Of a stretch of DNA of 41,349 nt, positions 1-41,349 are shown one piece after another. This DNA is from Acidobacteriota bacterium. Its GTDB lineage: Bacteria; Acidobacteriota; Holophagae; Thermotomaculales; Thermotomaculaceae. The stretch covers positions 1-41,349 of the forward strand of contig JAADGL010000048.1 of assembly GCA_013152385.1 (NCBI GenBank). Reading direction: 5' to 3'. Within the stretch, counting starts at the first letter, position 1, and each line of letters begins with the position of its first letter. Below the pieces are notes generated by a model, which did not search any database, had not been told where the DNA came from, and worked only from the letters and a program-made list of their open reading frames with translations. A program made the translations under genes and the position numbers.

Positions 1-30
1 TTCCTCTTCCGAGGCCCTCTTTACAAGCAT
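1..30 (-). CDS. 5' end of a divergent gene running off the left edge
   Basis: Only ten codons are visible, starting at an ATG whose first base is position 30 (M-L-V-K-R-A-S-E-E-E). The start has a GAGG Shine-Dalgarno five bases upstream and a good promoter about 55 bp further up (86-114), which is why I call it despite the short stretch. Nothing can be said about the product. It is divergent from the FAD-oxidase gene at 380. Confidence 0.4.
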   Translation of the reverse strand, partial: MLVKRASEEE

Positions 31-85
31 CCTTTCCTCTATCCAGTTGTCAAAGACCCAAAAAACCCCTTCAACAGGGATACAT

Positions 86-114
86 AATGTAAATCACCTG
101 TCGGCTTTTGTCAA
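86..114 (-). promoter_or_regulatory. Sigma-70-type promoter for the divergent left-edge gene
   Basis: Read on the minus strand there is a perfect TTGACA (109-114), a 17-base spacer and TACATT (86-91). It would start transcription near position 79, about 50 nt before the ATG at 30. Confidence 0.6.
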
Positions 115-257
115 CCTGAATTTTCATTTCAGGCCAATAAAATTTTCAGCTTAATTTCTTTTCAGTCAATTAAAAGTTCTTCGCGTTTCAAGCTGAGCCG
201 TCAAACGACAAGAACGGATTCTACTGACTCCGGTTCAAAGTGTCAACCTTTTTTTTC

Positions 258-325
258 AAAAAACAGGGTTTTTTCTTTGTTTTCAGATAAAAAATTACGT
301 AACCTTCCGAAAAAACAGGGTTTTT
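258..325. repeat. Two copies of an AT-rich palindrome upstream of the FAD-oxidase gene
   Basis: The sequence AAAAAACAGGGTTTTT occurs at 258-273 and again at 310-325. Each copy is an inverted repeat (A-run plus C, AGG centre, G plus T-run). The centres are 52 bp apart, about five helical turns, and the second copy ends about 55 bp before the start codon at 380. This looks like a paired operator, but I do not recognise the regulator. The rest of 115-379 is AT-rich non-coding sequence. A possible -10 (CATAAT, 353-358) lies 17 bases after a weak TTGTGT. Confidence 0.45.
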
Positions 326-379
326 CAGCTTGTGTTTCTTGCTTTATTTCTCCATAATCATAATGAGAGGAACACTGTT

Positions 380-1762
380 ATGAAAGAGCAATTCCTGTAT
401 GAAATTAAAAAACTGCTGAAACAACGCTTCCGGGATTCTCAAGAACAGCGGGTATTGAACAGCTATGATGCCATGAACCGGATGATTCTCCCGGACGCGG
501 TGGCAGAACCGGTGACGGAAGAAGAGGTCGCTTCCATTATAATGTTATGCGCAGGGTTTCGTGTCCCTGTTGTGCCCCGGGGCGCGGGATGCGGGTTTTC
601 CGGAGGGGCACTTCCGGTGAGGGGGGGTCTGGTCCTGAATTTATCCCGGATGAATGATATTGTAATTGACCGGGATAATCTGGTGGCAGAAGCGGGGCCC
701 GGAGCCGTCACCGCTGACGTTCACAAGGCGGCGGAAGCGGTAAATCTGTTTTATCCGCCGGATCCCGCCAGTATGGCGGTGAGCACGATCGGCGGGAATA
801 TTGCGGAAAACGCCGGGGGGCCCCGGGCTGCAAAATATGGCGTAACGAAGGAGTATGTGCTGGCACTCCGGGTGGTGCTGGCAGATGGCTCCATCCGTAC
901 TTTCGGGCGGCCGCTCCGGAAAGATGTAGCCGGGTATAATCTGGCCCCTCTGTTTGTGGGAAGCGAAGGAACGCTGGGCGTCATCACCCGGGTATGGCTG
1001 AAGTTGCTGCCGAAACCGGAAGCAGCCCTGAGTTCCATTCTTTCATTTGACACGGCACTTTCCGCCGCCCGGGCAATTTCAGCGATTGTCGCGGCAGGGC
1101 TGAACCCGTCCCGCCTTGAAATCATGGATAGTTTCTGCATTCAGTCACTGAAAGAAGCGGGACATAATATTGACGGAGATCCCGGGGCTGTTTTAATGGT
1201 GGAGGTGGACGGTGACGCGGTACAACTGCCCGGACAGCTGAATCGAATCCGGGAGGTGGCAAAAAAACATGGACTGCTGTCTTTCCGTCAGGCCGGGAAT
1301 GAGGCTGAAAATGAAAAAATCTGGGAACTTCGGCGTTCCCTGTCGCCGATTATCAACTCTTTCGGAGATACGAAGATGAATGAGGATGTGGTGGTTCCCC
1401 GGTCCGGAATTCCCGAGCTTTTCTCTTTTGTGGAACAACTCCGAAAGAAAAGCGGATTGACGATTGTCTGTTTCGGCCACGCCGGGGACGGAAATATCCA
1501 CGTTAATGTGATGTACAATGCCGCCACGCCGGATATTGAGGAGAAGGTGGAAACAACTCTCCATCAATTGTTTGAAAAGGTTGTGGCAATGGGCGGTTCC
1601 ATTTCCGGGGAACACGGTATCGGCATTGCCAAACAACGGTTTATGCGCCACCAGTTTTCAGAAGCCGAGCTTGCGCTGATGCGCAGAATCAAACAGGTGT
1701 TTGATCCGCTGAACCTTCTGAACCCCGGTAAAATTTTACCGGAACCGGAGAAAACAGAATGA
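380..1762 (+). CDS. glcD: FAD-linked oxidase, GlcD / D-lactate dehydrogenase family
   Basis: A 460-residue flavoprotein that oxidises a 2-hydroxy acid such as glycolate or D-lactate. The N-terminal PCMH-type FAD-binding domain carries PRGAGCGFSGGA, then NLSRM and the STIGGNIAENAGG segment that holds the flavin. The C-terminal FAD-oxidase domain ends with FGHAGDGNIHVN (catalytic metal and histidine region), SGEHGIG and NLLNPGKI. Length and motif order match GlcD. I place the start at 380 because AGAGG sits eight bases before it; an in-frame ATG at 332 has no such site. The stop overlaps the acpS start by four bases (ATGA), so the two are translationally coupled. No GlcE/GlcF partner lies in the window, so the substrate and electron acceptor are unresolved. 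Confidence 0.85.
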   Translation: MKEQFLYEIKKLLKQRFRDSQEQRVLNSYDAMNRMILPDAVAEPVTEEEVASIIMLCAGFRVPVVPRGAGCGFSGGALPVRGGLVLNLSRMNDIVIDRDNLVAEAGPGAVTADVHKAAEAVNLFYPPDPASMAVSTIGGNIAENAGGPRAAKYGVTKEYVLALRVVLADGSIRTFGRPLRKDVAGYNLAPLFVGSEGTLGVITRVWLKLLPKPEAALSSILSFDTALSAARAISAIVAAGLNPSRLEIMDSFCIQSLKEAGHNIDGDPGAVLMVEVDGDAVQLPGQLNRIREVAKKHGLLSFRQAGNEAENEKIWELRRSLSPIINSFGDTKMNEDVVVPRSGIPELFSFVEQLRKKSGLTIVCFGHAGDGNIHVNVMYNAATPDIEEKVETTLHQLFEKVVAMGGSISGEHGIGIAKQRFMRHQFSEAELALMRRIKQVFDPLNLLNPGKILPEPEKTE

Positions 1763-2097
1763 TTCCCGGAGTTGATATTGTTTCGGCAGAGCGAATCAAA
1801 ACCGCGCTGAACAAATTCGGAGAAGCGTTCGCGAGACACATTCTAACATCGGAAGAACTGGCTTTATACCGGGAACGGAAAGATAATGTTCTGTTTCTTG
1901 CAGGACGTTTTGCGGCAAAAGAGGCTGTCTATAAAGCTGCCGGTATTCCTGGGCTGACCTGGCAGCGGGTCATGGTGATGCCGGAAGAAAAACGCCCGGT
2001 TGTGTGGATAGACGGCAGGCGCAGGCAGGATATCCGGGTTTCAATTTCCCACGAAAAAGAGTTCGCCATTGCTTTCGCGATTGCAGAATCAGGTTAA
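1759..2097 (+). CDS. acpS: Holo-[acyl-carrier-protein] synthase
   Basis: This cytosolic enzyme moves 4'-phosphopantetheine from CoA to the serine of apo-acyl carrier protein, the step that activates fatty acid synthesis. The 112 residues are the normal AcpS size. The two metal-binding family signatures are present: GVDIV with Asp6 near the N terminus, and FAAKEA with Glu55. VSISHEKEFAIA near the end is the usual C-terminal signature. The gene starts inside the last codons of the FAD oxidase, so it probably depends on that gene for transcription and translation. The two functions are not obviously related. About 100 bp with no recognisable signal separates it from the convergent gene that ends at 2199. 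Confidence 0.93.
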   Translation: MIPGVDIVSAERIKTALNKFGEAFARHILTSEELALYRERKDNVLFLAGRFAAKEAVYKAAGIPGLTWQRVMVMPEEKRPVVWIDGRRRQDIRVSISHEKEFAIAFAIAESG

Positions 2098-2198
2098 GGA
2101 ACCATCGCTGAAATCTGTAAATCTCTTCTAAATAGCAACTTCATTTTCCGGCAGCCCCCGCAATACCACCTGTTTGTCCTGCTCCGATTCGGTATTGA

Positions 2199-5147
2199 TT
2201 ACTCTCTGGCCGGGGTGAACAGAAGACGTTCCTGATCCATGCCGGAAATGTTGAGCCCGGAAAGGGGCGTGTCCGAATCAATCACAACCCGGTCGGCTCC
2301 GAGGTTCCCGATGTTGTCAAAGAGGGCGGAAAGGATATCTGCAATTCTTACGTGCGCAGGCAGAGACAGCGGGACAGTGGCAACCGCAATACCGTCTTTC
2401 CAGGCAGTGGCGGTGGCGGTTGCCGTGTCATTTCCGGGATTCGCCACCGCCAGCCCCATCCAGTTGAGCCGGTCGCTAAACCCTGCGGGGAAGGTAAAGT
2501 TCAGATTTTCTGAAGCCGTATCCGTCAGGATAAATTCTGCCATTCCCCCCTGCTGAACCGCCCGGTAGCTCTGCCGTAATGCCACTTTCGAAGATGGATT
2601 CTGAATCAGGCCGAAATCCGGATTGAGCCCGGCATAATCATTCAGGTTGATGACAAGGGTATGGCCTGCTGAAATATTGACCGCATGACCCGCCAGCACT
2701 TCGGTACCGCCGCTGTAAAGTGTCAATGTCAGGGTTTCCGGCGTGTCTCCGGTGTTGTCGGCAATAATCCTGTTCTCCCACGTGCTCCATTGATTGGCAA
2801 TGTGGGGCAAAATCAGGGTTCCGGTAACAAAATCGCCTGCCACAGCAGGTGTAAAGAGAAGTTTTTCGTTGCCGACACCGGAAATGTTGATCCCGGCCAG
2901 AGGCTGATCGGATGAAACTGTCACCCGTGCCACCCGGTTCCGGTCAATCCCGTCAAAGAATCCTTCCAGGATATTTGCGGTACGGCTCCGTGCTGCCAAC
3001 TGCAGCGTTGTCTGCCCCAGCACGAAACCGGTTTCATCCACTGCGGTGAGGGTGGCGTTTGCGGGGGCAGCACCGGGGTTCATCACTGCAAGGCCCATCC
3101 AGCTCAACGACTCCGCCGCATAATGAGGCAGCAGAAAGACCAGGGATTTGCCGGCATTTCCGTTGAGGGGAAATTCCGCTATGCCGTTATCTGCAACATT
3201 AACAAAGGTCTCCCGAAAAAGAAGGCCGGCCCCGTGAGTCTCCACAATTCCACACTCGCCCTGAACCAGCGGAACCACCTGCTGGCTGCCGGCGGGAACC
3301 GTAAACTCCCGATTCTCCACCATGCCGCTGTCACCGTACAGATACAGGAAAACGTTTGCCGGTGTTGAACCGGTGTTGTCCGCGGTTAAAAAGCTCTGCC
3401 ACTGATCCGACCAGTCAATATGAGGCAGAAAGACAGCGGCCGGGGAGCCCGGTGATGCCGCACCGAGGGCAATTGTCCGGGTTATATCGAGGGGGTCTCC
3501 GCCGCCGGTGAGCAGAATGCTCAGTTTCAGCGTGTACAGGCCCGGGGCCAGGCCGGTGGTATCCCAAAGCCCCAGCACATTGTTCCGGACTTCCCGGTAC
3601 TGGGGGCCGGTCACGGGAAACCATTGATCCGGAGCACTGCCAACACCGTAAAAAATCTGCCAGTATTCCGTGTCAACGGGAAGTTCCGGCCCGGCAATGG
3701 TGTTGGCACTGCCGGTGAGTGGCAAAATCGTTCCCACCGAGGCGGAAGTCGGCGGCGCCACGCTCGCCTCAATGACAATACCTCCTTTTTCTGCCTGTGG
3801 TCTTCGCTCATTTACTGTATTTGCCAGAAGGATGGTAGAGTTGTCGGTGGCCACAATATCGCCGTTCAAAATACTGGAAAACACATACAGCTGGACGGAA
3901 TTCCCATGTGCCACAGCGGGGCAGAGAAGGCTGGAAAACAGAAAAGTGGTATTGCTCTCCGCATCACTGAAGACGTATCCCCCGGATCCGTCAATCAGGC
4001 AGTTATTTACTGTTGTTACAGTATTTTCGGAAGCACCCAGTTCACCGATAACGCAATTTTTCACCGTCATGGAGTCAATGCCCCAGGGATAAACATTCCA
4101 GGTTTCCACTGATGTATGAATAAGATGATATGTCAGGCCGGAAACCGGAATAAGAGAATCGGCATAGGTCTGCCCGTTTACCAGCCCGGAAAGATTCATA
4201 TCTGTTCCGGAATCCGCCATAATACCGGTGGTACGCATCACCGAATCGCGAACCGTTACATTACAGCCCGGATTCAACAGCATTCCCCACCAGACATTCC
4301 GAATGTTGCTCAGCGTAATGGAAAATCCAATACCGCTGATTTTCGGATCACTATCGGCAATGGAGAAAGCAGAGACATCACTGCCGTCAGGAAAGGTCAG
4401 ATCCCCTACACTGCCATTTGGGAAAATGGGCCAGAAAATAAACGGGCCCGCATCGTTTGCCACCGACAGGGATGCGTTGCCCCCCACCACCCACTCAAGG
4501 GGGTTGGATGCATCCACATTGGCGGAAGCAGTCCCGAAAAGCCCGGTTGTCAAACCATCGTGAAAAACCGTGTTTTGAACAACAAATGTGGCATTATCGG
4601 AAAATGAACCGTTCCAGTTATAGCCGTTGGTATCAATTACAGTATCCTGAAATGTTACACTGCTGTCATTCAAGCCGATAATTCCATTTGAATAAACATA
4701 CTGAGACAATACGGTCAGAGAACCGCCGCGTATGGTAAAAGAACCGTTATCCACCACATTGATATTTCCGGTGAGAATCACATTGGCATGATCCAGAAGC
4801 AGCGTTCCCTGATTCGCCACCACAATATCTCCGTTGATGGTAACATTGCCGGTAAGGGTAACGGATTCATCCGGAGAATCGTCCCCCACCACCAAACCGC
4901 CTTTTGCGTACAGCAGATTTTTTGAATCCTTCAGAGAAAAAACCGATGCCGGCCCTCCGGATACTGAGAAAACATTCTTTACAGGAAAACGGTTCGATAA
5001 ATCCGAAATTACTTCCTCTGCCCGAACTTTTTGAAGCATTACCCGAAGGGATTGAAGCCGTTTCTGTACATCTACCCGACTTCCCGCCAATAAAAATGTT
5101 GTGCCGGCCGTCAAAACCGCAAACAACAATAAAAGCCGTTTCCACAT
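2199..5147 (-). CDS. Large exported beta-helix protein with duplicated C-terminal modules
   Basis: A 982-residue protein of unknown function. The start at 5147 is chosen because GGGAGG precedes it and it opens directly into a signal peptide (MWKRLLLLFAVLTAGTTFLL, cleavage near residue 22). Residues about 80-455 consist of short repeated Asn/Asp/Thr/Val-rich strands (for example VTLTGNVTINGDIVV), typical of a right-handed parallel beta-helix. Residues about 457-565 look like an Ig-like domain ending in LAPGLYTLKLSILL. Residues about 575-775 and 781-982 are two copies of one module of about 200 residues. Each runs LPHI..W, ADNTG, SWMGLAV.NPG or NWMGLAVANPG, then SD.PL.G.NISG and LLFTPA. There is a lone TATAAT-like -10 at 5206-5211. 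Cell-surface location and an adhesive or polysaccharide-related role are inference. Confidence 0.8.
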   Translation of the reverse strand: MWKRLLLLFAVLTAGTTFLLAGSRVDVQKRLQSLRVMLQKVRAEEVISDLSNRFPVKNVFSVSGGPASVFSLKDSKNLLYAKGGLVVGDDSPDESVTLTGNVTINGDIVVANQGTLLLDHANVILTGNINVVDNGSFTIRGGSLTVLSQYVYSNGIIGLNDSSVTFQDTVIDTNGYNWNGSFSDNATFVVQNTVFHDGLTTGLFGTASANVDASNPLEWVVGGNASLSVANDAGPFIFWPIFPNGSVGDLTFPDGSDVSAFSIADSDPKISGIGFSITLSNIRNVWWGMLLNPGCNVTVRDSVMRTTGIMADSGTDMNLSGLVNGQTYADSLIPVSGLTYHLIHTSVETWNVYPWGIDSMTVKNCVIGELGASENTVTTVNNCLIDGSGGYVFSDAESNTTFLFSSLLCPAVAHGNSVQLYVFSSILNGDIVATDNSTILLANTVNERRPQAEKGGIVIEASVAPPTSASVGTILPLTGSANTIAGPELPVDTEYWQIFYGVGSAPDQWFPVTGPQYREVRNNVLGLWDTTGLAPGLYTLKLSILLTGGGDPLDITRTIALGAASPGSPAAVFLPHIDWSDQWQSFLTADNTGSTPANVFLYLYGDSGMVENREFTVPAGSQQVVPLVQGECGIVETHGAGLLFRETFVNVADNGIAEFPLNGNAGKSLVFLLPHYAAESLSWMGLAVMNPGAAPANATLTAVDETGFVLGQTTLQLAARSRTANILEGFFDGIDRNRVARVTVSSDQPLAGINISGVGNEKLLFTPAVAGDFVTGTLILPHIANQWSTWENRIIADNTGDTPETLTLTLYSGGTEVLAGHAVNISAGHTLVINLNDYAGLNPDFGLIQNPSSKVALRQSYRAVQQGGMAEFILTDTASENLNFTFPAGFSDRLNWMGLAVANPGNDTATATATAWKDGIAVATVPLSLPAHVRIADILSALFDNIGNLGADRVVIDSDTPLSGLNISGMDQERLLFTPARE

Positions 5148-5273
5148 CTTTGCACCCTCCCCCACCGGCTCGGATACCGGCATTTATGATGATTTCACAA
5201 GTTTGATTATACCGGACAGCAGTACTTTACGCGCGAAATCGCCGGATTCGTGACCAAAATCACCTGCGCCGAC

Positions 5274-5298
5274 AAAAAAGGCGGGCCATTGCCCGCCT
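5274..5298 (-). terminator. Rho-independent terminator of the Cys/Lys-repeat gene
   Basis: AGGCGGGC (5279-5286) pairs perfectly with GCCCGCCT (5291-5298) around a 4-base loop. On the minus strand it is followed by a run of Ts (5279-5274). It lies 30 bp beyond the stop codon at 5328 and separates that gene from the beta-helix gene downstream. Confidence 0.9.
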
Positions 5299-5327
5299 AT
5301 CAATCATTATGGAAACCGGCTTCTTCG

Positions 5328-5786
5328 TCACTTCACCGGTGCCGGAGCGATGGCCGGTGTCACCGGTTTTGCAGGGGATTTTACCGCTTCTTTTTTCGCG
5401 CAGCAGGGTTTTCTGCAGTCCTTTTTGCATTTCATGGCATCGGGGCAGTTCTTTTTCATTGCCGCCATCTTCTTGCAGCACACTTTTTTGTCCTTCATGG
5501 CATCGGGACAGTTCTTCTTCATTGCCGCCATCTTCTTGCAGCACGCTTTTTTGTCCTTCATGGCGGCGGGGCAGTTCTTCTTCATTGCCGCCATCTTCTT
5601 ACAGCACGCTTTTTTGTCCTTCATGGCGGCGGGACAGTTCTTTTTCATTGCTGTATTCCGGATAACGGCAGTCTGTATTGTCTTGTCTGTTTTCACTTCT
5701 TTGTTTGCTGTAACTTCGTCTCCGGCAACGGCAGAGATGGAAAATACCATAAGTAAAACAAAAATAATTCCGATTATACGTTTCAA
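5328..5786 (-). CDS. Small secreted Lys/Cys-rich protein with 21-residue tandem repeats
   Basis: A 152-residue exported protein that I do not recognise as a named family. The likely start is TTG at 5786, seven bases after GGAGG and immediately before a classic signal peptide (KRIIGIIFVLLMVFSISAVA, cleavage near residue 22). An in-frame ATG at 5825 lies about where the promoter at 5835-5863 would start transcription. The mature protein has four units of 21 residues (46-129) of the form MKKNC-P-x-AMKDKK-x-CCKKMAA. Each of the first three has one single Cys and one Cys pair; the fourth carries extra cysteines. A Lys/Ala/Pro-rich tail follows (KSPAKPVTPAIAPAPVK). It has its own promoter and terminator. 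The regular cysteines and high positive charge suggest metal binding or disulfide-linked structure in the envelope. That is inference. Confidence 0.75.
   Translation of the reverse strand: MKRIIGIIFVLLMVFSISAVAGDEVTANKEVKTDKTIQTAVIRNTAMKKNCPAAMKDKKACCKKMAAMKKNCPAAMKDKKACCKKMAAMKKNCPDAMKDKKVCCKKMAAMKKNCPDAMKCKKDCRKPCCAKKEAVKSPAKPVTPAIAPAPVK
5400..5651 (-). repeat. 63-bp coding tandem repeat, about four units
   Basis: In-frame units of 63 bp encode the 21-residue Cys/Lys repeat. Three units (5463-5651) are nearly identical and the fourth (5400-5462) has diverged. They differ mostly by Ala/Asp and Ala/Val changes, the pattern left by recent slippage or unequal crossing over. Confidence 0.85.
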
Positions 5787-5834
5787 AATAAATCCTCCCG
5801 GACAATAAATTTTACGGATTGTCACCGTTTTGCC

Positions 5835-5863
5835 AATTTATCAGGGGAAATCCCTCCTGTCAA
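5835..5863 (-). promoter_or_regulatory. Promoter of the Cys/Lys-repeat gene
   Basis: On the minus strand a perfect TTGACA (5858-5863) is followed, after 17 bases, by TAAATT (5835-5840), which is preceded by TGA. Transcription would start near 5828, about 42 nt before the TTG start. On the plus strand a TATAAT (5864-5869) lies back to back and could serve the accC operon, but its -35 is poor. Confidence 0.6.
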
Positions 5864-6042
5864 TATAATCTTATGCGAATTTTCAGATCATCCACCACCC
5901 TTTGGTAACAAGCGGGAATATCATCCCTTCCCGGGGACAAACTGAGCCCGGATGTGACGCCCTCTTGTCTTTGGAGCTTAAAAAGTGGATAATAACAGGT
6001 GTCTTACCAAGCAGAAGATGCAGAATGATGCATGGAGGAAGG

Positions 6043-7530
6043 ATGTTCAAAAAAGTATTGGTGGCAAATCGGGGTGAAATTGCGGTACGGGTCATGCGAA
6101 CGCTCAAAGAAATGGGAATCCGGACCGTTACGGTCTTTTCGGACCCGGACCGGATTGCCCTTCACACTTTGTTTGCAGACGAGGCTTATCCCCTCGGGGG
6201 CACCACATCGGCCGACAGCTATCTGAAAGGCGACAAAATTATTGAAATCGCCCGAAATTCCGGTGCGGAAGCGATTCATCCGGGATACGGTTTCCTTTCC
6301 GAGAATGCGGACTTTGCGGAACTCTGCCGGGAAAACGGGGTGGTGTTTATCGGGCCCCCTGCTTCCGCAATCCGCCAGATGGGAGATAAGGTTACTTCCC
6401 GGGAAATCATGACAGCGGCGGGGGTTCCGGTGGTACCGGGATTTGACAAACCGGATATGACGGAAAAAGATGCACTGGGGTTTGCGGAAAAAGCTGGATT
6501 TCCGGTGATGATCAAGGCTTCCGCAGGCGGCGGCGGAAAGGGAATGCGCAAAGTAGATAAAGCGGAAGATCTGGGTAAAGCGCTGCGGGCGGCCCGGTCG
6601 GAAGCATTGTCTTCTTTCGGAGACGGCCATGTATATGTAGAAAAGTTTGTGGAACATCCCCGTCATATTGAAATTCAGATTCTCGCAGACAATTACGGAA
6701 ATGTCCTCTACCTCGGAGAACGGGACTGTTCCATTCAGCGCAGACATCAGAAGGTCATAGAAGAGGCGCCTTCCCCTTTTGTACCCCCTGAAATGCGAAA
6801 GAAAATGGGGGAAACCGCAGTTCAGGCCGCCCGGGCAGCCGGATATCGGAATGCCGGAACAGTTGAGTTTCTGGTGGACAAAAACCACAATTTTTACTTT
6901 CTGGAGATGAACACAAGGCTTCAGGTGGAACACCCTGTAACCGAATGGATTACCGGACTGGATCTGGTGGCGGAACAGGTTCGAATCGCCGCAGGAGAAT
7001 TGATTTCACTGAAACAACAAGATGTAAAACTTCAGGGACATGCCGTGGAATGCAGAATTTACGCGGAAGACCCGGATAATAATTTTATGCCATCACCGGG
7101 AACAATACAGCTTCTCCGGACCCCCGCCGGCCCGGGAATCCGGGATGATTCCGGTATTTATGAAGGCGGGGAAATATCGCTTTATTACGACCCGCTGCTT
7201 TCCAAATTAACAGCTTACGGCCCGGATCGGGATTCCGCAATCCGCCGGATGTGCCGGGCTCTGGACGAATATATTGTAGCCGGAATCAAAACAAACATTG
7301 AATTCCACCACAAAGTTCTGAATCATCCGGAATTTGCCGCAGGAGACCACGACACCACCTTTGTCAGCCGTCATCTTGATGAATTAACAGTGGGGAACAG
7401 CCGGGAGAAATCCCTTGCCGTTGTCGCGGCAGCAATCCATTATTATTTGAATAACAAACCGGTTATAAATTCCGGGCAGGCTCAGAAATGTTCACAGTGG
7501 AAACACTTTCAGCGTTCCGGCTGGCTGTAA
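6043..7530 (+). CDS. accC: Biotin carboxylase subunit of an acyl-CoA or pyruvate carboxylase
   Basis: Catalyses ATP- and bicarbonate-dependent carboxylation of biotin on a carrier protein. Domains in order: N-terminal biotin-carboxylase domain (MFKKVLVANRGEIAVR, then HPGYGFLSENADFA), ATP-grasp domain (ASAGGGGKGMR glycine-rich loop, ERDCSIQRRHQK, EMNTRLQVEHPVTE), and C-terminal domain (ECRIYAEDP, YYDPLLSKL). From the ATG at 6043 it has 495 residues, about 45 more than AccC of fatty acid synthesis; the tail is Asn/Gln/Trp-rich and unrecognised. ATG 6043 is preferred because the family begins at this motif and GGAGG precedes it, although the spacing is only four bases. The carrier gene follows after 12 bp. 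No carboxyltransferase is present, so the acceptor (acetyl-CoA, propionyl-CoA or pyruvate) cannot be fixed. Confidence 0.9.
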   Translation: MFKKVLVANRGEIAVRVMRTLKEMGIRTVTVFSDPDRIALHTLFADEAYPLGGTTSADSYLKGDKIIEIARNSGAEAIHPGYGFLSENADFAELCRENGVVFIGPPASAIRQMGDKVTSREIMTAAGVPVVPGFDKPDMTEKDALGFAEKAGFPVMIKASAGGGGKGMRKVDKAEDLGKALRAARSEALSSFGDGHVYVEKFVEHPRHIEIQILADNYGNVLYLGERDCSIQRRHQKVIEEAPSPFVPPEMRKKMGETAVQAARAAGYRNAGTVEFLVDKNHNFYFLEMNTRLQVEHPVTEWITGLDLVAEQVRIAAGELISLKQQDVKLQGHAVECRIYAEDPDNNFMPSPGTIQLLRTPAGPGIRDDSGIYEGGEISLYYDPLLSKLTAYGPDRDSAIRRMCRALDEYIVAGIKTNIEFHHKVLNHPEFAAGDHDTTFVSRHLDELTVGNSREKSLAVVAAAIHYYLNNKPVINSGQAQKCSQWKHFQRSGWL

Positions 7531-7542
7531 GGGGGAATAAAG

Positions 7543-8028
7543 ATGCGTATTTCTGTTGAAACAAACGGCAAAACAATGGAAGTGGAAGTCCGGGAAACAG
7601 CGGACGGCAGGTTCAGGGTGGAATTGGATGACAGCGAATTTACGGCTGACGCGCGGAAACTTCCGGAAGGCGGCCTCAGCCTGATGATCGGCAATGACTC
7701 CCTTATGGTTTACCGGAAAGGGGACGAGCTCTACATCAATGGTATTCTGTACCGGATTAAAACGGAAGACCCGCTGAAGAAGGAGTTGCTGCAATCCTCA
7801 TCTTTCCAGGCAAGTGAAGGGGCTGTGACTGCGGCAATGCCGGGAAACGTGAAAAAGGTACTGGTAAAAGAAGGAACAGAGGTTAAAAAAGGCGCGGGAG
7901 TTGTGGTATTGGAAGCCATGAAGATGGAAAATGAACTGGAAGCACCATTGTCCGGAACGGTTGAAAAAATACATGTATCCGAGGGCCAATCCGTGGAAGC
8001 CGGCGCCCTGCTTTTTGAAATTAAATAA
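7543..8028 (+). CDS. Biotin carboxyl carrier protein
   Basis: A 161-residue protein whose C-terminal half is a biotinyl domain with the invariant EAMKMENE motif; its second-last Lys is biotinylated. MPGNVKKVLVKEGTEVKKG precedes it and PLSGTVEKIHVSEGQSV follows. The N-terminal 80 residues are a beta-rich segment (MVYRKGDELYINGILYRIK), not the Ala/Pro linker of AccB. They resemble the domain that joins biotin carboxylase and carrier in propionyl-CoA carboxylase alpha chains. Together with the upstream gene it therefore looks like a two-piece version of such an alpha chain. GGGGG precedes the start and the pair is evidently co-transcribed. Confidence 0.88.
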   Translation: MRISVETNGKTMEVEVRETADGRFRVELDDSEFTADARKLPEGGLSLMIGNDSLMVYRKGDELYINGILYRIKTEDPLKKELLQSSSFQASEGAVTAAMPGNVKKVLVKEGTEVKKGAGVVVLEAMKMENELEAPLSGTVEKIHVSEGQSVEAGALLFEIK

Positions 8029-8068
8029 GAGTACCCGGTCATAATACGGGATCACTGACGAGGAGCCG

Positions 8069-11000
8069 ATGATACGAAAAATTTTTCGCCTGCTGATTAT
8101 GTTGATTCTCGTTACGGTTCTGGGGATACTGGTATACATTCACACACCGATGTTCCGATCTATGGTCCGTCATGATATTGAGAATCGCGTCAGCGCCGCG
8201 ACAGGAGAGGCTTTACACATTGGAAAACTTTCCATCACCCCCTTAAGCGGGCGAATCCGGATCCGTGACATTTCACTGGCAAACACATTATCCATTGAAA
8301 ACCTGTCATTGAAAGTCAGCGTTTCCGGGCTTTTTCGGTTCAAACTTATTGTAATAGATGCCAGTGTAAAGAATGTCATCGTCCATGTACGCCTGAAACC
8401 CGGCCGGAGTGCCTTCCATTCGGACCCCATGAAGCTGATTGCCGCTGGGTTTGACACGCTTATCCTGAAAAAACTGGCTGTCCGGGGCCTGACCCTTGAC
8501 ATTCAGGGGCAGGACAAACTCCATATTAGCTTTGAGGGGAAAGATTTCCTTCTCCAGAGCGGATTTAATGCCGCCGGGTTCGGCTATCGCGGGGTCATGG
8601 CATTCAAAAACGGATACGTCACGGTAAACGGAACCCCATACGTTCTCCATGTCGGATGCGCATTTGACATTCAGAAAAACCGGTTCCGTGTAACCGAATT
8701 GAGTATCGCCCGCGGAGAAATCCGTCTGTCAATCAAAGGGGAAATGGACGAAAGCGGTACCCGCATCTCTGTGTCCGGCAGCGTTCCGCTGAAAGAATTG
8801 ACCGGACTGCCGGAATTACGGAAAACACGGGTTGCTTTTCAACTGAAAGGTAATTTTTCCACATTGAAAGGCCCGATTCAAATCCACGATCCCCGGGGCG
8901 AGTTCAACGGAATCTTAAATATCAATTTAGAAGATAAAACTGTCTCCGTTACAAATTTAAAAGGAAAACTTCTAAAACATACTGTTTTTCTAACCGGAAC
9001 CGCATCCGTCAAACATCACCTTGTTATTGCCGCAAAAGCCATTGTGCACGGTCCGTTGATGAAAAATTTTTCGGCGGATTTCCGGGTAGAGAAAAAAAAA
9101 AGATGGATCTATCGTGCCGTTATCCGGGGACGGGACTGTGGCAACGGGCGCTGCCGTCTTGATATCCGTTCCGGGAAAAAACCGGTGCTGGAAGACATCT
9201 CTCTCCATCTGCCGTTCCTGACCAGCCGGATTCAGAATAACCGCGGCAACATCCATTTAAAGTTAGACTGGATAAACGCCAGCGCAACCGGGGTCTTTTT
9301 TAAAGACAATCTGTTTTCAGGAAAACTGGCACTCCAACACCTTCAATACAAAGGAATTCGGGTTCCACCGGTAACGGCAGACCTTGTCGTCCGTTCCCCG
9401 GATGATATCCGGGCTTCCCGATTTACTCTGCAAGACAAAGGGGGCCGCGCCACAGGTTCCGGCAGTTTCAGAAAGAATATTCTGAACCTGACTGCCAAAC
9501 TCCGGAACCTTCCTTTTCACAGTGCCCTGTTCGCACTGCCGGAAACCCGTGACCTTGCGATTGAGGGACGGGCGGAGGGTTCTGTGAAAGTTACCGGGAA
9601 CATCAATGATCCGGATGTCAGCGGCACTGTCAACATCCGGAAAGCAAGCATATTCCAGCTTTCTTTTGACGACACCGCCGCCGAGTTTCAATATCATAAC
9701 GGGAAATTAGATCTGAACAAAATCAGAATTCAAAGCGGCAGCGGAAACATGAACGGAACAGGAACAGTGGATTTCAACCGAAATCTGCTGGCATTCCGTC
9801 TGCAGGGAAAGGAAATGAAAATTTCATATCAGCCGCTGGACTTTATCTCCATTGACAATAACGCAGGCAGTGTCAGTGTTTCCGGAACTCTTGACGTCCC
9901 GAAGGTCACGGCCGGCATGCAGTTTGGACAGTTGACAATCGGCAGCCTCACCCTGGGAAACGGTACATTCAATTTTCAATTGACAGGAGATCGGGCTGAA
10001 GTCAGCGCCCATACCCGAAACCGGCTGGACATCAACGCAACGGTAAATCTGGATGGTGCAACAACCGTAAACCTTCGGGCAGAACAAACTCCGATTCAAA
10101 TTGACAAAGCAAAGGTACTATCCAGTTTCAATTTTCATTGCGGCGGCGATTTCAACGACCTGACCACCTTTTCGGGAGAAGGGAACTGTACTGCATTGAC
10201 CATTCGAATGCCGGAAAATATCCAGCTGAACGCGGCACCGTTTCCATTCTACCTGGATGGAATGTGGCTCACCGGTGACGAAGTTCAATTGAAAGGCCGG
10301 GAAATGAGCTATCTCGTCAACATCCCCTTCACAAACTTTGACACCGGTGAGGTGGGAGGAGAAATCACAGGGGCAACAACCCTCACCGCTTTTAATACAT
10401 TGATAAAACGGGAACTGGGAATCCGTGCACGCGCCACGGTGAAGGTGAAGGGTGAACTGGACGGGATGCTGGCAAACCCGCTTTATCACGGAACTCTCAG
10501 TTTCAGCGGCGGTGAAGTTATCGTACCCGGCCTCCCCCACAAACTGACAAAGATTTCCGGAACCTGTGAATTTGACCCGGCCATACTCCATATCCGAAAA
10601 TCCAGCGCAAATTACGGCAGAGGGGAAATCAACGCAAGTGGAATATTGTCTCCCGAACTGATTTCCATTGATGCCATGCTTCACAACGTGCCGGTGGACC
10701 TTGGCGGAATTTTCGCCGATACCAACGGCCACATCAAACTCAACGGCAATCCGGCAGACCCGCGGCTGAACCTGAGCGGCAGTGCCGAACTGTCAAACGG
10801 CGTCATCAGCCCCCAGCAGCTGGCACTGGGGGATCCGACCGGTGGAGAAACCGTACTGGAACGCCTGACTTTGAATCTGGATGTGGCACTGAAAGGGCTG
10901 AAAGTACTGGACCCCACCATGTCACTGGGCCTGGCCCCCTCCCGGCTGAAGTTGAAAGGCCCGGCCGATTCTCCGATTCTCCTTGGCATCCAGCCCATTT

Positions 11001-11599
11001 CCCACGATAGTATTATTTACATCAATGATATCCCTCTGAAAGTCCGATCCGGGGAAATTCGATTCGAAAATGAAATGGAAATTGATCCGCAGGTGGAAAT
11101 CATTGCCGGGACCCGCATTGACGGATATGATATTACCTGCCGGCTCCTTGGAAACGGCAAACAAATCAAACTGAACTTCTCATCTCAACCGCCTCTGCCC
11201 AGAAAAGACCTGTATGCTCTTGTTTTCGGTTCCGGCGGCCTTGCCACCGGCAGCAATACTTTCATGCAAACCGAAACAAGGCAGCAGGACCTTCAGGGCG
11301 TCGGCGTAGCGCTGGCGCTGAACAACCTCTTCGCTCCGTTACAGAACCGCGTCAAACGCCGCCTCGGTGTCCAGCGTTTCAGCATCACGCCTCAGATGTT
11401 TGACGCTCGATCCACCCCCTCTCCGATTGTCACCTTTGAAAAAGACATTTCCTCCCGGCTCACCGGTATTTATTCTCAATCACTTATCGGTTCCGGGGAA
11501 AACCTGCTCCAGTTCAAATACAATATGGCAGGTAAAAAAACCATCATTGCCCGAAAAGAAATCGACGGCTCTGTCACCGTTGAAATTGAATTCGAATAA
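8069..11599 (+). CDS. tamB: TamB / AsmA-like inner-membrane-anchored envelope protein
   Basis: A 1176-residue protein of the TamB family (DUF490), which spans the periplasm between inner and outer membrane and takes part in outer-membrane protein assembly and phospholipid transport. Residues about 5-25 form the single N-terminal anchor (FRLLIMLILVTVLGILVYI). The rest is a long run of amphipathic beta-strands of the form 'strand-GxL-strand', as in the TamB lipid-groove fold. The C-terminal third has the family features: LNGNPADPRLNLSGSAEL, then LPRKDLYALVFGSGG and a terminal strand-rich segment ending VEIEFE. The length is close to E. coli TamB. No TamA/BamA partner is adjacent. The gene begins 40 bp after the biotin carrier gene and shares its transcription direction. 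Its presence argues for an outer membrane. Confidence 0.85.
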   Translation: MIRKIFRLLIMLILVTVLGILVYIHTPMFRSMVRHDIENRVSAATGEALHIGKLSITPLSGRIRIRDISLANTLSIENLSLKVSVSGLFRFKLIVIDASVKNVIVHVRLKPGRSAFHSDPMKLIAAGFDTLILKKLAVRGLTLDIQGQDKLHISFEGKDFLLQSGFNAAGFGYRGVMAFKNGYVTVNGTPYVLHVGCAFDIQKNRFRVTELSIARGEIRLSIKGEMDESGTRISVSGSVPLKELTGLPELRKTRVAFQLKGNFSTLKGPIQIHDPRGEFNGILNINLEDKTVSVTNLKGKLLKHTVFLTGTASVKHHLVIAAKAIVHGPLMKNFSADFRVEKKKRWIYRAVIRGRDCGNGRCRLDIRSGKKPVLEDISLHLPFLTSRIQNNRGNIHLKLDWINASATGVFFKDNLFSGKLALQHLQYKGIRVPPVTADLVVRSPDDIRASRFTLQDKGGRATGSGSFRKNILNLTAKLRNLPFHSALFALPETRDLAIEGRAEGSVKVTGNINDPDVSGTVNIRKASIFQLSFDDTAAEFQYHNGKLDLNKIRIQSGSGNMNGTGTVDFNRNLLAFRLQGKEMKISYQPLDFISIDNNAGSVSVSGTLDVPKVTAGMQFGQLTIGSLTLGNGTFNFQLTGDRAEVSAHTRNRLDINATVNLDGATTVNLRAEQTPIQIDKAKVLSSFNFHCGGDFNDLTTFSGEGNCTALTIRMPENIQLNAAPFPFYLDGMWLTGDEVQLKGREMSYLVNIPFTNFDTGEVGGEITGATTLTAFNTLIKRELGIRARATVKVKGELDGMLANPLYHGTLSFSGGEVIVPGLPHKLTKISGTCEFDPAILHIRKSSANYGRGEINASGILSPELISIDAMLHNVPVDLGGIFADTNGHIKLNGNPADPRLNLSGSAELSNGVISPQQLALGDPTGGETVLERLTLNLDVALKGLKVLDPTMSLGLAPSRLKLKGPADSPILLGIQPISHDSIIYINDIPLKVRSGEIRFENEMEIDPQVEIIAGTRIDGYDITCRLLGNGKQIKLNFSSQPPLPRKDLYALVFGSGGLATGSNTFMQTETRQQDLQGVGVALALNNLFAPLQNRVKRRLGVQRFSITPQMFDARSTPSPIVTFEKDISSRLTGIYSQSLIGSGENLLQFKYNMAGKKTIIARKEIDGSVTVEIEFE

Positions 11600-11776
11600 T
11601 CATTCTTCGTCGTACAAAAACCGGAAACATCAATTACCGGGCATTCAAGACAAACCTCTCTTTGCCCGTCCGTATCCCGATTCCATATCATCTTCAAGTC
11701 CGCCTTCTGTTTTTAAATTTAGATGATACAATTCATGAACATGGAACGAACTACAAACCTCAAGGAGGCGCACAAA

Positions 11777-12778
11777 ATGGAATATCGGTATTTGGGACGT
11801 TCGGGACTGCAGATTTCAGCATTAAGTTTCGGAGCATGGGTAACCTTCGGGGATCAGATCGGAGAGGAAACGGCGGCAGCGTGCATGAAAGCCGCATTTG
11901 ATGCCGGAGTTAACTTTTTTGATAACGCGGAAGTGTACAGCCATGGTGTCGCTGAAAAGATGATGGGGAAAGTTATCCGGAAAATGGGATGGAAACGGGG
12001 AGAAATCGTCCTCAGTACAAAGATTTTCTGGGGCGGCGAAAATGTCAATACCCGGGGGCTCCACTCCAAACATATCCGGGAAGGCATGGACCGGGCACTG
12101 AAACGGCTGGATGTGGATTATGTGGATCTGGTGTTCTGCCACCGGCCGGATTTCCACACCCCGGTGGAAGAAACCGTCCGGGCCATGAACCGGCTGATCC
12201 GGGACGGCAAAGCGTTGTACTGGGGCACCTCCGAATGGCCGGCAGACATGATTATGGATGCCTGGCATATCGCAAAGACAAACAGCCTGGAACCGCCTCT
12301 GATGGAACAACCCCAGTATAATCTATTCAAACGGGACCGGATTGAAAAAGAATATATCCGGCTTTACAAACGGATCGGACTGGGTACCACAATCTGGAGC
12401 CCCCTTGCAAGCGGCATCCTCACTGGAAAATACCGCAGCGGGATTCCGGAAGGAAGCCGTCTGTCATTACCGGCATACAAATGGCTGAAAGAAAGCATCC
12501 TGGATACTCCGGAAGGCCGGGAAAAGATTCTAAAAACAGAAAAGCTGCAGAAAGTAGCAGATGAGATTGGAATTTCCCTTGCCCGCCTTTCCCTTGCCTG
12601 GTGCCTGAAAAACCCCCACGTTTCCACCGTTATCACCGGGGCATCCCGCCCGGAACAGGTGGTGGAAAATATGAAAGCAATGGAAGACGTAAAACTCCTG
12701 GGCAAAGATGTGGTGGCGGAAATTGAATCCATCGTCGCCAACCGGCCTGACCCGGAACCGGATTTCCGCAACAGCTAA
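11777..12778 (+). CDS. Aldo/keto reductase, Kv-beta / YghZ-like
   Basis: A 333-residue NADPH-dependent oxidoreductase with a TIM-barrel fold. The catalytic tetrad is visible: Asp and Tyr in FFDNAEVYS, Lys in LSTKIFWGG, and His in VFCHRPD. MEYRYLGRSGLQISALSFG at the N terminus and TVITGASRPEQVVEN near the C terminus (cofactor phosphate binding) are typical. IWSPLASGILTGKY is the signature of the subgroup that includes potassium-channel beta subunits and YghZ, enzymes that reduce aldehydes such as methylglyoxal. The start at 11777 follows AAGGAGG by eight bases; ATGs further upstream lack a site. The physiological substrate is not deducible. The 177 bp before it hold no other gene or clear promoter. 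Confidence 0.88.
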   Translation: MEYRYLGRSGLQISALSFGAWVTFGDQIGEETAAACMKAAFDAGVNFFDNAEVYSHGVAEKMMGKVIRKMGWKRGEIVLSTKIFWGGENVNTRGLHSKHIREGMDRALKRLDVDYVDLVFCHRPDFHTPVEETVRAMNRLIRDGKALYWGTSEWPADMIMDAWHIAKTNSLEPPLMEQPQYNLFKRDRIEKEYIRLYKRIGLGTTIWSPLASGILTGKYRSGIPEGSRLSLPAYKWLKESILDTPEGREKILKTEKLQKVADEIGISLARLSLAWCLKNPHVSTVITGASRPEQVVENMKAMEDVKLLGKDVVAEIESIVANRPDPEPDFRNS

Positions 12779-12794
12779 AGAGGAGAATATGGAA

Positions 12795-13292
12795 ATGAAA
12801 ATTCATTTCTCGGGGAAATATTCGGACACGGACCTGAAAAACATGCAGCAGCTCACCGGACTGGGGAAAAAGATACTGTCCCCGTGGCTTCCGTGGACAA
12901 TCCTCGGTATTACACTGATCGTTTTTTTTCATGGATTGTTCACGGCATACAGCCACGGCCAGGTAAATTTCCAGGCGATTCTCACCCCGTTGATCGGCCC
13001 GGTCTGTGTGCTGCTGCTTCTTTTCTGGGTGCGGTTCCGGCAGAAACGGCTGCAGGCACACCTGAAAGTGGAGATGGACGGTGTGGCGGATGAAACCGGT
13101 ATTCTGCTGAAAGCGGCGGGGGGAGAAACCCACAGTGAATGGAAAACTTTTTCCCATCGGGTATTTACGGAAGATTACGCGTTCTTCTATCCGGACGCCG
13201 AAAGCTATTTTGCAGTTCCCCGGGCCTTTTTTCAGGACGAAAGAGACTGGGCGTATTTTCTGGATCTGGCCGGAAAAAAAGTTCCAGAATGA
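12795..13292 (+). CDS. YcxB-like membrane protein
   Basis: A protein of about 165 residues with two transmembrane helices (ITLIVFFHGLFTAY and LIGPVCVLLLLFWVRF regions), then a soluble C-terminal domain containing a Trp/Phe-rich segment (SEWKTFSHRVFTEDYAFFYP) and FFQDERDWAYFLDL. The layout matches the YcxB-like family, whose function is unknown. Two close starts are possible. ATG 12795 is nine bases from GGAG, while ATG 12789 is only three bases away and adds two residues. The gene begins 16 bp after the aldo/keto reductase and is probably co-transcribed. The 81 bp to the convergent gene contain no convincing terminator. Confidence 0.65.
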   Translation: MKIHFSGKYSDTDLKNMQQLTGLGKKILSPWLPWTILGITLIVFFHGLFTAYSHGQVNFQAILTPLIGPVCVLLLLFWVRFRQKRLQAHLKVEMDGVADETGILLKAAGGETHSEWKTFSHRVFTEDYAFFYPDAESYFAVPRAFFQDERDWAYFLDLAGKKVPE

Positions 13293-13373
13293 GGCGGTTA
13301 AAGACAAAAAATGCAACGGCCCGTCTGTTAGAAGAAATTTTATCAGGCAAACGTTTGCGTTTCCCCGCCTTTT

Positions 13374-13817
13374 TCAGAAAATAAATGGGATTATTCGCCA
13401 CGTTTTCCGGGCATAGCTTTCGTATTGACCGGGAAATTGTTTCCGGAGAAGCTGTTCTTCAATGAAAATGCGGGTCAATGCGCCGGCCAGGCAGAAAACG
13501 GCAAAAACCGCATTTAAAAGAGAAAACCGGGACAGGGCTGCCGCAAAAACGAAAAAGACCACAGATGCGTAAATGGGATGCCGGATGACCCGATAGGGGC
13601 CACTGGTGACCAGGTTTCCCGGTGTCGCATCGGCAGACAGGTGAAAACTCCGCAGGCCGAAAGTGAGACGGGCCCAGAGCATCAGCAGAACCGCGATAGC
13701 CTGAACCACCGCAAATGCCGGGAAACGGGCGAGAATACTCTTTGTCGTAATCAAGCCGAGGATCGCGGCGACCATTCCCAGGAACCCGAAAACAGATATC
13801 GCTTTTTGTTTTAACAT
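13374..13817 (-). CDS. Isoprenylcysteine carboxyl methyltransferase-like membrane protein
   Basis: A 147-residue polytopic membrane protein with about four hydrophobic segments. The PEMT/ICMT family signature is present: GPYRVIRHPIYAS, and near the C terminus EEQLLRKQFPGQYESYARKT. In this superfamily these residues bind S-adenosylmethionine for methylation of a lipid or membrane substrate. Bacterial members are poorly characterised. The start at 13817 is eight bases after GGAGG; an in-frame ATG at 13856 lacks a site. It is convergent with the YcxB-like gene and stands alone on this strand. Confidence 0.75.
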   Translation of the reverse strand: MLKQKAISVFGFLGMVAAILGLITTKSILARFPAFAVVQAIAVLLMLWARLTFGLRSFHLSADATPGNLVTSGPYRVIRHPIYASVVFFVFAAALSRFSLLNAVFAVFCLAGALTRIFIEEQLLRKQFPGQYESYARKTWRIIPFIF

Positions 13818-13969
13818 TGTTTGCGCCTCCGTCCGCTTCTTTACAGTATACCGCAATCCTGTTTTTCTTTTTCAGCCGCGGCAAACCCTTTCCGTTCCCA
13901 GATTCTTTTCCTTTTTCTCCCCCCGGCCCAACCTTATCCCCCTTTGTCCCCTTTCCCTCTTTGTACGGT

Positions 13970-13998
13970 TTGCACAGGGGACTCCCTTGGGCTATAAT
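13970..13998 (+). promoter_or_regulatory. Promoter of the adenosine deaminase gene
   Basis: TTGCAC (13970-13975), a 17-base spacer and a perfect TATAAT (13993-13998). Transcription would start near 14005, leaving a short leader with a GGGAGGG ribosome binding site before ATG 14029. Confidence 0.65.
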
Positions 13999-14028
13999 GC
14001 CTTCAACAATGAGCATCAGGGAGGGTGT

Positions 14029-15138
14029 ATGTCCAATGCGAATGAATATCAGACAGGGTTAAAAGAGTACAGATGCGATACCGAACCGAGGAAGGACAGT
14101 GGTTCCACGGTTGAAATAACGGAAGCTCTGGTCAGAAAACTGCCCAAGGTGGAACTCCACTGTCATCTGGACGGGAGCATGCGTTTTGAAACCGTTCTGC
14201 AATTGGCGGAAGAACAGAAAATAAAACTGCCGACAGACGATACGGACAAACTCAAAAAGATGCTGCAGCCGGGTTTTGACTGTAAAAGCCTGGTGGATTA
14301 CCTGAAGGCATTTGAAATTACTTTAAGCGTACTTCAGCGGCCGGAAGCACTGACACGGGCAGCTTACGAACTGATTGAAGATGTGGCAAAAGAAAATGTC
14401 AGATATATTGAGGTCCGCTATTCCCCGATTCTCCATCAGCAGCAGGATATGAATCTTGCGGTGATTCTTGATGCGGTGCTGGACGGCCTCCGCCTCGGAG
14501 AGCGGGATTTCGGAGTAAAGAGCGGGGTAATTGTCTGCGGTATCCGGAATATCGACCCGAAGTTTTCCATGCGCCTTGCGGAATTATCGGTTGCATATAA
14601 GAATAAAGGTGTGGTTGCATTTGACCTGGCAGGGGCGGAAGAAGACTACCCGGCGCGGGAACACCAGGACGCTTTTCATCTGATTTTAAAGAATAATATC
14701 AATTCAACTGTCCATGCGGGGGAAGCTTACGGCCCCGAAAGCATCCACCAGGCGATTCACTACTGCGGTTCCCACCGAATCGGCCACGGGACCCGGCTGT
14801 TTGAAAGCGGAGATCTGCTGAATTATGTAAATGACCACCGGATTCCCCTGGAAATCTGCCTGTCCAGCAATATTCAAACCAAGGCGGTACCGACTTTTGA
14901 AGATCATCCGGTCCGTCTTTATTATGACCTCGGATTGCGCATTACACTGAATACGGACAATCGCCTGGTTTCCGATACCGACCTGACCAAAGAATTTATG
15001 ATTGCGCATCAATATTACGGCTTTACGCTGGAAGAAATGAAAGATGTTATTATTCAAAGCTTTAAGTCTGCTTTTCTGCCGTATCGGGAGAAGCGTCAGA
15101 TCATTCGGGAAGTATTATTGGAATTGGACAATTTTTAA
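14029..15138 (+). CDS. add: Adenosine deaminase family protein
   Basis: A 369-residue zinc hydrolase that deaminates adenosine (or a related purine) to inosine in purine salvage. Metal and catalytic motifs appear in order: HCHLDGSM (two Zn-binding His), STVHAGEAYGP (Zn His and catalytic Glu), HRIGHGTRL (catalytic His) and ITLNTDNRLVSDT (Zn Asp followed by the second Asp). About 35 residues before the first motif (TGLKEYRCDTEPRKD) are longer than in E. coli Add. The start is ATG 14029, after GGGAGGG. Members of this superfamily can also act on adenine or aminofutalosine; overall length and motif spacing favour adenosine. It has its own promoter at 13970. Confidence 0.85.
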   Translation: MSNANEYQTGLKEYRCDTEPRKDSGSTVEITEALVRKLPKVELHCHLDGSMRFETVLQLAEEQKIKLPTDDTDKLKKMLQPGFDCKSLVDYLKAFEITLSVLQRPEALTRAAYELIEDVAKENVRYIEVRYSPILHQQQDMNLAVILDAVLDGLRLGERDFGVKSGVIVCGIRNIDPKFSMRLAELSVAYKNKGVVAFDLAGAEEDYPAREHQDAFHLILKNNINSTVHAGEAYGPESIHQAIHYCGSHRIGHGTRLFESGDLLNYVNDHRIPLEICLSSNIQTKAVPTFEDHPVRLYYDLGLRITLNTDNRLVSDTDLTKEFMIAHQYYGFTLEEMKDVIIQSFKSAFLPYREKRQIIREVLLELDNF

Positions 15139-15175
15139 CCGGGATAAAGTGTGTTACAATTTTTTGATTTTAGTG

Positions 15176-15199
15176 AATGGCCATTCGCTTATGGCCATT
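15176..15199 (+). promoter_or_regulatory. Inverted repeat (operator-like) ahead of the sucC operon
   Basis: AATGGCCAT (15176-15184) and ATGGCCATT (15191-15199) are perfect inverted arms around six bases, and each arm contains the self-complementary ATGGCCAT. It lies 20 bp before the TTG start of sucC. It is just downstream of a possible -10 TACAAT (15155-15160), where a repressor would block transcription. No good -35 is visible. Confidence 0.45.
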
Positions 15200-15219
15200 G
15201 AGAACATAAGGAGGATACG

Positions 15220-16380
15220 TTGAAAATCCACGAGTATCAAGCCAAAGCCATTCTCCGAAGCTTCGGTGTCCCCACCCCTGAGGGTGAAGTGGCCGAGACT
15301 CCGGACCAGGCAAAAGCCATTGCCGAAAAACTCGGCGGCGGTGTTGTCGTTGTCAAGGCCCAGATTCATGCGGGCGGACGCGGAAAGGGCGGTGGAGTGA
15401 AGCTGGCAAAGAACCCGGAAGAAGCCTTTGAGATTGCCGGACAGATTATCGGAATGAACCTGGTCACGCACCAGACCGGTCCGGAGGGAAAGAAGGTCAA
15501 CAAGGTTCTCGTGGAACAGGGACTGGATATTGCCAACGAACTGTATGCCGGCATTGTAATTGACCGGGGAAGCGGGAAACCGGTTGTGATGGCTTCCAGC
15601 GAAGGCGGTATGGAAATTGAGGAAGTGGCTGCCAATTCCCCTGAAAAAATCCTGAAAGAGTATGTGGATGTGGAACACGGCCTTCAGCCTTTTCAGGCAC
15701 GGAATCTGGCGTTCGGCCTGGGGCTTTCCCCGGCAGTGGCAAAAAAAGCAGTACCGTTTTTTATGAAACTGTACCGGGCTTTTGAAGCCAAAGACGCCTC
15801 CCTTGCTGAAATTAATCCCCTGATTGTCACCGGTGACGGCAATGTTCTGGCACTGGATGCCAAGATGAATTTTGATGACAATGCCATGTTCCGCCACCCG
15901 GACCTGAAAGAGCTCCGGGACATTACGGAAGAGAATCCCTATGAAGTGGAAGCATCGAAATATGATTTGAACTTCATCAAGCTGGACGGAAATGTGGGCT
16001 GCATGGTGAACGGCGCCGGGCTTGCAATGGCCACAATGGACATTATCAAGCTGGCGGGAGAAGAACCTGCAAACTTTCTGGATGTGGGCGGCGCGGCCAA
16101 CGCGGAGCGGGTGGAACACGCGTTCCGGCTGATTCTTTCCGACCCATCGGTAAAAGCTGTTTTGATTAACATCTTCGGCGGCATCGTCCGTTGTGACATG
16201 GTTGCAACCGGCATTGTGGAAGCGACAAAAAAGGTGGGGGTAAAAGTTCCCATCGTCATCCGGCTCCAGGGAACCAACGCGAAAGAAGGCTCGGAAATTC
16301 TGAAACAGTCCGGTTTGAACTTTTCCGTGGCATCCGAACTGGAAGAAGCTGCCGAAAAAGTGGCAGCGGTTGTGAAGTGA
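15220..16380 (+). CDS. sucC: Succinyl-CoA synthetase beta subunit
   Basis: The nucleotide-grasp subunit of succinyl-CoA synthetase: succinyl-CoA + NDP + Pi = succinate + CoA + NTP. At 386 residues it is the normal length. [28 protein letters not shown] (ATP-grasp) and LAEINPLIV with [10 protein letters not shown] are family signatures. FLDVGGAA and [13 protein letters not shown] belong to the C-terminal ligase domain. The start codon is TTG with AAGGAGG six bases upstream; no ATG competes. It is the first gene of sucCD-korDABC-ndk. Whether it makes ATP or GTP cannot be read with certainty from the sequence. Confidence 0.95.
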
Positions 16381-16395
16381 GAGTGGAGGCATAAA

Positions 16396-17268
16396 ATGGC
16401 AATTTTAATCAACGAAGATTCCAGAATTGTGGTTCAGGGAATTACCGGCGGAGAAGGAAGCTTCCACACAAAACAGTGTCTGGATTACGGCACAAAAATT
16501 GTGGCAGGCGTTACCCCGGGAAAAGGGGGGCAGGAAGTTCACGGGGTTCCGGTGTACAACACGGTACGGGAAGCCCGGGCGAAACAGAATGCCAATGTGT
16601 CCCTGATTTTTGTCCCCCCGGCGTTTGCCGCGGACGCGATTATGGAAGCGGCGGATGCCGGTATTGAAGTTATTATCTGTATCACCGAAGGTATTCCCAC
16701 CATTGACATGATTCATGTAAAAAACTACCTGAAAGACAGAAATTCAAGGCTGGTAGGCCCCAACTGCCCCGGTGTTATTTCACCGGGTGTGGCAAAAGTC
16801 GGGATCATGCCGGGCTTTATCCACAAAAAAGGCTCCATCGGCGTTATTTCCCGGAGCGGGACACTGACCTATGAGGCGGTAAGCCAGCTGACCAGCCGCG
16901 GGCTGGGGCAATCCACCTGCATCGGGATTGGCGGAGACCCGATTATCGGCTCCCCTTTCATTGATCTGCTGAAACTTTTTCAGGAAGATCCGGATACCGA
17001 AGGCATTGTAATGATTGGTGAAATCGGCGGAAGTGCGGAAGAAGAAGCGGCGGCCTTTATCAAAGAAAACGTGACCAAACCGGTTGTCAGTTTTATTGCC
17101 GGTCAAACCGCCCCCAAAGGGAAGCGGATGGGCCATGCCGGTGCGATTATTGCCGGTGGTAAAGGAACCGCCAAAGAAAAAATGGAAGCACTGGCTGCGG
17201 CCGGTATTCACGTGGCCAAGAGCCCTGCCGATATCGGTGAGACCATGGTCCGCGCGCTGGGCAAATAA
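16396..17268 (+). CDS. sucD: Succinyl-CoA synthetase alpha subunit
   Basis: The 290-residue CoA-binding subunit. It has the Rossmann CoA site ([24 protein letters not shown]) and NCPGVISPG. The phosphorylated active-site His lies in [16 protein letters not shown] (about residue 246). Fifteen bases with a GGAGG site separate it from sucC; the two subunits form the heterodimer or heterotetramer. It is followed at 30 bp by korD. Confidence 0.95.
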
Positions 17269-17298
17269 GCCCGGCTGTGAAACGGGAGAACCAGACTT

Positions 17299-17580
17299 AT
17301 GACAAATGAAGACAAGGTTGTCAATGAGAAGGCACTGACACGGCGGAAAAAGCCCAGCAAAGTGGCCCATAAGGTTCATGTTTACACAGACCTCTGCAAA
17401 GGATGCGGAATCTGCGTATCCGTTTGCCCCACCGGAACACTGCAGTTGAAGGATTATGCCTTTTCCGTGTTCGGCGTCACCTCCGCGGTGGACGCAGAAG
17501 AATACTGCATCGGATGCAAAACCTGTGAAATGCGGTGCCCGGATTTCGCGATTCGCATTGACGAGGAGGAGGAATCATGA
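17299..17580 (+). CDS. korD: 2-oxoglutarate:ferredoxin oxidoreductase, delta (ferredoxin) subunit
   Basis: A 93-residue protein with two [4Fe-4S] motifs, CKGCGICVSVCP and CIGCKTCEMRCP, the latter near the C terminus. About 30 basic residues precede the first cluster. It passes electrons from the TPP-containing catalytic subunits to external ferredoxin. Its position directly before korA, overlapping by four bases (ATGA), identifies it as the delta subunit of the four-subunit Kor enzyme rather than a free ferredoxin. Confidence 0.92.
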   Translation: MTNEDKVVNEKALTRRKKPSKVAHKVHVYTDLCKGCGICVSVCPTGTLQLKDYAFSVFGVTSAVDAEEYCIGCKTCEMRCPDFAIRIDEEEES

Positions 17581-18719
17581 GCAGGCAGCGGGTTTACAAC
17601 GGAAACGAACTGGTTTCCCTGGCTGCGCTGGACGCGGGCTGCCGTTTTTATGCCGGCTACCCCATTACCCCCAGCTCGGAAATCATGGAAGTAATGTCAA
17701 AGGAAATGCCGAAAGTCGGCGGCGCGTTTATTCAAATGGAAGATGAAATCGGATCCATCGGGGCAGCCATCGGTGCCGCGTGGACCGGGGTTAAGTCCAT
17801 GACCGCCAGTTCCGGCCCGGGAATTTCCCTGAAAGCGGAGCATATCGGCTTTGCCTGCATTACCGAAACCCCTCTGGTAATTGTAAACATCATGCGGGGC
17901 GGGCCTTCCACCGGCTTTCCCACCGCTACCAGCCAATCGGATTTGATGCAGGCACGCTGGGGAACCCACGGCGACCATCCGGTAATCGCGCTGGTTCCCG
18001 GAACCGCGACAGAAATGTACTATGAAACTGTCCGGGCGTTTAACCTTGCGGAACTGTACCGGACTCCGGTTATAATTCTCGGCGACGAAATGCTGGGCCA
18101 TTTGAACACCATGCTGGATCTGCCGGATCCCTCCACACTGGACCTGGTGGAACGGAAACTGGCAGAACCGAAGCCGGGTGAAAAATACCGCCCCTTTGCG
18201 ATGGATCAGGGTGATGTTCCCCCAATGGGCGCTTTTTTCAGAGGCTACCGCTTTCATCTTACCGGATTGAATTCCAACGAATACGGTTACCCCACCATTG
18301 ATCCGGAAATGATTCAGGCACAGCAGGAACGGATGATGAACAAAATTTCAAATCATCAGAAAGAAATATTCAAAAATGATACCTTCGGGCTTGACGATGC
18401 CGAGATTCTGACAGTTGCGGTGGGGTCCACCGGTTCGGCGGCAAAACAGGCGTCCAAAGACATGCGGGCGGACGGCAACGGGAAGCTGGGCGTGTTCCGC
18501 CCCATTACCCTGTGGCCGTTCCCGGAAGAAGAACTGGATGCGCTGATTGATTCCGGAAAATACAAGGGATTGTTCGTACCGGAAGCCAACCTGGGCCAGC
18601 TGGTCATTGAAGTGGAACGAATTAACCGCGGGCGGCTGCCGATTCGGACCCTGCAGAAGGTCAACGGATTTCCGGTTACCCCCGGAGACATTGTTGAACG
18701 GGTCAAGGAGGTGTTCTGA
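17577..18719 (+). CDS. korA: 2-oxoglutarate:ferredoxin oxidoreductase, alpha subunit
   Basis: A 380-residue subunit containing the pyrimidine-binding TPP domain (GCRFYAGYPITPSSEIME) with the substrate-loop segment TASSGPGISLKAEHIG, then a transketolase C-terminal-like domain (GSTGSAAKQA, LWPFPEEELDALI, VPEANLGQLVIEVER). KorA-type sequences have this shorter architecture, without the fused domains of pyruvate:ferredoxin oxidoreductase. Acting with korB, it forms succinyl-CoA, CO2 and reduced ferredoxin from 2-oxoglutarate, or runs in reverse in a reductive TCA pathway. The 2-oxoacid specificity is inferred from adjacency to sucCD; a branched-chain 2-oxoacid enzyme is the alternative. Confidence 0.9.
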   Translation: MSRQRVYNGNELVSLAALDAGCRFYAGYPITPSSEIMEVMSKEMPKVGGAFIQMEDEIGSIGAAIGAAWTGVKSMTASSGPGISLKAEHIGFACITETPLVIVNIMRGGPSTGFPTATSQSDLMQARWGTHGDHPVIALVPGTATEMYYETVRAFNLAELYRTPVIILGDEMLGHLNTMLDLPDPSTLDLVERKLAEPKPGEKYRPFAMDQGDVPPMGAFFRGYRFHLTGLNSNEYGYPTIDPEMIQAQQERMMNKISNHQKEIFKNDTFGLDDAEILTVAVGSTGSAAKQASKDMRADGNGKLGVFRPITLWPFPEEELDALIDSGKYKGLFVPEANLGQLVIEVERINRGRLPIRTLQKVNGFPVTPGDIVERVKEVF

Positions 18720-19543
18720 TGGCTCCCGCAGCATACATTAATTTTGAGCAGTATCTTCGTCAGGATTACCGGGGGCTCCAATGGTGCCCCGGTTGCGGAG
18801 ACGGCGCCATTTTGCAGGCCTTCCTCCGTGCCGTACATGAACTGGGAATTTCCCAGAATGACATGGCAGTGGTATCCGGTATCGGATGTTCCGGCCGAAT
18901 CAGCGGTTACATTGATTTCAATACCATGCATACCACCCATGGCCGGGCTATTTCCTTTGCCACCGGCATCAAGCTGGCGCGCCCGGACAAACATGTTGTT
19001 GTATTCGGTGGAGACGGAGATCAGACCGCCATCGGCGGCAATCATTTCATCCATGCCTGCCGCCGTAACATCAACCTGACCATCTGTGTCATCAATAACA
19101 ACGTATACGGCATGACAGGAGGCCAGTATTCTCCCACAACCCCACAGGATATGAAAACCCAGACCACGCCCTACGGCAACTACGATAATCAGTTCGACGT
19201 AGTGAATCTGGCCATCGGCGCAGGCGCCACTTATGTGGCCAGGGAATCGGTATGGAAACCCATCGCACTGACAAAATACTTTAAAAAAGCGTTGCAGCAC
19301 AAGGGCGTTGCCGTTGTTGAAGCGGTTTCCAACTGCCATATCAACCTGGGGCGGAGAAATAAAATGAAATCCCCCCATGCGGTATTAAACTGGATTAAAG
19401 AAAGAACCGTTTCACTGGCAAAAGCCAAGAACATGAGCGAAGAAGAGCTGGCAGGGAAAATCCTGGTGGGTGAATTTATTGAAAAAGACAAACCGGAATT
19501 TACCGAGCAGTACTACAAGCTCGTGGAAAGTCTGAAAAAGTAG
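18719..19543 (+). CDS. korB: 2-oxoglutarate:ferredoxin oxidoreductase, beta subunit
   Basis: A 274-residue TPP- and [4Fe-4S]-binding subunit. WCPGCGDGAIL carries the first cluster cysteines. GIGCSGRIS and HTTHGRA follow. VVFGGDGDQTAIGGNHF with VINNNVYGMTGGQ is the diphosphate/Mg2+ motif of TPP enzymes. It starts on the last base of the korA stop codon (TGATG), so the subunits are made in equal amounts. Confidence 0.93.
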   Translation: MAPAAYINFEQYLRQDYRGLQWCPGCGDGAILQAFLRAVHELGISQNDMAVVSGIGCSGRISGYIDFNTMHTTHGRAISFATGIKLARPDKHVVVFGGDGDQTAIGGNHFIHACRRNINLTICVINNNVYGMTGGQYSPTTPQDMKTQTTPYGNYDNQFDVVNLAIGAGATYVARESVWKPIALTKYFKKALQHKGVAVVEAVSNCHINLGRRNKMKSPHAVLNWIKERTVSLAKAKNMSEEELAGKILVGEFIEKDKPEFTEQYYKLVESLKK

Positions 19544-19554
19544 GGGGGAACGCC

Positions 19555-20097
19555 ATGTCATTTCATTATGAAGCAAGATTCGCAGCCATCGGCGGACAGG
19601 GCATCATCACTGCGGGTGCCTTTCTCGCAACCGCGGCGACCCTCGAAGGGAAATATGCCACACAAAGCCCCACGTACACCTCCCAGGTCCGCGGCGGCCC
19701 CACAAAAGTGGATGTCATCATCAGCGATGAAGAAATCCTTTTTCCGAAGGGAAACAAACTGGATTTGTTTCTCGCCATGGCACAAAAACCCTATGACCGC
19801 TACTATTCCGAGCTGAAAGAAAACAGCCTGGTAATTGTGGAAGAAAACCTGGTTCAGAACGTCCACGATGACGGGCACCGGATTATCCGGGTTCCCATCA
19901 TTGAGCTGGCGGAAAAGGAAATCGGCCTTGCCGTTACCATCTCTGTCATTGCAACCGGCCTGACTGTGGCGCTGACAGGTATTGTCACTCCGGACACCAT
20001 GCAGCGGGCAATTCTCAGCCGTGTTCCCAAGGGGACCGAAGCTTTAAACATGAAAGCGTTTCAACTGGGGCTGGATGTTGGAGAAAAGCTGAAATAA
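19555..20097 (+). CDS. korC: 2-oxoglutarate:ferredoxin oxidoreductase, gamma subunit
   Basis: A 180-residue subunit of the gamma domain family (catalytic domain of pyruvate/2-oxoacid:ferredoxin oxidoreductase). The start RFAAIGGQGIITAGAFLA is the glycine-rich signature, followed by TYTSQVRGGPTKVDVIIS. GGGG precedes the start. It completes the delta-alpha-beta-gamma set. Confidence 0.92.
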   Translation: MSFHYEARFAAIGGQGIITAGAFLATAATLEGKYATQSPTYTSQVRGGPTKVDVIISDEEILFPKGNKLDLFLAMAQKPYDRYYSELKENSLVIVEENLVQNVHDDGHRIIRVPIIELAEKEIGLAVTISVIATGLTVALTGIVTPDTMQRAILSRVPKGTEALNMKAFQLGLDVGEKLK

Positions 20098-20125
20098 AGC
20101 AGAACTGATTTGAAGGAGAACAGAA

Positions 20126-20542
20126 ATGAGCGAAAAAACATTTGGCATCATCAAGCCGGATGCGGTGGGGAAAGGATATACCGGTGAAATCCTCTCCATG
20201 ATTGAGAAAAACGGTTTTAGAATTGCCGGGTTGAAAAAAGTCCGGCTCAGCAAGGAAAAAGCGGAAGGATTTTATTTTGTCCACCGGGAGCGGCCTTTTT
20301 TCAACAGCCTGACGGATTTTATGTCTGAAGGCCCCATTGTGGTCATGGTGCTGGAAAAGGAAAATGCCATCGCCGACTGGCGCAAACTGATGGGTGCCAC
20401 CAACCCTGCTGATGCCGACGAAGGCACCATCCGTAAAACCTTTGCGGAAAACATTGAGCGAAATGCGGTTCACGGCTCCGACAGCCCTGAGTCCGCTGGA
20501 ATTGAGATTCCCTATTTCTTTAATCAACTTGAACTTGTGTAA
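20126..20542 (+). CDS. ndk: Nucleoside diphosphate kinase
   Basis: A 138-residue enzyme that equilibrates nucleoside di- and triphosphates through a phosphohistidine. [10 protein letters not shown] at the start and the active-site segment [13 protein letters not shown] (the His is phosphorylated) are invariant family motifs. [24 protein letters not shown] is typical of bacterial Ndk. GGAG precedes the start. Placement as the last gene of the sucCD-kor operon fits a role in spreading the nucleotide triphosphate made by succinyl-CoA synthetase. A strong terminator follows. Confidence 0.95.
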
Positions 20543-20551
20543 TCAAAAAGA

Positions 20552-20579
20552 GGGGCGGGGCTTTCCCGCCCCCTTTTTT
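20552..20579 (+). terminator. Rho-independent terminator of the sucCD-kor-ndk operon
   Basis: GGGGCGGG (20552-20559) pairs with CCCGCCCC (20565-20572) around a 5-base loop, followed by six Ts (20574-20579). It lies nine bases after the ndk stop codon. Confidence 0.92.
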
Positions 20580-20626
20580 CCGGCCCGGTTTCCATCCTGC
20601 CTGTTCAAACAAAAAAGGAAATATCC

Positions 20627-23122
20627 ATGAACACCGTTGATTCCCTGATTCCCCATCTGCTGAAGGTTCAGAAACCCGCCCAGTATCTCGGCGGCGAACT
20701 GAATGCAGTCAAAAAAGACCCTGCCGGCCGTCTCCGGATTGCACTGGCATTTCCGGATCTGTATGAAATCGGTATGTCTTATACCGGGTTGCAGATTCTT
20801 TATCATCTGATAAACCGGGAGGACAATTTTTTCGGGGAACGGGTATTTGCCCCCTGGCCGGATATGGCACAGCTCCTGAGAACCACAAAAACCCCTCTGT
20901 TTACACTGGAAACCCGTACACCTCTTTCAAAAATGGACGTTCTGGGATTTACCTTTCAGTACGAACTCAGTTATACCAACTTTCTGATGATGATGGAACT
21001 TGGCAAAATCCCCCTTTTGTCAAAAGAACGGAAAACAGGCCCGCTGGTGATGGCCGGCGGCCCCTGTGTGTACAATCCGGAACCCATTGCCGATTTCGTG
21101 GATGTATTTTATATGGGAGAAGCGGAACGGGAACTGATTCCGGTACTGAACGAAATTCAGCAAATGCGAAAAGAAGGAATATCCCGGGAAAAACAGTTGC
21201 AGGCGCTTCACCAAAACTACGAATTCCTCTATGTTCCGGCTCTTCACGGCCCGGTGACGGGGTCTCCCTTTGGAACAATTACCCCTTCCCGGCCGGTAAA
21301 ACGAACCATTCCCCGGGAATTTTCCATGGCAGATTTCCCGCCCCGGCTGGTACTGCCCAACGTGGCGGTGGTCTATGACCGGATTACACTGGAAATATCC
21401 CGGGGTTGTGACGAAGGCTGCCGTTTCTGCCAGGCGGGAATGATTTACCGGCCCGCCCGGGAGCGGGCACCGGAAGACCTTCTGGCACAGGCGCATACAC
21501 TGGCGGACTGTACCGGCCATGACGAAATTTCCCTCTCCTCCCTGAGTACGGCAGATTATCCGGGAATTGAAAACCTGGTATCGCTTATGGTGAATGAATT
21601 CGAGCAGGATAAAATTTCCACCGCGCTTCCTTCAATCCGGGCTGACCGGTTTCAGGAAAGTTTCGCGGAAGAAATCAAACGGATTCGGAAAACCGGTTTT
21701 ACCATCGCACCGGAAGCCGGTTCCCAGCGCCTCCGGGATGTCATCAACAAGAATCTCAGTGAAGAAGCCATTCTCACCGCTGCCGATACCGCATATCGCC
21801 ACGGCTGGCATCATATCAAGCTTTATTTTATGCTGGGTCTGCCCACTGAAACCATGGAAGACCTGGATGAAATGGTGGCACTGACGGAAAAAATTGCGGC
21901 AATGAACCGGCGGGGGCATACCGTTCTTTCCGTATCAACCTTTGTTCCCAAGCCTCATACCCCCTTTCAGTGGACGGCTCAACTGACTGTCAATGAAGTC
22001 CGGCACCGGCAGGAATACATCAAACACCGGGTACGGTCACGGAACATTAAAATTAAACTCCATGACCCCGCCCAGTCCATACTGGAAGGGATTTTTTCCC
22101 GGGGGGACCGCCACACGGGGAAATTGCTGTTGCAGGCCTATCGGAACGGTGCCTGCTTTGACGGCTGGGGGGATCATTTTCATCCAGAAATCTGGGATGA
22201 GGCGGCTGCGGCAATTGCTTATGATTCCACCCATCTTTACAGAGAGCTGGACACAAATCAGCCGCTGCCCTGGGATTTTGTGGACATTTCAGTTCCGAAA
22301 AGCTTCTTTCTGAAAGAATGGGAGCGGGCAAAATCCAATGAACCGACGCCGATGTGTATCAGCCCCGGAAGCTGCAATGGCTGCCGGGCCTGTTCGGCTG
22401 ATGAAATTCAGGCTCGATTTCAAAAACGGGAAAGAATTGCCGAAAAATTGACAAAAATGAAAGAAAATAGCCTGATTTCGAACAAAAACATTGAAAAAGA
22501 GCGTATATTTTGTGAATTTTCATATCAAAAGAAAGGATTTGCCCGTTTTGTTTCTCATCTTGATCTGGTGACAATCTTTTCCCGTGCTGTTCGAATCGCA
22601 AAACTTCCGGTAATGTTCAGCCGGGGATTCAATCCCCGGCCGGTACTGAAATTTTCTCCGGCGCTTGAACTGGGAATTGCCGGGGATGACGAACGCTTTC
22701 TCGGAGAATTTGTCTGCGCCTTTGACACAATGGAAGCGGTAAAAAAACTGAACATGGCATTGCCGGAAGGGATTGCCGTTACCGGTGCCTTCCCCTGCCC
22801 GATGGAAAAACGAAACCGCCTTTCACGGGATGTTGACTTCCACTATCAGGCGGTATTTCCGGAGCCTGCCCATGTTTCCCCCGGATGGCGGGAGATTATT
22901 GTGGAAAAAACCACCCGGAAAGGAACCCGGCAGGTCCGGCTGACAGATATTGTACAAAAAGCGGAAGCTGCCGGCAGAACAGCAACCGTGATTGTCCGGC
23001 ATTCCCAGCGCCGGGGCAGCCTGAAGCTGACGGAAATCCTCCCCCACATTTTCCCGGACGCTGACCTGACTCATGCTATACTATTACGGAAACAGCTGAT
23101 ATTTTTAGAAGGAGAGGCATGA
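20627..23122 (+). CDS. Radical SAM protein fused to a DUF2344 domain
   Basis: An 831-residue protein. The N-terminal domain (about 1-200) has the B12-binding-like region typical of this radical SAM family (GRLRIALAFPDLYEIGMSYTG). The radical SAM cluster CDEGCRFC lies at about residues 261-268. Near residue 576 is a second Cys-rich segment (CISPGSCNGCRACSADE). From about 628 on there is a separate domain (FSYQKKGFARFVSHLDLV, MFSRGFNPRPVLKFSPALELGI) that matches the DUF2344 / TIGR03936 family. The two halves are separate neighbouring genes in some bacteria. Function is unknown, although linkage to ribonuclease G here and in other genomes suggests RNA or ribosome modification. It overlaps rng by four bases (ATGA). 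Confidence 0.85.
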   Translation: MNTVDSLIPHLLKVQKPAQYLGGELNAVKKDPAGRLRIALAFPDLYEIGMSYTGLQILYHLINREDNFFGERVFAPWPDMAQLLRTTKTPLFTLETRTPLSKMDVLGFTFQYELSYTNFLMMMELGKIPLLSKERKTGPLVMAGGPCVYNPEPIADFVDVFYMGEAERELIPVLNEIQQMRKEGISREKQLQALHQNYEFLYVPALHGPVTGSPFGTITPSRPVKRTIPREFSMADFPPRLVLPNVAVVYDRITLEISRGCDEGCRFCQAGMIYRPARERAPEDLLAQAHTLADCTGHDEISLSSLSTADYPGIENLVSLMVNEFEQDKISTALPSIRADRFQESFAEEIKRIRKTGFTIAPEAGSQRLRDVINKNLSEEAILTAADTAYRHGWHHIKLYFMLGLPTETMEDLDEMVALTEKIAAMNRRGHTVLSVSTFVPKPHTPFQWTAQLTVNEVRHRQEYIKHRVRSRNIKIKLHDPAQSILEGIFSRGDRHTGKLLLQAYRNGACFDGWGDHFHPEIWDEAAAAIAYDSTHLYRELDTNQPLPWDFVDISVPKSFFLKEWERAKSNEPTPMCISPGSCNGCRACSADEIQARFQKRERIAEKLTKMKENSLISNKNIEKERIFCEFSYQKKGFARFVSHLDLVTIFSRAVRIAKLPVMFSRGFNPRPVLKFSPALELGIAGDDERFLGEFVCAFDTMEAVKKLNMALPEGIAVTGAFPCPMEKRNRLSRDVDFHYQAVFPEPAHVSPGWREIIVEKTTRKGTRQVRLTDIVQKAEAAGRTATVIVRHSQRRGSLKLTEILPHIFPDADLTHAILLRKQLIFLEGEA

Positions 23123-24639
23123 ACCAGGAAATTATCGTCAATTCCACCAGTCACGAAACCCGGATTGCCGTACTGGAAAACGGCCAGCTCAGCGAAGTAT
23201 ATGTTGAGCGGAACTTTGACCGGGGAATTGTGGGAAATATTTACAAAGGCAGGGTTACCCGGGTACTGCCCGGAATGCAGTCCGCCTTTGTGGATATCGG
23301 ATTTGAGCGGGACGCTTTTCTCTATGTCGGTGACATTTCGGAAAATCTTCTGACAGTGGAAGATTTCCTTGAGGAAGAAGAAGGGGTGGAGGGAGAAGTC
23401 CCCCCGGAAGTGGAAGAAGATGCTATTCCGGCAGATACCCTGCACATTGAAGACCTCCTTCAGGAAGGCCAGCAGATTCTGGTTCAGGTGGCAAAGGAAC
23501 CCATTGGTACCAAAGGCCCCCGTATTACCGCCCACATCAGCCTGCCGGGACGTTATATTGTTTTTATGCCCACCATCAATCACATCGGAATTTCCCGCAA
23601 AATTGAAGATGCGGAAGAAAAAGAACGGCTGAAAACCATTATCTCTTCCCTGAAAACCGGAAACCGGGGCTATATTGTCCGAACCGCCGGGGAAGGAATG
23701 GCAAAAAAAGAATTCGCCCACGATATCAACTTTCTCCACAAACTCTGGAAAGAAATTGTCCAGAAAACGGAAACGGTTTCCGCTCCCTGCCTCATCCACG
23801 AAGAGCTGGGATTGATTCAGAAAATTGTCCGGGATGCTTTTTGCGAAGAAACCTCTTTGATGCTGGTGGATTCCGAAATTGCTTTCCAGAAAGCATTGCA
23901 GTTTATTGACAAGATTGATCACCGGTGGGCATCCCGGGTCCGTCTCTACACCAAAAAACGCCCGATTTTCGATGAGTATGAGGTGGAATCCCAGCTGGAA
24001 GCGGCACTGAACTCAAAAGTGTGGCTGAAATCGGGGGGATACATCGTGATTAACCAAACGGAAGCATTGGTTGCCATTGATGTAAACACCGGGCGTTACA
24101 TTGGAAAACGGTCCCTGGAAGAAACGGTTTTTAAAACCAATATGGAAGCGGTGAAAGAAATTGTACGCCAGATCCGGCTGCGGAACCTCGGTGGCATCAT
24201 TGTCATTGATTTTATTGATATGGAAGAAAGCGAACACCGGAAAAGCGTTCTGGCCGAATTAATGGAACACTTGAAAAGTGACCGTTCCCGCTCCAATATC
24301 CTGACAATTGACGAAATCGGGCTGGTGGCACTGACCCGGAAGCGGTCCAAACAGTCACTGGAACGTTTCCTTACGGAAATGTGCCCCTACTGTCAGGGCT
24401 CCGGTCGAATCAAATCCATTTCCACAATGGCACTGCAGATTCAGCGGGAAATCATGACCCGTCTGACACCCCAGTTTGACCGGAACATCACAGTTCGGGT
24501 CAACCCCTATGTGGGAGAATTTCTGAAACGGGATGAATATGACATTCTGGGAGAACTGACACGGATTTTCAATATTCGGATTAAGGTTTCCGATGACCCC
24601 AACCTCCACATTGAGGAATACAACGTTGTCATCAACTGA
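23119..24639 (+). CDS. rng: Ribonuclease G / E
   Basis: A 506-residue endoribonuclease for rRNA and mRNA processing. An N-terminal S1 RNA-binding domain (GNIYKGRVTRVLPGMQSAFVDI) is interrupted after residue 75 by an acidic insert (FLEEEEGVEGEVPPEVEEDA). The RNase-H-like catalytic domain follows, with GGYIVINQTEALVAIDVNTG and GGIIVIDFIDM supplying the metal-binding Asp residues. The Zn-link CPYCQGSGR lies at about residues 422-425. The long disordered scaffold of E. coli RNase E is absent, so it is of RNase G size. Translationally coupled to the radical SAM gene before it and overlapping the lipase gene after it. Confidence 0.92.
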   Translation: MNQEIIVNSTSHETRIAVLENGQLSEVYVERNFDRGIVGNIYKGRVTRVLPGMQSAFVDIGFERDAFLYVGDISENLLTVEDFLEEEEGVEGEVPPEVEEDAIPADTLHIEDLLQEGQQILVQVAKEPIGTKGPRITAHISLPGRYIVFMPTINHIGISRKIEDAEEKERLKTIISSLKTGNRGYIVRTAGEGMAKKEFAHDINFLHKLWKEIVQKTETVSAPCLIHEELGLIQKIVRDAFCEETSLMLVDSEIAFQKALQFIDKIDHRWASRVRLYTKKRPIFDEYEVESQLEAALNSKVWLKSGGYIVINQTEALVAIDVNTGRYIGKRSLEETVFKTNMEAVKEIVRQIRLRNLGGIIVIDFIDMEESEHRKSVLAELMEHLKSDRSRSNILTIDEIGLVALTRKRSKQSLERFLTEMCPYCQGSGRIKSISTMALQIQREIMTRLTPQFDRNITVRVNPYVGEFLKRDEYDILGELTRIFNIRIKVSDDPNLHIEEYNVVIN

Positions 24640-25525
24640 GATTCCAGACTTATCCATTGCACTGGGCTCCGGCGCGGCCCGGGGATTGGCCCATATCGGT
24701 ATCTTAAATACACTGGATAATGCGGGAATAAAAATCAGTGCCATATCCGGTTGTTCCATCGGCGCGATTATCGGGGGATTTTACGCTGCCGGGAAACTGG
24801 CAGAAGCGGAAGCCTACTACCGGGGTATGGGCGCCGGAGACGTAATCCGGAATTTTGACCCGGTGTTTCCCAGCGGCGGCCTGATCAATGGCAAAAAGAT
24901 GGTCCGGATGTTTCGGGATATTGTGGGGGAAATCCGCTTGGGGGAAACTAAAATCCCCTTTTATCCGGTGGCAACGGAACTTTCGACAGGAGAAATGGAG
25001 GTGCTGGAAAACTGCCGCCTCTGGGAAGCCATTCGGGCGTCCATCTCCATTCCCGGACTGTTTAAACCCTACCGTCTGAAAAAAAAGTGGTATGTGGACG
25101 GCGGGTTAACCAACCCGGTTCCCGTTGACGTGCTGAAAAAACGGCATGGAAACAGCCGGATTCTCGCCGTAAACCTGAATTTACCGCCGTCCGCCTATCG
25201 GCGGAACTGGATAAAACCCCTGGAACCGGAAGAAAATGACCGGGAACTTTTGAACCGCTTCCCCGCCATGAAAACATTTCTTGAAAAAAGAGGGATTTCT
25301 CTGCCGAAAAAAGAAGAAAAACCGGGTATGCTCTACACCTTAAACCGGACTTTCCACATTTTTCAATATGAAATTGCCTGGCGGAGCATCGAACTGAACC
25401 AGCCGGATTATGTAATCACACCGGAATTGCCGGACCTCCTGTTTTATGATTTCCATAAAGCGGATCAGGCAATTTCGGAAGGGAAACGGGTAGCGGAAAA
25501 ATTCCTCAGCGAATGGCGTAACTGA
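24626..25525 (+). CDS. Patatin-like phospholipase, RssA type
   Basis: A serine hydrolase of about 299 residues. The oxyanion loop GSGAARGLAHIG, nucleophile elbow GCSIG and catalytic Asp in YVDGGLTNPVPVDVL form the patatin Ser-Asp dyad. No signal peptide is present, so it is probably cytosolic or membrane-associated. The start is uncertain: TTG 24626 has GAGG nine bases upstream and gives the short N terminus normal for RssA-like proteins. ATG 24593, overlapping rng by 47 bases, is the alternative. Its 3' end overlaps the convergent dnaE by 20 bp. Substrate unknown. Confidence 0.82.
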   Translation: MSSTEIPDLSIALGSGAARGLAHIGILNTLDNAGIKISAISGCSIGAIIGGFYAAGKLAEAEAYYRGMGAGDVIRNFDPVFPSGGLINGKKMVRMFRDIVGEIRLGETKIPFYPVATELSTGEMEVLENCRLWEAIRASISIPGLFKPYRLKKKWYVDGGLTNPVPVDVLKKRHGNSRILAVNLNLPPSAYRRNWIKPLEPEENDRELLNRFPAMKTFLEKRGISLPKKEEKPGMLYTLNRTFHIFQYEIAWRSIELNQPDYVITPELPDLLFYDFHKADQAISEGKRVAEKFLSEWRN

Positions 25526-28500
25526 ACCCCAGATCGCTTAAAACCGAAGTGGACAGAATGTCCGCGGAAAGATTATAGTTGTTTCCGCTTCTTACCCAGA
25601 CAATTTTATCGCCGATTTCAACCTTAAAAAAGAGTTTCAGGTCATTTCCCCGGTAAGGTTCCAATGCCAGCCGGAGATGATTCAACTCTTCTCCCGAACA
25701 GATATCAATGGAGAGAGTAGCGGCACCGCCTTTCACAAATTCATTGAAATCCATAATTTTGTCCAGCAGCATAGACGGTGTGGAACGGGAAAGATCCAGC
25801 TTTCCGGACACAAAAACCCTTCTGCCGTTTTCCAGCAGTTCAATCAAATTTGAAATAGCGCCCTTCCCCTGATTTTCACCTGGAAACTTGGAGGCAAACA
25901 CCACCACATTAATCCGGCCGCTGAGATCTTCCAGCACAAAAGATGCCATTTTCCGTCCCCGGCGGTCCGTACGGAACTGAAGGTTTCGAATCATTCCCCC
26001 CACCACGACACTCTCGGTTTTATAAACGGGAACCGGCTCATTCCCTTCCTGTTCCGCCGCCATCTGATGAATGTCCGCCGTGCTCAGACTGGAAAAGCGC
26101 CTGAGCTCTCCGGCCACTTCGTCCAGGGGATGGCCGGATGCATAAAATCCCAGTACATCCATTTCCTTTTCCAGAAGCTCCATCTTGTCCCACTCTTCAT
26201 GTTCCTCCGCGGAAGCCTTCTTGTCCCCCTCCGGTTCCGGCAGGGTATCAAAGAGAGAACGCTGCCCCATGCGCCGTTCTTCATTTTTCTTGGCGGCAAA
26301 CCGCATGGTCACTTCCAGTGTTTCGTACAGATACTTCCGTTTTTCACCGAAACCGTCAAACGCCCCGGCCATAATCAGAGACTCCATGACCTTTTTGTTG
26401 GTCTTGCGGGTGTCCATCCGGGAGAGAAAATCGTCAAAATCTTTAAACATGCCATTTTTATTCCGTTCATCAATAATCACATCAATGGCACTGCTCCCCA
26501 CGCCCTTAATAGCGCCAAGCCCGAAAAGAATATCCTTATCCACAATGGTAAAACTGCTTTCGCTGCGGTTAATGTCCGGCGGAAGCAATGCAATCCCCAT
26601 GTTCTCCAGCATGGGTTTGAACTTCAGAATATCCTCCACCTTGGTGCTGCTGGCCTGCTCCATCCGCAGAACAGCGGTGGCAAACTCCACCGGGTAATAG
26701 GCTTTCAACCATGCTGTCTGGTAGGCGAGGATGGCATAAGCGGCGGAATGAGATTTGTTAAACCCGTATTCGGCAAACCGGGCCATCGTGTCCATCAGTT
26801 CTTCCGCCTTTACCGGATCAACTCCCCTTTTTTTCGCCCCTTCGAGAAAGATTTTTTTCTGCTCCTCCATCACGGACTTCTTCTTTTTTCCCATGGCTTT
26901 CCGCAAAAGATCCGCCTGGCCGAGAGAATAACCGGCCACTTCCACGGCAATGAGCATCACCTGCTCCTGATAGAGAATGATGCCGTGGGTTTCTTTCAGA
27001 ATACCTTCCAGTTCCGGCAGAGGATATGTGACTTCTTCCTGCCCGTTGCGCCTGCGGATGTAACTGTCCAGCATTCCGCTTCCGATGGGGCCGGGCCGGT
27101 ACATGGCGTTACAGGCAATGAGATCTTCAATCTTGTCCGGATGCAGGCTTTTCAACAGGCCCCGCATTCCGGTACTTTCAAACTGAAAAATTCCCTGGGT
27201 ATCGCTATTTTGAAACAGTTTGAACACCTTCTGGTCATTCACATCCGTAAACGCTTTCCGGATTTCTTCCCGGGTGATTTTGTGGCGGGCAGTGATTAAA
27301 TCCAGAGCAATATCAATGACAGAAAGGGTTTTCAAACCGAGAAAATCCATTTTCAGAAGGCCGATGCCCTCGGCAAGGTTTTTGTCATACTGAACCACCG
27401 GGACCGGAGATTTTGAACCCGGTTCCACAAAAACCGGAGCCAGTTCGGTAATGGGGCGGGGCGCGATAATCACACCTGCGGCATGCACACCGGCATGGCG
27501 GGCAGTATTTTCAATCCTCGCCACATAATCAAAAAGCTGGCGGTTCAAATCGTTTTCATCCCGGAAAGAACGAAGCTCTTCACTCTCCTCCATTGCCTGT
27601 GCCAGGGGGACATTCAAGCCTTTCGGATAAAGTTTGGTGGTCACCCGGTTGGCTTCCGCCGCCGGATACCCCATTACCCGCGCCACATCCTTGATTGCCA
27701 GTTTTGCTTTCATCCGGTTGAAAGTTACAATCTGAGCGACCCGCTCCTCGCCATACTTCTCCTTCACATAGGTGATCACCTCTTCCCGGCGGTTCTTGCA
27801 GAAATCAATATCAATATCCGGCATGGATTCCCTTTCCGGGTTCAGGAAACGCTCAAACAGAAGCTTATAGCGCAGCGGATCCACATCTGTAATTCCCATG
27901 CAATAGGCAATAAGGGACCCCGCCGCCGACCCCCGGCCCGGGCCAACCGGAATATCACGCTCTTTCGCGAAACGGATAAAATCCCATGTAATCAAAAAAT
28001 ACCCTGCGAATCCCTTTATTTTCAGAACTTCAAGCTCAGTATCCAACCGCTGTTCATACTGTTCCATGGGAATGGTGTTATCCAGTTTTGCATCATCTTT
28101 CAGCTTTTTCAGGCCCAGACGCGCGATTTCTTCAAGATAGGAATCCAGTGTATGATTTTCCGGAACTTTGAACTCCGGAAGCATCATTTTACTGGGAAGT
28201 TCCACCTCACACATTTCCGCCACTTTCAGTGTGTTGTCCAGTGCTTCCGGACAATAGGAAAACAATTCCTCCATCTCTTCTCTGGATTTCAGATAAAACT
28301 TGTACGGCATATATTTCATTCGGTTTTCATCGCTCAACAGGCGGTTGGTCTGGAGACAGAGAAGGATATCATGGACCTCACTGTCTTCCCTTTTCAGATA
28401 ATGAATGTCATTGGTGGCAACCAGGGGAATGCCGGTTTCCCTGGCAAGTTTCATAATCTTCGGCAGGACCTCTTTTTCAGCCGGGATATCGTGATCCTGC

Positions 28501-29015
28501 ATTTCAAGAAAAAAATGTTCCTTCCCGAAAATTTTCTGAAACCGCAATGCGGCTTTCTTTGCGTCTTCATAACGGTCATTGAGAAGAAGTTCGGGAATTT
28601 CGCCTTTGAGGCAGGCAGTGAGGCCGATAAGGCCTTCCCCGTATTCTTCCAGTAATTCCAGATCAATCCTCGGTTTATAATAAAAACCGCTGAGATACCC
28701 CTCGGAAACCAATTTGCAGAGGTTCCGATAACCGGTATTGTTCCGGGCAAGAAGAACCAGATGATTCATCCGGGCACCTTTCTGTTTTTCCAGCCGGTTT
28801 CCCTGCGCAACATAGACTTCACAGCCTAAAATCGGTTTAATTCCGGCTTTTCTGGCTTCGAGATAAAACTCCGCCACCCCGAACATGGTGCCGTGGTCTG
28901 TGATGGCAATGGCAGGCATCCCCAGTTCCTTTGCCCGGTGAACCATTTCCTTCACATTGGTCAATCCGTCCAGCAGGCTGTACTCGGTATGATTGTGAAG
29001 ATGAACAAAAGTCAT
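25506..29015 (-). CDS. dnaE: DNA polymerase III alpha subunit
   Basis: The 1169-residue catalytic subunit of the replicative polymerase. The N-terminal PHP domain begins FVHLHNHTEYSLLDG. The C-family polymerase core has GPGRGSAAGSLIAYC and the catalytic Asp pair in PDIDIDFC at about residues 398-405. The finger and beta-binding regions follow, with IQFESTGMRGL-type and GYSLGQADLLRKAMGKK segments. It ends with a helix-hairpin-helix, an OB domain (VVVGGMIRNLQFRTDRRG) and a C-terminal domain. Length and order are those of DnaE1. The start overlaps the stop of the penicillin-binding gene by four bases (ATGA), so dnaE is the last gene of a three-gene operon. Its 3' end overlaps the convergent lipase gene by 20 bp. 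Confidence 0.97.
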   Translation of the reverse strand: MTFVHLHNHTEYSLLDGLTNVKEMVHRAKELGMPAIAITDHGTMFGVAEFYLEARKAGIKPILGCEVYVAQGNRLEKQKGARMNHLVLLARNNTGYRNLCKLVSEGYLSGFYYKPRIDLELLEEYGEGLIGLTACLKGEIPELLLNDRYEDAKKAALRFQKIFGKEHFFLEMQDHDIPAEKEVLPKIMKLARETGIPLVATNDIHYLKREDSEVHDILLCLQTNRLLSDENRMKYMPYKFYLKSREEMEELFSYCPEALDNTLKVAEMCEVELPSKMMLPEFKVPENHTLDSYLEEIARLGLKKLKDDAKLDNTIPMEQYEQRLDTELEVLKIKGFAGYFLITWDFIRFAKERDIPVGPGRGSAAGSLIAYCMGITDVDPLRYKLLFERFLNPERESMPDIDIDFCKNRREEVITYVKEKYGEERVAQIVTFNRMKAKLAIKDVARVMGYPAAEANRVTTKLYPKGLNVPLAQAMEESEELRSFRDENDLNRQLFDYVARIENTARHAGVHAAGVIIAPRPITELAPVFVEPGSKSPVPVVQYDKNLAEGIGLLKMDFLGLKTLSVIDIALDLITARHKITREEIRKAFTDVNDQKVFKLFQNSDTQGIFQFESTGMRGLLKSLHPDKIEDLIACNAMYRPGPIGSGMLDSYIRRRNGQEEVTYPLPELEGILKETHGIILYQEQVMLIAVEVAGYSLGQADLLRKAMGKKKKSVMEEQKKIFLEGAKKRGVDPVKAEELMDTMARFAEYGFNKSHSAAYAILAYQTAWLKAYYPVEFATAVLRMEQASSTKVEDILKFKPMLENMGIALLPPDINRSESSFTIVDKDILFGLGAIKGVGSSAIDVIIDERNKNGMFKDFDDFLSRMDTRKTNKKVMESLIMAGAFDGFGEKRKYLYETLEVTMRFAAKKNEERRMGQRSLFDTLPEPEGDKKASAEEHEEWDKMELLEKEMDVLGFYASGHPLDEVAGELRRFSSLSTADIHQMAAEQEGNEPVPVYKTESVVVGGMIRNLQFRTDRRGRKMASFVLEDLSGRINVVVFASKFPGENQGKGAISNLIELLENGRRVFVSGKLDLSRSTPSMLLDKIMDFNEFVKGGAATLSIDICSGEELNHLRLALEPYRGNDLKLFFKVEIGDKIVWVRSGNNYNLSADILSTSVLSDLGFSYAIR

Positions 29016-30577
29016 GGACGCTTTGTCTCCATCACCTGATGGCGCATCAGATGGAGCCTTAACTTTTCAAGGGCAGATTTTAACACCGCCGCACCGTTAA
29101 ATTCCGCCCGGCCCGCATTTTTCAGAAACAATCCGAAAGCATACGGCTTTCCGTTCACCTCAAACAGCCCCAGCAACACGGAGTTATAAGGCGAATTTCC
29201 GGCAGTTCCCGTTTTCAGCATCAATTTTATGCCCGGGACAGCTGCCCGTTTCCCGGTGCCGTTTTTCCAACTCACCGCCTTCATCATACCTTCTTTGATG
29301 TCGGGAACCACCTGCTTCGGAAATAACGAAGGGGGAGAGGGATTCTCCCGCAGCTTCCGAACACCGTTTTCCGGAATCTCTTCCCCGGTAAAAGGTGTCG
29401 GAAGAACATTCTTTCCATCCATTGTCAGAGAATCAGCGGTTCTCACCAGCCAGTAGGGAGTGATGTATGCCGTATCCAGGCCGATGGCAGCCCGGGCCAG
29501 CGCGTAATCTCCCGTAATGGGCGTGCGCTGTTCTCCAAACCTCACATTGAGCTCACCCATTAAAAACGGGCGGTTATCAATACCGAAGCGGGACAGCCAC
29601 CGTTCTTCCACCTCCGGCCCCAGTCTCAGAGCGGTTTCCGCGAAAACCAGATTGCAGGAACAGGCCAGGCTCTCCGCCATACTATTCAGTTTTCCGTGTT
29701 TTTTCCAATCATAAAAAATCCGGCCGCCGACCCGAATCGGGCCATTGCAGTTGTAAGGAAACTTTATGCTGACGCCCTGTTCCCCGGCTGCCGCCATGGT
29801 CACCAGTTTAATAACGGACCCGGCTTCAAAAACATCCTGAAACGGATTCATATTCTTCGCGCAAAGTCCGATTAGACGGGTCCTGTCAGCCAGTAGAAAA
29901 GCCCCGTCCCACTTCCCCATAGACTGGTAAAGAATCTTCTGAACATCCTCATCCAGCGAACTCTCATAGATGGCAAGAAAATGGCGGTGAATGTTAAACG
30001 TACTTTCAAAAAAAGCGGTTCCGGGCAATTCGGCCTGGAATTTTCCTGTTTCCATATTAAAATTGAGAACATTTCTGATAACCGGAACCCTGCCGGACTG
30101 AAAAAATTTCCGGAACCCCGGTTCATGTTTCAGAACAGGGGCCGCTTTGGCAAACATCCCCCTGTCAAAATCATACATTCCCTGAAATCGGGGAAGGCGC
30201 ACGCGGCGGTCTTCAAGATAATCCATCAGCGCCGAAAAAACAGAAAGCCGGTGTGCGGCAAGAAGGTTTTTGAGAATTACCCGGTAAGTCCCGTGCGCCA
30301 GCCGGGCGGAATCCGGCAGCATGGCGGATTTTCCGGAAAGAATGGCCGCTACATTCTGCATTTCATCCAACCGGTGTTTGAGGGGAAAAAAGCCGACGTA
30401 GCGTGCCTGACGAATATCCCGCATCACAACTTCCGGAGGCTCGCTGCCGTTTTTCAGCGCGGCACCGGCACGATAATACATACCCGCGCCCACCAGCGAC
30501 CACAAAATTCCGATAATCATCAAACTTTTCAGCCATCCGGGAACCCGGCTCTTTTTTTTCATTGAAAAATTTCTCAT
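29012..30577 (-). CDS. Compact penicillin-binding transpeptidase
   Basis: A 521-residue membrane-anchored protein with an N-terminal helix (residues about 14-33: GWLKSLMIIGILWSLVGAGM) and a C-terminal penicillin-binding transpeptidase domain. All three active-site motifs are present: SVIK at 254-257, SCN at 307-309 and KTG at 455-457. The nucleophile is Ser254. The 170 residues between the anchor and the catalytic domain do not look like a glycosyltransferase or the usual class B dimerisation domain. I therefore call it a small class-B-like PBP without assigning FtsI or MrdA. The ATG overlaps the end of the upstream gene (ATGA), with GAGG before it. Peptidoglycan cross-linking is inferred from the motifs. 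Confidence 0.8.
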   Translation of the reverse strand: MRNFSMKKKSRVPGWLKSLMIIGILWSLVGAGMYYRAGAALKNGSEPPEVVMRDIRQARYVGFFPLKHRLDEMQNVAAILSGKSAMLPDSARLAHGTYRVILKNLLAAHRLSVFSALMDYLEDRRVRLPRFQGMYDFDRGMFAKAAPVLKHEPGFRKFFQSGRVPVIRNVLNFNMETGKFQAELPGTAFFESTFNIHRHFLAIYESSLDEDVQKILYQSMGKWDGAFLLADRTRLIGLCAKNMNPFQDVFEAGSVIKLVTMAAAGEQGVSIKFPYNCNGPIRVGGRIFYDWKKHGKLNSMAESLACSCNLVFAETALRLGPEVEERWLSRFGIDNRPFLMGELNVRFGEQRTPITGDYALARAAIGLDTAYITPYWLVRTADSLTMDGKNVLPTPFTGEEIPENGVRKLRENPSPPSLFPKQVVPDIKEGMMKAVSWKNGTGKRAAVPGIKLMLKTGTAGNSPYNSVLLGLFEVNGKPYAFGLFLKNAGRAEFNGAAVLKSALEKLRLHLMRHQVMETKRP

Positions 30578-31317
30578 TTTATCCTCACCTGAATTTCACT
30601 TCCTGTTTCTGTTCTCAGCATATCAGATGCCCGGCGATTCCGGGCAACAATCTCAATCAACCCCTTACTCCCCGGCACCATAAAAAGCATGTTGCCCCCT
30701 TCGGCAAAAGTGCTGTGGCATTCTGTGATCATTTCCCCGTTTACCTCCAGATTCACCCGGCCAAACAGAGAATTCCGAACAGAAGTAACCAGATTTCCGA
30801 AACTGTCCGAATGGAGAATTTCACCGGGGAAAAGATTAAAAATGTCCTCCACAAACCGAATCGGCTCCACAACGGAAAGTCCCGGAACCTTTTTCAGGAA
30901 ATCCATCCTGTTGTTATAAATTGCCGCCGCCGCAGGGGCAAAAATATCCCGTCCGTGAAACGTCTCACTCCCCCGGGAAGCGAAAAGCGGTGCTTCGGTT
31001 TCAATATGAAACACATCCCCGGACGCCGCGAAGGAAAAGAGCCCGTTGTCCGGCCCTACAAACCAATACGGGCCGGAGTGAACCGCCACCGGTGCCCGTT
31101 TTGTTCCCACCCCGGGGTCAATAACCGCAAGAAAAACCGTCCCGGCGGGGAAACACCGATACACGGATTGAAGAAAAAATTGTCCGTGGCGGGAATTTCC
31201 CGGTTCCACGTGGTGACTGATATCCAGAAAATCATCAATTCCATGAGATAAAAGTACCAGTTTCAATTCCGAAACGTATGTGTCTTTCAGCCCGAAATCC
31301 GACAAAAGCCCGATCAT
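30574..31317 (-). CDS. SAM hydroxide adenosyltransferase (DUF62)
   Basis: A 247-residue member of the DUF62 family, related to SAM-dependent fluorinases and chlorinases. Most members hydrolyse S-adenosylmethionine to adenosine and methionine. Recognisable segments are GLLSDFGLKDTYV (SAM ribose-binding Asp), LAVIDPGVGT, FVGPDNGLFS and ETFHGRDIFAPAAAA. The Asp-Arg-His set typical of the hydroxide-transferring group (D in DPGVG, R and H in FHGRD) is present, which argues against a halogenase. The start at 31317 follows GAGGA; an in-frame ATG at 31347 has no better site. It is the first gene of the DUF62-PBP-dnaE operon. Confidence 0.85.
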   Translation of the reverse strand: MIGLLSDFGLKDTYVSELKLVLLSHGIDDFLDISHHVEPGNSRHGQFFLQSVYRCFPAGTVFLAVIDPGVGTKRAPVAVHSGPYWFVGPDNGLFSFAASGDVFHIETEAPLFASRGSETFHGRDIFAPAAAAIYNNRMDFLKKVPGLSVVEPIRFVEDIFNLFPGEILHSDSFGNLVTSVRNSLFGRVNLEVNGEMITECHSTFAEGGNMLFMVPGSKGLIEIVARNRRASDMLRTETGSEIQVRIK

Positions 31318-31445
31318 TTCCTCTTCTCCTCTTCCTTGGCCCCGCAAAAATATTGTAACATGAACCCTGCGGAAAATACCCGGGAAGAAGAATGATAAAA
31401 ACCGGCCGGAACAATCCGGAATGTTTGATGAACCGCAGAAAACAC

Positions 31446-31465
31446 CGGGGCGGATTTCCGCCCCG
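31446..31465 (-). terminator. Hairpin terminator downstream of serA
   Basis: CGGGGCGGA (31446-31454) and TCCGCCCCG (31457-31465) form a perfect 9-bp stem. It lies 28 bp beyond the serA stop codon. On the minus strand the T-tract is poor (GGTGTTTTC), so it may work as an RNA-stabilising hairpin as much as a terminator. Confidence 0.65.
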
Positions 31466-31492
31466 CATCTTCCGGTTATATTTTAAAAGTGT

Positions 31493-32419
31493 TTACTTAT
31501 TGACCTGAAACGTGACATCTCCCTTTTCAAAAAAAGCGAGAATCTGATTGGCGGCAGCGAGGGCAGCATTTACATTGGCTTCCAGCGTCTGCGCCCCCAT
31601 TTTCTTTGCGGTAAAAAATACCCGGTCCGGATACCCGGCCGTAAGTTCATCTTTGCAGTCCGGCGCAATGTCCGACACATACCGGAAATCCGGGCGTTTT
31701 TCCAGCATTTCTTTCAGCCCATCTTCGTCAATAACCTCTTTTCTTGCCGTGTTTACCAGAGTTGCACCTTCCTTCATCCGGGACATCAGCGGGAAATTGA
31801 TTGATTTGATAGTCGCTTTCACTGCCGGAATATGCAGTGAAACATAATCCGAGCGGTCATAGAGGGCTTCCACGGAGTCCACCGGTTCCACACCGTCTTT
31901 CCGTATGGATTCCGCCGGCACAAAAGGGTCAAATGCCAGCACATCCATGCCGAAGCCATGGGCAACCCGCGCCACATTCCGCCCGACATTTCCATACGCC
32001 TGCAAGCCGATGGTTTTTCCCTTCAGCTCACTTCCCGCTTTGCCGGAATACGCCCTCCGGGCCATATAAATCATCAAACCGAAGACCAGCTCCGCCACCG
32101 CATTGGAGTTCTGCCCCGGTGTATTCATCACGACAATTCCCTTCTCGGATGCCGCTTCCAGGTCCACATTGTCATACCCGGCACCGGCCCGAACCACAAC
32201 CTTCAGCTTCGGGGCATGGTCCATCACTTCCCTTGTAACCTTGTCGCTGCGGATAATCAGTGCTTCCGCTTCCGACACCGCGTTCACAAACGTCTGCTGA
32301 TCCGGATAACTCTCCAGAATCTGCAATTCATACCCGGCACCTTTCATTATTTTCCGGATTCCGTCCACCGCCAGCGGCGCAAATGGCTTCACCGTTGCAA
32401 TCATGACTTTCTTTGCCAT
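31493..32419 (-). CDS. serA: D-3-phosphoglycerate dehydrogenase, short lysine-type variant
   Basis: A 308-residue NAD-dependent 2-hydroxyacid dehydrogenase that oxidises 3-phosphoglycerate in the first step of serine synthesis. Substrate and cofactor regions are visible: VRAGAGYDNVDLEAA, ELKGKTIGLQAYGNVG (first Gly of the usual GxGxxG replaced by Ala) and FDPFVP. Catalytic Arg226 is in NTARKE and Glu258 in DCKDE. Where most members have the catalytic His (PHLGAST) this protein has AKKMGAQT, so Lys273 replaces it. That matches the type IIIK phosphoglycerate dehydrogenases described in Entamoeba and Bacteroidales. It has no C-terminal ACT domain, so serine feedback is unlikely. A consensus promoter lies 36 bp upstream. 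No other serine gene is nearby. Confidence 0.82.
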   Translation of the reverse strand: MAKKVMIATVKPFAPLAVDGIRKIMKGAGYELQILESYPDQQTFVNAVSEAEALIIRSDKVTREVMDHAPKLKVVVRAGAGYDNVDLEAASEKGIVVMNTPGQNSNAVAELVFGLMIYMARRAYSGKAGSELKGKTIGLQAYGNVGRNVARVAHGFGMDVLAFDPFVPAESIRKDGVEPVDSVEALYDRSDYVSLHIPAVKATIKSINFPLMSRMKEGATLVNTARKEVIDEDGLKEMLEKRPDFRYVSDIAPDCKDELTAGYPDRVFFTAKKMGAQTLEANVNAALAAANQILAFFEKGDVTFQVNK

Positions 32420-32454
32420 TATTCCCCTCCATTCCTCTTAAAACTTACCTGTTC

Positions 32455-32483
32455 ACTGTAACGCACCCCTTTCTCCTTGTCAA
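32455..32483 (-). promoter_or_regulatory. Promoter of serA
   Basis: On the minus strand a perfect TTGACA (32478-32483), 17-base spacer and TACAGT (32455-32460). Transcription would start near 32448, about 28 nt before the ATG, with GGAGGGG in the leader. Confidence 0.7.
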
Positions 32484-32601
32484 AGACAGAAATAAAGGCT
32501 GCAAAACAGCTTCGGCACTGTAATAGAAAAAAACAGCAATTTCAAATACTTCCCGCAGCCCTGCCCGGGCTCACAATTGTCTCAATTCGAATACGGTTTC
32601 A

Positions 32602-33081
32602 TCATGCGCCGAATATCTGATACTGGGCATGGCAAAGGGCCACCGCCAGCGCGTCGGACACATCGAGGGGAGCTTTGCCAAGTTTGATTCCCAGCCGGGT
32701 TTCCACCAGAAACCGCAACTGTTCCTTATCCGCCTGGCCGTATCCGGCAATGGTCTTCTTCACGGAACGGGGGGCATAGGCGGCTACCGGAATTTCCCTC
32801 AACCCCAAAGCAGCAATCGCCGTTCCCCGGAGGTGAGCCAGTTTTACAGTGGATTGAACATTGACACCGGTGAAAATATCCTCAATCGCGGCAGCATCGG
32901 GATGATAACTGTCCAGAATCTCATTGAGGCGGTTAAAGAAATCCGGAAGAATAATTGCCAGGTCTCTGGACTTGAACCGTAGAGCGGTAAAAAAAACAGG
33001 GGAACATTCTCCCCTGCTGTCGCTTTCCACGATACCGATTCCGGTACACGTCGTACCGGGATCAATGCCGATGATTTTCAT
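32602..33081 (-). CDS. ruvC: Holliday junction resolvase
   Basis: A 159-residue endonuclease that cuts four-way junctions in recombination and repair. Catalytic carboxylates are present: Asp7 in IGIDPGTT, Glu67 in AIEDIF, and the pair in LDVSDALAVALCH near the C terminus. The length is normal. It starts immediately after the yebC stop codon (33082), the common yebC-ruvC arrangement, but no ruvA or ruvB follows; the next gene is serA, after 182 bp with its own promoter. Confidence 0.95.
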   Translation of the reverse strand: MKIIGIDPGTTCTGIGIVESDSRGECSPVFFTALRFKSRDLAIILPDFFNRLNEILDSYHPDAAAIEDIFTGVNVQSTVKLAHLRGTAIAALGLREIPVAAYAPRSVKKTIAGYGQADKEQLRFLVETRLGIKLGKAPLDVSDALAVALCHAQYQIFGA

Positions 33082-33822
33082 CTACTCTTCCAGTTCCGCT
33101 TCATCAAAATCCATATTGGACCAGACATTCTGAACATCATCATGCTCTTCAAAAGCATCCAGTAATTTCATCACGGACTGCAGCTTTTTTCCCTCCACCC
33201 GGGCGGTTGTGGTGGGGATCATGGCGAGACTGGCTTCCTGCATCTCCACTCCGGCTTTTTCCAGTGCTTCCCGGACCTTTTCGAAGTTTTCAACATCTGT
33301 GTAAACACCCCATGTTTCCCCTTCGTCCTGAACATCTTCTCCGCCATTTTCCACAACAATATCAAAGAGCTTTTCTTCATCAATCTTCTCTTTTTCAATT
33401 GTAATGTATCCCTTGCGGTTGAACATCCAGGAAACCGAACCGTTTTCACCGAGATTGCCGTTATATTTTCCGAAAAGATGCCGAATCTCCGGTGTAGTCC
33501 GGTTGCGGTTATCTGTCAGGCATTCCACGATAATGGCAACGCCGCCGGGCCCATAACCTTCATAAGTTGCTTCTTCGTAGCTGACCCCTTCCAACTCTCC
33601 GGTACCCTTCATAATGGCGCGTTTAATATTGTCTGCCGGCATATTGGCAGCCTTTCCCGCCGCGATAGCCGTTCTTAACCGGGGATTTGCACTTTCATCT
33701 CCGCCGCCGATTCTTGCCGCAATGGTGATTTCTTTTATCAGGCGGGTAAAAATTTTCCCCCGTTTGGCATCTTCCCGTCCCTTTTTGTGTTTGATATTTG
33801 CCCATTTACTGTGTCCAGACAT
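33082..33822 (-). CDS. yebC: YebC/PmpR family regulatory / translation factor
   Basis: A 246-residue member of the YebC/TACO1 family, DNA- or ribosome-associated proteins implicated in transcription control and in relief of ribosome stalling at proline-rich stretches. The start MSGHSKWANIKHKKGREDAKRGK, IGGGDESANPRLR and YEGYGPGGVAIIVECLTDNRNRT are signature segments. TDVENFEKVREALEKAGVE and the acidic tail MDFDEAELEE complete it. Directly upstream of ruvC. Confidence 0.95.
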   Translation of the reverse strand: MSGHSKWANIKHKKGREDAKRGKIFTRLIKEITIAARIGGGDESANPRLRTAIAAGKAANMPADNIKRAIMKGTGELEGVSYEEATYEGYGPGGVAIIVECLTDNRNRTTPEIRHLFGKYNGNLGENGSVSWMFNRKGYITIEKEKIDEEKLFDIVVENGGEDVQDEGETWGVYTDVENFEKVREALEKAGVEMQEASLAMIPTTTARVEGKKLQSVMKLLDAFEEHDDVQNVWSNMDFDEAELEE

Positions 33823-33886
33823 ATTTCCTCCATTTCCATGGTTCTATCCGGTTTTCCCGATTGATTTTACCATATGCAAATCAGCG

Positions 33887-35164
33887 CTACAGCATGAAAA
33901 TCGGATTGGAATCCGGCTTTAACTCCTCAAAAATCATACGCACCGAATTGATGCTTCCGCACTGGGGGCAGCGTTCTGTCCACTTGTCAAGCGGGGTATT
34001 GCACCGGCTGCAGTGGAAATGAAAATCCAGAAGCTGCGCGTGCCGGACCATCTGTTCCAGATAATGAATCGCAGTGTGATATTCCCCTTTCCGATGGTAA
34101 ATCCTGGCGAGATAATAGGTCAAAGCCGGAATGTAAACCACTTCCCCTTCCAGCTGCTCAAAAATCTCCCTTGCTTTTTCAAGCATCTCCAACCGGTAAT
34201 AAAGCTTTCCAAGGTAAAAGCGTGCCAGCACATGGTGGTTTTCATTGAGAACAATCTGGCCCAGAACCTCAACAGCGGCTTCCGGGTCTTCCTGCTCCAG
34301 AAGGGCGTCCTCAATCATCTGCAGAAACACAACAATATGAGTTCTGGAAAACCCCTGTTTCATCACAGCCAGCATCTCTTTTATTTTTCCCTTCTGCCGG
34401 AGCAGTTCTCCATACCGGACATACGCCGGAGTAAAATCCGGAAAATCCTCAATCAATTCCTTCAAAATATGTTCGGATTCCCGGGTCTTCCCCAATTCAT
34501 AGCGAATTTCAGCCCCTTCGCTTTCGGGAAACTGCTTTTGGTCCTCTTTTCTTCCCTTCCAATACACTTTGACGGCACGGACCCAGTCTTCGGATTTTTT
34601 CAGATAGTCCAGAAGCGCGCGGTAGGCGGTTATTCTGGATTCCTTCCGTATCTTCTGGGCCAGTTTCAGCAACTCCCTGCCGTCCGGTTTCGAATCGGAA
34701 TCCGGCAGAACATCCAGCAGCTTCAAAAAAGCCTGGACAGTGGTTTTTCTTGCAAATGCTTTCCGAAACGCGGCAGCAGCATCTTCGTAGCGTTCCAGGC
34801 GTTTATAAATCACACCCATCGTCATAAGAATATCGTAATTATTCGCGGATTTTTTACCGGCCTTTTCGATTTCCTCCAGCGCCTCCGGATACCGATCGGC
34901 ATAGAGGTGGTTCAGCGCCCGGACAAAATGCCGGCTGGTACGCCAGGTCAGATTACTGTCCAGACGGATGGAACGGTACATGAGAAACGCACCCAGGGTA
35001 CCGGCAAAGAAAACGAGGATGAGAATCCTGTCCAAATCCACTTCCAGTCCCGCAGGGAGGTGAAAAGAAGTTTTCAAAAGGTCATGGTTCATGTAAATTG
35101 CGGCACTGATAAAAATCAGAATCAACACCACCAGCAAAAACAGAACAATTGTACGAAACTTCAT
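33887..35164 (-). CDS. lapB: Membrane TPR protein, probable LapA-LapB fusion
   Basis: A 425-residue protein. Residues 1-70 contain two transmembrane helices (IVLFLLVVLILIFISAAIYM and ILILVFFAGTLGAFLMY) around a short polar loop, the layout of LapA. A chain of TPR-like helical repeats follows (ALNHLYADRYPEALEEIEKA, ILMTMGVIYKRLERYEDAAA, ARFYLGKLYYRLEMLEKARE). It ends with a rubredoxin-like zinc knuckle, CSRCNTPLDKWTERCPQCG. TPRs plus this terminal knuckle are diagnostic of LapB/YciM, the inner-membrane protein that with LapA controls LpxC and LPS amount in E. coli. There LapA and LapB are separate adjacent genes. It begins three bases after the rlmH stop, with GAGG inside rlmH, so it is the distal gene of the rplU cluster. 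Confidence 0.75.
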   Translation of the reverse strand: MKFRTIVLFLLVVLILIFISAAIYMNHDLLKTSFHLPAGLEVDLDRILILVFFAGTLGAFLMYRSIRLDSNLTWRTSRHFVRALNHLYADRYPEALEEIEKAGKKSANNYDILMTMGVIYKRLERYEDAAAAFRKAFARKTTVQAFLKLLDVLPDSDSKPDGRELLKLAQKIRKESRITAYRALLDYLKKSEDWVRAVKVYWKGRKEDQKQFPESEGAEIRYELGKTRESEHILKELIEDFPDFTPAYVRYGELLRQKGKIKEMLAVMKQGFSRTHIVVFLQMIEDALLEQEDPEAAVEVLGQIVLNENHHVLARFYLGKLYYRLEMLEKAREIFEQLEGEVVYIPALTYYLARIYHRKGEYHTAIHYLEQMVRHAQLLDFHFHCSRCNTPLDKWTERCPQCGSINSVRMIFEELKPDSNPIFML

Positions 35165-35167
35165 AAC

Positions 35168-35629
35168 TTACCTCTGATACCGGATATTCCGGATAATGGT
35201 AAATGCCCGGTACAGCTGCTCCAGAAGCAGGCACCGCGCCCATTCATGGGTTAAGGTCATCGGGGAAAGAGAAACAGATTCAAATCCCCGCCCCCGGACC
35301 TCTTCTCCGAAACCATTCTCACCGCCCACAAAAAACACCGGATTGAGATGCCCGTAAATCATCTTTTTTTCGATAAAAGCGGCAAATTCACGGGAAGTCA
35401 TCCCCTTTCCCCCCTCATCCATCAAAACAGGCTCATCCCCTGCGGACAGAAAATCCAAAAAAGCCGCCGCTTCCGCCGTTTTCCGCCGCTTCTCATCCGT
35501 TTCACGACTCTCCGCCAGAACGACCCGCTGAACCCTGTTAAAACGGTTCAAGCGTTTCAGATAATCCTCTTCCAATTCTTTCAACTGCCGGTTCCGTGTC
35601 TTCCCCGGCCAGACAACACTAATTTTCAT
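35168..35629 (-). CDS. rlmH: 23S rRNA (pseudouridine-1915 N3)-methyltransferase
   Basis: A 153-residue SPOUT methyltransferase that modifies 23S rRNA in the assembled ribosome. MKISVVWPGKTRN at the start, the SAM-knot segment PVFFVGGENGFG and the end SLSPMTLTHEWARCLLLEQLYRAFTIIRN match RlmH. The usual GGPxG of the knot is GGENG here, a modest deviation. It overlaps rsfS by 11 bases. Confidence 0.92.
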   Translation of the reverse strand: MKISVVWPGKTRNRQLKELEEDYLKRLNRFNRVQRVVLAESRETDEKRRKTAEAAAFLDFLSAGDEPVLMDEGGKGMTSREFAAFIEKKMIYGHLNPVFFVGGENGFGEEVRGRGFESVSLSPMTLTHEWARCLLLEQLYRAFTIIRNIRYQR

Positions 35630-35951
35630 CCCGCCGGATCAGTTTCTCGGCATCCGCCCACAGACTTTCCAGATTGTACGTTGCCCGCTTCTCCTCAGTA
35701 AAAATATGGACAATAATCTCTCCAAAATCAATTAAAATCCATTCGGCAAGGTCATATCCTTCCACACTGAGCGGTTTTTGCCCGGATTTTTTCAGAATTT
35801 CATCGGCAATCGCCTGATTCTGGGTAACCGACGACCCGCTGGTAATCAGAAAAAAGTCCGCAATCGTCGTCAGTTCCGACACCTTTAAAACCGAAATGTC
35901 CTGAGCCTTTTTCTCCTCAGCAGCCTGAACAATCTGATCCAATAATCCCAT
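35619..35951 (-). CDS. rsfS: Ribosomal silencing factor
   Basis: A 110-residue RsfS/Iojap protein that binds L14 and prevents joining of ribosomal subunits. The segment DFFLITSGSSVTQNQAIADEI and the WILIDFGEIIVHIFTEEKRATYNLESLW segment are diagnostic. It lies in the conserved order nadD-rsfS-rlmH and is separated from nadD by two bases. Confidence 0.95.
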   Translation of the reverse strand: MGLLDQIVQAAEEKKAQDISVLKVSELTTIADFFLITSGSSVTQNQAIADEILKKSGQKPLSVEGYDLAEWILIDFGEIIVHIFTEEKRATYNLESLWADAEKLIRRDEN

Positions 35952-35953
35952 AT

Positions 35954-36577
35954 TTACCCCTTCCTGTATAAATCGTGTCTTTCTATGTAATCAAGTACAT
36001 CCAAGTGTATCATATCAGATGGAGATTCCCCCTTCAAAATCATTTTACGAATTTGACTGGAAGAAATATTCACATCCGGTACCGTCAGAATTACCGGTTC
36101 CGACACCTCAGCAACCAACTGTTCAACCCGGGGAATTTCCTTTCCGATAATATCGGAAATTCGTTTAATTGCGCATCTGTCCGGCTTTATCCCGGCCCGG
36201 GAAGTGAACACAACGGGAAATGAAAGAAGCTGCTGCCACTCCCGCCATTCGAACAACTGGTTCAGATTATCCATACCGGCAATGAAAAAAAACTTTCCCT
36301 TTACGGTTTCTTTCAAACGCCGGAGCAGTTCGATTGTATAAGAAGGAACACCGGAAGAAACATCAATATCCGAAACCGTGAGTCCGGGAATTCCGCGGAT
36401 AGCCAGACGAATCATCTCCAGACGATGCCGGGGCAAAGAAACCGGTTTCCCCAGCGGATGCGTGCCGGTGGGAACAAAACACACGGAATCTACAGCCGGA
36501 AAAGCCGCAATATACCGCGCAATTTCCACGTGGCCGTTGTGAATCGGGTCAAAACTGCCGCCGTAGTAACCGATCAT
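35954..36577 (-). CDS. nadD: Nicotinate-nucleotide adenylyltransferase
   Basis: A 207-residue nucleotidyltransferase that makes deamido-NAD+ from nicotinate mononucleotide and ATP. GYYGGSFDPIHNGHVEIAR holds the HxGH-type ATP motif; VCFVPTGTHPLGK and the C-terminal NISSSQIRKMI are the other family signatures. The start codon directly follows the obgE stop, with AGAGGTG in the obgE end as ribosome binding site. Confidence 0.95.
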   Translation of the reverse strand: MIGYYGGSFDPIHNGHVEIARYIAAFPAVDSVCFVPTGTHPLGKPVSLPRHRLEMIRLAIRGIPGLTVSDIDVSSGVPSYTIELLRRLKETVKGKFFFIAGMDNLNQLFEWREWQQLLSFPVVFTSRAGIKPDRCAIKRISDIIGKEIPRVEQLVAEVSEPVILTVPDVNISSSQIRKMILKGESPSDMIHLDVLDYIERHDLYRKG

Positions 36578-37648
36578 CTACACCTCTTCGAGAAAATCTT
36601 TCTTTTGCGTTGAAATTTCCGGCCGGGTTGTACCGGCAGCGGAAAATACCGGCCGGGAAGACTCCACAAGACGGCCCAGACTGGAAACCAGCGAATTCAA
36701 CCCCTCCCCTGTTACTGCTGAAACCTGAAAAAAAGGAATCTGCTGTTCCCGACAGAAATCTTCCATTTCCTCCAGCTCCTCCCGGGAAAAAAGGCTGTCA
36801 ATTTTATTGACAGCCACCGCAAAATGCCGGTTCAGCATATCGGAATTAAATTTTTTTACTTCCTCCCGAATCACCTGAAACTCCCGCATCAGCGAACCGT
36901 GGGGAGCCGCGCCATCCAGCAGGTGAAGCAGCACGCGGGTCCGTTCAATATGGCGCAGAAACTTAATTCCCAGCCCCCTGCCTTCCGCCGCCCCTTCAAT
37001 CAACCCGGGGATATCGGCCACAAGAAAAGACTTGAAATCATCGTATGTCACCACACCGAGATTCGGATGAAGCGTCGTAAACTCATACCCGTCCACCTTG
37101 GGGCGGGCACTGGAAATCCGGGAAATTAATGTGGATTTTCCGGCATTTGGGAACCCCACAAGGGCGACGTCGGCAATAAGCTTCAATTCAAGGCGGATAT
37201 GAATGGGTTCGATCAACCGGCCCTCTTCCGCAAAGCGCGGTGCCCGGTTGGTGGCGGTGGCAAAGCGGGCATTGCCCTTTCCGCCTTTCCCGCCCTTCTG
37301 AATCACCACCTGCTGGCCATCCTCCAGAATTTCCGCCAGAAGCTCTCCGGTTTCGGCATCCCGGACAATCGTACCCCGGGGTACCTTTACAACACAGGGG
37401 GTGCCGTTCCGGCCGTGCATATTTTTGCCTTTTCCATGTTCCCCCCGCTCTCCCCGGTAGTGCTGGCGCTGCCGCAGACGGGTTAAACTATTGAGACCGG
37501 CGTCTCCCACAAAAATCACATCCCCGCCGTTTCCGCCGTCTCCGCCGTCCGGGCCGCCTTTCGGAACATACTTCTCCCGGCGAAAACTGACGCAGCCGTT
37601 TCCGCCGCTTCCCGCCTGAATTGTCATTTTCATTTCATCAACAAACAT
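36578..37648 (-). CDS. obgE: GTPase Obg/CgtA
   Basis: A 356-residue ribosome-assembly GTPase. The glycine-rich Obg fold covers about residues 1-158 (MTIQAGSGGNGCVSFRREK, GGDGGNGGDVIFVGD). The G domain follows with GFPNAGKST (G1), DIPGLIEGAAEGRGLG (G3 and switch) and NKID (G4). The C terminus is short, without the OCT extension seen in some Gram-positives. Located in the widespread rplU-rpmA-obgE order, with a hairpin in the 63 bp before it. Confidence 0.96.
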   Translation of the reverse strand: MFVDEMKMTIQAGSGGNGCVSFRREKYVPKGGPDGGDGGNGGDVIFVGDAGLNSLTRLRQRQHYRGERGEHGKGKNMHGRNGTPCVVKVPRGTIVRDAETGELLAEILEDGQQVVIQKGGKGGKGNARFATATNRAPRFAEEGRLIEPIHIRLELKLIADVALVGFPNAGKSTLISRISSARPKVDGYEFTTLHPNLGVVTYDDFKSFLVADIPGLIEGAAEGRGLGIKFLRHIERTRVLLHLLDGAAPHGSLMREFQVIREEVKKFNSDMLNRHFAVAVNKIDSLFSREELEEMEDFCREQQIPFFQVSAVTGEGLNSLVSSLGRLVESSRPVFSAAGTTRPEISTQKKDFLEEV

Positions 37649-37671
37649 AAAAAATCACCTGAAACAACAAA

Positions 37672-37690
37672 GGGGGGCACAAGGCCCCCC
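37672..37690 (-). terminator. Hairpin between rpmA and obgE
   Basis: GGGGGGC (37672-37678) pairs with GCCCCCC (37684-37690) around a 5-base loop. On the minus strand it is followed by TTTGTTG, a weak T-tract. It lies 21 bp beyond the rpmA stop, so it may partially terminate the abundant ribosomal-protein message and lower obgE expression. Confidence 0.6.
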
Positions 37691-37711
37691 AAGAGATCAA
37701 GAAAAACAGAA

Positions 37712-37972
37712 TTAGTGAAGCGCTTCTGTTATGGTTACAAATTTACCCATCCGGCCTCTGTCCCGAAACCGGACAATCCCGGTTGTCAGTGCAAACAAAG
37801 TATCGTCTTTCCCGCGCCCGACATTCTCACCCGGCTTGAAATGGGTACCCCGCTGGCGAACAATAATGGTGCCGGCATTAATCAATTGACCGTCCTGCCG
37901 TTTAATTCCAAGGTGCTGAGCGTTACTGTCTCTTCCGTTTCTGGAACTGCCCTGTCCTTTCTTATGAGCCAT
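37712..37972 (-). CDS. rpmA: 50S ribosomal protein L27
   Basis: An 86-residue ribosomal protein at the peptidyl-transferase centre. [19 protein letters not shown] and [21 protein letters not shown] are unmistakable. It begins directly with MAHKKG and lacks the cleaved N-terminal extension of Firmicutes L27. Three bases separate it from rplU. Confidence 0.98.
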
Positions 37973-37975
37973 AAT

Positions 37976-38287
37976 TTACCCCTTGATTCCTTCAATTTTT
38001 AAAACAGTCAGCAACTGGCGATGGCCTCTCATCCGCTTGTACTGTTTCCGTCTCTTCTTTTTGAATACCAGAATCTTCTTTCCCTTCTTATGTTCAAGGA
38101 CCTTGGCGGTGACATTGGCACCGTCCACGTACGGCGTGCCGACCTTAACGCTGTCGTCCTTTCCCAGCAACTTCACCTTGTCCAGATCAATGCTGCTGCC
38201 TTCGTCCGCCGTCAACCGGTCCACAATGAGAATCTGGCCCTCGGTTACCTTATGTTGCTTTCCCTGGGTTTCCACTATTGCGTACAT
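37976..38287 (-). CDS. rplU: 50S ribosomal protein L21
   Basis: A 103-residue 23S rRNA-binding protein. MYAIVETQGKQHKVTEGQ, then KILVFKKKRRKQYKRMRGHRQ (basic RNA-binding loop) identify it. It has a strong GGGAGG site. First gene of the rplU-rpmA-obgE-nadD-rsfS-rlmH-lapB run. A TTGACG -35-like element lies upstream (about 38350) but no good -10 follows, so I do not call the promoter. Confidence 0.98.
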   Translation of the reverse strand: MYAIVETQGKQHKVTEGQILIVDRLTADEGSSIDLDKVKLLGKDDSVKVGTPYVDGANVTAKVLEHKKGKKILVFKKKRRKQYKRMRGHRQLLTVLKIEGIKG

Positions 38288-38374
38288 GTTCCAAAATCCT
38301 CCCTCGAAATCTCGTCACAGTGCTTGACTCTAACATAGAAATCATCTTTGCGTCAAGAAAACCTGCACAAAGAC

Positions 38375-38397
38375 AAAAAAGCCCCAATTAACGGAGC
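38375..38397 (-). terminator. Terminator of the initiator tRNA
   Basis: GCTCC (complement of 38393-38397) pairs with GGGGC (38381-38385), including one G-T pair, around a 7-base loop. On the minus strand it is followed by six Ts (38380-38375). It begins 16 bp after the tRNA 3' end. Confidence 0.7.
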
Positions 38398-38412
38398 ATT
38401 GCAATTGAAAAT

Positions 38413-38489
38413 TGGTAGCGGGGGTGGGATTTGAACCCACGGCCTCCGGGTTATGAGCCCGACGAGCTACCTGACTGCTCTACCCCGCG
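38413..38489 (-). tRNA. Initiator tRNA-fMet (CAT anticodon)
   Basis: A 77-nt tRNA with an encoded CCA end. Acceptor strands CGCGGGG and CCCCGCT leave the first position as a C-U mismatch, the hallmark of bacterial initiator tRNA. The anticodon stem has three consecutive G-C pairs (GGG-CTCATAA-CCC), which direct it to the P site. The T arm is GTGGG-TTCAAAT-CCCAC. These features distinguish it from elongator Met and from tRNA-Ile2. It is preceded by a consensus promoter and by a tandem 13-bp repeat that overlaps its 5' end. Confidence 0.97.
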
Positions 38490-38508
38490 TCACCGCCCCG
38501 CGTCACCG
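38483..38508 (-). repeat. 13-bp tandem repeat overlapping the tRNA-fMet 5' end
   Basis: CCCCGCGTCACCG occurs twice, head to tail, at 38483-38495 and 38496-38508. The first copy includes the seven bases of the tRNA 5' acceptor strand. The second places an identical CGCGGGG 13 nt upstream, inside the pre-tRNA leader. Confidence 0.9.
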
Positions 38509-38515
38509 GATACTA

Positions 38516-38543
38516 ATTATAGCCATCTCCCCTCCACTGTCAA
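38516..38543 (-). promoter_or_regulatory. Consensus promoter of tRNA-fMet
   Basis: On the minus strand a perfect TTGACA (38538-38543), 16-base spacer and perfect TATAAT (38516-38521). Transcription would start near 38509, giving a 5' leader of about 20 nt before the mature tRNA. Confidence 0.85.
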
Positions 38544-38680
38544 GAAGAAAAGTCGTTATATTGCCCCATATCTCGTAAGACGATCCAAACATTGGCGGGA
38601 GATGTGTTCCGGGAACCTCAATAATCTGCCCCACACCCATGGCCTGCGGCAAGTCCATTCTCCCGTCATCTGCCTACCCC

Positions 38681-38845
38681 TCATCTCCAAAGGCAAAAGA
38701 TGGCACGGATGCTCGTTGTGTCGAAGGCAGGGCAAGTGGAGCGGTTGGCAGTGAAGGCCGGGGCGGGGGCAGAAAAAAGGCACAGAAGGAGAAAAAGAAC
38801 GGTGAGAACGTAGCGGTTCGGTTTGATTCTATTGTTTTTCTTCAT
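38681..38845 (-). CDS. Small ORF with a signal-peptide-like N terminus (relic or leader ORF)
   Basis: A 54-codon ORF starting MKKNNRIKPNRYVL, then a hydrophobic stretch (TVLFLLLCLFSAPAPAFTA) that reads as a signal peptide, then about 20 undistinguished residues. Its first 14 codons resemble those of the small ORF at 41088-41219 (MKEGNRIKPKRYIL), in DNA as well as protein. AGGA lies nine bases before the ATG. It is probably the 5' remnant of an exported-protein gene. The rest of 38490-38680 holds the tRNA promoter and a 51-codon reading (38503-38658, starting MDLPQAMGVGQIIEVPG) in another frame, but no gene I can support. Confidence 0.3.
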   Translation of the reverse strand: MKKNNRIKPNRYVLTVLFLLLCLFSAPAPAFTANRSTCPAFDTTSIRAIFCLWR

Positions 38846-38847
38846 TT

Positions 38848-38888
38848 ACACATCCTGTATTCCCTGAATTCAGGGGAGGTGTTTTTTT
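38848..38888 (+). terminator. Plus-strand terminator-like hairpin
   Basis: ACACATCC (38848-38855) pairs with GGAGGTGT (38875-38882) with one mismatch, enclosing the palindrome CCCTGAATTCAGGG (38862-38875, sharing one base). A seven-T run follows (38882-38888). No plus-strand gene precedes it, so it may stop readthrough towards the accessory genes, or it may be a relic. Confidence 0.45.
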
Positions 38889-38940
38889 ATTGACAAAGAC
38901 CTTGGGATGGGTGACATTGGAATTATCATGTAAACGTTCC

Positions 38941-39218
38941 CTACAAGATAACGTGTGGAACATGCAGAAATTTCAATGCAGCTTGAATCCTGCTCTTGGT
39001 CCTTTCTCGCTCATCTTGAGTCAGATATTGTGCGTTGCCTTCTCCAATATTCCATTCTGTCACCGCTGACAGATAAATAGCCAGGTCTTGTGCCCCAATT
39101 TCCACCTCTATTTCCAGCATAGCTCCATCTTCCATATATTGCATTAAATATCTGGAATTATATGCACTGAGAATCCATCTTCAGATCGAGCATAATTCGG
39201 GCCAAGCTTTTCAAACAT
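38941..39218 (-). pseudogene. Frameshifted small protein, tentatively Imm74-like immunity protein
   Basis: A start at 39218 (ATG with AGGAGG five bases upstream) encodes MFEKLGPNYARSEDGFS and then soon stops in frame. From about 39170 a second frame continues without a stop (SAYNSRYLMQYMEDGAMLEI) to the stop codon at 38941. Joining the two with one missing base gives a continuous protein of about 93 residues. The second part, with EIEVEIG, LAIYLSAVTEW and RIQAALKFLHVP, follows the strand-strand-helix pattern I associate with Imm74 immunity proteins of polymorphic toxin systems; that family call is tentative. The perfect palindrome AAACAAGCTTGTTT (39244-39257) lies upstream of the ribosome binding site. 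It could be a pseudogene or a single sequencing error. The 186 bp up to the next gene contain no other gene. Confidence 0.5.
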
Positions 39219-39404
39219 CAATACCTCCTGAAAATCCATCTATAAACAAGCTTGTTTCATTTCAGAACAGGTTCTTCAGCCGCTCTGAACACCCCTTCAG
39301 GTCAAGTTTTTCATCCAAAAATCCGAATTCCGTTAACTACCATAAACACCAATCGCTTGCAAAGCTTGTCAAGTTTTGGGCATGGTCCCATCTTCTTCTT
39401 TTTT

Positions 39405-40217
39405 TTATCTTTTTCGTTTGTGTTTCTGTTGCATGGCTTCGGCTTCTCTGCGATTCCGATCAATTTCTCGTTGCTCTTTTCGCTTGCGTTCCAGTTTGGC
39501 TTCCATTTTTTCTTTATGCCGCCTCTGTTTCCAATACTCCTCACTCTTTCGCATATCGGGGAAACCATCCATTCGGTCGCCTTTTCCGTCTGTGGAGGCG
39601 AAAATATACCAGTTCTTCATAGGGATCATGGCACGAACGTATGGGATTCTATTGGTTCCCGTTACTTGACGAAGAATCTGGAGTTTTTTTTCAACATCAG
39701 GCGTAAAATAGCCAATCCATTCCAACCCATCAATATAATAAGAGGTATAAGAACAATTAAATTCATTTCCTATTCTTTCCCAAATATCATGCCCATGTTT
39801 TGATTCCCATTCTTTGGCGCGAAACATTAATCTTGTCGAATACCCTCCCCAGCCTTCCATTGGAGAGATCTTTATCTTAATCTTATCTTTCCAGCTCTTT
39901 GGCACGGACTTTTTTTCGTCTTCAAAGTAGGGCAAATAAAACCCTGCTCGCCTGCCCCCTTCCCACCTACAAGAAATCAACCCATTTCTTAATCCATGCT
40001 CGAGAAAAACTTGCAATGTATATTTGAGGTTCTCAATGGGATAATCTAATACCCATCTTGGCCATAAAGTGTCCATCAGAAATGCCAACACAAAGCCAAT
40101 TAGAATGCCGATGAGACCCCATAATAAATATCCAACAACAGGGAAAAGAATATAACACACATAAATTATTACCGAATAGACTTTTGAGCTCTCTGAAACT
40201 CGCAATTCGTACTTCAT
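39405..40217 (-). CDS. Unrecognised membrane protein with a charged C-terminal tail
   Basis: A 270-residue protein with no family that I recognise. Two adjacent transmembrane helices near the N terminus (VYSVIIYVCYILFPVVGYLLW and LIGILIGFVLAFLMDTLW) are followed by a soluble region of about 160 residues, rich in Trp/Tyr/Gly. The last 45 residues are almost entirely Lys/Arg/Glu/Gln (KMEAKLERKRKEQREIDRNR) and probably form a charged coiled coil. Codon use and base composition are more AT-rich than in the core genes. It starts seven bases after the stop of the small ORF at 40225 and has no good Shine-Dalgarno, so it probably relies on translational coupling. It lies downstream of the repeated promoter cassette. 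An envelope-associated accessory or immunity role is speculation. Confidence 0.65.
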   Translation of the reverse strand: MKYELRVSESSKVYSVIIYVCYILFPVVGYLLWGLIGILIGFVLAFLMDTLWPRWVLDYPIENLKYTLQVFLEHGLRNGLISCRWEGGRRAGFYLPYFEDEKKSVPKSWKDKIKIKISPMEGWGGYSTRLMFRAKEWESKHGHDIWERIGNEFNCSYTSYYIDGLEWIGYFTPDVEKKLQILRQVTGTNRIPYVRAMIPMKNWYIFASTDGKGDRMDGFPDMRKSEEYWKQRRHKEKMEAKLERKRKEQREIDRNRREAEAMQQKHKRKR

Positions 40218-40224
40218 GAATCAA

Positions 40225-40362
40225 TCACCACTCAAAACATATTTCTGAACAACTTGGCATATGTGACCTTACCCCATTTTCTGTACCAGTATCCATGAGA
40301 GTACCACGGTTGATAACTCCAAAACGGGTTTGTATGTTCAAGGACGTCCTGCCATCCTTCAT
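40225..40362 (-). CDS. Small ORF behind the repeated promoter (copy B)
   Basis: A 45-codon ORF, MKDGRTSLNIQTRFGVINRG onward, ending FEW. The ATG is preceded by AGAGGA and lies at the same place relative to the repeat as the start of the small ORF at 41219. Its stop is seven bases before the 270-residue gene, so it may be a leader peptide that couples translation. An overlapping frame (40232-40399, 55 codons, beginning MKINEISPRGSVNEGW) is an alternative. That ATG, however, sits at the predicted transcription start and would be leaderless. I cannot decide between them by eye. Confidence 0.35.
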   Translation of the reverse strand: MKDGRTSLNIQTRFGVINRGTLMDTGTENGVRSHMPSCSEICFEW

Positions 40363-40492
40363 TTACACTTCCTCTTGGTGAAATCTCATTTATTTTCATG
40401 GAAATTATTATATCTTCTAGTGTGGGGAATTGCCAGCGGGAAATGCGGTTGATTATTCAATCGAACATTCCCCTTTGACAGAATTTTTTTAG
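40357..40492 (-). repeat. Accessory promoter/leader repeat, copy B
   Basis: About 136 bp that align base for base with 41214-41349, with roughly four fifths of positions identical by eye. The best-conserved part contains the TATAAT promoter and the segment up to the ribosome binding site and start codon of the small ORF. Confidence 0.8.
40407..40436 (-). promoter_or_regulatory. Promoter inside repeat copy B
   Basis: On the minus strand CTGGCA (40431-40436), an 18-base spacer and perfect TATAAT (40407-40412). Transcription would start near 40400, about 38 nt before the small-ORF ATG at 40362. Confidence 0.55.
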
Positions 40493-40554
40493 TAATGTGA
40501 CCCCAGAATTTTCCCAGATCTTTCAAATTTTTACTGCTGGCTTTCTGCATAGAA

Positions 40555-41085
40555 TCATTTAATTTCATTTGGATGATACCACTTCGGTAGAATTGGTATA
40601 GTCGTTCCACGATAATTTTCCAGATTAGGAAGTCTGTCTTGAATTCTGTTAACTACAAGCATTCTTCTTTCGTCATTTGAAAGACTGTCCCAATACTCAT
40701 GTTTAACCTTGGGAGGTTCTGCTTCAGCGTACTTCGGAGGTTCCGTTGGATCACAGCCGAAGTCACACGATTCACATTTGGGACACCTAAATATTTCAGA
40801 AATGCGATATTCACTTCCATCTGGAGCCAAATCACATAAAGATCCAAATATTTCAAAAAAAATATCAACCTTTTGCATTTCATCCAGTTCCAATCCTACT
40901 ACAATCTTTTTAACAAGTGCTGACACTTCATCATACATTGGATCTTCATCATAATAAAAAAGCGCGGGCTTAAATGTCCGTTCACTCAACAAAAGTCTTG
41001 TCACGTCATCATTTCGGTTGCTTAGCATTTCCGTTTTGAATCCACAGGTTTCACATTCACCTCGAAATAGTAAATATTTGCTCAT
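40555..41085 (-). CDS. Unrecognised Cys-rich (zinc-ribbon-like) protein
   Basis: A 176-residue soluble protein that I cannot assign to a family. Cysteines come in two groups that could bind zinc together: C11 and C14 (ECETCGFKTEM), and C101, C104, C107 and C111 (CPKCESCDFGC). The middle is acidic and helical; an amphipathic tail (EYWDSLSNDERRMLVVNRIQDRLP) is followed by a Pro-rich end. GAGG, lying in the end of the preceding small ORF, is its ribosome binding site, and only two bases separate the two reading frames. Composition is AT-rich like its neighbours. The position behind the repeated promoter suggests an independently acquired cassette. Confidence 0.65.
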   Translation of the reverse strand: MSKYLLFRGECETCGFKTEMLSNRNDDVTRLLLSERTFKPALFYYDEDPMYDEVSALVKKIVVGLELDEMQKVDIFFEIFGSLCDLAPDGSEYRISEIFRCPKCESCDFGCDPTEPPKYAEAEPPKVKHEYWDSLSNDERRMLVVNRIQDRLPNLENYRGTTIPILPKWYHPNEIK

Positions 41086-41087
41086 TT

Positions 41088-41219
41088 CTACCTCGCTGGG
41101 ACAACCATTTGTGGGATTAGAATTTGATCAAAATCCGCGAGAATAGCATAATTGTTTCCCACTCCCCTTAAGTTTGGAAGGATATAGCGCTTCGGTTTGA
41201 TTCTATTTCCTTCCTTCAT
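41088..41219 (-). CDS. Small ORF behind the repeated promoter (copy C)
   Basis: A 43-codon ORF, MKEGNRIKPKRYILPNLRGV onward, ending MVVPAR. It starts behind AAGGA, about 38 nt after the predicted transcription start, and ends two bases before the 176-residue gene. Its end supplies that gene's ribosome binding site. The first 14 residues resemble those of the ORF at 38681-38845. It could be a leader peptide or a genuine small protein; the clean amino acid composition (LRGVGNNYAILADFDQILIP) favours real coding. Confidence 0.5.
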   Translation of the reverse strand: MKEGNRIKPKRYILPNLRGVGNNYAILADFDQILIPQMVVPAR

Positions 41220-41349
41220 CCATACTTCCTTTCAGTGAAATTCCATTTATTTTCGTGGAAATTATTATATCTTCTGATGCAAAGAATTACCAACGGAAAA
41301 TGTAGCTGATTATTCGATTAGAAATATTTTCTTTAACAGAATTTTTGAA
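41214..41349 (-). repeat. Accessory promoter/leader repeat, copy C
   Basis: The partner of 40357-40492, reaching the right edge of the window and so possibly continuing beyond it. It contains a TATAAT promoter (41264-41293), a ribosome binding site and the ATG of the small ORF at 41219. The proximal 45-50 bp (41185-41235) also match 38810-38858, a third, shorter copy. Confidence 0.8.
41264..41293 (-). promoter_or_regulatory. Promoter inside repeat copy C
   Basis: On the minus strand TTGGTA (41288-41293), an 18-base spacer and perfect TATAAT (41264-41269). The same spacing and -10 are kept in copy B although the surrounding sequence has diverged, which supports function. Confidence 0.6.

What the first reader, a model, noticed from the sequence alone, without database searches (positions are those of the whole stretch)
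40225..41349. Repeated cassette: promoter + leader + small ORF + unrelated accessory gene
Two diverged copies of a 136-bp segment (40357-40492 and 41214-41349) each carry, on the minus strand, an 18-bp-spaced TATAAT promoter, a leader of about 38 nt, a Shine-Dalgarno and an ATG opening a 43-45 codon ORF. That ORF ends 2-7 bases before a larger gene. The promoter and start region are conserved while the small-ORF bodies and downstream genes (176 and 270 residues) are unrelated. A third partial copy at 38810-38858 precedes another ORF with a similar first 14 codons. This looks like a cassette system in which different accessory genes are swapped behind a common expression unit. The coupling geometry and the cassette idea are inference.
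Basis: partly seen in the sequence, partly recalled or inferred. Interest (0 to 1): 0.68.

Follow-up and report, generated by a model that had tools for sequence, protein, structure and literature searches.

The report
Mobile promoter repeat beside decayed toxin genes
The repeated stretch is a small, probably transposable piece of DNA, scattered at about eight places in this bacterium's genome, that carries a promoter-like signal and often sits in front of leftover toxin-island genes; the tiny ORFs it opens look like by-products, not a designed cassette system.

Summary
The repeat is real: two copies 77-79% identical, with the stated promoter, Shine-Dalgarno, ATG and ORF geometry. The window is a whole contig and copy 2 is cut by its end. 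The genome holds six good copies (two here) plus a 59-bp fragment; among 60 other genomes only one congener has a clear copy. The unit is larger than 136 bp. Its most complete copies are about 251 bp with inverted ends (AATTCCGGGGACA...ATTACYAA), and the same end lies upstream of RAYT/Y1-transposase genes in sister genomes. It is best read as a non-autonomous MITE/REPIN-like element. Its -35, -10, SD and ATG are more conserved than the rest, so promoter activity is plausible but unproven. The small ORFs are not conserved genes. One is the first 14 codons of an Rhs/YD-repeat toxin gene plus unrelated sequence. The other runs into a second dispersed repeat and shows no coding constraint. The 'third copy' is an Rhs signal-peptide remnant. 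Several copies lie in decayed Rhs loci, but others sit before a nitrilase, in the atp upstream region, or before no co-directional gene. The multi-copy expression-like unit is supported; a gene-swapping cassette system is not. New member of a known kind, moderate-to-low interest.

The parts
40357..40513 (-). Dispersed element, copy C1a: left end through promoter, leader, SD and start codon; its 3' half is replaced by another repeat
   Evidence: Sequence-model hit 123.5 bits for 40357-40510; alignment of 7 copies
40489..40510 (-). Left terminal sequence AATTCTGGGGTCACATTACTAA, RAYT/REP-type end
   Evidence: Pattern search: 2 mismatches to AATTCCGGGGACACATTACYAA
41208..41349 (-). Dispersed element, copy C1b, truncated by the contig end; closest copy is C60 (87%)
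   Evidence: contig length 41349
40407..40436 (-). Promoter-like site CTGGCA-18-TATAAT of copy C1a
   Evidence: conserved in the alignment
41264..41293 (-). Promoter-like site TTGGTA-18-TATAAT of copy C1b
   Evidence: conserved in the alignment
40360..40373 (-). SD AGGAAGT and ATG of copy C1a
   Evidence: Sequence; SD and ATG conserved in 6 of 7 aligned copies
41217..41230 (-). SD AGGAAGT and ATG of copy C1b
   Evidence: Sequence
40264..40330 (-). Second, independent dispersed repeat ('tail B', ends CAGAAAATGGGGTAAGGTCA) forming about half of the 45-codon ORF
   Evidence: Further matches without the promoter element in G000 (C11 twice, C31, C21, C32, partial in C63 and C18), G002 (3), G001 (2), G003 (1, short)
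40225..40362 (-). 45-codon ORF, judged not a conserved gene
   Evidence: no coding constraint in any frame against the C58 homologue; ATG absent there
41088..41219 (-). 43-codon ORF: first 14 codons (MKEGNRIKPKRYIL) match an Rhs/YD-repeat protein N-terminus, the rest unrelated; truncated gene start
   Evidence: tblastn 79% over 14 aa to the G002 Rhs start; the G002 gene follows the same element
38681..38845 (-).
   Evidence: 43% over 49 aa, E 4e-7, to the N-terminus of the G002:C27 Rhs protein, which has PF05593 RHS repeats
40555..41085 (-). 176-aa gene, no family match; possibly an orphan immunity/accessory gene (inference)
   Evidence: No Pfam/NCBIfam/PADLOC match, no supported PDB match; no plasmid or viral relative
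39405..40217 (-). 270-aa gene, hydrophobic N-terminus, no family match; possibly an orphan immunity/accessory gene (inference)
   Evidence: No Pfam/NCBIfam/PADLOC match, no supported PDB match; no viral relative

Best explanation
The segment is a copy of a dispersed, non-autonomous transposable repeat of the MITE/REPIN kind, about 250 bp when complete, whose inverted ends match the sequence upstream of RAYT (Y1) transposase genes in the same genus. Inside it lies a constitutive-looking promoter, followed by SD and ATG, pointing towards its 3' end. Copies landed in or beside Rhs (polymorphic toxin) loci that later decayed, and at a few unrelated intergenic sites. In the window both copies have lost their 3' halves: one is joined to the first codons of a vanished Rhs gene, the other to a second dispersed repeat. 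The 43-45 codon ORFs are by-products of these joints. The promoters probably transcribe the downstream 176-aa and 270-aa genes, possibly with some translational coupling through the short ORF. Shown: repeat family, inverted ends, RAYT link of the ends, Rhs origin of one ORF start, lack of ORF conservation. Inferred: mobility by a RAYT, promoter activity, immunity/accessory role of the downstream genes.
For: Six good copies in the genome plus a 59-bp core fragment, and one in a congener (congener contig JAADJC010000007.1). C60 and C66 copies are 252 and 251 bp with terminal inverted repeats (1 and 0 of 1000 shuffles as good); the C66 copy folds end to end. The same end lies upstream of a MARIARVIAPGVPHHIV-type Y1 transposase start in G003 and, in partly degraded form, G001 and G002. 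The congener copy directly precedes an Rhs/YD gene whose start matches codons 1-14 of the 43-codon ORF. C38 and C66 copies are followed by an Rhs-core remnant or sequence related to its lead-in. The C66:304-362 fragment sits upstream of the atp genes; the three congeners lack it there but keep a TTTAC-type promoter. Hexamers, SD and ATG average 0.89 pair identity against 0.66 elsewhere (2 of 20000 random column sets). Small ORF without coding constraint.
Against: No target-site duplication or empty site was shown for a complete copy. The inverted ends are clear in only two copies, weak in C38 (61 of 1000 shuffles), and only the left end is present in C1a and C58. Copies are 11-36% diverged, so any movement is old. 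Only one Y1 transposase match was found in the own genome, and its flank was not shown to match the element. No transcript data. The conservation test ignores relatedness of copies.
Confidence: 0.68

Rival explanations
1. The repeat is the 5' control region of Rhs genes, multiplied only as Rhs loci were duplicated and decayed; no transposition of its own.
For: The congener copy lies directly before an Rhs gene; C1b continues into Rhs codons; C1c is an Rhs start; the SD-ATG GGAAGTRCCAATGAAG is shared with Rhs starts.
Against: Near-complete copies with inverted ends at C60 (before a nitrilase) and C66; a 59-bp fragment before the atp genes; the Rhs gene in G002:C27 has no element in front; the ends match RAYT leader sequence.
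Confidence: 0.2
2. One reading: a cassette system in which unrelated accessory genes are exchanged behind a fixed promoter-leader-small-ORF unit, with the small ORF coupling translation.
For: Unrelated genes follow the unit at C1a, C1b, C38 and C66, co-directionally and close; promoter, SD and ATG are conserved.
Against: Small ORF neither conserved nor constrained; C58 has no ATG and no co-directional gene; a paralogue of the C38 gene at C31 stands behind a different repeat; the sequence after the ATG belongs to at least three unrelated tails.
Confidence: 0.08
3. Only a lineage-typical promoter sequence is shared, not a homologous element.
For: An IS transposase promoter at C2:657-750 gives a weak model hit through its -10 region.
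Against: 77-87% identity over 110-139 bp, far beyond the hexamers, and shared ends.
Confidence: 0.02

Closest known systems
Correia elements (CREE/NEMIS) of Neisseria
   Same: Small dispersed intergenic repeats with terminal inverted repeats and sigma70-like promoters able to drive neighbouring genes (PMC10969869, PMC2229807)
   Different: Correia elements are about 105-155 bp with other ends and target-site duplication; here about 250 bp, ends of RAYT type, SD and ATG included, few copies, no duplication shown
REPINs / BIMEs with RAYT (TnpA-REP) transposases
   Same: Two inverted REP-like ends; the same end lies beside RAYT genes in the genus (PMC3116915)
   Different: About 250 bp with a promoter-bearing interior, few copies, and the ends were not shown to be palindromic REPs
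Orphan toxin/immunity modules of Rhs and CDI loci
   Same: Fragments of Rhs genes next to unrelated small genes (PMC3150448); Rhs-core remnants in this genome
   Different: In the published E. coli EC93 CDI case the orphans are co-transcribed from upstream; here each small gene may have its own repeat-borne promoter. Immunity function is untested

Membership tests
MITE (miniature inverted-repeat transposable element) | Short (about 100-400 bp), non-coding, dispersed in several copies | tested here: met
   251-252 bp complete copies; six good copies plus a fragment in this genome
MITE (miniature inverted-repeat transposable element) | Terminal inverted repeats | tested here: met
   C66 22-23 bp and C60 13 bp inverted ends, 0 and 1 of 1000 shuffles as good; C38 weak
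MITE (miniature inverted-repeat transposable element) | Target-site duplication or empty site | tested here: inconclusive
   No obvious duplication in the flanks of C60, C66, C38; the atp upstream region of three congeners lacks the 59-bp fragment, but that is a partial copy in a diverged stretch
MITE (miniature inverted-repeat transposable element) | Ends shared with an autonomous transposase gene | tested here: inconclusive
   Same end upstream of a Y1-transposase N-terminus in G003 and of degraded ones in G001 and G002; no intact transposase with these ends shown in the own genome
REPIN / RAYT | Two inverted palindromic REPs matching the flank of a RAYT gene | tested here: inconclusive
   Inverted RAYT-type ends and end-to-end folding (z -1.96), but palindromic REP structure not established
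Rhs orphan toxin/immunity locus | Rhs gene fragments (signal peptide or core) next to the genes | tested here: met
   Rhs N-terminal remnants at 38681-38845 and 41178-41219; core remnant beside the C38 copy
Rhs orphan toxin/immunity locus | Downstream gene is an immunity protein | tested here: inconclusive
   No family match for the 176-aa and 270-aa proteins
   Unrelated bodies, 6 nonsynonymous to 1 synonymous against C58, ATG missing in C58

The most novel reading that the evidence does not exclude
A RAYT-linked MITE has been co-opted as a portable promoter-SD-start module that keeps orphan Rhs immunity/accessory genes expressed after their toxin genes are lost, so that mobile repeats maintain an immunity repertoire.
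Probability: 0.12. Interest if true: 0.6.

Novelty: new member of a known kind. Interest (0 to 1): 0.32.

Why it matters
If the promoter is active, this adds an Acidobacteriota example of promoter-carrying miniature elements and shows one way in which genes stranded in decayed polymorphic-toxin islands could keep a promoter. It also shows how conserved promoter-SD-ATG units in a repeat can look like a designed cassette.

Tried and rejected
Rfam scan of the window: only a tRNA, so no known leader RNA. Consensus folding of the element gave a weak structure with little covariation (-0.28), so a structured leader or riboswitch was dropped. A DNA pattern scan of GTDB r220 gave one true hit, the congener; the other four look like chance matches in coding DNA. 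Plasmid and viral searches for the 176-aa protein, and a viral search for the 270-aa protein, found nothing. The atp promoter as origin of the repeat was rejected: congeners keep a different proximal promoter and lack the fragment. C38 and C66 downstream genes were suspected relatives but do not align. The tail-B repeat does not fold stably.

Full report
OBSERVATION. The two minus-strand copies are one direct-repeat family (79% over 110 nt ungapped; 77% over 138). Each has a TATAAT with an 18-bp spacer to CTGGCA or TTGGTA, SD AGGAAGT, and an ATG opening a 45- or 43-codon ORF that ends 7 or 2 bases before a 270-aa or 176-aa gene. The window is an entire contig, and copy 2 stops at its last base, which is what assembly breaks at repeats look like.

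COPIES. In the own genome (2.57 Mb, 69 contigs) a sequence model built from seven aligned copies (six from this genome, one from a congener) finds C1:40357-40510, C1:41214-41347, C66:2337-2489, C60:23617-23767, C58:1175-1323, C38:56669-56779 and a short core at C66:304-362. Of 60 other genomes, only congener G002 has a clear copy by BLAST (C112; contig JAADJC010000007.1, an Acidobacteriota MAG). The model's weaker hits are of other kinds: C2:657 is the promoter of an IS transposase fragment, and G001:C36 shares little more than the SD/ATG. From genome sizes and relatives I would guess class Holophagae, near Thermotomaculum, but this was not tested.

THE UNIT IS LONGER THAN 136 bp. C60, C66 and C38 share a further ~100 bp after the ATG. 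C60 and C66 begin AATTCCGGGGACAGATT(G/A)CTAA and end with its inverse (TIR alignment 1 and 0 of 1000 shuffles as good); the C66 strand folds end to end. A search with this end in the four congeneric genomes hit 12 places, with no hits for the reversed control. In G003 it stands upstream of the start of a Y1/RAYT transposase (MARIARVIAPGVPHHIVQRGN); G001 and G002 have partly degraded versions of the same arrangement. Naming these as RAYT starts rests on my knowledge of the family; the Y1 profile was run only on the own genome. The element is thus best read as a RAYT-linked MITE. I found no target-site duplication, and the own genome has one Y1 match whose flank was not shown to fit.

WHERE COPIES SIT. 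C1b (window) continues into MKEGNRIKPKRYIL. The G002 copy directly precedes an Rhs/YD gene starting MKESNKIKPKRFILKAFLFFL; the ORF that follows in another frame carries the TIGR03696 core domain, so that gene looks frame-shifted or rearranged. A longer G002 homologue starts MKTRSDQKFKFFILTAIFLLL and has RHS repeats. C38 is followed by an Rhs-core remnant, and C66 by sequence related to the lead-in of such remnants. C58 lies after a DUF7587-containing ORF and before a gene on the other strand. C60 precedes a nitrilase. The C66:304 fragment lies upstream of the atp genes, where the congeners have only a proximal TTTAC-type promoter (my reading of the sequences).

THE SMALL ORFs. After the ATG three unrelated tails occur: type A (C38, C66, C60), type B (C1a, C58) and the Rhs start (C1b, G002). 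Tail B is itself a dispersed repeat with other matches in all four congeneric genomes, none beside the promoter element apart from C1a and C58. There is no sign of a conserved peptide.

FUNCTION. Hexamers, SD and ATGAAG average 0.89 pairwise identity against 0.66 for other columns (2 of 20000 random sets reach this; relatedness of copies is not corrected). Of the seven aligned copies six point at a co-directional gene, as does the atp fragment. Both facts fit an outward promoter, as shown for Correia elements (PMC10969869). Whether it is active here is unknown. The downstream genes in the window have no family. By position in decayed Rhs loci they may be orphan immunity or accessory genes, as described for Rhs/CDI loci (PMC3150448); this is inference. 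The C38 gene has a 46%-identical paralogue at C31 behind tail B instead, and the family is absent from five relatives searched, which speaks against a fixed unit-plus-gene cassette.

VERDICT. A real, multi-copy, promoter-like, probably mobile repeat; not a demonstrated cassette system. New member of a known kind.

Noticed in passing
window 40264-40330 and loci L115, L117-L120, L109, L113: A second dispersed repeat ending CAGAAAATGGGGTAAGGTCA, several copies near contig ends; in G002:C76 it interrupts a Y1 transposase-like ORF, and at C21 it directly abuts the ATG of a 183-aa gene with a hydrophobic N-terminus.
   Followed up: partly
window 5431-5651: Tandem repeat of a 63-bp unit, 3.5 copies, 94% matches; 63 is divisible by 3, so possibly a repeat inside a protein.
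   Followed up: no
G000 C20, C25, C38, C52, C55, C56, C60: Seven Rhs-core matches in the genome, several at contig ends, with shared lead-in sequence: a set of decayed or orphan Rhs modules.
   Followed up: partly
window 38941-39239: Two adjacent short ORFs (67 and 31 aa) in different frames look like one frame-shifted small gene between the 270-aa gene and the Rhs remnant; no supported family match for either.
   Followed up: partly
window 38483-38543: Perfect TTGACA-16-TATAAT on the minus strand (38543-38516) just upstream of the tRNA at 38416-38489, and a perfect 13-bp direct duplication CCCCGCGTCACCG at the tRNA's 5' end.
   Followed up: no
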